A stretch of 48,329 nt of DNA from Thermodesulfobacteriota bacterium (GTDB lineage: Bacteria > Desulfobacterota_D > UBA1144 > Nemesobacterales > UBA2774): assembly GCA_021604765.1 (NCBI GenBank), contig BQJP01000019.1, positions 1-48,329 on the forward strand. Reading direction: 5' to 3'. The notes under the pieces were generated by a model that made no database searches, was not told the origin of the DNA, and saw nothing but the letters and a program-made list of their open reading frames with translations. How positions within the stretch are numbered: the stretch's first letter is position 1; every line of letters starts with the position of its first letter. A program made the translations under genes and the position numbers. This document shows positions 1-48,329 of the stretch, one piece after another.

Positions 1-112
1 CGAGGGTGCCAGTATGTCCTGCGCGCCTAGCTTTTATTATCTTATTTACTTCTGAAACTGCTTTCTGAGAAGTAATTCCCTTAGGTTTATCTAATACAAG
101 AACACCGTTCAC
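1..112 (-). CDS. truB: tRNA pseudouridine(55) synthase TruB, N-terminal fragment (cut by window edge)
   Basis: Only the first 37 codons are in the window; the gene continues beyond base 1. The visible N-terminus reads VNGVLVLDKPKGITS and continues to AGHTGTL, the conserved start of TruB, where the family motif HTGTLDP precedes the catalytic Asp, which lies just outside the window. TruB makes pseudouridine 55 in the T-loop of tRNAs. The start is GTG at 112-110 and overlaps the nrnA stop codon by four bases (GTGA), which indicates translational coupling at the end of the rimP-nusA-infB operon. The motif and position make the call firm despite the short fragment. Confidence 0.9.
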   Translation of the reverse strand, partial: MNGVLVLDKPKGITSQKAVSEVNKIIKARRAGHTGTL

Positions 113-1095
113 CCTAAAGCCTCTTCTACACGTGAAATTACTTTGGCTTTAACTTCTTTAATACTGCCTTTAAGTGAACATCCGGCAGCTCTAGCATGCC
201 CTCCACCACCAAATCCCTCTGCAATTTTTGCAACATTCACCCGACCTTTGGACCTAAGACTAACCTTCCATTCGGGATCACTTTGCAGTCCTTCCTGTCT
301 AAATAACATAGCAACATCAACCCCTTTTATGCTTCTGGGAATATTAACCATCCCTTCCGTGTCCTGCCTGGATGTGCCGGTTTTATCGAACATCTCTTTA
401 TCCACATATATAGAAGCAATAGTCTCATCATCAGTAATATCGAGTGTGGGAATTGCTAATTTAAATAGTTCTAACTTTCTAAGCGGTTCGTTCTCATAAA
501 TAGCTTGTGAGATTTTAGAAGGTTCAACGCCGATATCAACTAGTTCGGCCGCAATTCTTAGTGTGTCTGAATTTGTGTTTGAATAGCTAAAGGATCCTGT
601 ATCGCTAACAATTGTGGCGTATATATTTTCTGCAATCTCTTTATCCAGAGATACTTCAAGTGCTTTTAGTATTCTGTAAATCAATATTCCAGTTGAAGAA
701 GCGCCTTCATCAAGAAGGTATATATCCGCATCTGATCCCATAGTTTGATGGTGATCTATAATCACTACATTCTTACAATTCTCGGACTTTGCGTACTCTT
801 CAAAGTCTTTCCCTGCTCGGCTAGTTGCTGTACAGTCAACAGCAAAAGCAATATCAAAAGGTCCTGATGTTGAGTTTAGAGATTTTACTATATTTTCAGA
901 GTGCGGTAGGAATTCCAACATTTCTGGAACACCGTCTTTATTATAAAAAGTAATCTCTTTTCCTATCTTTTTAAGACCCAAACCAAGACTCAGAGTAGAA
1001 CCAAGGGCGTCGCCATCGGGATTTTCGTGCGATGTAATCAGTATGTTTTTAGATTGTTCTATTAAATCCTGTATTTGTTCAATTTCACTCTTCAC
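109..1095 (-). CDS. nrnA: DHH/DHHA1 phosphoesterase, NrnA-like oligoribonuclease / pAp phosphatase
   Basis: 328 residues, the usual NrnA length. The DHH domain carries the metal-binding motif HENPDGDALGS (residues 23-33, D27 and D29), the acidic AVDCT (about 85-89) and the name-giving DHH at 114-116. The C-terminal DHHA1 domain has the glycine-rich substrate motif GGGGHARAAG at 296-305. The family degrades 2-5 nt RNA oligonucleotides and dephosphorylates 3'-phosphoadenosine 5'-phosphate. The start is GTG at 1095-1093 with AGAGGT upstream, inside the 3' end of rbfA (11-base overlap); the stop overlaps the truB start. Placement between rbfA and truB is a common operon arrangement. Substrate preference cannot be read from sequence. 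Confidence 0.92.
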   Translation of the reverse strand: MKSEIEQIQDLIEQSKNILITSHENPDGDALGSTLSLGLGLKKIGKEITFYNKDGVPEMLEFLPHSENIVKSLNSTSGPFDIAFAVDCTATSRAGKDFEEYAKSENCKNVVIIDHHQTMGSDADIYLLDEGASSTGILIYRILKALEVSLDKEIAENIYATIVSDTGSFSYSNTNSDTLRIAAELVDIGVEPSKISQAIYENEPLRKLELFKLAIPTLDITDDETIASIYVDKEMFDKTGTSRQDTEGMVNIPRSIKGVDVAMLFRQEGLQSDPEWKVSLRSKGRVNVAKIAEGFGGGGHARAAGCSLKGSIKEVKAKVISRVEEALG

Positions 1096-1441
1096 TATTA
1101 ATACCTCTAAGAACTTCGTCTACTTTATATCCGGTTTCAAGAGCCGTATCGTATTCAAAATGAAGATTCGGAAGTTTCCTCATCTTTAATCTCTTAGATA
1201 GTGCCGTCTTTATAAATCCCTTAGCGCTTTCTAATCCTTCTAAAACTTCTTTTCTATCTGCAGATCCTTCTATAACAGAAAAGAATATATTAGCATCACT
1301 GAGATTATCCGACACCCTTGCCCCCGTAATAAAGGCTGCACTAACACGAGGATCTCTAATCTCTCCCTTAACTATCATTTGGGATACTTCTTTTACTATC
1401 AAATCCGATATTCTTGCCGAGCGCTTAAAAGTAGCTGCCAA
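1085..1441 (-). CDS. rbfA: 30S ribosome-binding factor RbfA
   Basis: 118 residues. The KH-like fold is recognisable from the N-terminal stretch KRSARISDLIVKEVSQMI, the segment IRDPRV followed by FITGARVSDNLSDANIFFSV, and the C-terminal LPNLHFEYDTALETGYKVDE. RbfA binds the 16S rRNA 5' region and helps late 30S maturation. The start is TTG at 1441-1439, supported by GGGGAG seven bases upstream and by the absence of an in-frame ATG before the conserved core. It lies 13 bases after the DUF503 gene and overlaps nrnA by 11 bases. Confidence 0.93.
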   Translation of the reverse strand: MAATFKRSARISDLIVKEVSQMIVKGEIRDPRVSAAFITGARVSDNLSDANIFFSVIEGSADRKEVLEGLESAKGFIKTALSKRLKMRKLPNLHFEYDTALETGYKVDEVLRGINSEE

Positions 1442-1454
1442 CTAACTCTCCCCA

Positions 1455-1745
1455 CTAAATATTTATTATTTCAAGTTCTCTTCTGCCCATTTGAACAATA
1501 CCACTGGAGTCTATAAAATCGGTAATCTGATCAAGGACAGAATTAACAAGTCGCTTTTCATTACTCACAATACATATTCCGATTGTCGCTTTTTGCCAAA
1601 GATCGTTAGAATCAACCTCAGCTATTGAAATGTTATTAAATCTGGATTTCGCTCTATGAATCAAGCTTTTTAAGGTCTGCCTCTTATCCTTAAGGGATCT
1701 ATTGCCATCCATATATAAATCTATTCGGAGTATTCCTACAAACAT
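1455..1745 (-). CDS. DUF503 (YlxP-like) protein
   Basis: 96 residues from ATG at 1745-1743. The family signature at the N-terminus is clear: VGILRIDLYMDGNRSLKDKR, followed by an alpha/beta segment ending in ELEIINI. A TTG three codons upstream (1754) directly abuts the infB stop, but the ATG fits the family start (M-x-VGILRI). YlxP homologues sit between infB and rbfA in Firmicutes and many deltaproteobacteria-like genomes and are associated with ribosome assembly. No enzymatic motif is visible. Family membership is sound; molecular role is unknown. Confidence 0.88.
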   Translation of the reverse strand: MFVGILRIDLYMDGNRSLKDKRQTLKSLIHRAKSRFNNISIAEVDSNDLWQKATIGICIVSNEKRLVNSVLDQITDFIDSSGIVQMGRRELEIINI

Positions 1746-1754
1746 TAGCCACAA

Positions 1755-4421
1755 TTAAAGCTCTTGTTTAAATTCTTCAAACGTATAAAACTCAAGAGTA
1801 TCACCAACTTTAAGATCATTAAATCTCTCTATAGTGATCCCACACTCATATCCTGCATTCACCTCTTTCGCATCGTCCTTAAATCGCTTAAGAGAAGAAA
1901 GTTTGCCATCAAAAGTTATTACTCCATCTCTGAGAACTCGAACTTTGCTATCTCTTTCAACTTTTCCATCATTAACAAAAGATCCTGCAATTGTTCCAAT
2001 CCTAGAAATACTAAACGTTTCCCTAATTTCTGCATGTCCCGTAATCTTTTCTTTTACTATTGGATCTAAGAGTCCTTCCATAGCACCTCTGACTCTATCA
2101 ATTAGGTTGTAGATAATAGTATGTAGTTCTAGTGAAATACCCTCTCTCTCAGATATCTCAAGAGCTTTTGCATCAGGTCTTACGTTAAATCCTACGATGA
2201 TAGCATTTGAAGCGCTTGCGAGTATAACATCCGTTTCGTTAATCCCCCCAACTCCAGTATGGACAACTTTAACCTGACACTTATCTGTGCTTAATTTTGT
2301 TATAGATTCCCTTACAGCTTCTACTGACCCCTGAGTGTCCGCTTTGATAATTAATGCAAGCTCTTTAATATCTTCCTGTTCAAGTGTTTCAAATAAACTC
2401 TCTAAAGATAAAGAAGGTTTTCGCTCCTTGGCCGCAACAGTTTCTCTTTGCTTAGTTTCTCTATGACCGATGACGTCCTTAGCTGACTTCTCGTCTCTAA
2501 CAGCATAAAAACGCTCCCCAGCTTCCGGAACGCCGGAAAGACCCATAATTTCAACCGGGGTTGATGGCCCAGCTTCATTTACTCGGCCGCCTTTATCATC
2601 GATTAGTGCTCTAACCTTTCCAAAAGTTGTTCCAGCTACTACTGTATCACCAACTTTGAGTGTTCCTTCGCTAACAATAACCGTCGCAACAGGGCCTCTA
2701 CCCTTGTCTAAAACTGCCTCTATGATAAAACCATTGGCTCTTTTGTCTTTATCCGCTTTTAGTTCAAGCACATCTGCTTGTAGCAGTATTAATTCTAGAA
2801 GTTCTTTAATACCCCGATTTTCCTTTGCTGATACCTCGGCAAAGAGTGTATCTCCACCCCAATCTTCAGCTAATAAGCCAATTTCAGAAAGTTCTCGTTT
2901 AATTTTTTCAGGTTCTGCATCCGGTTTGTCTATTTTATTAACAGCAACAATAATTGGAACTTCGGCTGCCTTAGCATGATTTACTGCCTCTATAGTTTGC
3001 GGCATTACACCATCATCTGCGGCTACAACAAGTATCACAACGTCTGTGACCTTTGCCCCACGGGCCCTCATAGCAGTAAAGGCTTCATGACCAGGAGTAT
3101 CCACAAAAGCAACTTTTCCGTCTTTAACATCTACAGAATAAGCTCCAATATGTTGAGTAATCCCACCCGCCTCACCTTCGACGACATTAGCTTTTCTTAT
3201 AGTGTCTAACAAAGTGGTCTTTCCATGATCAACATGACCCATTACCGTTACAACTGGGGGTCTAGAAACTAACTCATTTTCTGTTGTTTCAACTTCATCT
3301 TCTAGAAGTAAGTTCTCTTCCTCGAATATGTCTGAGATAACCTCAAACTCAAACTCTTCTGCCAATAACACTGCTGTTTCGTGATCTATGCTCTGATTGA
3401 TTGTAGCGCTAACTCCTAATAATATTAGTTTCTTTATTAATTCTCCAGCTTTTACACTCATTAGCTTGGCTAATTCTCCGAGGTTGATTGATTCACCAAC
3501 TTTAATTGCTCGTTTTGTAGATTTTACTGGAAATGGTAGTGCTTCCCCTGTCTGATTCGTTGCCGTCTGGGATTTAGCTGATCTAGTGTCTTCTCTAATA
3601 CTTCTATCAGGGTTTTTACCTTTATATCCTGTATTTGAGGAAGATCTAGATCTTGATCTTCCACCACCCTCTACTAGATATTCCCTTCTTTTACCAGGGA
3701 GCTTAGCCCGAAAAGCTTTTCTAAGCTCTTCAAGAGTGTCCTCATCTATGATTTCTTCAGGTTTAGGTTTTACTTTCTTACTTTTTTTCTTAAATTTCTT
3801 TTCTACTTCTTCTTTTGTCTCTTTTGCCGGTTTAGCTGCTTCGGGCTGTCTTATGACAGTTTCTGTTTCTGCTTGAGCAGCCTCTTCAGAAATCGGAATA
3901 TCATCTTCTGATTCCTGACTAACCTCTTGAACTGATTCATTTACTTTATCAGAATCAATCTCTTGATGCCCTGCTAATTCTTCAACAGACTCTTTATCTA
4001 TTCCTGCATTTTCATGATCAACTACACTCTGTTGGGTGTCTGTAAGGTCTGGACTATCAATTTGTTGTGAGTCTAAAGCCGCTGTTTCAGTATTTTCATT
4101 TAATTCTTGTACTTCCGGCTCTTCTAACTTCTTTTTTCTTCGTAAAACAACTCTTGCCCCTTTTCTCTTCTCAACAACTTCAGCTCCGCTTTCTGAACGA
4201 AATACCCTTACTTTTTCTTTTTCTTCAACCTTAGGTTCTTGTGCTTGAGTTCCTGCTGACTGAGAGGCACCTATTTTATCCGTAATCCTTCTTGCCTCTT
4301 CAGCAGAAATAGAACTGGCGTGACTTTTGACAGATATACCTAAACCTTTAGCAACATTTAAAATTTCCTTGCTCGGCTTATTTAAATCACGTGAGAGTTC
4401 ATAGACTCTAATATTTGACAT
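1755..4421 (-). CDS. infB: Translation initiation factor IF-2
   Basis: 888 residues from ATG at 4421, giving the canonical start [13 protein letters not shown]. An ATG five codons earlier (4436) has no SD and is less likely. Order of parts: N-terminal IF2N subdomain (1-50), a long charged linker rich in Glu and Lys (about 55-290), a second IF2N domain (about 305-365), the GTPase domain with P-loop GHVDHGKT at 395-402, DTPGHEAF (G3) and NKID (G4), then domains II-IV. IF-2 places initiator tRNA on the 30S subunit and drives subunit joining. It follows nusA after a roughly 190-base leader with inverted repeats. Confidence 0.97.
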
Positions 4422-4610
4422 ATTTAACACATCCATTATTCAGCGATATCAATCATTTATATTTTTAAACTTTGAGTTTATCTAAAGAAGGGTACCAAAG
4501 TTTAGTAAACTATGCAAAAGAGAGCAGTATTAAGCCAATCTTAAACCACATTTACAATTAGAAATACACATTACTATTATCCGTGTTGATAAATCGATCT
4601 GCTGTTTTCT
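4422..4610 (-). promoter_or_regulatory. nusA-infB intergenic leader with two inverted repeats
   Basis: This gap is much longer than the other joints of the operon (13 bases or overlaps). It contains an 8-bp inverted repeat AAACTTTG (4467-4474) with CAAAGTTT (4496-4503), and overlapping that the near-palindrome AGTTTA-G-TAAACT (4499-4511). No protein-coding frame with family resemblance is visible. It may hold an RNA structure, an internal promoter or an RNA-processing site for infB. The repeats are seen; the role is inference. Confidence 0.35.
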
Positions 4611-5957
4611 TTATTCCTGCTCCACCTGAGTTTCTTCTTGGGGCTCCTGGGCCGGATCTTGTACTAATTCTTCTGCTATCGCGTCAGGCTCAGTCATTTG
4701 ATCTAATTTGTCTTTTAGTGCAAATCGTGCTGCAGTTTGCAATCTTTCAGCTTCTGCTTCATCCTTTAAACCACCAGATTTAATTAGTGTTTCTGAATCA
4801 GAAAAGGCAACATCCTCTAATTTATGATACCCGTCAGCATATAATAAATTTGCGGTAACTTCTTTGACATTTGGCAATGACATTAACAAAGAGACGACAT
4901 CCTGCTGTTCTCGTTTTACCTGAGAATCCGTTTTTATATCAATACGCCACTCTGTCAACTGAGAGGCCAGCCTTACATTTTGTCCTCTTCGTCCTATAGC
5001 TAATGACAGCTGATCATCATCGACAATAATTTCCATTGATTTATTTTCATCATCAATAATAACTTTACTCACTGATGCTGGGGATAAGGCATTACAAGCA
5101 AACTTAGCTTGATCTGGAGACCAGGGAACTATATCAATTTTCTCTCCCCTCAGCTCTTGAATAATATTCTGAACTCTAGCTCCCCTCATACCAACACATG
5201 CGCCAACCGGATCTACATCCTGATCTTTTGAGGAAACTGCAATCTTGGTACGTCCACCCGGGTCTCTGGAAATGGCTTGAATTTCTACTATTTGGTCACC
5301 TATTTCAGGGACCTCAGATTCAAACAACTTTCTCACAAAATCTTTATGTGACCTGGAAAGAATTAATTGCGGACCTCTCTTTGTTTCCTTAATATCAATC
5401 AAAAGAGCTCGCATACGTTCTTTGGGTTTATAATACTCTCTCTGAACTTGCTGTTCGGGAGGAAGAAAAGCTTCAGTTTTGCCTAGATCAACGATAATGT
5501 TTCTTCTTTCTACTCTTCTAACAATACCGCTGATAAGCTCCCCTTTTCTATTTTTAAATTCTTCATATATAACTTTACCTTCAGCTTCCTTAATACTCTG
5601 AAGTATTCTCTGCTTAGCATTTTGTATAGCAATTCTAGTAAAATCAGGATTTATTTTGACTCCAATCTGATCGCCAAGTTCGGCCTCAGGATCAAGATTA
5701 ATAGCCTCCGCTTCTGTAATTTCCATCTCAGGATCTTCAATTTCTTCAACTACAGTTTTAAATTCGAATAATTCTACATCTCCATCATCTTCGTTAAAGT
5801 GAACTTCTAATTCCTTGTCCAAATCTTGCATTCTAAACAGTTTTTGGGCGGCAGAGAGAACAGCTTCCTCGACTGCTGAAACTATTTCTTCTTTTTCAAT
5901 CCCCTTATCCTTACAAACAGAATCCATTACACGACTTAATTCAGTTAGTGCTGACAT
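4611..5957 (-). CDS. nusA: Transcription termination/antitermination factor NusA
   Basis: 448 residues. The N-terminal RNA-polymerase-binding domain spans about 1-125, followed by an S1 domain (about 130-200; GELISGIVRRVERRNIIVDLG) and two KH domains (about 205-345) with the motifs DPVGACVGMRGARVQNI and LAIGRRGQNVRLASQL. A helix-hairpin-helix segment (about 355-410) precedes a glutamate/glutamine-rich tail ending QVEQE. NusA modulates pausing, Rho-independent termination and antitermination. The start ATG at 5957 has GGGAG upstream and follows rimP by 13 bases. Confidence 0.96.
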   Translation of the reverse strand: MSALTELSRVMDSVCKDKGIEKEEIVSAVEEAVLSAAQKLFRMQDLDKELEVHFNEDDGDVELFEFKTVVEEIEDPEMEITEAEAINLDPEAELGDQIGVKINPDFTRIAIQNAKQRILQSIKEAEGKVIYEEFKNRKGELISGIVRRVERRNIIVDLGKTEAFLPPEQQVQREYYKPKERMRALLIDIKETKRGPQLILSRSHKDFVRKLFESEVPEIGDQIVEIQAISRDPGGRTKIAVSSKDQDVDPVGACVGMRGARVQNIIQELRGEKIDIVPWSPDQAKFACNALSPASVSKVIIDDENKSMEIIVDDDQLSLAIGRRGQNVRLASQLTEWRIDIKTDSQVKREQQDVVSLLMSLPNVKEVTANLLYADGYHKLEDVAFSDSETLIKSGGLKDEAEAERLQTAARFALKDKLDQMTEPDAIAEELVQDPAQEPQEETQVEQE

Positions 5958-5970
5958 TGCAAATCTCCCT

Positions 5971-6453
5971 TTAGAAATCTAATTCCAGGTTTGCCTTTTC
6001 TATTTTATTATAGGGAATTAAATGATTGGTCCCGTTGGTTTCAAGTAATACTGTTTCATCTACGAAATCTAGTAGTTTCCCTATAAAAAATTTGTTATCA
6101 TCTATGTCTTCAATCGTTTTTATTTTTACTGTTTTACCTTTGAACCGAATATAATCACTTGGTTTCTTCAGAGGTCTCGTAAGGCCTGGTGAAGAAACTT
6201 CAAGATTATACGGGCCCGTAATTACTTCATGAACCTCGAGAAGAGTGCCAAGTTCTCTGCTGATCTGAGTGCAATCATCTATTGTTACGCCTTTTTCTTT
6301 ATCAATAAACACTCTCAAGACTCCCCTAGCACCTGAACCTTTAAACTCTAGATCAAACAGTTCAATATTCTTTTCCAATAGTATGGGTTCTAACAGTTCT
6401 TTGACGTTAGATATTATGTTCTGTTCTGATGAAGCCAAATCTGATGAAACCAT
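5971..6453 (-). CDS. rimP: Ribosome maturation factor RimP
   Basis: 160 residues from ATG at 6453 (MVSSDLASSEQN). A TTG two codons upstream is open, but the ATG has GGG about nine bases before it. Family landmarks are the N-terminal domain ELFDLEFKGSGARGVLRVFID, the segment DCTQISRELGTLLE, and the hallmark YNLEVSSPGLTRPLK followed by the C-terminal SH3-like domain (about 90-160). RimP binds the 30S subunit during assembly. It is the first gene of the rimP-nusA-infB operon, behind a terminator and a TATAAT box. Confidence 0.94.
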   Translation of the reverse strand: MVSSDLASSEQNIISNVKELLEPILLEKNIELFDLEFKGSGARGVLRVFIDKEKGVTIDDCTQISRELGTLLEVHEVITGPYNLEVSSPGLTRPLKKPSDYIRFKGKTVKIKTIEDIDDNKFFIGKLLDFVDETVLLETNGTNHLIPYNKIEKANLELDF

Positions 6454-6482
6454 AACCAAGAACCCTTTTTCTACCTAATATT

Positions 6483-6503
6483 AAGGCTTAGCCTTATATT
6501 ATA
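6483..6503 (-). promoter_or_regulatory. Candidate -10 box and dyad upstream of rimP
   Basis: A perfect TATAAT on the minus strand occupies 6503-6498, about 45 bases before the rimP start. A short palindrome (AAGGC-TTA-GCCTT, 6483-6495) lies just downstream of it, near the expected transcription start. A good -35 hexamer at the right spacing is not apparent; that position falls in the T tract of the preceding terminator. Confidence 0.35.
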
Positions 6504-6520
6504 GCTTAGCAGTACCTTAA

Positions 6521-6555
6521 AAATTAAAAAAAGCGGGTTGAACCCGCTTTTCGTC
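6521..6555 (-). terminator. Rho-independent terminator of the sigma/anti-sigma/Spy operon
   Basis: A perfect inverted repeat AAAAGCGGGTT / AACCCGCTTTT (6530-6552, one central base) forms a GC-rich hairpin. On the minus strand it is followed by a T-rich run (TTTTTTTAATTTTT). It separates the sigma/anti-sigma/Spy operon from rimP. Being symmetrical it could also stop plus-strand transcription. Confidence 0.9.
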
Positions 6556-6724
6556 AAAGAGATATTACCCAATTTAATGCCATAGAGCAAGAAGGAGATC
6601 ATATCTGATCTTCCTCATATACACACGATAATCTATGGTAATAGAGATATTCCGGGCATATTTAGGAAATAAATCATTTTGAACACTTGAAAAGACTATT
6701 AATGTTTGAGATCTAAAGCTATTT

Positions 6725-7141
6725 TTATCTATGATAGGGTTTAAACTTGATTCTAATATTGTGAAGGGTTGCTTGTTGCTCCGGGGTGAGTACATCTTTT
6801 ATTTTTAAAAACATTTCAACCTTAGTTCTAGTATAAGCAGCTTTCGTAGATTCTATTCTGTCAATTAATAGTAATACATCTTCTCGTTTTGCTTCAGGAT
6901 TACGCAACTCCTTTTTTAACTTCACTTCGCTATTATTAAGTTGTTTTCGATATTGAACAATTCTCTTTTTATATGATGAAAAGATATGCTCAATTTTATT
7001 TGCTTGATCTCTGCTTAAATTAAGCTCACCTGCAATTTGCGGATCTTTCCACCACTTATAATTCGATTTAGCCCCAAGCATGGCATTTGCATTTAATGAA
7101 AAAACTATGGCAAAGAAAACCATCAACAACGATATTCTCAA
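6725..7141 (-). CDS. Spy/CpxP-like periplasmic protein (LTxxQ motif), candidate envelope or metal-stress sensor
   Basis: 138 residues with an N-terminal signal peptide (hydrophobic SLLMVFFAIVFSL, likely cleavage after ANA near residue 20). The mature part is helical and charged: LNLSRDQANKIEHIFSSYKK, then a Lys/Glu-rich helix, then LTPEQQATLHNI, an LTxxQ motif of the Spy/CpxP/ZraP family. The start is TTG at 7141, chosen because GGAGG lies six bases upstream, while the next in-frame ATG (7123) is too far from it. The TTG overlaps the anti-sigma stop codon. In this operon position it may sense envelope or metal stress for the anti-sigma factor, as CnrX-type proteins do, or be the regulon's effector chaperone. 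Family likely, role inferred. Confidence 0.8.
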   Translation of the reverse strand: MRISLLMVFFAIVFSLNANAMLGAKSNYKWWKDPQIAGELNLSRDQANKIEHIFSSYKKRIVQYRKQLNNSEVKLKKELRNPEAKREDVLLLIDRIESTKAAYTRTKVEMFLKIKDVLTPEQQATLHNIRIKFKPYHR

Positions 7142-7638
7142 TTAATTCCTCCATTACCATTGACATCCGTCCCACCATCCCAGGCCCCATAAATGGCTAG
7201 CACATCAGCTGTCTCGGTAGATATTGCATTATCAAGCTCAATCAGAATTAACTCATCTTGCTGCTCGTCACTCATAAACAAATTGTTTGTCATATCCGGA
7301 CTAAAAACACCAAAAGTTATAACGCTAACGAAGAAGATGGAAGCCATAGCTCCCGCTAATGTCCAATTAGGTTTAATATCTCTAACCCAACTTAAAAACC
7401 CAGGTTTGAGCTTAACTTCATCAACAGCGGCTTTATCCCAAAAATTAGAGAGAAACTCTGGATCCGGCTCTATTTCATCTCGGGCTTCAAGCAAATTCCA
7501 AAGATTTTCAGATTCAGAAAGATAGCTGCTACAATCACTACAAGTACCTATATGACTTTCTATACTCGTTTTTTCATCGGATCCCAAATCACCTAATGAG
7601 TACTGGGTAAGCAGTTCTTTAATATTTTTACAATCCAT
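7138..7638 (-). CDS. Zinc-finger (zf-HC2) transmembrane anti-sigma factor
   Basis: 166 residues. The N-terminus carries the anti-sigma zinc motif H29-x3-C33-x2-C36 (HIGTCSDC), with a further Cys at position 3. One transmembrane segment lies at about 92-112 (AGAMASIFFVSVITFGVF), followed by an acidic periplasmic tail of about 50 residues. It should hold the ECF sigma factor encoded just upstream at the inner membrane. The start ATG has GGAGGAG upstream and overlaps the sigma gene by 11 bases; its end overlaps the Spy-like gene. Partner assignment is by gene order. Confidence 0.88.
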   Translation of the reverse strand: MDCKNIKELLTQYSLGDLGSDEKTSIESHIGTCSDCSSYLSESENLWNLLEARDEIEPDPEFLSNFWDKAAVDEVKLKPGFLSWVRDIKPNWTLAGAMASIFFVSVITFGVFSPDMTNNLFMSDEQQDELILIELDNAISTETADVLAIYGAWDGGTDVNGNGGIN

Positions 7639-8200
7639 ATTCTCCTCCCTCAGTCAAATATGGTTTTAACTTATTTACTAATTTCATTCTTCCCCTATGA
7701 ACATAAGCTTTGACTGCACCTACTGTACATTCCAAGACATCTGCAGTTTCTTCATATGAAAGCCCTTCATATTTACAAAGCATAATAGCAAGCTTTTCTC
7801 TTTCAGGCAAAGTTTCCATAGCTTTAATTATTAAATCTTTCATTTCTTTCCTATAAATTATATCATCTGAAATTTCTACTTCTGAATCTTCATATTCTCC
7901 AGTGTTTTCAGTCATTTCGTCTAAGCTGATATTGGAATTCTTTTTTTTTACATGCGTCAGGCTTACATTTGTAGCAATTTTATACAACCAAGTAGTAAAT
8001 TTCGCTTCCGGTCTATATTTACTTGCTGAACGGTAGACTCTTAAAAATACCTCCTGAGCAAGGTCTTCTGAATTTTCCTTCAAATTTGTAAACCTATATA
8101 TATAATTTAATACCCCTTTATAATGCCGATTCATTAGCTCACTAAACGCACTATCGTCCCCAGCCTTTGTCCTCAGCATAAGCTCTATATCGCTTTCCAT
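7628..8200 (-). CDS. ECF-family RNA polymerase sigma factor (RpoE-like)
   Basis: 190 residues. Sigma region 2 spans about 20-90, with DLAQEVFLRVYRSASKYRP and FTTWLYKIATNVSLTHVKKK. A variable acidic linker follows (about 95-120), then region 4 (about 128-180) with LPEREKLAIMLCKYEGLSYEETADVLECTVGAVK, written here as one motif span at about 134-165. No region 1 or 3 is present, which defines the ECF type. It is the first gene of the three-gene sigma/anti-sigma/Spy-like operon, and a possible self-recognised promoter lies upstream. The stimulus cannot be read from sequence. Confidence 0.93.
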   Translation of the reverse strand: MESDIELMLRTKAGDDSAFSELMNRHYKGVLNYIYRFTNLKENSEDLAQEVFLRVYRSASKYRPEAKFTTWLYKIATNVSLTHVKKKNSNISLDEMTENTGEYEDSEVEISDDIIYRKEMKDLIIKAMETLPEREKLAIMLCKYEGLSYEETADVLECTVGAVKAYVHRGRMKLVNKLKPYLTEGGEYGL

Positions 8201-8229
8201 ATGAATGCCATAACAGCTTTATTAATTAA

Positions 8230-8255
8230 TAACTGCTATTTACAAAAAAAGTTGC
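8230..8255 (-). promoter_or_regulatory. Possible ECF-type promoter of the sigma operon
   Basis: On the minus strand GCAACTT (8255-8249) is followed after 15 bases by GTTA (8233-8230). This resembles the ECF layout of an AAC-containing -35 element and a GTC/GTT-like -10 element. It lies 30-55 bases before the sigma start codon, where an autoregulated promoter is expected. The AT-rich background makes chance matches likely. Confidence 0.3.
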
Positions 8256-8300
8256 AATTATTAGAATTTTTTTGCTGTCTAATTACCTCTTTGGACTACA

Positions 8301-8340
8301 AAACAGAATTATATCTCCATGATATAAGGAATTTTGTTAA
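8301..8340. repeat. Inverted repeat between efp and the sigma gene
   Basis: TTATATC (8309-8315) and GATATAA (8321-8327) form a perfect 7-bp stem with loop TCCAT, extended imperfectly by CAAAA/TTTTG flanks. It lies in the 241-base gap between efp and the sigma gene. It could act as a weak terminator for efp or as part of a control region; the tract after it is not strongly T-rich. Confidence 0.35.
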
Positions 8341-8397
8341 AATATGAGTAAAACAAGAGTAAATATGCTGACTATACACTCCCTGAATAAAGAATAG

Positions 8398-8420
8398 CAA
8401 AAGTTAGATTACTAACTCTT
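8398..8420 (-). terminator. Weak hairpin downstream of efp
   Basis: A perfect stem AGTTAG / CTAACT with loop ATTA (8402-8417) lies about 25 bases after the efp stop and is followed on the minus strand by a short T run (TTTTG). It is a plausible but weak intrinsic terminator because the stem has little GC. Confidence 0.35.
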
Positions 8421-8441
8421 CCCAAAAATGTTAAAGAGTAT

Positions 8442-9014
8442 TTACTTTTTCTTTAGTCTCTCCAAATACTCTCCAGTTCTGGTATCTACTTTTATTATGT
8501 CACCTATATCAATAAACAAGGGGACTTGAATTGTCGCACCAGATTCTATAGTCGCAGGTTTTGTACCACCAGAGACAGTATCACCTTTAACACCCGGTTC
8601 GGTCTCGGTTACCAAAAGTTCAACAGCAGTCGGGAGTTCAACTCCCATAGGCTCACCATTATAATAGAGAATATTTACTTCCTGTTGTTCTTTTGTGAAA
8701 TCAGCCGCTGATCCCATTTGCTCTTTTGACAAACCATATTGCTCGTATGTTTCTAAATCCATAAAGTGAAATCCTATGTCATCTTTATAAAGGAACTGCA
8801 TATTCTTTCTATCCATATCGGGCACTTTAAATGCATCGCCTGACCTGAAGCTCTTTTCCTGGACAGCACCTGTAACAACATTTTTGATCTTTGTTTTCAT
8901 CACAGCACTACGCTGTGCCATCTTTGAGTGGTGATACTCGATAATCTCCCATATCCCACCATCGTATTCGATTTTAAGTCCTTTATGAAATTGGTTTGTT
9001 TCTACAAATCCCAT
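8442..9014 (-). CDS. efp: Elongation factor P with a non-canonical tip loop
   Basis: 190 residues with the three-domain EF-P layout: N-terminal KOW-like domain (1-65), OB domain II (about 66-130, DMDRKNMQFLYKDD and ELPTAVELLV), and OB domain III (about 131-190) ending with the signature KVDTRTGEYLERLKK. EF-P relieves ribosome stalling at polyproline. The tip loop that normally reads PGKG (modified Lys34) here reads K31-M32-A33-Q34-R35, so position 34 is Gln, followed by Arg. The start ATG has GGAGG about ten bases upstream. yacG lies 58 bases before it in the same direction. The family call is firm; the loop is odd. Confidence 0.95.
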   Translation of the reverse strand: MGFVETNQFHKGLKIEYDGGIWEIIEYHHSKMAQRSAVMKTKIKNVVTGAVQEKSFRSGDAFKVPDMDRKNMQFLYKDDIGFHFMDLETYEQYGLSKEQMGSAADFTKEQQEVNILYYNGEPMGVELPTAVELLVTETEPGVKGDTVSGGTKPATIESGATIQVPLFIDIGDIIKVDTRTGEYLERLKKK

Positions 9015-9072
9015 AGCATTCTACCTCCCTATACAAATTCTGACTTTAATATAATAAAATTCTTTTTTGATC

Positions 9073-9270
9073 CTACACAAGTTCTTCATCATCAATACTG
9101 TTATCTGCTATTGTAATATGATCCGTATCGTCCGAAATTCTGAAATCCTCATTTGCCCAAGTACCAAGATCTATCATCTTGCACTTTTCAGAACAAAACG
9201 GTCTCCACTTATTATCTTTCCATGGTACTTCTTTTTTACATCGCGGACATTTAACTTTTAAGCTCATCAT
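9073..9270 (-). CDS. yacG: YacG-like zinc protein (DNA gyrase inhibitor family)
   Basis: 65 residues. Four cysteines form the YacG zinc site: CPRC (9-12) and CSEKC (27-31). They are followed by the family hallmark [13 protein letters not shown]. The tail is acidic and unstructured, as usual. In E. coli YacG binds GyrB and inhibits gyrase. Two adjacent ATG codons (9270 and 9267) could serve as start. It lies between mutL and efp on the same strand. The small size is normal for the family. Confidence 0.9.
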
Positions 9271-9361
9271 TCTTCTCGTTTTTATAATTAAATTTAAGCT
9301 ACATACCCCAATTATACAATCTAATCTGTCAATTAATTAGAAATAATCACTCTTGATCAAT

Positions 9362-11191
9362 TTAGGACCTCTTAAACATTCTTTCAATATCATAATAGGA
9401 AAGCTCTTGAGCGACAGGCCTCCCGTGAGGACAGGAATGTGGGAAATCCATACGGTCAAGCTCTTCAAGTAACGCTTTCATCTCATTATAACTAAGTTCA
9501 AAATTTGCTGTAATTGAAGAATGGCAAGCCATTGTTGCTATTACCAAGTCTATCTTCTCACTAATGCTCTCCTCTTTACCTTCACCTGCTATTTCAGAGA
9601 GCACATCTTTGACTAATAAACTAGAATCAACATTCTTTAAGAGAGCTGGAACTGATCTTATCAGGAAACTGTTATTACCAAATCCCTCAATTCTTAGTCC
9701 CAGGGAGTCAAAATCCCCAATATGCTTATTTATCAGACTCGATTCATTAGGGGGTAATTCGAGTACCTCTGGTACGAGTAACTCTTGCACTTCCAAATCT
9801 TTTTTCTCCAAATAGGCGCGCTTTATTTTTTCGTAATTTATCCTCTCATGCGCAGCGTGCTGGTCAACAAGAACCATGCCATTTTGAGAAGCACACACAA
9901 TATAAAGTTCTCTAATCTGGCCTATGATCTTTAAACTTGAATAAAGACCTCCGCTGCCGAAAAGACCCTCGGATTGATTTTCATTTTGTGACAAACGGTA
10001 TTCATGTCCTATATGCCTGGACGGCTTTATCTCTTCAACATAAGAAGTTTGATCTCTAGTCTCTAATCTTGAGAAGTCCTGAACATCTTCAGAAAAATTT
10101 CTTTCACCTCTGGCATGACTCTGAGGGTTTTGATAAGTAGATTGAGGCTTATTGGTATCCAGAAATTCCGATATCGAGTTTTCCACTCTTTGTTTATAAC
10201 TCTTTATCCATGGAGCTTCTCTTAACATTTTAAGGATGGCTGATCTTATTAAATCTGCAATTAGCCTTTGGTTTCGGAACCTAACCTCATTCTTTGTAGG
10301 ATGCACATTGACATCAACTTCAGGAGAAGGGATGTCTATAAAAATGGCCCCTTGAGGGAATTTTCTTTTCTCAAGCATTTTCCCGTATGCATCTATTACG
10401 ATTCTTGTTAAGAATTTATCTCTGACAGCACGTTTATTAATATATGTGAATAACTTATGTGTCGTAGATCTTGTATCCAGTGGACTACTCATAAAACCCG
10501 AGACCTTAACTCCTTCTGCTTCAGCATAAATACTTTGCAATTCAGTATTAGGAAATATATCGGATAACCTGTCTATTAAATTTTCTCTTTTAGAAAGACT
10601 AAGAATAGTTTTCCCGCTACTTACGACCTCAAAACCTATTTCAGGTCTTGACATCGCCTCTCGCTGGACTATGTCTAATACATTTGAGAGTTCTGTCTCA
10701 ATCTTTCTCATAAATTTTAATCTGACAGGTGTATTGTAGAAAAGATTCTTCACCTCAATTGTCGTCCCTGCTGGAGATCCGGTCTCTTCAACTTTTCTAA
10801 TTTTCCCGCCTTCTCCTGATATCATAGTGCCAATTACAGCGTCATTTAATCTTGTTGTAATTTTAAATCTTGAGACACTGGCTATACTAGGAATGGCTTC
10901 CCCTCTGAAACCAAGAGACTTAACCGAGAAAAGATCGTTTACGTCTTTAATCTTACTAGTAGCATGACGCTCTAAAGATAAAAGCGCTTCATCCCTGCTC
11001 ATGCCACCTCCATCGTCAGATACTTCAATCAGTTTCTTACCGCCTGATTCAAGTTCAATCTTTATTGATTTACTACCAGCATCAATTGAATTCTCAACAA
11101 GTTCTTTTACAACAGAAGCTGGCCGTTCAACAATTTCTCCAGCAGCTATTTTGGAAACCACATTATCAGACAGGATTCTTATCTTTCCCAT
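9362..11191 (-). CDS. mutL: DNA mismatch repair protein MutL with endonuclease motifs
   Basis: 609 residues from ATG at 11191 (MGKIRILSDN), the canonical MutL start. A TTG five codons upstream is open but less likely. The N-terminal GHKL ATPase has E30/N34 in ELVENSIDAG, DDGGGM at 59-64, SLGFRGEAIPSI and NLFYNTPVR. A variable linker (about 340-400) leads to the C-terminal dimerisation domain with DQHAAHERINYE at 443-454, which fits the metal-dependent endonuclease motif DQHA-x2-E-x4-E. ACHSS near 555 and CPHGRP at 587-592 complete the nuclease site. MutL of this type nicks the daughter strand itself, as in bacteria without MutH. Confidence 0.96.
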   Translation of the reverse strand: MGKIRILSDNVVSKIAAGEIVERPASVVKELVENSIDAGSKSIKIELESGGKKLIEVSDDGGGMSRDEALLSLERHATSKIKDVNDLFSVKSLGFRGEAIPSIASVSRFKITTRLNDAVIGTMISGEGGKIRKVEETGSPAGTTIEVKNLFYNTPVRLKFMRKIETELSNVLDIVQREAMSRPEIGFEVVSSGKTILSLSKRENLIDRLSDIFPNTELQSIYAEAEGVKVSGFMSSPLDTRSTTHKLFTYINKRAVRDKFLTRIVIDAYGKMLEKRKFPQGAIFIDIPSPEVDVNVHPTKNEVRFRNQRLIADLIRSAILKMLREAPWIKSYKQRVENSISEFLDTNKPQSTYQNPQSHARGERNFSEDVQDFSRLETRDQTSYVEEIKPSRHIGHEYRLSQNENQSEGLFGSGGLYSSLKIIGQIRELYIVCASQNGMVLVDQHAAHERINYEKIKRAYLEKKDLEVQELLVPEVLELPPNESSLINKHIGDFDSLGLRIEGFGNNSFLIRSVPALLKNVDSSLLVKDVLSEIAGEGKEESISEKIDLVIATMACHSSITANFELSYNEMKALLEELDRMDFPHSCPHGRPVAQELSYYDIERMFKRS

Positions 11192-11278
11192 ATTTAGAGT
11201 GCCCAAGTACTATAAATTTTGAATAATAAAAGAAAATGCAACAATTGTTAAAGCTTTATCTATGGAAGGGTTGTTAAT

Positions 11279-11503
11279 TTACGAAAAAAGCTTCCATAAA
11301 CCTAAAACCAGAAGAAACAAAACCGGAACCAATATACAAGCTATAGAAAAGATAGTATAGAATGAGAGCGTTTTAGAGGCTCCGACACCGTATACATCAT
11401 CTGAATGTGATTTTAGTATTCTCTTGAATTCGCGCAGGATACTTATTTTATTTGCCTCTTCATTGCTAAGTCGAAATAATTCACTTAATTTTTTTAGCGG
11501 ATT
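11279..11503 (-). pseudogene. Start-less open frame with a C-terminal membrane segment, in another frame after the GYD gene
   Basis: A 74-codon open frame ends at TAA 11281-11279. It begins after a stop at 11506-11504 and has no ATG, GTG or TTG before its membrane segment. The deduced protein contains ELFRLSNEEANKISILREF, then GVGASKTLSFYTIFSIACIL and VPVLFLLVLGLWKLFS, i.e. a charged helix followed by one or two hydrophobic stretches. The frame lies +1 relative to the GYD gene and the two overlap across a run of seven A (T at 11489-11495 on the plus strand). It may be the decayed or frameshifted 3' part of a longer gene, a product of programmed frameshifting, or a gene with a rare start codon. 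No family is recognised. Confidence 0.4.
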
Positions 11504-11783
11504 TTAGTGCACTTACATAAGAATCAACAGGGATAGCAGCCAGAGTCATTATTTCAATTGTTCCTCTGGAACATAAACCAACTGAAACTTCGCTTACGGT
11601 TTCGTTATCGGGAGCTTCAATAACGCTTACAAAATCATAAGGACCTAAAGTAGCGTACTGTTCCAGAACCTTCACCCCCAAGCTTTCATATTCAGCCCTG
11701 ACCTCTCTCATTCTGCTAGGTCTCTCTTTGATGGTTTTCCTTCCCTCGGTGGTCAGCTTGCTTAATAATATGTATACACTCAT
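11481..11783 (-). CDS. GYD-domain protein
   Basis: 100 residues. The sequence MSVYILLSKLTTEGRKTIKE, the central LGVKVLEQYATLGPYDFVSV and the tail TLAAIPVDSYVSAL match the small GYD-domain family (GPYD is the name-giving turn), a ferredoxin-like fold related to dimeric alpha/beta barrels. Function is unknown in the family. The start ATG at 11783 has GGGG upstream. The stop TGA is reached just after an A7 run, and a membrane-type open frame continues in the +1 frame beyond it. The gene diverges from the three-repeat protein gene. Confidence 0.8.
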   Translation of the reverse strand: MSVYILLSKLTTEGRKTIKERPSRMREVRAEYESLGVKVLEQYATLGPYDFVSVIEAPDNETVSEVSVGLCSRGTIEIMTLAAIPVDSYVSALKSAKKIK

Positions 11784-11911
11784 TTAGTTCGCCCCTTACA
11801 AATATTAATAATGGTATATTATTCCAGCTTTTATAAACGATTACCAAGAGAGCTCAAAATTCTAGATAAAATATATTATTTTGCAGAGGTACAATTTCAA
11901 CTTTAATTATG

Positions 11912-11917
11912 TATAAT
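11912..11917 (+). promoter_or_regulatory. Candidate -10 box for the three-repeat protein gene
   Basis: A perfect TATAAT lies 36 bases upstream of the ATG at 11954, in the divergent gap between the GYD gene and the three-repeat gene. No convincing -35 hexamer is present at 16-18 bases spacing. An SD, AAGGAG at 11943-11948, follows. Confidence 0.35.
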
Positions 11918-11953
11918 CTTATCTTAATCTTGTTGCCATCTTAAGGAGAAAAC

Positions 11954-13420
11954 ATGCTTTATAAAACCCAACTGAGCTCTAACCTGAAAAAAGTATGCTT
12001 AAATGTTTTAATGCTTTTTGCTTTATCGTTCATTCTCATAAACATTTCACTACCTAGTACTAAAGCTCAACAGAAAAAACCCGAATCGGTAAAAAGGGTA
12101 ATAGTGGTAAAAGATTATAAATGGGCTTCAGGTGGTATGGGAAGACCCGCCATCATGTCTGAGATAACAATAGAAAACAGAGGCGAGAACGACTATAAAG
12201 ACCTGGCTGTTGAAGCAGATTTCTACACATCAAACGATATACCCCTAGGTTCACTCCGAACTACTGTTAAAGAAATCCTACCAAGTAAAAGTGAAAAGAC
12301 TTTTTACAATCTGAATTTTGGAATTATGCATTCTGAACTTAAAAACTCAGTTGTCAGAGTTGTAAGGGCGGATCTAATAGAAAAAGGTACACCTACTCAA
12401 GCTAAAGACCTTATTTTGGTTAAGAATTGGGAATGGAGTGGTGGTCAGTATGGTACTGAGGGGATTTTAAAAGAAATCACTCTGGATAATAAAAGTGGAG
12501 AAGCCTGGAAAGATATAGAGATAAGCATTAATTTTCTTGGAACAAAAGGTGGGAAATTGGGCGTTAGGGGATTCACCAGCAGAGCTGTTATACATGATGT
12601 AATACCACCCAGAAGTGAAAGAACTTTTACTGGAATCAATGTTGGATTTAGGCACCCTGATGCTAAAGAAGTAAGTATTAGTGTTAGGAGTGCAAAACCT
12701 ATCTCAGACAAAGAACTCAAAATCACCATGGCTAAAAAAGAAGGTAAAAAAGCCGTTAAGAAAAAGAAGGTGAAAAAAACAGTTAACGAAGAAGGTGAAG
12801 AAGTATATTCAGATTTAGGGCCGGATTATGGTCCTGATGGCAAGAAGCTTTCTCTTTCTGAGAAATACAAGAAGAAGCTAGAAGCTGAGCAAGGTATTAC
12901 GCCTTCTACAACAGACACAGTATCAGCAGATTCAGGCACTACATCAGATAATCAGGTCGCATTATCAAACGAGGCCTCAGAGTCTGGACAATCAGTTAAA
13001 GAAACTATCACTGCTCCGAAGGATGATACCACAACAGCGCAAGTCGATGATTCCTCGGATGTTTCTGGAGACGAAGAAGAATACGAATATGAATACGAAG
13101 AAGAAGTCCCTCTTCCGGCTGAGGATATTGTAGTAGAAGATTTTAAATTCTCAGGAGCTGTTCCTCAAACTATGGGTAGAATTACGGAGATAACACTTAG
13201 AAACCTTAGTGAGATTCCTTATACGCATATTGAGCTCAAAGTAGACTTCTTCTCTTTAAAAGAAGAAACACCTATGTTTTCAAACAGAGCAGTAATTACA
13301 GATGTGCTCCCAGCTAAAGGCAAAAAAACATTTAAGAATATTAAAGCGGGATTTTTAAATGCTATCCCGCAGGAAGTCAGAATTAAAGTTATTACAGCAG
13401 TACCATTTAGTCAGTATTAA
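11954..13420 (+). CDS. Secreted protein with three homologous ~95-residue repeats, unknown function
   Basis: 488 residues. An N-terminal hydrophobic segment (about 15-33) and TKA|QQ suggest a signal peptide cleaved near residue 38. Three related repeats follow: about 50-145, 152-252 and 392-488. Each opens with a V-x-(D/N)-(Y/W/F)-x-(W/F) pattern (VVKDYKWASGG, LVKNWEWSGG, VVEDFKFSGA) and closes with a (V/I)LPxxxxKTF-like strand (ILPSKSEKTF, VIPPRSERTF, VLPAKGKKTF). They look like beta-sandwich (FxLYD-like) domains. Between repeats 2 and 3 is a low-complexity linker: Lys-rich (about 260-285), Ser/Thr-rich, then very acidic (about 370-385). The SD is AAGGAG. It is monocistronic. Periplasmic or surface location is inferred; the function is not recognised. 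Confidence 0.85.
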   Translation: MLYKTQLSSNLKKVCLNVLMLFALSFILINISLPSTKAQQKKPESVKRVIVVKDYKWASGGMGRPAIMSEITIENRGENDYKDLAVEADFYTSNDIPLGSLRTTVKEILPSKSEKTFYNLNFGIMHSELKNSVVRVVRADLIEKGTPTQAKDLILVKNWEWSGGQYGTEGILKEITLDNKSGEAWKDIEISINFLGTKGGKLGVRGFTSRAVIHDVIPPRSERTFTGINVGFRHPDAKEVSISVRSAKPISDKELKITMAKKEGKKAVKKKKVKKTVNEEGEEVYSDLGPDYGPDGKKLSLSEKYKKKLEAEQGITPSTTDTVSADSGTTSDNQVALSNEASESGQSVKETITAPKDDTTTAQVDDSSDVSGDEEEYEYEYEEEVPLPAEDIVVEDFKFSGAVPQTMGRITEITLRNLSEIPYTHIELKVDFFSLKEETPMFSNRAVITDVLPAKGKKTFKNIKAGFLNAIPQEVRIKVITAVPFSQY

Positions 13421-13465
13421 TCACAAATTTTTTATCTAATTGAGAAACTCTAGTGTGTAAAAGAG

Positions 13466-14521
13466 TTAGAGTAGGTTTAACTGAGTACCACCAGGTCTTC
13501 TAAAGTGATCAGTTGAAAGCTCTATTGTATTGTTTTTCATCCCAGCTTTTCGTTTTGCTACTTCAAACATATCTTTTACCTGCTCAGCATATATCCCTTT
13601 TCCCTTCATACGGTCATGAAAATCCTTGCTATTTAATTCACCATCTCTTACTGATCTAACGCGGTTAAGCACCTTGTCCATTCTGTCGGGGAAGTGTCGT
13701 TTTAGCCATCTTGAGAAAATATCTGATACTCCATAAGGCAATCTGAGCATAATATATCCTGCACCCATAGCCCCGGCGTCTGCGGCACTTTGTATTATAT
13801 TTGGAATCTCATGATCCGTAAGACCTGGGAGTACTGGCGCGACCATGACAATTACCGGAATGCCTGAATTTGAGAGTTTCTCAATTGCTTTTAGTCTTAG
13901 GCCGGGCTCTGAAGTTCTTGGTTCCATCAGATTTTTCAACTTAGGGTCCAAAGTTGTAATTGATACTGCAACTAAAACCCCGTTCCAACTTGTAAAATCT
14001 TCTAGAATATCAATATCTCTTGTTACTAGATAATTCTTAGTTACAATGCCGACAGGATTTCTAAACTCGTGTAAAACCTCAAGACATAGACGAGTTAAAC
14101 CAAAGCGCCGTTCAGCAGGTTGATAACAGTCAGTGTTTCCGCTAAGAGCAATTGTTTGAGGTTGATACTTTTTCGCTGAGAGTTCTTTTCTGAGAAGCTC
14201 TGGAGCTTTTTCTTTAACGAATATCTTTGTTTCAAAGTCCAGACCCAATGATAAACCCAAATATTCATGGCCTGGGCGCGCGTAGCAGTATATACATCCA
14301 TGCTCACAGCCTCTGTAAGGATTAATACCTGCATTAAAACCAACATCAGGGCTATCGTTGTAAGTGATTATAGACCTAGTAGCGTCTTTATAAAAAACTG
14401 TTGAGGGGGATAAACCCTCTGCTATCTCTTCTTCTGAAGGGATAAAATCTATTTTATCAAAACGATTTCCAGGATTCTCGGCTGACCCCCTACCCTTAAA
14501 TCCATCTGTTATATGATCCAT
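13466..14521 (-). CDS. Radical SAM protein, PA0069/Rv2578c-like (spore-photolyase-related)
   Basis: 351 residues. The radical SAM cluster motif is C72-x3-C76-x2-C79 within NPYRGCEHGCIYCYAR, a form shared by SPL-like proteins of the PA0069 family. Other family landmarks are ALSGNTDCYQPAERRFGLTR and VMVAPVLPGLTDHEIP. The enzyme would bind a [4Fe-4S] cluster and S-adenosylmethionine; the substrate is not established for this family, and true spore photoproduct lyase activity should not be assumed. It follows ispG by 80 bases on the same strand and converges with the three-repeat gene. Confidence 0.88.
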   Translation of the reverse strand: MDHITDGFKGRGSAENPGNRFDKIDFIPSEEEIAEGLSPSTVFYKDATRSIITYNDSPDVGFNAGINPYRGCEHGCIYCYARPGHEYLGLSLGLDFETKIFVKEKAPELLRKELSAKKYQPQTIALSGNTDCYQPAERRFGLTRLCLEVLHEFRNPVGIVTKNYLVTRDIDILEDFTSWNGVLVAVSITTLDPKLKNLMEPRTSEPGLRLKAIEKLSNSGIPVIVMVAPVLPGLTDHEIPNIIQSAADAGAMGAGYIMLRLPYGVSDIFSRWLKRHFPDRMDKVLNRVRSVRDGELNSKDFHDRMKGKGIYAEQVKDMFEVAKRKAGMKNNTIELSTDHFRRPGGTQLNLL

Positions 14522-14601
14522 AGAAAAATTATATAAGATGGTCTCATAAAATTATAGGTGTCTTTTTTAGATTAAATTGTAAAGTTTGAAATAAGCGGAA
14601 A

Positions 14602-15657
14602 TTAAACAAAAGTCTCAAGCTCTTTTACAAGCTCATCGACTATCTGATTTTCTTTAAAAGATCTAACCAGTTTACCGTCTTTGTAAAGCATCCCCTTTCC
14701 TCTACCGCCAGCAATGCCAATATCCGCCTCTGACGCCTCACCTGGGCCGTTAACCACACAGCCTAGTATAGCGACTTTGATAGGTCTTGGAAGTTCAATG
14801 TTGGTAATTCTGTCTTCGACATCCTTCACAAGCTTCATAAGATCTATTTCTAGTCGGCCGCAGCCTGGGCAAGAAATAAGCTCAATGCCGTTTCTTCTTA
14901 AACCCAGAGATCTGAGAATATTGAATCCAACTGCTATCTCATCAACTGGATCGCCTGTTAGCGATACTCTGATTGTATCTCCAATTCCCTCGGCAAGGAG
15001 TGTACCAATGCCAATTGAAGACTTGATTGTACCCATCTCGTATGTGCCCGCCTCAGTAACTCCTAAGTGAAGTGGGTAATCACATCTCTCAGCCAAAATA
15101 CGGTAAGAGGCGATCATCTTTTTAACGTCTGTGGACTTAACAGAAATTTTTATGTCTCTAAAATCAAGATCTTCCAGTATCTGAACATGCCTGAAAGCGC
15201 TTTCGGCAAGTGCTTCAGGTGTTGGGGTACCATGTTTTTTTAGAATATCTTTCTCGAGAGAGCCCGAGTTCACTCCAATCCTAATTGGAATCCCACGTTC
15301 TTTAACCGCGTCTACAACTGCTTTGATACGATATTTGGCTCCAATGTTTCCGGGATTAATTCTCATTCCGTCAACGCCTTGATTTACCGCTTCAAGCGCT
15401 AGTTTATAATCGAAGTGAATATCTGAAACAATAGGAATATTCGTCTGCTTCTTAATCTCTCCAAGAGATTTGGCAGCATCCATATCAGGAACAGCGAGGC
15501 GAACAATATCACACCCGGCTTTTTCTAAACTCTTTATCTGTGCAACTGTTCCAGGAATGTCTCTGGTATCGGTTTTAGTCATAGACTGAACTGTAATCGG
15601 GGCTCCGCCTCCGACTTTTAGTCCACCAAGTTCAATCTGTCTGGAATTTCTTGCCAT
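14602..15657 (-). CDS. ispG: 4-hydroxy-3-methylbut-2-enyl diphosphate synthase IspG (GcpE)
   Basis: 351 residues, the short bacterial form. The N-terminal TIM barrel begins with VGGGAPITVQSMTKTDTRD. The [4Fe-4S] ligands are C263 and C266 (SCPGCGR), C300 and E307 in GCVVNGPGEASEADIG. IspG converts MEcPP to HMBPP, the penultimate step of the MEP isoprenoid pathway. The start ATG has AGGA upstream. It lies 73 bases after topA in the same direction and may be cotranscribed with it. Confidence 0.96.
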   Translation of the reverse strand: MARNSRQIELGGLKVGGGAPITVQSMTKTDTRDIPGTVAQIKSLEKAGCDIVRLAVPDMDAAKSLGEIKKQTNIPIVSDIHFDYKLALEAVNQGVDGMRINPGNIGAKYRIKAVVDAVKERGIPIRIGVNSGSLEKDILKKHGTPTPEALAESAFRHVQILEDLDFRDIKISVKSTDVKKMIASYRILAERCDYPLHLGVTEAGTYEMGTIKSSIGIGTLLAEGIGDTIRVSLTGDPVDEIAVGFNILRSLGLRRNGIELISCPGCGRLEIDLMKLVKDVEDRITNIELPRPIKVAILGCVVNGPGEASEADIGIAGGRGKGMLYKDGKLVRSFKENQIVDELVKELETFV

Positions 15658-15730
15658 TATAGTCCTACAAAGATTACTGCTTTAGTTTATGTGATTTTTT
15701 AAAGTGTATAGCAAATTATAGGCAAATCAA

Positions 15731-17998
15731 TCAGTTTGCCTGAGTTTCTTCTTCGCTCTCTTTCTTTTCGGCCTTTTTACCTTTACCGCCAGGCCTAGAT
15801 GCTACTATGTTGCCGTTTTCATCTATGTTCTTAATATTCCTGCACTTAGGATAACCTGTGCACCCAACAAATTTACCGTAACGGCCTTTCCTCTCAGCCA
15901 TTGGTTTTCCACATTTTTCGCACTTTATATCTTCTCTTATAACTGGTTCTTCTTTTTCAAGCACTTTTATATTTCCATCTGGATCATATTCAAATGGTTT
16001 AGCATTCTTACAATCAGGATATCTAGAACAGGCTAAAAACTCTCCACGTCTACTTTGTTTAATAACCATGGGAGCACTGCACTTATCACATGGCAAATCT
16101 TCTCTTATTTGAGGAGCGGCTCTTTCTACAATTACGATTTTACCTTCTTTGTCGTACTCAAAAGCCTTAGCGTTCTTACATTCCGGATATTTAGAGCAGG
16201 ACAGAAATTCTCCTCCCCTACCCCATTTGATAATCATAGGAGCACTGCAACTGTCGCAAGCAATATTAGTTTCAACACCTTTCATGGACTCTTGAGCGTT
16301 ATCAAGCCTGTCAGAAAAACCGGTATAAAAACTCTTAAGAAGTTCAACCCAATTTATATTGCCGTCTTCAACATCATCTAACTTTTCTTCCATCTCGGCT
16401 GTGAATTGCACATCCATAATCTCAGGGAACCCCTGAATTAAGAGGTCATTAACTGTGCGTCCTAAAACAGTTGGAGATAATCTATTTTTTTCTCTTAGTA
16501 CATACTCGCGGTCTTGAATAGTAGAAATAATGCTCGCGTAAGTCGACGGACGACCTATACCTTTTTCTTCAAGCTCTTTTACAAGTGAGCTCTCTGTGAA
16601 TCTCGGTGGTGGCTGCGTAAAGTGCTGTTTGCCCTCTAGATTTATAAGATCTAGCATATCTCCAGTAGAGACATCCGGCAGCTTTCTCATCTCATCTTTT
16701 TCTTTTGCTTCTTCCTCTTCTTCCTTGCCCTCAAGGTACACAGCTGAAAAACCAGCGAACTTTATAATTGAACCTGTTGCACGGAACTTAGCTTTTCCGG
16801 CATCGACCTCAACTGTTGTCTGATCATAAATAATAGGAGTCATCTGAGAAGCTACAAAACGTTGCCAAATAAGTTTATACAACTTGTATTCTTCTTCTGA
16901 AAGAAATTCTTTTATTGACTCAGGCACTTTGTCAACAAAAGTTGGCCTTATTGCCTCGTGCGCATCTTGTGCTGACTTCTTAACTTTAAAAGTATTAGGT
17001 TTGTCGGGCAAATATTCATTTCCGTAATTATTCTTAACATAAGCCCTAACGTCATCCAGAGCTTCATTTGAAACCCTAACGGAGTCTGTTCTCATGTACG
17101 TAATAAGACCTACAGGCCCCTCTGCGCCAAGCTCTTTTCCTTCGTAGAGCTTTTGGGCAATTGACATTGTTTTCTTGGTGCCGTATCTAATTTTTCTTGA
17201 TGCTTCCTGTTGAAGCGTACTAGTAATAAAAGGTGGCAGTGCATTTCTTTTTTTATCTTTTCTGTCTACTGAAGAAATTATGAATTCTTCATTCCTGATA
17301 GAATCAAGAATATGGTTTGACTGTTCTTCATTGGCTATCTCAGTCTTTTCACCCTCAAACCTTACCAATGATGCTACAAAAGATTCAGAAGGCTCATCTT
17401 GGGGGCGTTTTAACTCAGATTCAATTGACCAATATTCTCTGGCCTTAAAAGCTTCAATTTCCCTCTCTCTTTCAACTACTATTCTAAGAGCAACACTTTG
17501 TACCCTTCCTGCGCTGAGCCCTTTTTTCACCTTTCGCCACAATAACGGGCTAACTTGATAACCAACTAGGCGGTCGAGTACTCTTCGGGCTTGCTGAGCT
17601 TCAAAGCGATCCTTACTCAGGTCGGTAGGATTCTCTATAGATTTCTGAACAGCATTTTTAGTGATCTCATGAAAAAGCACTCTGTGCGATCTGTCCCAGA
17701 TGTCTAATTCATTGGCAATATGCCATGCAATTGCCTCTCCTTCTCTATCAGGGTCAGATGCCAGATATACATTATCGGCCTTTTTTGCAGCCTTTTTAAG
17801 TTTATCAAGATATTTGCCTTTACCCCTTATAACTACATAATCAGGATTAAAGTTGTTTTCTATATCGACACCCAGCTTGCTGCTAGGGAGATCAATAAGA
17901 TGCCCTGATGAAGCTTCAACACTAAAGTCTGAACTTAAGTATTTCTTGATTGTTTTAGCTTTCGCTGGAGACTCAACAATAATAAGAGATTTAGACAT
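15731..17998 (-). CDS. topA: DNA topoisomerase I
   Basis: 755 residues. The TOPRIM domain opens with LIIVESPAKAKTIKKYL and contains SDPDREGEAIAWH (81-93). The catalytic tyrosine is Y301 in YMRTDSVR. Three C-terminal C4 zinc ribbons follow (CDSC, CDKC and CEKC types, about 595-725), then a Lys/Glu-rich tail. Type IA topoisomerase relaxes negative supercoils. The start ATG at 17998 has AGGTGGG upstream. In many bacteria dprA directly precedes topA; here ugd, a response regulator and an NHL lipoprotein lie between the two. Confidence 0.97.
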   Translation of the reverse strand: MSKSLIIVESPAKAKTIKKYLSSDFSVEASSGHLIDLPSSKLGVDIENNFNPDYVVIRGKGKYLDKLKKAAKKADNVYLASDPDREGEAIAWHIANELDIWDRSHRVLFHEITKNAVQKSIENPTDLSKDRFEAQQARRVLDRLVGYQVSPLLWRKVKKGLSAGRVQSVALRIVVEREREIEAFKAREYWSIESELKRPQDEPSESFVASLVRFEGEKTEIANEEQSNHILDSIRNEEFIISSVDRKDKKRNALPPFITSTLQQEASRKIRYGTKKTMSIAQKLYEGKELGAEGPVGLITYMRTDSVRVSNEALDDVRAYVKNNYGNEYLPDKPNTFKVKKSAQDAHEAIRPTFVDKVPESIKEFLSEEEYKLYKLIWQRFVASQMTPIIYDQTTVEVDAGKAKFRATGSIIKFAGFSAVYLEGKEEEEEAKEKDEMRKLPDVSTGDMLDLINLEGKQHFTQPPPRFTESSLVKELEEKGIGRPSTYASIISTIQDREYVLREKNRLSPTVLGRTVNDLLIQGFPEIMDVQFTAEMEEKLDDVEDGNINWVELLKSFYTGFSDRLDNAQESMKGVETNIACDSCSAPMIIKWGRGGEFLSCSKYPECKNAKAFEYDKEGKIVIVERAAPQIREDLPCDKCSAPMVIKQSRRGEFLACSRYPDCKNAKPFEYDPDGNIKVLEKEEPVIREDIKCEKCGKPMAERKGRYGKFVGCTGYPKCRNIKNIDENGNIVASRPGGKGKKAEKKESEEETQAN

Positions 17999-18174
17999 TA
18001 ACCCACCTGTTTTTCAATTTTATATCAATGCTTAGATTAATCACAATCATTTGAGATTCAATCTTTTATTTAATCACTAGGCATTTTACCTGAATAAATA
18101 TTATTGCAAATAAATCCAGAGATTTGTCGTAAATAAGGCATTAACTCTCTGTAAATACAAATGATTTATAATAT

Positions 18175-19479
18175 TCAATTACCAATCCCGACCCCAAAAT
18201 ATTTAAGCCCAATTTCCTTTAGTTTAGCAGGTTTATATAAATTACGCCCGTCAAAAATAACATTTCCCCTCATTAATTTCGTTATTTTAAGAAAATCGGG
18301 CTGTCGATACTCATTCCACTCGGTATTAATAACCAGCGCATCTGCACCATCGCAAGCACTGTAATTAGATTCTGCGTAATTCACCTTGTCTCCGAAATGA
18401 ACTCTGGCGTTATCTATTGCGACAGGGTCATGAACTGTTACTGATGCACCGGCTGAAAGGAGCTTCTCAATAATAAATAATGAAGGTGCCTCTCTAATAT
18501 CATCAGTTTTGGGTTTAAAAGAGATTCCCCAAACTGAGATTTTCTTACCCTCTAGTTTATCTTCAAAATAATTTTTTATCTTTTTCCAAAAACGCTCTCT
18601 TTGTTTTGTATTAACTTCATCAGTAGCCCTGCAAACATGAAGCTCTGAGTCAAACTCGCTTCCAATATTAATAAGAGCCTTAACATCCTTTGGAAAGCAA
18701 GACCCCCCATATCCTATTCCAGGAAACAAGAAATGTCGCCCTATTCTATCATCAGACCCAATTGCATTTCTGACTTCTGAAATGTTAGCTCCTACAACTT
18801 CACACAAATTTGCAATTTCATTCATGAAAGAGATTCTCGTAGCAAGCATTGCATTAGCTGTATATTTAGCCAACTCAGAGGATCTAATAGAAACTACAAG
18901 CGCTCTATCACTGGACCTCATAAACGGAGCGTAGAGTTCTTTTAAAATCTGCCCAGTTGCTTCATTTTCTACTCCAATTAATACCCTGTCAGGTTTCATG
19001 AAATCTTCGACGGCTGCCCCTTCTTTTAAAAATTCCGGATTTGAAGCAACATCGAAATTAATATTTGAAACCTTCTTAATCTCATCACGAATCATTTCAG
19101 TCGTACCTACGGGAACAGTGCTTTTTGTAACTATTACTTTGTAATCATCTAGGCTTCCCCCTATTGATTTCGCTACCTCAATAACTGCGCTTGTATCAGC
19201 TGACCCGTCTGCATTTGGAGGAGTTCCCACGGCAATCAGAACTACTTTAGAATTCTTTATTGCATAATCAAAGTCTGTCGTAAAATGAAGACGTTCCTCT
19301 TTTATATTCTTTTTAACAATATCTTCAAGACCAGGCTCATAAAAAGTAACTTGCCCTTGCTTGAGTTTATTTATCTTCTCATTATCTATATCCACACAAA
19401 TTACTTTATTCCCGCTTCCTGCCAAGCAGGCGCCTGTAACTAATCCAACATATCCAGTTCCAATTACACTTATGTTCAT
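18175..19479 (-). CDS. ugd: UDP-glucose 6-dehydrogenase
   Basis: 434 residues. The N-terminal Rossmann fold has GTGYVGLVTGACLA (7-20) and D30 for NAD binding. The central segment has STVPVGTTE and NPEFLKEGAAVEDF. The catalytic cysteine is C261 in GYGGSCFPKD. The C-terminal domain has SFKPKTDDIREAPS. The enzyme oxidises UDP-glucose to UDP-glucuronate for surface polysaccharides or lipid decoration. The start has GAGG upstream. The adjacent genes do not encode glycosyltransferases, so its pathway is not shown here. UDP-N-acetyl-mannosamine or GDP-mannose dehydrogenases are related, but the motif set fits Ugd best. Confidence 0.93.
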   Translation of the reverse strand: MNISVIGTGYVGLVTGACLAGSGNKVICVDIDNEKINKLKQGQVTFYEPGLEDIVKKNIKEERLHFTTDFDYAIKNSKVVLIAVGTPPNADGSADTSAVIEVAKSIGGSLDDYKVIVTKSTVPVGTTEMIRDEIKKVSNINFDVASNPEFLKEGAAVEDFMKPDRVLIGVENEATGQILKELYAPFMRSSDRALVVSIRSSELAKYTANAMLATRISFMNEIANLCEVVGANISEVRNAIGSDDRIGRHFLFPGIGYGGSCFPKDVKALINIGSEFDSELHVCRATDEVNTKQRERFWKKIKNYFEDKLEGKKISVWGISFKPKTDDIREAPSLFIIEKLLSAGASVTVHDPVAIDNARVHFGDKVNYAESNYSACDGADALVINTEWNEYRQPDFLKITKLMRGNVIFDGRNLYKPAKLKEIGLKYFGVGIGN

Positions 19480-19610
19480 ATTTAACCTCTGATTTTTAAA
19501 AGCATACTAGCATATCATCAAAAAATGAATTTAATATAAAGAATCTCCTTAAAGAAAAATTTCCAGGGTTTACAAATTTATCTAAATATTATTGCTCATA
19601 TTTAATTCAA

Positions 19611-20276
19611 CTAGCTAATTAGACCATTACGAAATCCGAAAAGCATTAGTTCAGACCTATTTTTCAGTGCGAGTTTCTTAAAAACTTTATAGAGATGAAA
19701 CTTCACCGTCTTCTCGCTTATATATAGCTCATCCGCAATCTCTTTATTAGTCATACCAGTAAGAACCAGCTTAATAATTTTTATTTCAGTTTCTGTCAAA
19801 TCATAAATTTGACCTTTCAAATTTACTTCTTTGGTCGGATAAGAAGAGCCGTCAACAACTTTTCCCATCAATTTTCTCTCGGCCCAAAGCTCTCCATCAT
19901 TAACAGCCTTAACTGATTGAATTAGTTCAAAAGCTTCTACATTCTTTTGTACGTAGCCTCTTATACCAGAACGAATACCATTTATTAATAGGTTTTCACT
20001 ATAATTTTCATCTATTAACAAAATCACTTTTGCATTCTTATTCTTGTTAACTAGAGACAGTATTTTATTTAAGTTCATGCCTTTTAGTTCAACATCGAGA
20101 AGCAAGATATCAAATTTCTTCTGTTTAGAGAAGTCAATAAGATCTATCAAGGTAGAAACAACAGAAACCACATCGATCTTTTTGTCTTCAGAAAGAATTT
20201 TGGCAAGACCGGATCCGTAAATAGCATGAGGACAAGCGATAATTGTATTTATTAATTTGGAATTTTTTCTGGACAT
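19611..20276 (-). CDS. LuxR/NarL-type response regulator with a degenerate receiver domain
   Basis: 221 residues. The receiver-like domain (about 8-125) keeps the phospho-acceptor aspartate D61 (LLLDVELKG) and K111 (GYVQK). It lacks the acidic pair that normally follows beta-strand 1: the site reads ACPHAIYGSGL instead of a DDHP-type motif. The conserved Thr/Ser after beta-4 is also missing (VILLID). The C-terminal GerE helix-turn-helix (about 160-221) is intact: LTETEIKIIKLVLTGMTNKEIADELYISEKTVKFHL is its span. No histidine kinase lies nearby. A 15-bp inverted repeat covers its leader and the AAGG before its start. The gene is very AT-rich. Regulation without normal phosphorylation is inferred. 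Confidence 0.85.
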   Translation of the reverse strand: MSRKNSKLINTIIACPHAIYGSGLAKILSEDKKIDVVSVVSTLIDLIDFSKQKKFDILLLDVELKGMNLNKILSLVNKNKNAKVILLIDENYSENLLINGIRSGIRGYVQKNVEAFELIQSVKAVNDGELWAERKLMGKVVDGSSYPTKEVNLKGQIYDLTETEIKIIKLVLTGMTNKEIADELYISEKTVKFHLYKVFKKLALKNRSELMLFGFRNGLIS

Positions 20277-20277
20277 C

Positions 20278-20347
20278 TGTATGCCTTGAGGTCTTTATTA
20301 TTGGTTAATAATTAGACCATACTTTGGTATTAACCTCAAGGCATACA
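20278..20347 (-). repeat. Perfect 15-bp inverted repeat in the leader of the response regulator gene
   Basis: TGTATGCCTTGAGGT (20278-20292) and ACCTCAAGGCATACA (20333-20347) are perfectly complementary, separated by 40 AT-rich bases. The element starts one base before the response regulator ATG (20276) and ends 15 bases after the NHL gene stop. On the minus-strand transcript the right arm contains AAGG, the only SD-like element before the ATG, so folding would hide the ribosome-binding site. It could also be a two-site operator. The structure is seen; the function is inferred. Confidence 0.75.
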
Positions 20348-20362
20348 AAAGTTATATACAGA

Positions 20363-22423
20363 CTATTGCGGAGATCCAGGAGGTCCAATCAGCGGTGCAG
20401 CGACCGGGCTTGCAGCCCCTATAAAGACTACCATGGAGTCGCCGCCCGGGTTCTCTGGTATGGCTAAAATCTCCCAGTTGTTTGTAGCCCAGACGTTTCC
20501 AGACGGATCAATCTCAACCGACGTGCTTCGCTTTAGGCCGTTAAAGAAATAGCCTTCGGGAGCTATTGGGTCACCGGTCTCTAACCCCGGAGGACAGTTA
20601 GAGGTATCCTCTCCGCAGAAGTATGAAATAGTTGTTCCATCAAAATTAGACAGCCAAACATTACTACCGCCGTCAACCGCTATACCCCATGGCATGAGCA
20701 GCCCACCGCCTTTGAATGTCTCGGCCTCTCCGTCTGAAGTTACCTTAATTAGCGCTGCGTTAGGGTTCATAAAGTCCGGTGCCAAGGTTAGTGAAAGAAT
20801 ATCTATTAATTTAGGGACTGAATTTCCATCGCAGGGTGCCGTGACAAAGCCTGAATTAGCTATCCATGCATTGCCGAAGGTGTCGGTCGCTACACCCATC
20901 GGCAGGTTGAATCCTGCCTCGACAGCCTCTTCACCTGAAACGTTTACTATCAGGTTCCCTTCAGGGTCAAACTTCGCTATGTTAAAACTCTCATTTCCAG
21001 TTACCCATGCGTTTCCATCTGGGTCAATCGCTATATCAAATGGTGCAACTACTATGGTTTCATCGAAATCGTCCATCTCTTGTATTACGAATGCCTGATC
21101 TGGATCGCCTGCCGGGAACTGAGTCACCCTGTCGCCGCTACAGCTTGCTATCCAGATATTGCCGTCATTATCTGAGACGGTGCCTTGTGGAAAAAAGATA
21201 GTGTTTCCGGCTCCTTTAAAACCACCTATGTCTTCTCCAACTGTAGTTGGGGAAATAGGAATACCGTCGGGCGAGAACTTTGATACGGACTGAGCACGGG
21301 CCTCATCATCAAGTGGGCATCCAACACCCTGAAAGGCAAAGTTGCCTACCCAGACATTGCCATCCGGATCAAGAGTAATTCCATAACCCGCTCCATATAG
21401 ACCCCCTCCTTGATATGGTGCACCAGGAGCGTCTTCTCCAGTCGGAGTCAGCCTGATTACATGGTCGTCACCGCACGCAACATCCAATGGGTTGTCACGA
21501 AATACATAGTTATTGGCAATCCAGGCATTACCTTCAGCATCGAAGGCTGTATTGCCTGGTCCATTGAGCTCCATACCGTTGCCAATGTACCGTATTGCAA
21601 GAATCCATGCTGTTATTTCCTCTATCGAATCAAGAGAAGGTCCATAGACCTGCTCGTCTAGGGAAAGATCGAACAGCTCTTCCAAGTGATGCCATGGGAA
21701 ATGGGCAATATTTAGCGCTGCTTGAAGCGTGTTGTCGGGTGAAGTGCCACCTCCGGGTGGGGTAGCGAGCTCAAAAAGCATACCGCAGTCATTTTCATCG
21801 CGCACACAAGCAGCCAACATATTGGCAAGAGAATTAAACGCCCCTTGCGTTGTAGTGCTGCCGCCGTTTGGAAATGTATTTAAGAAAAAAGTAGTGTTGC
21901 CTGTATCAAGCTCAACCAGCCTAGTCAGTATATCAGACGCGTTCTGTAGTCCCGGTGAAGGACCATCGATGTCGCCCTCATCAAAAAATTGCGCCATGGC
22001 ATATGCGGTCGCCACAGTAGTCCTCTCATTAATCACGATTTCACTCTCTACAGGCTTCCTACCTAGCACCGTCGCTAGCCGCACAGAATCCGAGATTAAC
22101 ACTCTTGTTTGCTGGGACAACGTTAATATAGGACTTTGAGCTGTTGCGTATATAACAGCATCTCTTTCTGGTGGCAATTTAAAATTTATGCTGAAGAAAC
22201 CAAACTCGTCAGTTATCGCACTGCCTAATACTTCTACTCCGCGCGGGGTCCCGGTGGAGAATAAAGTAACTTCAGCCAACTCTATTGGTTCGTTTCCGCT
22301 TAGGACAAATCCAGTAATTGTATCACGATTATTACCATCTGAATCACATGAAGATATTAGAAGTCCAAAACTTAAAACCAAAAACAACAAACTAAATGTC
22401 TTTAAAAGTTTAATTCTATTCAT
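20363..22423 (-). CDS. Lipoprotein with NHL/Vgb-like beta-propeller repeats
   Basis: 686 residues from ATG at 22423. GGAGGAA sits just upstream, which decides against a GTG five codons earlier. A lipoprotein signal with lipobox LISSC lies near residue 25. A carboxypeptidase-regulatory-like beta-sandwich (about 35-110; ITGFVLSGNEPIELAEVTLF) is followed by a helical region (about 120-270). Then come at least seven repeats of the type (D/S)xxGNxW(I/V)xN, e.g. DAEGNAWIANN, DPDGNVWVGNF, DNDGNIWIASC, DPDGNAWVTGN, DTFGNAWIANS and DPSGNVWATNN, as in NHL and virginiamycin-B-lyase-like propellers. It ends with PLIGPPGSPQ. The gene samples at about 55% GC, far above its neighbours. The binding partner is unknown. 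Confidence 0.88.
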   Translation of the reverse strand: MNRIKLLKTFSLLFLVLSFGLLISSCDSDGNNRDTITGFVLSGNEPIELAEVTLFSTGTPRGVEVLGSAITDEFGFFSINFKLPPERDAVIYATAQSPILTLSQQTRVLISDSVRLATVLGRKPVESEIVINERTTVATAYAMAQFFDEGDIDGPSPGLQNASDILTRLVELDTGNTTFFLNTFPNGGSTTTQGAFNSLANMLAACVRDENDCGMLFELATPPGGGTSPDNTLQAALNIAHFPWHHLEELFDLSLDEQVYGPSLDSIEEITAWILAIRYIGNGMELNGPGNTAFDAEGNAWIANNYVFRDNPLDVACGDDHVIRLTPTGEDAPGAPYQGGGLYGAGYGITLDPDGNVWVGNFAFQGVGCPLDDEARAQSVSKFSPDGIPISPTTVGEDIGGFKGAGNTIFFPQGTVSDNDGNIWIASCSGDRVTQFPAGDPDQAFVIQEMDDFDETIVVAPFDIAIDPDGNAWVTGNESFNIAKFDPEGNLIVNVSGEEAVEAGFNLPMGVATDTFGNAWIANSGFVTAPCDGNSVPKLIDILSLTLAPDFMNPNAALIKVTSDGEAETFKGGGLLMPWGIAVDGGSNVWLSNFDGTTISYFCGEDTSNCPPGLETGDPIAPEGYFFNGLKRSTSVEIDPSGNVWATNNWEILAIPENPGGDSMVVFIGAASPVAAPLIGPPGSPQ

Positions 22424-22459
22424 GATTATTTCCTCCACGCCATTGACATTACGGATATT

Positions 22460-22481
22460 ATTATAGAATCAATGCGATTCT
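22460..22481 (-). promoter_or_regulatory. Candidate -10 box with adjoining dyad upstream of the NHL lipoprotein gene
   Basis: A minus-strand TATAAT (22465-22460) lies about 37 bases before the ATG at 22423. It directly adjoins an inverted repeat AGAATC-AATGC-GATTCT (22465-22481). The dyad would sit in the -10/-35 spacer, a typical operator position. No good -35 hexamer is seen, so activation by a regulator is possible. Confidence 0.35.
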
Positions 22482-22561
22482 TGGGCATCCTTAAGTATCA
22501 TCTATTCTATAAATAATATTATTCAATCGATAAGGAGAAAATACAACGTTGATATTAATAT

Positions 22562-23668
22562 TTACTTAATCTGAAAGTGCTTTCCCGGAAGTTGCGCAAC
22601 AAAATCATTTAACTCTAGTGTGAGCAAGGTGGATAGGAGGCTTGATGATTCAATACCTGTCATCTTAGTTATCTCATCTATATGCATAGGGTCTTTAGTT
22701 AATACTGAAAAAACTTCTTTTTGACCTTTAGATAGAGAAGCAAGTATTTTTTCGTTCCTGTCTTCTTCAAACAAATCTGAAGTTTGCAGTTTTCTTAGAG
22801 CATCAATTTCACTCACAATATCATCTACAGTCTCAACAAGCTTTGCGCCCCTTTTGATAAGCCAGTTAGTGCCACGGCTAAGTTTCTTAGTCACTTCACC
22901 TGGGACTGCGAAAACCTCCCTATTCTGATCTAGAGCAAATGATGCGCTAATAAGTGAACCGCTTTTCTCTGAAGCTTGAACAACAACCACCCCTAACGAA
23001 AGTCCGCTAATTATTCTATTTCTTCTAGGAAAATTTTGTGCAATCGGAGGAGTTCCCAAATTAAACTCTGATATAACAGCCCCATTTTGAGACACTGCAG
23101 TATATAGTTTCTTATTTTCCGGAGGATAAATTTGATCAAGGCCACAACCAAGGACACCAATAGTACGCCCACCCTTTTTAAGAGCCTCAGATTGTGCAAT
23201 TGAATCGATACCTCGTGCCAAACCGCTAACTATAGTGACTCCCATGGATACCAGTTCTGAGGAAAGGGTTTCGGTGACCGATCTTCCATAACGATCGGGG
23301 ACTCTGCTACCGACTATTGCTATCGAGAGCGTGTCCTGAGACAGAATTTCTCCTTTCATATAAAGAAGCGGTGGCGGGTTGTAAGTTTGCAATAACGAAG
23401 CCGGATATTCAGGATCATTTAGAGGAAGTAATTGAATCCCCCATTTTTCAATCTTTTCTAATTCCTGATCTACCTTGTCCCAATTGTTAAAACTTTTTAT
23501 AGCCTCGGCATTTTTGCTCCCAATCCCCTCTACATTAGCCAGTTCCTTCTTGGAGGCTTCAAATATATCTTTGACACTATAGAACTTAATAAGTAGGTTG
23601 CGAATTAAGACAATCCCTATTCCGTTTACCATGCTTAAAGCAATCCAGTACTTCCAATCTTCTCTCAT
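22562..23668 (-). CDS. dprA: DNA-processing protein DprA (Smf)
   Basis: 368 residues. The N-terminal helix-hairpin-helix-type region (1-75) has LANVEGIGSKNAEAI. The DprA Rossmann-like domain (about 100-300) carries IAIVGSRVPDRYGR, TIVSGLARGIDSIAQ, GVLGCGLDQIYPPEN and FPRRNRIISGLS. A C-terminal winged-helix domain (about 305-368) follows. DprA binds incoming single-stranded DNA and loads RecA during natural transformation. No strong SD precedes the ATG at 23668. No other competence gene is in the window. Confidence 0.95.
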   Translation of the reverse strand: MREDWKYWIALSMVNGIGIVLIRNLLIKFYSVKDIFEASKKELANVEGIGSKNAEAIKSFNNWDKVDQELEKIEKWGIQLLPLNDPEYPASLLQTYNPPPLLYMKGEILSQDTLSIAIVGSRVPDRYGRSVTETLSSELVSMGVTIVSGLARGIDSIAQSEALKKGGRTIGVLGCGLDQIYPPENKKLYTAVSQNGAVISEFNLGTPPIAQNFPRRNRIISGLSLGVVVVQASEKSGSLISASFALDQNREVFAVPGEVTKKLSRGTNWLIKRGAKLVETVDDIVSEIDALRKLQTSDLFEEDRNEKILASLSKGQKEVFSVLTKDPMHIDEITKMTGIESSSLLSTLLTLELNDFVAQLPGKHFQIK

Positions 23669-23738
23669 GATGCAAAAAGTTTTAACCTTAAATGGGTAGC
23701 CCAGTCAAGGAATAAATTATTACTTACAGCTTAAATAT

Positions 23739-24029
23739 TTATAATTTCTCTTCTAAACTGACCATTTTCCCCTCCATAGTGTAGGGTTTGTCCGTTCTCT
23801 CGCTTATCCTTACGGAAGAGCTTATGCGCTCAACACCCATCTTCTTAAGCTCATCGTGACACTTTTTAACCAGCGGCGTTATATCATCCCAATCACATTC
23901 TATATTAGTAGCCATAGAGTGCGATTCATACTTGAGACCACTTTCTTTTATTACCCTCATTACGCATGCTACATATTTGGATAGTGACGTTCCTACCCCT
24001 ATTGGAATAACACTTAATTCAATTATCAT
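23739..24029 (-). CDS. MTH1187/YkoF-like thiamine-binding family protein (UPF0045)
   Basis: 96 residues from ATG at 24029, fixed by GGAGG just upstream. A longer open frame in front of this start is antisense to yjbQ and is not counted. The sequence MIIELSVIPIGVGTSLSKYV, the central YESHSMATNIECDWDDI and the tail RISSSVRISERTD match the MTH1187 family, whose members form ferredoxin-like tetramers; YkoF relatives bind thiamine or hydroxymethylpyrimidine. It diverges from yjbQ, itself linked to thiamine phosphate, with 111 bases between the starts. The ligand here is inferred. Confidence 0.85.
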   Translation of the reverse strand: MIIELSVIPIGVGTSLSKYVACVMRVIKESGLKYESHSMATNIECDWDDITPLVKKCHDELKKMGVERISSSVRISERTDKPYTMEGKMVSLEEKL

Positions 24030-24140
24030 TTGAACCTCCGTAGTTAAAGATTCCAATAATTTAAAGAAGCCTTTTCTTAATAGATTAGACTCGCTACTCT
24101 TTAATAATATCAGAATTAAATTCTCAAAGGAGGTTTTACA

Positions 24141-24554
24141 ATGAAAAGCCTTACAGAGTATCTGTGGTTTGATACCGAACATAAGCGGGAGATGGTCCAT
24201 ATTACAGACACGATCAAGAACATAGTGGATAAAAGCGAGGTGCAAGAAGGTTTTGTGCTTGTATCTGCTATGCATATCACCGCAGCAGTGTATGTTAACG
24301 ATCATGAGAGTGGACTAATTCAAGATATATGGGAATGGCTCGAGGGACTTGCCCCATTCAGAGATGATTATAAGCACCATCAAACAGGCGAAGACAATGG
24401 TGATGCGCATCTTAAAAACCTTATTATGCACCACCAGGTCATTTTGCCTATAACTGAGGGCGATCTGGACCTTGGTCCATGGCAGAGAGTTTTTTATGCT
24501 GAATTTGATGGTGGCCGAAGAAAAAGAGTGGTTGTTAAGGTTTTAGGTGAATAG
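24141..24554 (+). CDS. yjbQ: YjbQ/UPF0047 family (secondary thiamine-phosphate synthase)
   Basis: 137 residues. Family landmarks are [18 protein letters not shown] with the central His, [19 protein letters not shown], and [19 protein letters not shown]. The conserved histidines (HIT, HH, DAH) form the presumed metal or active site. YjbQ proteins show weak thiamine-phosphate synthase activity in E. coli; the native reaction is uncertain. The SD AAAGGAGG is strong. It diverges from the MTH1187-like gene, which supports a thiamine-related role. Confidence 0.9.
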
Positions 24555-24596
24555 TGGTTTATATTCTAATTTCTGAAATTTGTTATAATAATTCTC

Positions 24597-25043
24597 ATGA
24601 GCAATGAAGAAATAAACTACAGGTTTTTAATAGATAAAAGAGGCAACTGGTTTCAGGATGGAATAAAAATCCAGCACAGGCTCACGTACCTTTATAACAA
24701 TAAACTACTTAAGCGAGATGAAGAGGGTAATTATTATCTCGATGAAGGAAGTGGCAAACTTTACATAAAAGCTGAAGACACCCCATTTGTTGTGAAAATG
24801 GTAGAGAAAAAAGACGATGACTTTTATATAATTCTAAACGATGAAACTAAAGAGAAACTAGACTTAAACACTCTTAGTATTAATAATGAAAACATACCTT
24901 ACGCAAAAGTTAAAAATGGAGAGTTTGATGCAAGATTCACAAGACCAGCATATTATGAGTTTATGAAAGACTTAATAAGGGAAGATGATGATTTTTATAT
25001 AATTTCTAATGGGGAAAAACACCTGTTAAGGAGAATTACCTAG
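24597..25043 (+). CDS. DUF1285-like protein
   Basis: 148 residues, no signal peptide or membrane segment. The order of motifs fits DUF1285: FLIDKRGNWFQDGIKIQHRL at the start, then RDEEGNYYLDEGSGKLYIK, then EDTPFVVKMVEKKDDDFYI, and a C-terminal RPAYYEFMKDL. The family is uncharacterised. A TATAAT ends seven bases before the ATG and no SD is present, so the message may be leaderless. The stop codon shares the four bases CTAG with the convergent hemW stop. Confidence 0.75.
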   Translation: MSNEEINYRFLIDKRGNWFQDGIKIQHRLTYLYNNKLLKRDEEGNYYLDEGSGKLYIKAEDTPFVVKMVEKKDDDFYIILNDETKEKLDLNTLSINNENIPYAKVKNGEFDARFTRPAYYEFMKDLIREDDDFYIISNGEKHLLRRIT

Positions 25044-26197
25044 CTTAGCGCCTCAACAAACTTCAAAATAACAGCATTTGATAATAAATTACCCTTCTTA
25101 GTTAATCTAAATGCGTTTTTAGTATTCTCGAGAAAACCCTCATCAACAAGTTTCCCGATTTTACTCATGTCGGTATTCAACTGAAATTTTGCTTCTAATT
25201 CAGAGATGTCGATTCCTTCTTTCAATCTAAGTCCCATAAGTACTTTATCCTGAACAACTTCTTCTCTATTTAACTCTTCAGTGAAATCAAGAGGTTTTCT
25301 ACCCTCCTGAACCGAGTTCATATAAAGCGTAGGACTTCTTAAATTTGCCCATCTCCTGCCCCAAGTAGCGGAATTATTATTCGCGAGATGTGAATGCGCC
25401 CCTGCCCCTAATCCGATGTAGCTATCCCCTTTCCAGTAAAGCATATTATGCGCACATTCAGAACCCACTTTTGCATAGTTTGAGATTTCGTATTGACTGT
25501 ACCCTGAATCTTGAAGAAAATCGGTCGTGTAAGTGATAAATTCTGAAAGTCTGTCATCAGAGGGCACCTTCAATTTGCCCAATGCGTATCTTCTTCCGAA
25601 TTCTGTGCCATCCTCTATTGTTAAGCAGTAAGCAGAGATATGAGGGTATTCGAAATCAAGTGCTTTGTTCAGGTCATTTTCCCACTCAAAAATAGTTTCA
25701 TCCTTAATCCCATACATCAGATCCATACTACAATTTTCAAATCCCGCTTTCTTAATGTCCTTCAGTATATTAGAGCTGTCCTCCGCTGAGTTAATTCTCC
25801 CCAAAAAATCAAGTTTTCTTTCAGAGAATGACTGAACACCCACACTAACCCTGCTTATCCCAGCCGACCTTAGGCCAATTAGCTGAACCAGATCCGCAGT
25901 TTTGGGATTTACCTCTAAGGAAATTTCAATATTAGATGCTGGACTTGTTATTTCATATATTCTGGAAATAATCCCTTCTATACTCTTAGGATTAAAAAGA
26001 GATGGGGTTCCGCCACCAAAGAATATTGAAGAGATCTCAGTATTTGTAATATCATTTCGATATAGTTCTAGTTCTTGTAAAATAGTATCGGTATACTCTT
26101 TCTCAGGAAAACGTGAACCCACTCCGTAAGAATTAAAGTCACAATAGGGACATTTCGTAACACAGTATGGGATGTGGATATATATTCCAAATGGCAT
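25040..26197 (-). CDS. hemW: Radical SAM heme chaperone HemW (HemN-like)
   Basis: 385 residues. The radical SAM motif C12-x3-C16-x2-C19 lies in YIHIPYCVTKCPYCDFNS. GGGTPS follows, and MDLMYGIKDET and SAYCLTIEDGTEFGRR are typical of HemW/HemN. The length and the missing N-terminal extension favour HemW, which inserts heme into target proteins, over true coproporphyrinogen dehydrogenase HemN. The C-terminal winged-helix-like part (about 310-385) is complete. It diverges from the TolC gene with 71 bases between starts. Confidence 0.9.
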   Translation of the reverse strand: MPFGIYIHIPYCVTKCPYCDFNSYGVGSRFPEKEYTDTILQELELYRNDITNTEISSIFFGGGTPSLFNPKSIEGIISRIYEITSPASNIEISLEVNPKTADLVQLIGLRSAGISRVSVGVQSFSERKLDFLGRINSAEDSSNILKDIKKAGFENCSMDLMYGIKDETIFEWENDLNKALDFEYPHISAYCLTIEDGTEFGRRYALGKLKVPSDDRLSEFITYTTDFLQDSGYSQYEISNYAKVGSECAHNMLYWKGDSYIGLGAGAHSHLANNNSATWGRRWANLRSPTLYMNSVQEGRKPLDFTEELNREEVVQDKVLMGLRLKEGIDISELEAKFQLNTDMSKIGKLVDEGFLENTKNAFRLTKKGNLLSNAVILKFVEALS

Positions 26198-26268
26198 AGT
26201 GGTATTTTACGCCATGAGAAAAATGTTGCAACGTATGGGATTTAGAGTCATATTATTGATTTAATATT

Positions 26269-27528
26269 ATGAATGGTATAGTGAAAACAGCTTATATAGC
26301 CCTGCTGCTGGTTCTAATTTTGCACTTCGGCTCAAGCGGGCTTCTAGCTCAAGAGAAAATGGTTCTTACTCTTGAAGAGGCTATTGGTTTAGCTATTGAG
26401 AACAATCCTGCAATAGAGATATCAGACGCAACAGTTGATATATCCAGAGCCGGGGTTAAAAATGCCAAATCTGTGTATTATCCTCAAATTAGCTCAAGAA
26501 TAATTGTCCCTTTTATTGGCCGTGAGTCTGGCTTTTTCTTAGATCAGCTAATTTATGATTTTGGACGAACTTCAAACACAGTAAAATCAACAAAACAATT
26601 ACTAAAAGCCAGAAAATTTGATAGAGAATCTACAGAGGACGATATTATTTTAAGCACTATAGTAGGCTACTATACCGTTTTGTCTGAAGAACACATTGCT
26701 CTTGCTATGGGGAAAAAAGTAATCGAATCTGAAAAACGCCTTGAGCAGGCGGAGGGGTTTTATCAATCCGGCAGAGTACCACGTGTTGATGTTACAAAAG
26801 CGGAAGTCAGCCTCGGAAACGCCAGACTAGAACAGATTGCAGCCAAAAACAATTTAGAGGTTGCCAAGGTCAATCTTCAAACCGTTTTAGGTCTTGAAGA
26901 CAGTTCATTTAATTTTGATTTGGCAGATTCTCCAGAGCTTTCAACAATGTCATACCAATTAGAAGAATCCATAATACAGGCATTGGGGTCCAGGCCGGAA
27001 TTAAAAAGTTTAGAAGCTCAAAAGGTAGCCATGAGAGCCAATGTAAATGCTTCTAAGAAAGAATTCTATCCTGAAGTGTTCGGTAGAACCGCTTACAGAT
27101 TTGAGGGAAAAGGAGCTGAAACCCCCGGCTTCATAGCTGGCGTGGGTGTAAGATTCCCAATTTTTGAAGGATTTTCTAGATTTGCCAAAGTAGAAGATTC
27201 AAAAGCCCATTTAAGACGGACTAAAGCTGAACTCAGATCAACCAAAGCAGGGATTGTATCGCAAATAAAACAGTTATATCTGGATCTTGAATTTGCTAAA
27301 CAAAATATCGACGTGACAAAAAACACCAGAGATTCCGCTGAACAGAGTTTGAACTTAGCCAGAGAAAGGTATAATTTGGGTCGAGCTTCTTCAGTTGAAT
27401 TAGCTGAGGCAGAGTCACTTTTTGCAATATCAAATGCTCAATATATGCAGGCGATCTACAACTACAATATAAATGTTGCAAGATTAGAGAGAGCTACAGG
27501 GGAGATTGATGAATCTCAAGAACAGTAA
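26269..27528 (+). CDS. TolC-family outer-membrane efflux protein
   Basis: 419 residues. A signal peptide (about 1-27) is followed by LTLEEAIGLAIENNPAIE, the standard start of the TolC/OEP repeat. Two homologous halves each contain long helices and a short beta-barrel strand set (RGxxxPGFIAGVGVRFPIFEG-type motif near 290). The C-terminal helices end with INVARLERATG. It would form the outer-membrane exit duct. The adaptor gene starts within its last 20 bases, showing a common operon with the MacA-like and ATPase genes. Confidence 0.93.
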   Translation: MNGIVKTAYIALLLVLILHFGSSGLLAQEKMVLTLEEAIGLAIENNPAIEISDATVDISRAGVKNAKSVYYPQISSRIIVPFIGRESGFFLDQLIYDFGRTSNTVKSTKQLLKARKFDRESTEDDIILSTIVGYYTVLSEEHIALAMGKKVIESEKRLEQAEGFYQSGRVPRVDVTKAEVSLGNARLEQIAAKNNLEVAKVNLQTVLGLEDSSFNFDLADSPELSTMSYQLEESIIQALGSRPELKSLEAQKVAMRANVNASKKEFYPEVFGRTAYRFEGKGAETPGFIAGVGVRFPIFEGFSRFAKVEDSKAHLRRTKAELRSTKAGIVSQIKQLYLDLEFAKQNIDVTKNTRDSAEQSLNLARERYNLGRASSVELAEAESLFAISNAQYMQAIYNYNINVARLERATGEIDESQEQ

Positions 27529-28657
27529 GTTATATATAGGGCTATTAGTAATAATTGTGGTTGCAATATTCTTAGTTCCCCGCTTTTTTAGCGATGGCGG
27601 ATCATCGGTTGTGTACATGACCGCTAAAGTAGACAGAAGCAATATAACTTCCCAAATAACCTCATCCGGAACCATTAACCCTTTAAAAACCATAGAAGTA
27701 GGAACTCAGGTAGCAGGCTATGCAAAAAATATCTTTGTCGACTACAATACGGAAGTAAAAAAAGGCGATCCGCTTTTAGAAATTGATCCATCAAAACTAC
27801 AAACTGAGCTAAAGCGTTCTCAAGCTGACAATAAAAAAGCTGCTGCAGACCTTAATCTTGCAAGCTCTGTATACAATACGAATAAAGAACTATATGAGAA
27901 AAGACTGATTTCAAAAGAAGAATTAGATGACTCTAAATCGAAGTATTTAGCTTCTTCCGCAGCGCTTGAGCAATCTAAGGCCTCTATTGAAATTACGGAA
28001 TCTAATTTAAGTAATACAACTATTCGCTCTCCAATAGATGGAATCGTACTTTCTCGCAATATTAATACCGGAGAGAACGTGACACCAAACGGAAAGCCGC
28101 TGTTTCTAATTTCCCAAGAGCTATCAAACATGAAGATTGATACCAATGTGAGCGAAGCTGATATAGGGAAAATTCAAAAGGACCAAAGGGCTTATTTCAC
28201 AGTTGATGCTTTTCCCAATCAAACATTTGAAGGTACTGTCTCTCAAATAAGAAATGATCCTATAACTAATAACAACGTGGTAACATATAATGTAATAGTT
28301 AATATAGAAAATACCGATAACAAGTTAAAACCCGGCATGACGGCTGATGTAAAAATTATAGTAGCAGAGAAAAAAGACGTAATGCGAGTGCCGACATCTG
28401 CACTAAGATTTATCCCACCTTCTTCGGCCCAAATTGTTACTAACAATGTTGATATTAATGTTACACCACATGTCTGGGTTCCAGCTAATAATGGAGCAAT
28501 AACTGCGATTGAGGTAAAACCAGGAGTGGGGGATGGAGGATACACTCAAATCACTGATGGAGAGATAAAAGAAGGAGAGGAAGTAATTGTTGAAGCCATT
28601 ATTAAAGAAGATTCAGGAAACAATACATCTTACTTACCCCAACCTAAGAGATTCTAA
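27509..28657 (+). CDS. MacA-like periplasmic adaptor (HlyD/RND membrane fusion protein)
   Basis: 382 residues from ATG at 27509, with GGGGAG just upstream. One N-terminal membrane anchor (about 7-24, LYIGLLVIIVVAIFLV) precedes the adaptor core: lipoyl half-motif SGTINPLKTIEVGTQVAG, a coiled-coil hairpin (about 95-155, KRSQADNKKAAADLNLAS), the second lipoyl half TTIRSPIDGIVLSR, then beta-barrel and membrane-proximal domains (about 195-370). It links an inner-membrane ABC transporter to TolC. It overlaps the TolC gene by 20 bases. Confidence 0.92.
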   Translation: MNLKNSKLYIGLLVIIVVAIFLVPRFFSDGGSSVVYMTAKVDRSNITSQITSSGTINPLKTIEVGTQVAGYAKNIFVDYNTEVKKGDPLLEIDPSKLQTELKRSQADNKKAAADLNLASSVYNTNKELYEKRLISKEELDDSKSKYLASSAALEQSKASIEITESNLSNTTIRSPIDGIVLSRNINTGENVTPNGKPLFLISQELSNMKIDTNVSEADIGKIQKDQRAYFTVDAFPNQTFEGTVSQIRNDPITNNNVVTYNVIVNIENTDNKLKPGMTADVKIIVAEKKDVMRVPTSALRFIPPSSAQIVTNNVDINVTPHVWVPANNGAITAIEVKPGVGDGGYTQITDGEIKEGEEVIVEAIIKEDSGNNTSYLPQPKRF

Positions 28658-28660
28658 CAA

Positions 28661-29365
28661 ATGAGCGGCAATAATCTCGTTATCGAAGTCAAAGACATAC
28701 ATAAGACCTATGATCTAGGAGATATAAAGGTCAAAGCGCTCAAAGGAATTTCTCTTGAAATTGAAAACGGCGATTTTGTATCAATAATGGGGGCATCCGG
28801 TTCAGGCAAAAGTACGTTCATGAACATAATAGGTTGTCTGGACAAACCTACCAGCGGTGAGTACTACCTGGATAACAATCAAGTTTCTTCAATGGAGTCT
28901 GATGAACTGGCAGAAATCAGAAATATCAAAATTGGTTTTGTATTTCAAAGTTTTAATCTTTTAGCAAGAACAACCGCAATTGAAAATGTTGAGCTTCCAA
29001 TGATATATAACAACACTGATTCTAAAAAAAGATCAGAACTAGCCAATGAAGCTATTTTAAAAGTCGGACTGGATGGGAGAGAACATCACTTTCCCTCACA
29101 GCTCTCTGGCGGTCAGCAGCAACGAGTAGCTATAGCTCGTGCCATAGTCAACAATCCAAGCATAATATTGGCAGATGAGCCCACCGGGAATCTCGATTCT
29201 CAGACAAGCATGGAAATCATGGAAATATTTAAGGATTTAAACCGCCAAGGGAAAACAATTATTATGATTACCCACGAGCAGGATATAGCAGGTTATGCTC
29301 AAAGAGTAGTTACATTTAAAGATGGATATATAACAGAAGACAAACGCCAAACATCACAGAACTAA
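28661..29365 (+). CDS. MacB/LolD-type ABC transporter ATP-binding protein
   Basis: 234 residues. Walker A is GASGSGKST near 44-52, the Q-loop lies in FVFQSFNLLARTTAIENVELP, the signature is LSGGQQQRVAIARA, Walker B is ILADEPTGNLDS, and the switch His follows in MITHEQDIAGYA. The sequence is of the LolD/MacB/FtsE class that pairs with a four-helix FtsX-type permease. It starts three bases after the adaptor stop. No permease gene follows: the next gene is on the other strand and encodes an FG-GAP lipoprotein. The permease must be elsewhere or lost. Confidence 0.93.
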   Translation: MSGNNLVIEVKDIHKTYDLGDIKVKALKGISLEIENGDFVSIMGASGSGKSTFMNIIGCLDKPTSGEYYLDNNQVSSMESDELAEIRNIKIGFVFQSFNLLARTTAIENVELPMIYNNTDSKKRSELANEAILKVGLDGREHHFPSQLSGGQQQRVAIARAIVNNPSIILADEPTGNLDSQTSMEIMEIFKDLNRQGKTIIMITHEQDIAGYAQRVVTFKDGYITEDKRQTSQN

Positions 29366-29413
29366 TTTAGTTTATATATCAGCAATTAAAACTTCTCAAC
29401 TTCTTGATTAATT

Positions 29414-31234
29414 CTAATATACAGTTCTTATAAATTCTGTACCGCCAACTGCAAAGTCCTCAAAAAAATCACCGTTTACATCTCCAAGTCCTTGAACCAA
29501 TGATCCGAAATTAGGTTCCCCGCCCTCTCCAACCAGCTCTGTGATTGCATCTGAAGCTGGTACGGTAGCAGGGAAGTTATCCTGTCCAAAGAAAACATAG
29601 ACACTTCCAGTAGCTGTTCCCGGAGCACCTATTGCAAAACCAGCATTGATAGTTTCCAGTATAAGAACAATTGCAGTATCTCTTCGTCTCTTATCTTGTT
29701 CAAAGTTTAGCTCCGGCATAACAGTAACAGACTCACCAAACCTGTCTCCCGGACTTATTCCCGTAAATTCGGTCTCCACAGGAGGAAGAGTCCCATCACT
29801 AAATGCATCATCTATACTATCCCCTGAATATAAAAATACTGAACCTGTGGACATGTTGGAATCAGGGGCACCAACTATGACATCATCCCTTTCCTCACCA
29901 TCTTCATCTATATCCCCAGCTCCAGATAGGCTAATCCCAAAACTATCATCCGCACTGCCTTCAAGAATAGCTACATTTTCGGTATCAGCAGGTAAATCAT
30001 CTATACTATCAATACTGTCTTTACCTTTTATTATGTACGCTTTTCCTATGCCGGGCGCGCCAACACCCATCTCATTGAAACTGTTTCTTCTAATTCTTCC
30101 AACGTTCTCAATATCAAAACCAAACAAGTCGCCAGGCCCCTCACCTGTAAAATTAGCGGCTGCATCACTAGCAGGAACTTCCTGGTTCTGTTTAAGACCC
30201 CTACCTCTAAAAATATATGACCTTCCGGTATCAGAGCCAAAGAATGGTGCCCCGACCATAAACAACCCGGCCCCGTTTGTCACATCATCTCCGTCAGCTA
30301 CTGAAAAACCAAAGCTATCTCCAACATTTTCTCCAACGACTTCAATTCGGTCCACACTGCTATCTGCTAGATCAATAACGCTAGGAAACTCTCTATTACC
30401 AAAAATCATATATACTTTTCCTCTATCGTTATCAAAACCGGGCGCTCCAATTACAAGCTCTTCTGTCCGGGGGTCATCTTCAAAGTCCGGTATACCTGCC
30501 AGCGAAGCACCGAACATCTCTTCAGGATTTCCTATAACCGTCACATCTGCGTTAGCAACATCAATAACAGTAGCGCCGTTATTAGTTAAATCATTCTGAC
30601 CAAAAAAGATATATACTTTTCCAAGGCATGGATCACCAATAGCATAGTCATTAATAAACGTTCCATCGTCTTCCCGGTCTCCATTAAAATTCCCTGATCC
30701 TGCAGAATCTCCAAGGCAGCTGCCGGGCTCATCACTAACATATTTCACGGATTGAAGAGGAGTAGTTAACTCAGCAACATTTGAAGGTTGTGAAGAATTA
30801 CCAACTTCATCATTGGTTCGGATGGCATAAAAGAACGACATTTCCCCAGTTATATCTAATCGGTATGTGAGAAAGGACTGAGGTGTTCCTGCAACATCAG
30901 GTCTTTGAAAATCAGGGATCTGAGCGGCATCATCGTAATTATTTCTAACCGCTTCTTCAATTTCAAAAAACGGCACTCCATCTAAATTAGGCACTCCCAA
31001 TATTTCTGCTACTTCTTCATTATCATAAAATCTAATGAAGTAAATCGTAGCTCTACCTTTATTTCCATCGTCTCCCGGAGCAGTCCAATTCAGCAATCTA
31101 CTAACTTCTTCTGAGGACAGATCAGTAGTTGTTGCAGGAGGAGTATCGTCCCCAACCGCACAAGAAATAATAAACAAGATAGCAAAGAGATAACTGATTC
31201 TTAGAAGTTTTATTGCATTTAAAGCAATTGTCAT
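29414..31234 (-). CDS. FG-GAP repeat (integrin-alpha-like) lipoprotein
   Basis: 606 residues. A signal peptide with lipobox FIISC (cleavage near residue 25) is followed by a fibronectin-III-like domain (about 35-155) with NWTAPGDDGNKGRA and FFYAIRTNDEVGNSS. Then come about six FG-GAP repeats of the pattern GDxFG...(A/V)GAPxx...GxVYxxFG, e.g. MFGASLAGIPDF, VGDSFGFSVADGDD, DLFGFDIENVG, DSFGISLSGAGDIDEDG and a final LVQGLGDVNGDFFEDFA. Such repeats form a seven-bladed calcium-binding propeller. The SD is AAGGAAAA. It is probably surface-exposed; the ligand is unknown. Confidence 0.88.
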   Translation of the reverse strand: MTIALNAIKLLRISYLFAILFIISCAVGDDTPPATTTDLSSEEVSRLLNWTAPGDDGNKGRATIYFIRFYDNEEVAEILGVPNLDGVPFFEIEEAVRNNYDDAAQIPDFQRPDVAGTPQSFLTYRLDITGEMSFFYAIRTNDEVGNSSQPSNVAELTTPLQSVKYVSDEPGSCLGDSAGSGNFNGDREDDGTFINDYAIGDPCLGKVYIFFGQNDLTNNGATVIDVANADVTVIGNPEEMFGASLAGIPDFEDDPRTEELVIGAPGFDNDRGKVYMIFGNREFPSVIDLADSSVDRIEVVGENVGDSFGFSVADGDDVTNGAGLFMVGAPFFGSDTGRSYIFRGRGLKQNQEVPASDAAANFTGEGPGDLFGFDIENVGRIRRNSFNEMGVGAPGIGKAYIIKGKDSIDSIDDLPADTENVAILEGSADDSFGISLSGAGDIDEDGEERDDVIVGAPDSNMSTGSVFLYSGDSIDDAFSDGTLPPVETEFTGISPGDRFGESVTVMPELNFEQDKRRRDTAIVLILETINAGFAIGAPGTATGSVYVFFGQDNFPATVPASDAITELVGEGGEPNFGSLVQGLGDVNGDFFEDFAVGGTEFIRTVY

Positions 31235-31377
31235 ATTAATTTTCCTTGTGTTTCATTTTAAGAGCTTAAGATTGTACCGAACTAATGTCATTTTTCCAAC
31301 AACATTATCACATTAAATAATTTTACCCGATTTGATAGGTATAAGTTGATATGGTAATTTCCCTTAGCCAGGAGTGA

Positions 31378-32708
<1,331 letters not shown>

Positions 32709-32802
32709 AACGGCAAAGCATCGCTATTAAACATAAAAGCAAATTAGTGTGGTAACTTATACTTATAACTTAGGGATTATCACAATATAAAAGGATAATA
32801 AT

Positions 32803-34227
32803 ATGTCGGCTAGAACACTTTTTGATAAAATTTGGGAACAGCATGTAGTCTTTGAAGAAGAGGGGCAACCCACACTTATATACATAGATTTACATCTAGT
32901 TCATGAGGTTACTTCTCCTCAAGCTTTTGAGGGGTTGCGTCTAACAAACCGCATTGTCAGAAGACCCGATCTGACTTTTGCAACTATGGACCACAATGTC
33001 CCAACAACAGATAGGTCACTGCCTATTGAAGATCCTATTTCCGCAAGACAGATTGAAGTTCTAGAGCAAAACTGCGAAGAATTTGGAGTGCCGCTATTTG
33101 GATTAAATATAAACAGCGATCTTCAGGGAATAGTTCATATCATAGGACCTGAGCTCGGGCTTACTAAGCCAGGAATGACAATAGTTTGCGGAGACAGCCA
33201 CACTTCAACTCACGGCGCTTTTGGATCGCTGGCTTTTGGTATTGGCACAAGCGAGGTAGAACATGTGCTTGCGACCCAGTGCTTAAGACAAAACAAACCT
33301 AAAGAGTTTGAAATTCGTGTAGAAGGCGAGCGTGGATACGGAGTAACAGCGAAAGACATAATTTTAAACATCATAGGACATATAGGAACAGCTGGTGCTA
33401 CTGGAACAGTTGTTGAATACAGAGGGTCAGCTATTGAAGCTCTTACAATGGAAGAAAGAATGACAGTTTGCAATATGTCAATTGAGGCAGGTGCAAGAGC
33501 TGGAATGATTGCTCCTGATGAAAAGACTTTTGAGTATGTAAAAGGCCGCAAATTCGCGCCTAAGGGTGAGGACTGGGAAGAAGCGCTTAGACATTGGAGA
33601 GAGCTAAAAACAGATGAGGGCGCTCATTTCGATAAATCTCTAACCCTAGATGCAGCAAAAATTGTTCCTCAAGTCAGTTGGGGCACCAATCCCGGGATGG
33701 TACTCGATGTTACGGCTAATATTCCTAACCCAGATGAGATTGAAGACGAAAATACCAAAAAAGCTACTATGAGCGCACTTGAGTACATGGGACTTAATGC
33801 GGGGACGCCTATTGAAGACATTAAGATTGACCGAGTATTTATCGGTTCATGCACTAACGGCAGGATTCAAGATTTAACAGAAGCAGCCAAGGTAGTAAAG
33901 GGTAGAAAAGTGTCTCCAACTGTAAGTGCAATGATCGTACCTGGCTCTCAGATGATAAAATGGCAGGCAGAGAAACTTGGTCTGGATAAAATATTCAAAG
34001 AAGCCGGGTTTGATTGGAGAGAATCAGGGTGCAGCATGTGCCTTGGAATGAACCCCGACATACTAGAGCCCGGGGAGAGATGCGCAAGCACTTCAAATAG
34101 AAACTTTGAAGGCAGACAAGGCAAAGGTGGGAGAACTCATCTTGTCAGTCCGGCCATGGCTGCAGCCGCGGCTATTGAAGGACATTTCGTTGATGTTAGA
34201 AATTGGGATTTAGACAAAGAAATATAA
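32803..34227 (+). CDS. leuC: 3-isopropylmalate dehydratase, large subunit
   Basis: 474 residues. Aconitase-family landmarks include [42 protein letters not shown], and the [4Fe-4S] ligands in [10 protein letters not shown] and [12 protein letters not shown]. The sequence ends with [19 protein letters not shown]. With LeuD it isomerises 2-isopropylmalate to 3-isopropylmalate in leucine synthesis. The SD is AAGGA. The fit is to the long proteobacterial LeuC type. leuA and leuB are not in the window. Confidence 0.96.
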
Positions 34228-34239
34228 AGAGGAAATATA

Positions 34240-34863
34240 ATGGAACCATTAGAAAGAGTACATGGAATCGTTGCTCCACTCGACAGAATGAACGTGGACA
34301 CAGACCAGATAATTCCAAAACAGTTTTTAAAAAGAGTTGAAAGAACTGGGTTTGGAGAATTTTTATTTTTTGACTGGCGCTATCACGAAGATGGAACGCC
34401 GAATCCTGATTTTGAACTTAACCATGAGCACCACCAAGATGCTAAAATTTTATTGACTAGTCATAATTTTGGGAGCGGAAGCTCTAGAGAACACGCCCCG
34501 TGGGCTTTAAGGGAGTTTGGTTTTCAAGTTATTATTGCCCCCTCCTTTGCTGACATTTTTTATAACAACTGTTTTAAAAATGCCATACTACCGATAGTCC
34601 TACCTGAAAATAAAGTGAAGGAATTATTCGATATCGTTAATTCAAAGAAAGGCCATGAGATGACAGTGGATCTGAAATCTCAAACTATTTCTGATGATGA
34701 GGGCTGGTCTATCAATTTTGATATCGACCCATTCAAAAAGAAAAGCCTACTGGAAGGACTTGATGATATTGGACACTCGCTTGAGCATGAAGATAAAATC
34801 AGAATTTATGAGAATAAACACTCTGGTGAAAGAAAATGGGTTATTCCTGATGACTCAGAGTAA
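34240..34863 (+). CDS. leuD: 3-isopropylmalate dehydratase, small subunit
   Basis: 207 residues. Landmarks are GIVAPLDRMNVDTDQIIPKQFLKR (span at about 9-32), FFDWRYHEDGTPN, LTSHNFGSGSSREHAPWAL (the swivel-domain signature) and FADIFYNNCFKNAILPI. It forms the dehydratase with LeuC. It begins 12 bases after leuC with GAGG upstream, so the two are cotranscribed. The length is normal for the proteobacterial type. Confidence 0.96.
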   Translation: MEPLERVHGIVAPLDRMNVDTDQIIPKQFLKRVERTGFGEFLFFDWRYHEDGTPNPDFELNHEHHQDAKILLTSHNFGSGSSREHAPWALREFGFQVIIAPSFADIFYNNCFKNAILPIVLPENKVKELFDIVNSKKGHEMTVDLKSQTISDDEGWSINFDIDPFKKKSLLEGLDDIGHSLEHEDKIRIYENKHSGERKWVIPDDSE

Positions 34864-34879
34864 CAAGATGAGTGAGTAA

Positions 34880-35089
34880 CTAACGTATTTTGGATAAAAA
34901 ATAAAACACTAAGCTTAGAATTATACTAATCACTATCGAACTTCTGATAGGAAAGTAAAATGAAACATTTTCTCGCTTCAAGTAAATATCCCCAGGTAGT
35001 TCCCCCAAGAATGGAATCTTTGGATAAAACTGAATCAGTATTCCAACAACTATAAGAAATATGCCTATATAAATTATTACTTTCTCCAA
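34880..35089 (-). CDS. DUF2905 small membrane protein
   Basis: 69 residues: transmembrane helix 1 (about 4-22, VIIYIGIFLIVVGILI), the family hallmark LGELPGDIYLKRENVSFYFP, then transmembrane helix 2 (about 48-66). This matches DUF2905, small two-helix inner-membrane proteins of unknown role. It converges with leuD and diverges from rpoN. Confidence 0.8.
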   Translation of the reverse strand: MEKVIIYIGIFLIVVGILIQFYPKIPFLGELPGDIYLKRENVSFYFPIRSSIVISIILSLVFYFLSKIR

Positions 35090-35218
35090 TTTGTATTACT
35101 CCATTTAGAATATTCAACCTGCCTATCTATTCATAAACTATATAGAATTTCTATAAAATCTCAATCATTTAGGCTCATTACACGCATAAATATTCAAAGT
35201 ATGCTATACTATTTCAAG

Positions 35219-35257
35219 TGGCACGAATCTTGTATACGATTTGTGATATATTATAAT
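35219..35257 (+). promoter_or_regulatory. Candidate sigma-54 promoter overlapping a sigma-70-like promoter, upstream of rpoN
   Basis: TGGCACG (35219-35225), four bases, then TTGTA (35230-35234) matches the sigma-54 -24/-12 consensus (TGGCACG-N4-TTGCA) except T for C at the -12 GC. The spacing is exact. A sigma-70-like TTGTAT (35230-35235), 16 bases, TATAAT (35252-35257) overlaps it. The predicted sigma-54 start would be near 35246, about 60 bases before the rpoN ATG. The match is seen; use is inferred. Confidence 0.55.
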
Positions 35258-35304
35258 CTTATTGGGGTAAATGAAACTCAAATTTAGTCGAATAAAAAAG
35301 TGCT

Positions 35305-36822
35305 ATGAGTACAAATTTAAGTCAAACAACTTCTCAAAGACAAGTACTACAGCAACGTCTGGTATTAACCCAGGAACTGCAGCTGTTCTTAAAGTTAATT
35401 CAGATGAACACACTCGAATTAAAAGATTATTTGGAAGAGCAGTTAATCGAAAATCCAACTTTAGAAGAGTCTGAAGATGCCAAAGAGAAAACAGAGGAGA
35501 GTTCTAACGAAGAATTTGATTTGAGTAATATAGGTGACGACCGCATTTTTGGAAACCAAGATAACGATGTACCACATTACTCATCAAGGGAATTTTTTGA
35601 TGATAGCGAAGAAGAATCCCCTTGGGAAAACAGAATCAGTTCCGATGACTCTCTAATTGATCATCTAAGATGGCAACTCCATATATCTGACTTCTCTCAC
35701 GAGGAAAAAGAGATCGCCTCAACAATTATAGGAAACACAAATGAAGATGGATACCTTGAAACAGATATTGAAGAAGTTGCGCATACTTATCTGAACCAGA
35801 TACAGGGTATGGAGAAATCAAATAATCAAGATCAAGATGACCATATAGATAATATTGAAGCCATTATCAATAAAGCCAAAGAAGTTTTAAATAAGATCCA
35901 AACATCTTTTGATCCTACAGGGGTTTGTTCAAGAAACTTAAAAGAATGTTTAAAACTCCAGGCGCTAGATCTAGGCTACCCTGAAGACAGTCTTGTAGTT
36001 GAAATGATTGAGAAACATTTTGAAGATATTAATGAGAATGATCTGAGTAATATTTTAGATGCAATTCACGATTCAACCCAAGAAATCCAAGAAGCTATGG
36101 CTGTAATCTCATCTCTTGAACCTAGACCTGGAAGACCATACTTTGTTAAAGATTCGGAAAAATACATAGTCCCTGATTTCTATGTTTATAATATGGGAGA
36201 CGAACTTCAAATCCAGCTAAACCGTGATTTCCCGAGAGTCAGAATAAGCAATTACTACAAAAACCTAATAAAAAAAGAAAAGACTCTGCCACCGGAAGCA
36301 AAACAATTTATTAAAGAGAAACTTGAAGCGGCGCAAAGGATTATGAAATGCCTTGATGAAAGGGAAGAAACAGTAAAGAAAATTATTTCTAAGATTGTGG
36401 AAGTTCAGAGTGAATTTTTTGCCCATGGAAAGGAATATATAAAACCTCTTATATTAAAAGACGTAGCACAGTCTGTTGGGGTTCATGAATCTACAGTAAG
36501 CAGAATTACGAGCAGAAGATATATCCAAACACCTCAAGGCACGATAGAGCTCAAATCACTATTTTCCAGACGAATTGAGTCATCTCAGGGAAAAGATATT
36601 TCTTTTGAAAAAGTAAAGTCGATTATGAAAAATATTATATCAAGTGAAATGCCAGAAAGCCCTTATTCAGACGAGGATATTTCTAAAATATTTGAAAGAA
36701 GAAATATCACTGTTGCCAGGAGAACAGTTGCAAAATACAGGAAAATACTTAAAATACCTTCTTCTTCAGTAAGATCACGAAAATACAAGGAAAACAAAAA
36801 TGAAAGTAACAGTAACAACTAG
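35305..36822 (+). CDS. rpoN: RNA polymerase sigma-54 factor RpoN
   Basis: 505 residues. Region I is Gln/Leu-rich (QRQVLQQRLVLTQELQLFLK) and ends with LIENPTLEE. An acidic region II follows (about 55-105). The core-binding region III is at about 110-340, and a helix-turn-helix lies near 385-410 (DVAQSVGVHESTVSRITS). The RpoN box is ARRTVAKYRK at 471-480. RpoN reads -24/-12 promoters with AAA+ activators. The SD is weak. It opens the rpoN-hpf-ptsN-hprK-rapZ-EIIA cluster and overlaps hpf by 23 bases. Confidence 0.97.
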   Translation: MSTNLSQTTSQRQVLQQRLVLTQELQLFLKLIQMNTLELKDYLEEQLIENPTLEESEDAKEKTEESSNEEFDLSNIGDDRIFGNQDNDVPHYSSREFFDDSEEESPWENRISSDDSLIDHLRWQLHISDFSHEEKEIASTIIGNTNEDGYLETDIEEVAHTYLNQIQGMEKSNNQDQDDHIDNIEAIINKAKEVLNKIQTSFDPTGVCSRNLKECLKLQALDLGYPEDSLVVEMIEKHFEDINENDLSNILDAIHDSTQEIQEAMAVISSLEPRPGRPYFVKDSEKYIVPDFYVYNMGDELQIQLNRDFPRVRISNYYKNLIKKEKTLPPEAKQFIKEKLEAAQRIMKCLDEREETVKKIISKIVEVQSEFFAHGKEYIKPLILKDVAQSVGVHESTVSRITSRRYIQTPQGTIELKSLFSRRIESSQGKDISFEKVKSIMKNIISSEMPESPYSDEDISKIFERRNITVARRTVAKYRKILKIPSSSVRSRKYKENKNESNSNN

Positions 36823-37351
36823 ACATCTTAAGAACTCAAAAGACACAGCAAAAATAAAGGCCTATGCTCTAAAAAAATCTAACAGAATTGAAAGGTATGT
36901 GAAATCTGAAAAAGACCCTTCCGAATTAAGATTTATCTTATCTTCTGAGAAATTTAGAGATACGGCAGAAATCTCTATTAGCTGTGGGAATATTAAAGCT
37001 ACAAGCTCAGTTGAAACCAACGACATTTATGCAGCTATAGACGATGCTGTCGACACAATAATTAAACAACTAAAAAAACAAACGGAAAAGAAAACCAAAG
37101 AAAAAAGAAGAACCGGGAATAAATCTAAGAATGAAATTGCAAAATCAAGCCCTACCAATAATTTAGATTTTGATTATTTAGAGGATATAAGAGTACAGAA
37201 ATTGCCTCCTAAACCTATGTCCTTAGAAGAAGCTTCTCTTCAACTTCAGGTATCTGATGCTAATTTTGTAGCCTTTAGGAATAGTGAGAGCGGTTCAATG
37301 AATGTGATATATATTAGCCGCAGAGGCCAGAAAATCTTAATAGAACCATAG
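36800..37351 (+). CDS. hpf: Ribosome hibernation promoting factor HPF (long form)
   Basis: 183 residues. The N-terminal HPF/YfiA domain (1-100) reads MKVTVTTRHLKNSKDTAKIK, with a beta-alpha-beta layout and the helix IYAAIDDAVDTIIKQLKKQ. After a Lys-rich linker (about 100-115) comes the C-terminal dimerisation domain (about 125-183) with KPMSLEEASLQLQVSDANFVAF as its span. Long HPF dimerises 70S ribosomes into 100S. The SD is AAGGA within the rpoN 3' end, so translation is coupled. Confidence 0.93.
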   Translation: MKVTVTTRHLKNSKDTAKIKAYALKKSNRIERYVKSEKDPSELRFILSSEKFRDTAEISISCGNIKATSSVETNDIYAAIDDAVDTIIKQLKKQTEKKTKEKRRTGNKSKNEIAKSSPTNNLDFDYLEDIRVQKLPPKPMSLEEASLQLQVSDANFVAFRNSESGSMNVIYISRRGQKILIEP

Positions 37352-37365
37352 TTTGTAAATGTAAT

Positions 37366-37827
37366 ATGAAAATAGCAGACTTCTTGGCAGCAAACACTAT
37401 AATCTCTAACCTGAATTCAAAAACCAAGCAAGACGTTATCAGAGAACTTGCAGGTACCATTACATCTGCAAATTCAAATATTAACAATGAGAAATTGGTA
37501 GAAGTCTTATTGGAACGCGAGAAACTATGTAGCACCGCAATAGACTCAGGCGTTGCAGTGCCTCATGCAAAGATAAGCGGTATTACAGAAACAATTTTAG
37601 GCTTTGGTAGGAGTCTGGAGGGAATAGTGTTTGAATCGTTAGACAATAAACCTACAAATTTTTTTATAACCCTTATTACTCCTGAAGATACTACCGGTAC
37701 TCAGATTCAATTATTGGCACAGATTTCTAAAGTATTTAGAAACCAGGAATTGAGATCCAGATTGATGAAATGTGAATCAGAGGAAGAGATACTACAAACA
37801 ATCAAATTAGAAGATGAAAAGTACTGA
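37366..37827 (+). CDS. ptsN: PTS IIA-Ntr regulatory protein (PtsN)
   Basis: 153 residues of the mannitol/fructose-type EIIA fold. The phosphorylatable His is H67 in SGVAVPHAKI. Other landmarks are LLEREKLCSTAIDSG and FITLITPEDTTGTQIQLLA. It is regulatory rather than sugar-specific and usually signals nitrogen or potassium status. It starts 14 bases after hpf and lies next to rpoN, as in many proteobacteria. Confidence 0.93.
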   Translation: MKIADFLAANTIISNLNSKTKQDVIRELAGTITSANSNINNEKLVEVLLEREKLCSTAIDSGVAVPHAKISGITETILGFGRSLEGIVFESLDNKPTNFFITLITPEDTTGTQIQLLAQISKVFRNQELRSRLMKCESEEEILQTIKLEDEKY

Positions 37828-37869
37828 TCCTGATATGAAAACCGATCAGAAGAAAAATCTATAAATCTG

Positions 37870-38412
37870 ATGACTACGGGTAACAAAACCTTGCAGAATA
37901 ATAATCTCTTTACAACTATTCACGGAATTTTGCTGGAGGTAGAAGCTTTAGGAATTCTAATTATCGGCAAAAGCGGAATTGGAAAGAGTGACACAGCGCT
38001 TGAATTAATAACAAGGGGCTCTAAACTCATCACCGATGATGTAGTAGAAATTACAGTCGGAAAATCAGGTGAGCTGATAGGTAGTGGCCCGGACAGAACA
38101 AAATACTTAATGGAAATAAGAGGAGTTGGAATCATCAACGTAATGGACTTATACGGAGATAAATATATATTAAAGAATCGAGATATAGATATGGTTATTG
38201 AACTTACAAGATGGGATTCTAATATTGAGTATGATAGACTGGGTGTAGAGGAGAACTACTACAACATAATGGGGGTAGAATTGCCTTATCTCTTAGTATC
38301 CATAAGACCTGGTACAAACACCGCAACCATAATAGAGCTTGCTGTACGTAATCAGATACTTAAATCAAATAACAAAAGAACCAATCAAGAACAACTAAAA
38401 AATGCAGGATAA
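37870..38412 (+). CDS. hprK: HPr kinase/phosphorylase, short catalytic-domain form
   Basis: 180 residues, against about 310 for full-length HprK: only the C-terminal catalytic domain is present. H18 lies in TIHGILLEV, the P-loop is GKSGIGKS at 33-40, the acidic LITDDVVEI follows, and the HprK signature is MEIRGVGIINVMDLYG. It phosphorylates HPr on a serine. The N-terminal DRTGG-type domain is absent and the upstream 42-base gap leaves no room for it. Short forms are known from alphaproteobacteria and others. HPr itself is not encoded in the window. Confidence 0.9.
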   Translation: MTTGNKTLQNNNLFTTIHGILLEVEALGILIIGKSGIGKSDTALELITRGSKLITDDVVEITVGKSGELIGSGPDRTKYLMEIRGVGIINVMDLYGDKYILKNRDIDMVIELTRWDSNIEYDRLGVEENYYNIMGVELPYLLVSIRPGTNTATIIELAVRNQILKSNNKRTNQEQLKNAG

Positions 38413-38415
38413 AAA

Positions 38416-39267
38416 ATGACTAACTTAGTTATTATTAGTGGGTTATCCGGTTCAGGAAAAAGTACAGCTGTAAATGTGCTTGAAGATATGGATTATTACT
38501 GTGTAGATAATTTACCCCCTACTCTGCTGCCAACCTTTATTGAGCTTTGTGAGAATTCAGATAAAGAAATAAGTAAAGTTGCACTAGTAATTGATATACG
38601 TGAAAGAGTTTCCTTTGACAGAGCCCCAGAAGTAATTAGAGAATTTATCAAAAAAGGTTATCCAGTAGATATGATATTCTTAGAATCATCCGACGCAACA
38701 CTATTAAAGAGATATAAAGAAACCCGAAGAAAACACCCGCTCTCAGATGATGGAAATATTGCGGATGGCATATCTAAAGAAAGAAAAATACTGGAACAGC
38801 TAAAAGAACTCTCTAATTACACAATAGACACCTCAGAGCTAAACGTTCATCAATTAAGTGATATTATCAAAAATAAATTCAACAAACCGAATACTCAGAA
38901 TATCTTACTAAATATTATTTCATTCGGATTTAAACATGGTATACCTAATGATGCAGATATGATCTTTGATGTTAGGTTCTTGCCTAATCCGCATTTTGTC
39001 GAAGATTTGAGAGATCTTAACGGCACAGACAAAGAAGTCATAGACTTCATAATGAATAAAGAAGAATCCAGACAATTTATAGAGAAAATCACTGATTTTC
39101 TGGAATATCTAGTGCCCAATTATGAAAAGGAAGGAAAATCCTATCTGACAATAGCCATAGGATGTACAGGCGGAAAACATCGATCAGTAGCAATAACAGA
39201 CATGGTAGCTAGGCATTTTAAAGATCTTTCGCCTTTAACCAGACATAGGGACGTATCTAAAAACTAA
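38416..39267 (+). CDS. rapZ: RapZ-type nucleotide-binding protein (YvcJ/YhbJ)
   Basis: 283 residues. The P-loop is GLSGSGKST at 9-17, followed by LEDMDYYCVDNLPPTLLP, which marks the family. LESSDATLLKRYKETRRKHPL and the C-terminal IGCTGGKHRSVAI complete it. In E. coli RapZ binds small RNAs GlmY/GlmZ; in other bacteria YvcJ hydrolyses GTP. Next to hprK and the EIIA genes it belongs to the PTS-Ntr regulatory cluster. It starts three bases after the hprK stop, with AGGA upstream. Confidence 0.94.
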   Translation: MTNLVIISGLSGSGKSTAVNVLEDMDYYCVDNLPPTLLPTFIELCENSDKEISKVALVIDIRERVSFDRAPEVIREFIKKGYPVDMIFLESSDATLLKRYKETRRKHPLSDDGNIADGISKERKILEQLKELSNYTIDTSELNVHQLSDIIKNKFNKPNTQNILLNIISFGFKHGIPNDADMIFDVRFLPNPHFVEDLRDLNGTDKEVIDFIMNKEESRQFIEKITDFLEYLVPNYEKEGKSYLTIAIGCTGGKHRSVAITDMVARHFKDLSPLTRHRDVSKN

Positions 39268-39277
39268 GGAGATATAA

Positions 39278-39688
39278 ATGGTTGGCATAGTTTTGGTAAC
39301 ACACGGAGAATTAGCCAAAGAACTTATAGCTGCCGTAAATTTTGTACTTTCCTCAGAGCCTTCCGTAAAAATTTGCGGTGTAAGCCTTGACCCCGACAGA
39401 GAGTTTGAGTCATTCAAGCAGGATATAAAGAACGCAATTAAAAAAGTTAAATCTAAAGACGGCATTTTGCTTGTTACTGATATGTTTGGAGGCACGCCGT
39501 CCAATATCAGCCTCACATTCCTTGAAGAAAATAAAGTTGAGGTAATATCAGGGGTTAATCTTCCAATGCTACTAAAACTCGCTACCCTATCTAATAAAGT
39601 TACTTTAGATGAAGCAGTCAAAATAGCAGAGTCTGCCGGAAGGGAAAATATTATTGTAGCTAGTAAGCTTCTTCAAAATAGGGATTGA
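39278..39688 (+). CDS. PTS mannose-family EIIA component
   Basis: 136 residues of the mannose-type EIIA fold: MVGIVLVTHGELAKEL with phosphorylatable H9, DGILLVTDMFGGTPSNIS, and VEVISGVNLPMLLKLA. In many deltaproteobacteria-like genomes this gene follows rapZ and precedes EIIB, EIIC, EIID, HPr and enzyme I; none of these follows here. The SD is AAGGAGA. The stop is overlapped by a 16-bp palindrome. It is likely regulatory. Confidence 0.92.
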   Translation: MVGIVLVTHGELAKELIAAVNFVLSSEPSVKICGVSLDPDREFESFKQDIKNAIKKVKSKDGILLVTDMFGGTPSNISLTFLEENKVEVISGVNLPMLLKLATLSNKVTLDEAVKIAESAGRENIIVASKLLQNRD

Positions 39689-39699
39689 TATATATCAAT
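39684..39699. repeat. Perfect 16-bp palindrome at the end of the EIIA gene
   Basis: ATTGATATATATCAAT is its own reverse complement and spans the EIIA stop codon. It lies about 100 bases before the next gene and 11 bases upstream of a candidate -35 box, so it could be an operator. It could also be a chance AT-rich palindrome. Confidence 0.4.
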
Positions 39700-39709
39700 T
39701 CTGGATCCT

Positions 39710-39737
39710 TTTGAAAAATATAACGATAGAGTATACT
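39710..39737 (+). promoter_or_regulatory. Candidate sigma-70 promoter for the 107-residue gene
   Basis: TTGAAA (39711-39716), then 15 bases, TATACT (39732-39737); shifting the -35 by one base gives 16. The predicted start near 39744 leaves a leader of about 43 bases before the ATG at 39787, with AAGGT upstream. The spacing is slightly short. Confidence 0.4.
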
Positions 39738-39786
39738 ATTTCCATCTCATTAATCACAAAAAACAATAGCAAAAAAGGTAAAAACT

Positions 39787-40110
39787 ATGAAAGAAGAAAC
39801 TATAGATAGAATTATTGATGCTTGGAAAAAATATCTCTTCCAAGGTGAAATGGAGGATTATCAACTTGAGATTGATGATAATGTACCAATCGAGTTTGCG
39901 GCAATAGCTCTGCACTTAGACTCAAGAACTATAAGAGCTTCAGGAAAATCAGAGGACTACTATGAAGGATTCAGGGAAGCTGCAATTGAAGTACTGAATC
40001 TGATCCAAGTAGAAATTGCTCAAGATGATCAGTTGAAAGTAGTAACTCTATATCATAGAGAGACTGACGATAATAAACAGGAAGAATTAGCTAAAAATAT
40101 TTGGGGTTAA
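39787..40110 (+). CDS. Hypothetical protein, 107 residues
   Basis: No family is recognised. The protein is acidic and soluble, with no signal peptide or membrane segment. It alternates helix and strand: IDRIIDAWKKYLFQGEM (helix), YQLEIDDNVPIEFAAIALHL (strands), YYEGFREAAIEVLNLIQ (helix), then LKVVTLYHRE (strand) and an acidic tail ending NIWG. This suggests a small alpha/beta fold. It follows the EIIA gene after 98 bases with its own candidate promoter and precedes a HAD phosphatase gene by 60 bases. Codon use resembles that of its neighbours, so it is probably a real gene. Confidence 0.7.
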   Translation: MKEETIDRIIDAWKKYLFQGEMEDYQLEIDDNVPIEFAAIALHLDSRTIRASGKSEDYYEGFREAAIEVLNLIQVEIAQDDQLKVVTLYHRETDDNKQEELAKNIWG

Positions 40111-40170
40111 TATATAGGCAATTTGCCCTCCTAGGTCATTATTTTTTCTAAAACAAACCGAATAAAGAAT

Positions 40171-40989
40171 ATGAAACTAGTAGACTTATTTGATTGCTTT
40201 CTTATAGATTTAGATGGAGTTATATACATCGGCGACTCTGCAGTCCCGGGATCAGTAGAAACAATAAAGTATTTACTAAACAATAATAAGACTGTCATAT
40301 TTTTAACTAACAACCCCAGACATAATATTTCTCAATACTCGCAGAAACTTAACAAGCTTGGCATTGAAGGAACTTCTTTAAACATAATAACTTCAAGCAC
40401 TGCACTTGCTCAGCACATAAAAATCGAATTCAAGAATCTGAAAGATAAAACAGCATTTGTCATAGGAAGTAACTCCCTCAAAAAGGAAATTGAACATACA
40501 GGCCTAAAACTTGTAACCGGGGATGAGGCCAAAAAAGCCGATTTTCTAATCTTTGGAGGTCACCCAGAGTTTCATTATGATGAGATGAAGATTGCCACGT
40601 TAGCATTAGCAAACGGCGCCCACTTTTTTGCAACTAACCGCGACATGGTTTATCCAACAATAGAAGGACATATACCAGCTACTGGTGCAATGTTAGCTTC
40701 TATCGAAGTCGCATCAGGACAAAAAGCAATTAGTGCAGGGAAACCGGAGACTATGATGTTTGATCTTGCATGCAACCACCACGATCATGAAAAAGATCGA
40801 ACAGTAATCATTGGCGATCATCTTGATACAGATATTTTAGGCGGCCAGAATGCGGGCATAAATACAGTCTTAATCATATCTGACCCAAACATTGAAGAAG
40901 AGCTTAAGCAATCAGATATAAAACCTGATTATATTATTAAAAACTTAAAGGAATTGTTTATTGATATAAACGACTTAGATAATCGATAA
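40171..40989 (+). CDS. HAD-IIA family hydrolase (NagD-like phosphatase)
   Basis: 272 residues. The nucleophile motif is LIDLDGVIY (D13 and D15). FLTNNPRHN is motif II, SAGKPETMMFDLAC holds motif III, and VIIGDHLDTDILGGQNAG is motif IV. The C2 cap lies between motifs II and III (about 85-185). The family dephosphorylates small phosphometabolites such as nucleotides, p-nitrophenyl phosphate or phosphoglycolate; the substrate is not predictable. No clear SD is seen. Confidence 0.9.
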   Translation: MKLVDLFDCFLIDLDGVIYIGDSAVPGSVETIKYLLNNNKTVIFLTNNPRHNISQYSQKLNKLGIEGTSLNIITSSTALAQHIKIEFKNLKDKTAFVIGSNSLKKEIEHTGLKLVTGDEAKKADFLIFGGHPEFHYDEMKIATLALANGAHFFATNRDMVYPTIEGHIPATGAMLASIEVASGQKAISAGKPETMMFDLACNHHDHEKDRTVIIGDHLDTDILGGQNAGINTVLIISDPNIEEELKQSDIKPDYIIKNLKELFIDINDLDNR

Positions 40990-41198
40990 CTCCGCTTTTT
41001 ACCGCATAAGAACCTAATGGTCCTTTAGAATTTTTCATGATCACCACAAACCCGCCATTATTAAAAAGAAAATATTAGAGTTATCTCGGGTAAACTAATA
41101 GTAATAGATTATTATATTTCTTCTAATAAGCTGTTCCCAAAGTGTTAACTTTTTTTACCTGAAGGAAAAAATAAAACCTATTAAGAGTTGCTACAATT

Positions 41199-42152
41199 AT
41201 GATTAACAAAAGTATATCTACGCAATTTCAATTAAGTCCAAATAATAAGGGCATTATGTTTATGGTTCTCGGTGGCTTAGCATTCGCTTCTATGGGAGCT
41301 TTAACCCATGAGCTTGGCAACTACTGCGACTGGTTACTTATAGCTTTTTTTAGAATGCTTATATCTTTTGTAATAGCGCTTACGCTTGCGCTTAAGGCTG
41401 GGGTCAATCCATTTATTATTAAGAACAAAACGCTTTGGTTAAGAAGTCTTATTGGAAGCTCGGCAATGCTCGCTACCTTCTACGCTATAACAAAATTGCC
41501 AATATCGGAAGTCGCTGTAATAACTGAGACAAGACCTATATGGGTGGCTATAGTAGCAGGATATATTTTGGGGGAGACTGCTGGCAAGAAGGTATGGATT
41601 TCGATCATATTCGGTATTGCAGGAGTAATTTTAGTAGAACATCCAAGAATTGTAGAACAAAATTTTGCAGGACTTCTTGCTCTTTATGCAGCATTTGGTG
41701 GGGCTGTGGTTATGATTTGTCTAAGAAAATTAAAAGATTTAGACCTCAGAATAATTATCACTCACTTCTCGGGTACAGCAACAATAGTAGCATTGATTGC
41801 GCTATTTTTTGTCCGTGGAGAGGTCGATGTATCTCCTTTGATTAATACAAATATTACTTTAATGATGCTCGGTGTAGGCATTTTCGGAACAATAGGCCAG
41901 ATGGCCATGACAAAAGCATTTTCAGTTGGTGAGGCACCAAGTGTTGCTTCAGCTGGGTTTACAAAAGTTGGTTTTTCAGCCGGTTTTGATTTGTTAATCT
42001 GGAATTATATCTTTAATGTACCAACAATAATTGGAATGACATTAATATTGTTATCTACTACTTGGCTATTCAGTAGAAAGAAAGAAACTAGGGTGCAAAA
42101 TCGAATTTTAGAGCCGAAACTAAATAAAGAAAAATTACTTACGGGAAAGTAG
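41199..42152 (+). CDS. EamA/DMT-family transporter
   Basis: 317 residues with about ten hydrophobic helices in two EamA repeats (about 15-150 and 160-295). Landmarks are MVLGGLAFASMGALTHELG in helix 1, FYAITKLPISEVAVI, and the second-half LGVGIFGTIGQMAMTKAF. Such proteins export or exchange small metabolites across the inner membrane. The tail is charged. It lies after a 209-base gap and converges with the WG-repeat gene. The start ATG has no clear SD; a later ATG (about residue 21) is possible. Confidence 0.88.
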   Translation: MINKSISTQFQLSPNNKGIMFMVLGGLAFASMGALTHELGNYCDWLLIAFFRMLISFVIALTLALKAGVNPFIIKNKTLWLRSLIGSSAMLATFYAITKLPISEVAVITETRPIWVAIVAGYILGETAGKKVWISIIFGIAGVILVEHPRIVEQNFAGLLALYAAFGGAVVMICLRKLKDLDLRIIITHFSGTATIVALIALFFVRGEVDVSPLINTNITLMMLGVGIFGTIGQMAMTKAFSVGEAPSVASAGFTKVGFSAGFDLLIWNYIFNVPTIIGMTLILLSTTWLFSRKKETRVQNRILEPKLNKEKLLTGK

Positions 42153-42174
42153 TATTATTCTCTAAATGTTAAAC

Positions 42175-43170
42175 TTATTCAAAGGACTTCCATATATAAT
42201 TTCCTTTTTTATCTATGTAAGCCCACTTTCCCCCGCCCAACTCAACAATTGCGAGCCCACCTGAAAAACTGATAGCACTTTCAAATTGAGGGTCAATAAC
42301 CATTTCTCCACGTTTGTTAACATACCCCCATTTATTGCCGATTTTGATCGTCGCAAGACCCTCTGAGAAATCTCCTACCTGGTCAAATTCAGGTTGTACA
42401 ATTAACAAACCAGTTCTATTAATAAAGCCGAACTTGCCCCCCCTAGACACAGCCGCAGCACCCTCACTAAAATGTCTTGCAGTATCGTAATCTGCTTTAA
42501 GCTGAACCTCTGCAAATTTATCTATGTAGACATAATTACCATCTTTATAAACGCATGCCAGTCCCTCTGAGTAACCCTCGGCATATTCAAATTTCGGTTT
42601 AATAAAAAACTTTCCGTTCTTTTTAAGATACCCACCCTTGCCATCTTGTAAGATAAGAGCTAATCCATCAGAATAGCTAAATGCTTTTTCGAATTGAGGC
42701 TCTGTAATAGTTTCTCCCTCTTTATTGATATATCCCCACTGACCGTTGTATTTAACACTGGCAAGACCTTCAGAAAAGGGATGCGCATCTTCAAACCTAG
42801 GCTCAATAACCATTTTGCCAACAGTGTTGATATATCCATAAGCCCCGTCCACTTTTACATGGGCAAGTCCATCAGAAAACTTGTGGGCTTCTATATATTC
42901 AGGAGTTACTACCAATATATCCCAGTGGTTTATATATCCCCACCTATCATCTTTTTTAACAAGCGCCCTGCCATCTGAAAAATCCACCGCGCCTTGATAT
43001 TTAAGTGGAATTACTACCTCGCCTTGTTTGTTCATAAATCCCCAATTGTTATCCTCAGCAATTGGAAAAAGTGTACCTTGTTCACTTTTTGTAACATTTT
43101 TTACTGAGGGTCCGCCACATGCAAGGACAAAAAGAAAAATAAACGGTAAAAGAACTTCTAAAAATTTCAA
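42175..43170 (-). CDS. WG-repeat lipoprotein
   Basis: 331 residues. A short signal peptide with lipobox VLAC (C18) is followed by about nine WG repeats of 33-35 residues, each like (K/R)WGYINKxGExVIxPxFExAxxFSxGLAxVK: RWGYIN, AYGYIN, QWGYIN, KGGYLK, NYVYID, KFGFIN, KWGYVN and KWAYID mark successive units. The start is TTG at 43170; AGGAGGGG seven bases upstream decides it, and no ATG precedes the signal peptide core. The role of WG repeats is unknown; they are probably displayed on the cell surface or in the periplasm. Confidence 0.9.
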   Translation of the reverse strand: MKFLEVLLPFIFLFVLACGGPSVKNVTKSEQGTLFPIAEDNNWGFMNKQGEVVIPLKYQGAVDFSDGRALVKKDDRWGYINHWDILVVTPEYIEAHKFSDGLAHVKVDGAYGYINTVGKMVIEPRFEDAHPFSEGLASVKYNGQWGYINKEGETITEPQFEKAFSYSDGLALILQDGKGGYLKKNGKFFIKPKFEYAEGYSEGLACVYKDGNYVYIDKFAEVQLKADYDTARHFSEGAAAVSRGGKFGFINRTGLLIVQPEFDQVGDFSEGLATIKIGNKWGYVNKRGEMVIDPQFESAISFSGGLAIVELGGGKWAYIDKKGNYIWKSFE

Positions 43171-43317
43171 CCTAACCCCTCCTAATTATACTTTGCATAA
43201 TTAATGTATCTTGCTTGAAGGAATAATGTTAATCAAAATAATAATATTTTAAAGAGCAGAGTAAATAGGAGGATATTCGGCTATTTCTTGATTATTAATA
43301 TAGAGGAAAAAGCAAGG

Positions 43318-43358
43318 AAAGGGCTCAGCAAACCAATAAATTGATACCGAGCCCCCTT
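43318..43358 (-). terminator. Candidate terminator of the alcohol dehydrogenase gene
   Basis: GGGCTC (43321-43326) and GAGCCC (43349-43354) form a GC-rich stem with a 22-base loop, about 20 bases after the stop codon on the minus strand. It is followed by TTTCCTTGCTTTTT. The long loop makes it less certain than the other terminators. Confidence 0.45.
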
Positions 43359-43377
43359 AAGCTTAATTTTGTTACAA

Positions 43378-44433
43378 TTAAGGCTCTACAACCACCTTGA
43401 TAGCATTATCTATTCTTTGATCCATAAGTTCATAACCTCTTGGGCATTCGTCCAAAGGTAATCTGTGAGAAATTACATGGGTAGGATCTAACCTACCATC
43501 TTCAACATGAGGCATAAGCTCTGGAATATAGCATCTTGATGGAGCTACCCCACCCTTCAAATTGAGATTTCTAAGAAAGAAGTCAGTCATATTAAGTGGA
43601 AATGGTTCCCAAAACAGTCCTGTAATGGAGATTGTCCCACCAGGTCGGGACATCTCAAGAGATGACTGTAAAGAATCTGTGTTACCCACGCACTCAATTA
43701 CCACATTAGCACCGTGTCCCCCACTCAATTCTTTAATTACTTCCATTGGGTCCTGATTATGTGAATTAATAACTGTTGTTGCGCCATATTTTTTTGCAAT
43801 ATCTAGTCTGTAATCATGATGGCCGATTGTTACTACATGAGCCGGATTAAATATTGTAGCCGCATATGTAGCAAACAAACCAACAGCACCATCGCCATAT
43901 ATGACTACGACATCTCCAGGCTGAATGTTACCGTTCTTTGCGCCATGATAACCTGTTGATATATTATCGCCAAGGAACAATGTCTTCTCATCTTGACTAT
44001 CATCAGAGAGACTTTCAGGAGCTTTAACCAAAGTTCCCTCAGCATGAGAAACTTTAATGTACTCTGCCTGACAGCCAGCATGTCCCCCTAGCAAATCCCC
44101 AAATCCAAAGCACCCACCCTGCATACAAGATGTATGTAAATCTTTTCCGCAGTAATGACAGTCACCACAGCTCACCCAAAATGGTCCAATAACTTTGTCC
44201 CCTTTTTTAAGTGACTTCACTTCGCTTCCTACCTCTTCAATACGTCCTACAAATTCATGCCCAACAGTGTCTCCGTCATTTAAGGGAAAATGGCCTCTAT
44301 AAATATGGAGATCAGACCCACATATAGCTCCCTTTGTGACTTTCACGATCACATCAGTGGGGTTTTCAATTACTGGGTCCGGCACTTCGTCAACGCTTAC
44401 ATTTTTTAATCCGTGGTAAACAGTCGCTTTCAT
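43378..44433 (-). CDS. Zinc-dependent medium-chain alcohol dehydrogenase
   Basis: 351 residues. The catalytic zinc ligands are C38 (GAICGSDLH) and H59/E60 (GHEF). The structural zinc site has C89, C92, C95 and C103 (SCGDCHYCGKDLHTSC). The Rossmann domain has VVIYGDGAVGLFATYAA. GATTVINSHNQDP and VVIECVGN follow. It resembles the threonine dehydrogenase / formaldehyde-dehydrogenase-like group; the substrate is not resolved. The SD is AAGGAG. Two inverted repeats lie in the promoter region, suggesting dedicated regulation. Confidence 0.9.
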   Translation of the reverse strand: MKATVYHGLKNVSVDEVPDPVIENPTDVIVKVTKGAICGSDLHIYRGHFPLNDGDTVGHEFVGRIEEVGSEVKSLKKGDKVIGPFWVSCGDCHYCGKDLHTSCMQGGCFGFGDLLGGHAGCQAEYIKVSHAEGTLVKAPESLSDDSQDEKTLFLGDNISTGYHGAKNGNIQPGDVVVIYGDGAVGLFATYAATIFNPAHVVTIGHHDYRLDIAKKYGATTVINSHNQDPMEVIKELSGGHGANVVIECVGNTDSLQSSLEMSRPGGTISITGLFWEPFPLNMTDFFLRNLNLKGGVAPSRCYIPELMPHVEDGRLDPTHVISHRLPLDECPRGYELMDQRIDNAIKVVVEP

Positions 44434-44457
44434 AATTATCTCCTTTTAATATTTATG

Positions 44458-44514
44458 TATAGGATATTAGATTACATAATAACTATATCCTATATCAATT
44501 GCGAATAAGCAATT
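44458..44514. promoter_or_regulatory. Two inverted repeats in the alcohol dehydrogenase / LonB divergent promoter region
   Basis: TATAGGATAT (44458-44467) and ATATCCTATA (44485-44494) are perfect inverted copies 17 bases apart. AATTGC (44497-44502) and GCAATT (44509-44514) form a second dyad right beside it. The first begins 25 bases upstream of the alcohol dehydrogenase ATG, around the expected -10 and start site, so it looks like an operator. A minus-strand TTGATA (-35-like) lies between the two dyads. Confidence 0.5.
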
Positions 44515-44608
44515 ATATAATACTTATTGGGATTTTGTCTTTGATAGCACAGTGACTAAATGGTAGAATTTCTATTAATCAATCAGAAACAGATAAATAG
44601 GAAAACCA

Positions 44609-47047
44609 ATGAGAAAGGTTAAAGAACTAAAGTACACACAGGTTTACAAAACTTGTGATTTACGTCCACTTAAATTTAAAACCACAGAAGATTTAACTCC
44701 CTGCAGAGATTACATTGGGCAAGATCGGGCGGTAGATGCAATCAACTTTGGTCTAGGGATGGAGTTCACAGGATATAATTTATATCTTGCGGGTCCCCCA
44801 GGTGTAGGTAAAAAAACAACCATTGAAACCATTCTTTCTTTGATTGCCAAAGACAAACCATCTCCCAAAGATTGGTGCTATGTTTTTAACTTTCAGGATC
44901 CAAATGCTCCCAAAGCAATAGAGCTCCCAAAAGGGAAAGGAAAAGAACTAAAAATCGATATGGAAGAGTTCCTTCAGGATCTCAAGATAGACATCCCCAG
45001 AGCTTTTGAGAGTAAAGAGTTTGAAGAGCAAAAACAAAACACTATGAATCAAGTTCAGAGAGAAAAGAATGATCTCTTTGAGAAACTACAAAAGAAAGCT
45101 AACGAAAGTGAGATCCAGGTACAGTTCTCACCAACTGGGATAATCACAATACCCTTAATCAAGGGCAAACCGGTAACACAAGAAAATTACAACTCTTTGG
45201 ATGAAGAGACAAAAAAGAAAATAAAAGCTAGTAAAGAGAAAATAGATACTGAAGTTGCCGAAGTTTTAAAAGTTGCTCGCAAACTTGAGAGACATGCTGG
45301 TGAAAAAGTAAAAGAGCTTGAGAAAAAGGTCGCACTTTTTTCAGTGCGAGATCTAATTGAAATTATAAGAGATAAATATAAATCATATCCACAGGTAATT
45401 GACTATTTTGACCAACTTCAAAAACATATATTAGAAAACATTGACAATTTTCTTCCTGCAAAGGGTCCACAAGCCACAGCTCTCATGCAAATGCCAATGA
45501 GAATGCCTCAACAGGAAACTACATTTACGGAATATAAAGTTAATGTATTGATCGACAACTCTAATACACAAGGCGCTCCTGTAATCTTTGAAAGCCATCC
45601 TACATATACGAATTTATTCGGATCCATCGAGAAAGAAGCTAGATTTGGAGCATTAGTAACTGATTTCACTATGATCCGCTCAGGATCTTTAGCTAAGGCA
45701 AATGGTGGTTATTTAGTATTAGACGCGCTTGATTTATTTAAGTACCCCTTTGTGTGGGATTCATTAAAAAAAGCTATAGAAAACGGTGAATTAATAATAG
45801 AAGATGTTTATCAACAATATGGTTTCTCAAGCACTGTTGGGATTAAGCCCGAGCCAGTGAAATTAGACGTCAAAGTAATAATTGCCGGAAACTCACAGCT
45901 ATACCATATGCTATATGCATACGATGAAGATTTTAGGAAACTTTTTAAAGTAAAAGCTGATTTTGATTACATAGTGAATAGAAATGATAGTACCCTTTCG
46001 CAATATTCGTGCTTTATAAAATCTGTTTGTGATATGGATGGTCTGAATAAATTTGACAGATCGGGCGTGGAAACAGTTATTGAATACTCATCAAGACTCG
46101 CTGGGGACCAAAACAAACTATCTGTTCAGTTTGGATCAATAACCAAGATCTTAAAAGAGGCTAATTACTGGGCGAGGATAGATAACAACAGCAAATCTAT
46201 AAAACGGCAACATGTTGAGAAAGCTATAGATGAAAAAATATATAGATCCAATATGATTGAAGAGAAAATCCAGGAGATGATCGCTAAAGGGAGTATACTT
46301 GTAGATACAGAGGGCTTGGTTGTTGGTCAAATCAATGGGCTCGCTGTTTATAACATTGGAGACTATGCATTTGGTAAACCCTCGCGTCTTACATGCGAAA
46401 CTTACATGGGCACTGAAGGTTTAATAAATATAGACCGCAGAGCCAAACTTAGCGGAAATATTCACGATAAAGGGGTCTTTATACTTAGCGGATATTTAGG
46501 AAGCACATATGCCCAGAAAAAACCGCTGAGTTTATCAGCAAGTATAGGATTTGAACAAAGTTATGATGTTATAGATGGAGACAGCGCTTCAACTGCAGAA
46601 TTAGTGGTTCTATTATCGAGTCTATCCGGAATACCCATAAAACAGAGTTTTGCAATAACAGGTTCAATCAACCAAAAAGGGCAAATTCAGCCAATTGGCG
46701 GTGTAAATGAAAAAGTCGAAGGATTCTATGATGTGTGTAAAGCAAAAGGGCTAAACGGTGAGCAGGGAGTCATCATACCTCATCAAAATGTTAAGAATCT
46801 TATGTTGAGAAAAGAGGTTGTTCAGGCTGTTAAAGATAAGAAATTCCACATATACCCAATTGAATCAGTTGATCAGGCAATTGAACTTTTGACAGGAAAA
46901 GAAGCTGGAAAGAAAGGAAGTACTGGCAAGTTTAAAACAGGTACAGTCAATTATCTGGTAGATAAAAAGCTTAAAGAATTTGCCGAAGATTACCGCAAAT
47001 TCGGAAGACAAAACACAAATATGAGAAAAGGTAATGGTTCGGTCTAG
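44609..47047 (+). CDS. LonB-like ATP-dependent protease (AAA+ with Lon protease domain)
   Basis: 812 residues. Walker A is AGPPGVGKKT at 61-70. A long helical insertion (about 130-290) separates it from the Walker B/sensor part (SLAKANGGYLVLDALDLF near 355-375). The C-terminal Lon protease domain has catalytic S659 (DGDSASTAE) and K702 (GGVNEKVEG). The N-terminal substrate domain of LonA is absent, as in the bacterial LonB-like group. It is predicted to be an energy-dependent protease of unknown targets. The SD is AGGA. It is monocistronic and convergent with the amidotransferase gene. Confidence 0.92.
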   Translation: MRKVKELKYTQVYKTCDLRPLKFKTTEDLTPCRDYIGQDRAVDAINFGLGMEFTGYNLYLAGPPGVGKKTTIETILSLIAKDKPSPKDWCYVFNFQDPNAPKAIELPKGKGKELKIDMEEFLQDLKIDIPRAFESKEFEEQKQNTMNQVQREKNDLFEKLQKKANESEIQVQFSPTGIITIPLIKGKPVTQENYNSLDEETKKKIKASKEKIDTEVAEVLKVARKLERHAGEKVKELEKKVALFSVRDLIEIIRDKYKSYPQVIDYFDQLQKHILENIDNFLPAKGPQATALMQMPMRMPQQETTFTEYKVNVLIDNSNTQGAPVIFESHPTYTNLFGSIEKEARFGALVTDFTMIRSGSLAKANGGYLVLDALDLFKYPFVWDSLKKAIENGELIIEDVYQQYGFSSTVGIKPEPVKLDVKVIIAGNSQLYHMLYAYDEDFRKLFKVKADFDYIVNRNDSTLSQYSCFIKSVCDMDGLNKFDRSGVETVIEYSSRLAGDQNKLSVQFGSITKILKEANYWARIDNNSKSIKRQHVEKAIDEKIYRSNMIEEKIQEMIAKGSILVDTEGLVVGQINGLAVYNIGDYAFGKPSRLTCETYMGTEGLINIDRRAKLSGNIHDKGVFILSGYLGSTYAQKKPLSLSASIGFEQSYDVIDGDSASTAELVVLLSSLSGIPIKQSFAITGSINQKGQIQPIGGVNEKVEGFYDVCKAKGLNGEQGVIIPHQNVKNLMLRKEVVQAVKDKKFHIYPIESVDQAIELLTGKEAGKKGSTGKFKTGTVNYLVDKKLKEFAEDYRKFGRQNTNMRKGNGSV

Positions 47048-47060
47048 AAACTAAGTGGAT

Positions 47061-47807
47061 CTACCTTGAAGGTAATGTTTTTCGCTTTTTATTGTATCCA
47101 AATAACTCTATGAAATTGCCGAATACATTGTTGCTAAGTTCGTTAAGGCGAACTATATAATCTGGGGTTTCAGTTCTAATCTGCTCCGGATCAATTTTTC
47201 CATTTAAATCCTCTATTTCTTTTTTGTTTTCCGGAACAACCAGCCAACGCTCTACCATAGGTTTATCAACTTCAAGGTGAAACTGAAATCCGTATACGTT
47301 TTGCCCATATCTAAACGCCTGATTAGTACATAGCGGAGAAGAAGCCAGGAGCTTAGCCCCTTTAGGCAAATCAAATGTATCACCATGCCACTGAAAGATT
47401 TTTTCTTCCTGCATCAAATTTGAAATTAATGGATCCTTTTCCCCTTCATTAGTAGGAGAAACTTCGTACCATCCGATTTCTTTCTCAGAATTTTTTCTGA
47501 CTTTTGCACCAAGAGCTTTTGCAAGAAGTTGTGAGCCAAGACATATACCTAATACTGGCAAACCTTTTTCAACTGCTGCTTTGATAAGTTTCACTTCGGT
47601 TTTTAAATTATGATATTTATCAACCTCATCGACGTTCATTGGACCGCCTAAAACTATCAATCCGTCATAACCCTCCAGACTTGGCTCTGTATCTGGATGT
47701 CGTTCAAAATTAACATATTTAATCCTAAACCCCGCGTTCCTTAACAGTGGGTCCAGAGTTCCTAGGATTTCATGAGCTACATGTTGAAAAACGAGTAATC
47801 TTGGCAT
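47061..47807 (-). CDS. Class I glutamine amidotransferase domain protein (GuaA-like)
   Basis: 248 residues. The catalytic triad is C89 (GICLGSQLLA), H177 and E179 (FQFHLEVD). LIVLGGPMNVDE (oxyanion region) and HGDTFDLPKGA are typical of stand-alone GMP-synthase-like amidotransferases. There is no synthetase domain, so the ammonia acceptor is unknown; some relatives are gamma-glutamyl hydrolases. A short dyad TGTTGA/TCAACA (47811-47831) lies just upstream of the start. Confidence 0.9.
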   Translation of the reverse strand: MPRLLVFQHVAHEILGTLDPLLRNAGFRIKYVNFERHPDTEPSLEGYDGLIVLGGPMNVDEVDKYHNLKTEVKLIKAAVEKGLPVLGICLGSQLLAKALGAKVRKNSEKEIGWYEVSPTNEGEKDPLISNLMQEEKIFQWHGDTFDLPKGAKLLASSPLCTNQAFRYGQNVYGFQFHLEVDKPMVERWLVVPENKKEIEDLNGKIDPEQIRTETPDYIVRLNELSNNVFGNFIELFGYNKKRKTLPSR

Positions 47808-47890
47808 TTTTGTTGAATTCCTGAATCAACAGATTATAAAGAAAATAGATTCTACCTAGTAAATACAATTTAGAGAATAAAAAACAGTGA

Positions 47891-47930
47891 AAAAAAGAAT
47901 TAGAGACAACCTTAATAGTTGTCTCTAATT
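47891..47930 (-). terminator. Rho-independent terminator
   Basis: AATTAGAGACAAC (47898-47910) and GTTGTCTCTAATT (47918-47930) form a perfect 13-bp stem with a 7-base loop. On the minus strand it is followed by CTTTTTTTC, so it terminates the nucleotidyltransferase gene that ends at 47975 and insulates the amidotransferase gene. Confidence 0.85.
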
Positions 47931-47974
47931 ATTATCTGATTTGAAAATTTGAATTAAGGCCATTAAGTTGCCTA

Positions 47975-48329
47975 TTAACCTTTAAGATATTTAACAACAT
48001 CTTCTTGAATTGATTCGTCTACCAATTCTCTCCACTCATCGTTCCCTTCGCCTATCGAAGCTCTGATTTTGGTAGCGGAAACCCAACCGATATTTTCAGG
48101 TGGTTCAAATTCATTCATCTCGTAACCAACTCCTCTGCCCCAGTTAACGGATTCGATATCCGGAATGATCATTACCACAACATCATCCCCTTTGCTTTCA
48201 TGATATTTCCTAATCATGTCAACTGTTTGTTCTGTGGTAAATGGGTTTTTTTCATCAGGTGGAATGTCTCTTACCATAATTAGGCAAGGAACTCCTTTAT
48301 CTAGTTTCTGTTTTACTAGGGTTACATGC
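47975..48329 (-). CDS. Nucleotidyltransferase (adenylyl/cytidylyltransferase-like), C-terminal part, cut by window edge
   Basis: The frame is open through the right edge, so the ATG at 48277 is internal; residues HVTLVKQKLDKGVPCLI precede it. The visible 118 residues contain LIMVRDIPPDEKNPF, VVVMIIPDIESVNWGRGVGYE and GWVSATKIRASI, the last corresponding to the ISxTxIR motif of HIGH-type nucleotidyltransferases. The N-terminal HxGH motif should lie just beyond the edge. Similar domains occur fused to or beside adenylylsulfate-kinase-like genes. The exact substrate is not assigned. Confidence 0.7.
   Translation of the reverse strand, partial: HVTLVKQKLDKGVPCLIMVRDIPPDEKNPFTTEQTVDMIRKYHESKGDDVVVMIIPDIESVNWGRGVGYEMNEFEPPENIGWVSATKIRASIGEGNDEWRELVDESIQEDVVKYLKG

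Follow-up and report, generated by a model that had tools for sequence, protein, structure and literature searches.

The window analysed here is a 48,329-nucleotide stretch of Thermodesulfobacteriota DNA. It carries rpoN, which encodes sigma-54, together with the genes of its probable operon and a divergent gene, from which rpoN is separated by a control region of ~215 bases. The start codon of rpoN is the ATG at 35305. The features of the locus are as follows.

34880-35089, minus strand: DUF2905 gene, TTG start, divergent to rpoN (PF11146, 4.4e-22, match on 34880-35092)
35137-35164, minus strand: sigma-70-like promoter of the DUF2905 gene, TTGAGA-16-TATAGT (10/12 consensus matches only)
35200-35210, plus strand: P1, a sigma-70-type extended -10 (TATGCTATACT; TGCTATACT at 35202-35210) with a conserved -10-like hexamer
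35219-35234, plus strand: sigma-54-like -24/-12 element TGGCACG-AATC-TTGTA (TGGCACGAATCTTGTA), exact spacing, in 16/16 family genomes
35230-35257, plus strand: P2, TTGTAT-16-TATAAT (TATAAT at 35252-35257), with a weak -35 whose TTG is also that of the sigma-54 -12 motif
35305-36822, plus strand: rpoN (sigma-54), 505 aa, with AID, core-binding and DNA-binding domains (TIGR02395, 401 bits, cut-off 277)
36800-37351, plus strand: hpf, long-form ribosome hibernation factor, overlapping the end of rpoN
37366-37827, plus strand: PTS EIIA-2 (ptsN-like), probably in the same operon as rpoN
37870-38412, plus strand: short HPr kinase (hprK), C-terminal catalytic domain only, probably in the rpoN operon
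38416-39267, plus strand: rapZ, probably in the same operon as rpoN
39278-39688, plus strand: PTS EIIA-man family protein, probably the last gene of the rpoN operon

The RpoN protein retains Region I (PF00309). Gaps between successive genes from rpoN to the EIIA-man gene are at most 42 bases and the next ORF begins 98 bases beyond the latter; a 107-aa ORF after the operon (39787-40110, plus strand) has no NCBIfam match. The DUF2905 gene is too short to appear in the ORF listing, and its frame is apparently broken in genome G006. Its putative promoter is of a grade (10/12) found 12 times in the scanned 4 kb against 13.0 expected. Elsewhere in the window, 29414-31234 on the minus strand encodes a 606-aa secreted-looking protein without an NCBIfam match, whose repeats are FG-GAP-like by eye.

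The preliminary description of this DNA claimed a TGGCACG-N4-TTGTA sequence before rpoN whose -24/-12 spacing is exact and which departs from the consensus at a single key base, and this is indeed present at 35219-35234 on the plus strand. The -24 GG occupies 35220-35221; the sole key mismatch is at the -12 position, where T replaces C at 35233. Within the window this is the only match to TGGCACGN4TTGCW at no more than one mismatch. Matches at up to three mismatches are uninformative, since 48 occur against 39.4 expected. Mononucleotide shuffling of the 200 bases 5' of rpoN never reached the window's top sigma-54-like score in 500 trials; when each of the 16 family genomes was tested in this way, 0 to 5 of 500 shuffles did so. 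As judged from sequence, the resemblance to a sigma-54 site is not a product of chance.

The family set comprises 16 genomes in five genera, seven from the genus of the window (genus 1) and nine from four others. Every one has exactly one TGGCAY-N5-TTGW site in the 230 bases upstream of rpoN. The site reads TGGCAC[GA]AAT[CA]TTGTA in genus 1 (n=7), TGGCAT[AG]GAATTTGAT in genus 2 (n=4), TGGCATAGAATTTGAA in genus 3 (n=2), TGGCACGAATTTTGAT in genus 4 (n=1) and TGGCACAAAAATTGA[CA] in genus 5 (n=2). Conservation in relatives had been put forward as a check on the original proposal, and the two halves of the element answer differently. The -24 GG, in its TGGCA context, and the TGGCAY-N5-TTG spacing are invariant (16/16), whereas the GC element is never GC: its G is kept in 16/16 and its C in 0/16, with T in seven genomes and A in nine. 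The T at -12 of the window's element is, across the 16 genomes, a conserved property of the site and not noise.

Parsimony on a tree of the 16 RpoN proteins (that of G003 truncated to 132 aa) assigns no change to TGGCA, TTG or an A at +8. These are the nine columns, among 105 aligned, without any change on the tree, and all are inside the element; eight are sigma-54 consensus positions and the invariant A(+8) is not a consensus base. Leaving aside the eight TGGCA/TTG columns, the remaining 97 (A(+8), with 0, among them) average 4.5 changes; for comparison, the third positions in codons 1-30 of rpoN average 3.3. The -12 column changed once, so that this position too is maintained, though with a base other than the consensus C. 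Because the alignment was anchored on TGGCAY...TTG, the conservation of those columns is in part built in; A(+8) lies outside the anchoring pattern. In an unanchored MAFFT alignment TGGCA and A(+8) are again invariant, and TTG is parted by a gap in genera 2-5. The 16/16 counts are not independent, since the genomes are relatives. In two of the draft genomes, G003 (L058) and G014 (L066), rpoN was matched as two pieces, perhaps through assembly errors.

Outside the family, none of 34 rpoN upstreams carries the element and none scored above 9 of 13; on the same 13-point score 15 family upstreams score 11 and one scores 10. The 34 came from 39 non-family genomes with an rpoN match (G025, G043, G048, G050 and G051 were left out), and in the distant ones the rpoN start codon is placed approximately only. 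Among these genomes a sigma-54 recognition element, in variant form, is thus far a feature of rpoN's own control region in this family only.

The altered -12 base stands against the habit of the lineage. In the 16 genomes the consensus TGGCAYN5TTGCW occurs at 342 sites and its reversed control at 28; sigma-54 sites of the lineage thus normally have C at -12. The same base is found in 96% of bacterial sigma-54 promoters (PMC4551910). The T/A form TGGCAYN5TTGWH occurs 168 times (16 rpoN sites and 152 others) against 109 in the control, a small surplus. In the window's genome, TGGCACGN4TTGCW at up to two mismatches gives 301 matches versus 152 for the reversed control. Among the matches listed, four are exact and 28, the rpoN site among them, have one mismatch; loci were obtained for 30 of these 32. 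Nineteen of the 30 are outside long ORFs. An ORF begins no more than 400 bases downstream of 16 of these, and 18 of the 19 carry C at -12, from which only the rpoN site departs. Two pairs of consensus or near-consensus sites face apart at 200-235 bases (G000:C1:73451(-)/73654(+) and G000:C2:65489(-)/65722(+)), which suggests divergent sigma-54 promoters. On the usual view, the -12 element contributes to keeping sigma-54 silent, which is why an activator is required. An rpoN site that keeps -24 and TTG over five genera, and never the -12 C, is a natural experiment on the role of that C.

A sigma-70-like promoter overlapping the element had also been described. The TATAAT box in question (P2) is present, though only genus-deep: P2 occurs in all seven genomes of the window's genus (TATAAT in six, TATCAT in one; spacing 16-17). 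The other nine have no TATAAT at this place, and both genus-5 genomes have CATAAT or CATTAT. That the element resembles a sigma-54 site fortuitously, or is merely the -35 of P2, is extremely improbable. The constant pairing of TTGTAT with TATAAT or TATCAT in genus 1 is what such a reading would predict, but TGGCA is equally invariant in the nine genomes lacking TATAAT, and the shuffles rarely equal the observed scores. As sole explanation P2 fails outside the window's genus.

The family-wide partner of the element is P1, which was missed earlier. A -10-like hexamer (at least 4 of 6 matches, with A2 and T6) ends 8-11 bases 5' of TGG in 16/16 family genomes. Alternative four-base placements over 80 bases reached at most 15/16 where they overlap this one (5-11) and at most 8 elsewhere. 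TAGACA-like boxes were seen by eye 16-17 bases upstream of the hexamer in genera 2-5; in the window's genus no good P1 -35 was seen and the hexamer is often an extended -10. As a control, consensus intergenic sigma-54 sites have a hexamer at the P1 distance in 4/15 cases in the window's own genome (18 of 35 consensus sites lay in the loci covered and three within long ORFs were dropped) and in 2/24 cases in G007 (30 of 32 sites, six within long ORFs dropped). Transcription from P1 would start near 35217, ~2 bases before TGGCAC, and across the family ~1-4 bases before TGGCA. The sigma-54 motif would therefore lie inside the footprint of a sigma-70-like promoter in 16/16 genomes. The competition between holoenzymes that had been suggested is likely, because the element overlaps sigma-70-like promoters, and the predicted P1 start would fall on the sigma-54 element itself.

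Several other explanations of the conserved sequence were considered. A GntR-like or other palindromic operator (CACGAATC...GATTTGTG) was rejected, as the dyad has 7/8 Watson-Crick pairs in the window and at most four in the other 15 genomes in the same register; with register shifts of up to three bases two genus-2 genomes reach six and two others five, by different pairing. An intrinsic terminator at this dyad was likewise rejected (two terminator-like sites in 4 kb versus 2.2 expected). No known RNA leader was found: a comparison of 34800-35500 with Rfam gave nothing at E up to 1. The element does not appear to serve the DUF2905 gene: the LPGD motif of that protein was not found upstream of rpoN in 3/16 genomes (G001, G003, G005), and since the element is kept in all three this reading was dropped. 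By eye, a possible leader ORF begins in the window with the ATG at 35271; the aligned relatives, likewise inspected by eye, do not keep it. Possible leader hairpins occur in some genomes. In L050 and L051 (two genus-2 genomes), TAGAAT...ATTCTA just 3' of TGGCA can pair around TTGATGGGG in the rpoN leader, and the L053 leader has GGAA...TTCC at the same place.

The conserved sequence might nonetheless serve a different DNA-binding protein, or act as an RNA element where the P1 transcript begins, and look like a sigma-54 promoter by coincidence. It would sit at about the first 20 bases of the predicted transcript, a common place for an operator or leader, and the invariant A(+8) is no sigma-54 consensus base. 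We regard this as decidedly unlikely, given a match to sigma-54 at eight of nine invariant bases with the right spacing, the dyad that relatives do not keep in register and the lack of an Rfam match in the region searched.

If sigma-54 does bind, the element could be an ordinary promoter at which an AAA+ activator turns rpoN on under some condition. GG, TTG and the spacing are exact. Activators, for which the preliminary description had proposed a search, are also at hand: strong Sigma54_activat matches occur in 16/16 family genomes (best per genome E 5e-72 or lower), with ten strong and three weak in the window's own. The weak matches mean little, because the control matches all 14 named genomes, archaea included. 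The T/A sites other than rpoN are slightly in excess of control, and NtrC-dependent sites in E. coli conserve the -12 GC poorly (PMC8743547), which leaves room for an activated promoter. Against this, C never occurs at -12 of rpoN, and the upstream activator site that might have been expected was not seen: over ~125-160 aligned bases upstream of the element only the P1 region and the -10 of the divergent promoter are conserved, although a more distant or variable activator site may exist. What stands of the original proposal is a sigma-54-type element at rpoN, conserved in 16/16 genomes that all have strong activator matches, together with a likely competition of holoenzymes. A normal activator-dependent promoter is doubtful, since the GC element is never GC, and we would consider it unlikely.

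The same base admits a second, equally unlikely reading. A non-C base at -12 might loosen silencing and allow low, self-sustaining transcription of rpoN by sigma-54 without an AAA+ activator. All 16 genomes have T or A at -12, the tree requires a single change there, and sigma-54 sites elsewhere in these genomes normally read TTGC; the TTGTATA of the window's genus is AT-rich. E. coli promoters at which sigma-54 bypasses its activator lack a strict C at -12 (PMC4551910); this loss is what points to activator-independent transcription, and earlier work cited in the same paper increased bypass at glnAp2 through changes around -12. The E. coli scoring in vivo, however, used a sigma-54 without Region I, and concerned eight sites at low level (PMC4551910), whereas the RpoN of the window has Region I. 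The region to be melted is also unpromising in genera 2-4, where the five bases 3' of the element hold GGG or GGGG, a feature of 0/24 intergenic consensus sites in G007. The GGG(G) run would favour the repression proposed below, but base composition also holds points against that reading: in G007 one of the 24 sites exceeds the rpoN site in GC content (7 versus 6 of 10), and in the window's genus the ten bases after the element, with 2-4 GC versus 0-3 at consensus sites of the window's own genome, are only modestly less AT-rich. A fuller form, in which the -12 C is selected against and wild-type sigma-54 holoenzyme would transcribe its own gene while shutting P1, as a natural activator-free homeostat, is more unlikely still.

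Taking all modes of action together, the rpoN element is very probably a selected binding site for sigma-54 holoenzyme. We propose, tentatively and with a confidence a little short of even, that it serves autoregulation of rpoN, most likely by blocking the housekeeping promoter P1. From the observed site, its conservation, the altered -12 base, the fixed P1 geometry, the activators and the consensus sites elsewhere, we infer that sigma-54 binds the element, that P1 is used and, less surely, that the sign of the effect is negative. When sigma-54 is plentiful, its holoenzyme would dock through TGGCA and TTG and keep the sigma-70 holoenzyme off P1; in the window's genus it would also cover the -35 of P2. 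Given T or A at -12 and the lack of a conserved activator site in the aligned upstream bases, the docked enzyme would probably be switched on inefficiently, and so would act as a self-made repressor. Self-repression would then hold sigma-54, and with it the hpf-ptsN-hprK-rapZ-EIIA genes behind rpoN, at a fixed level. The element thereby suggests how the cell may set its levels of sigma-54, PTS and hibernation genes.

Work in E. coli bears on both sides of this proposal. Repression of overlapping sigma-70 promoters by sigma-54 holoenzyme has been demonstrated there (PMC4551910; PMC8743547), and bound but inactive sigma-54 holoenzyme has been described along with intergenic data consistent with sigma competition (PMC4591121). 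Intragenic sigma-54 sites do not lower expression (PMC4591121), so that a roadblock to elongation is unsupported and self-repression would need occlusion of the start. Against repression, the sigma-54 motifs linked to it in E. coli all have C at -12 (PMC4551910). The -12 GC aids the stability of the complex (PMC8743547), and T or A at this position may therefore weaken binding.

Negative autoregulation of rpoN operates in Klebsiella and Pseudomonas putida. It has also been reported for Rhizobium leguminosarum (PMC3538637). The preliminary description held that autoregulation is known only in some species; it is known, but self-control of rpoN is less exceptional than this implies, because rpoN is a predicted target of sigma-54 promoters, enriched in several bacterial classes, with Geobacter sulfurreducens and Dokdonia cited (PMC12316311). 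The extract of a Geobacter study (PMC2725144) does not describe rpoN autoregulation. The present locus resembles the autoregulated rpoN genes in having a sigma-54 recognition element directly 5' of rpoN, and differs in the replacement of the -12 C by T or A in 16/16 genomes and in the position of the site on a sigma-70-like start point.

Three further systems invite comparison: (i) the class I/II sites of E. coli (Schaefer et al. 2015, PMC4551910) and the 'repressive promoters' of PMC8743547 likewise have a sigma-54 motif overlapping a sigma-70 footprint, but C stands at -12 in every E. coli repression motif of PMC4551910 and in 0/16 of the rpoN sites, so the element is not filed under class I/II, although it may work alike; (ii) at glmY/glmZ of Salmonella (PMC3844500) sigma-70 and sigma-54 promoters overlap fully and the holoenzymes compete for one place, but both are used there, as promoters for a small RNA, whereas the rpoN site is known from sequence alone; (iii) the activator-bypass sites of E. 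coli (PMC4551910) share with rpoN (16/16) a -12 C that is not kept, but were detected using a sigma-54 that lacks Region I, and Region I is intact here. We found no description of a conserved non-C -12 site at rpoN in the open-access literature searched. An autoregulated rpoN is thus already known, and as far as our searches reach it is the family-wide version with a non-C -12 base, placed on a sigma-70-like start point, that is new.
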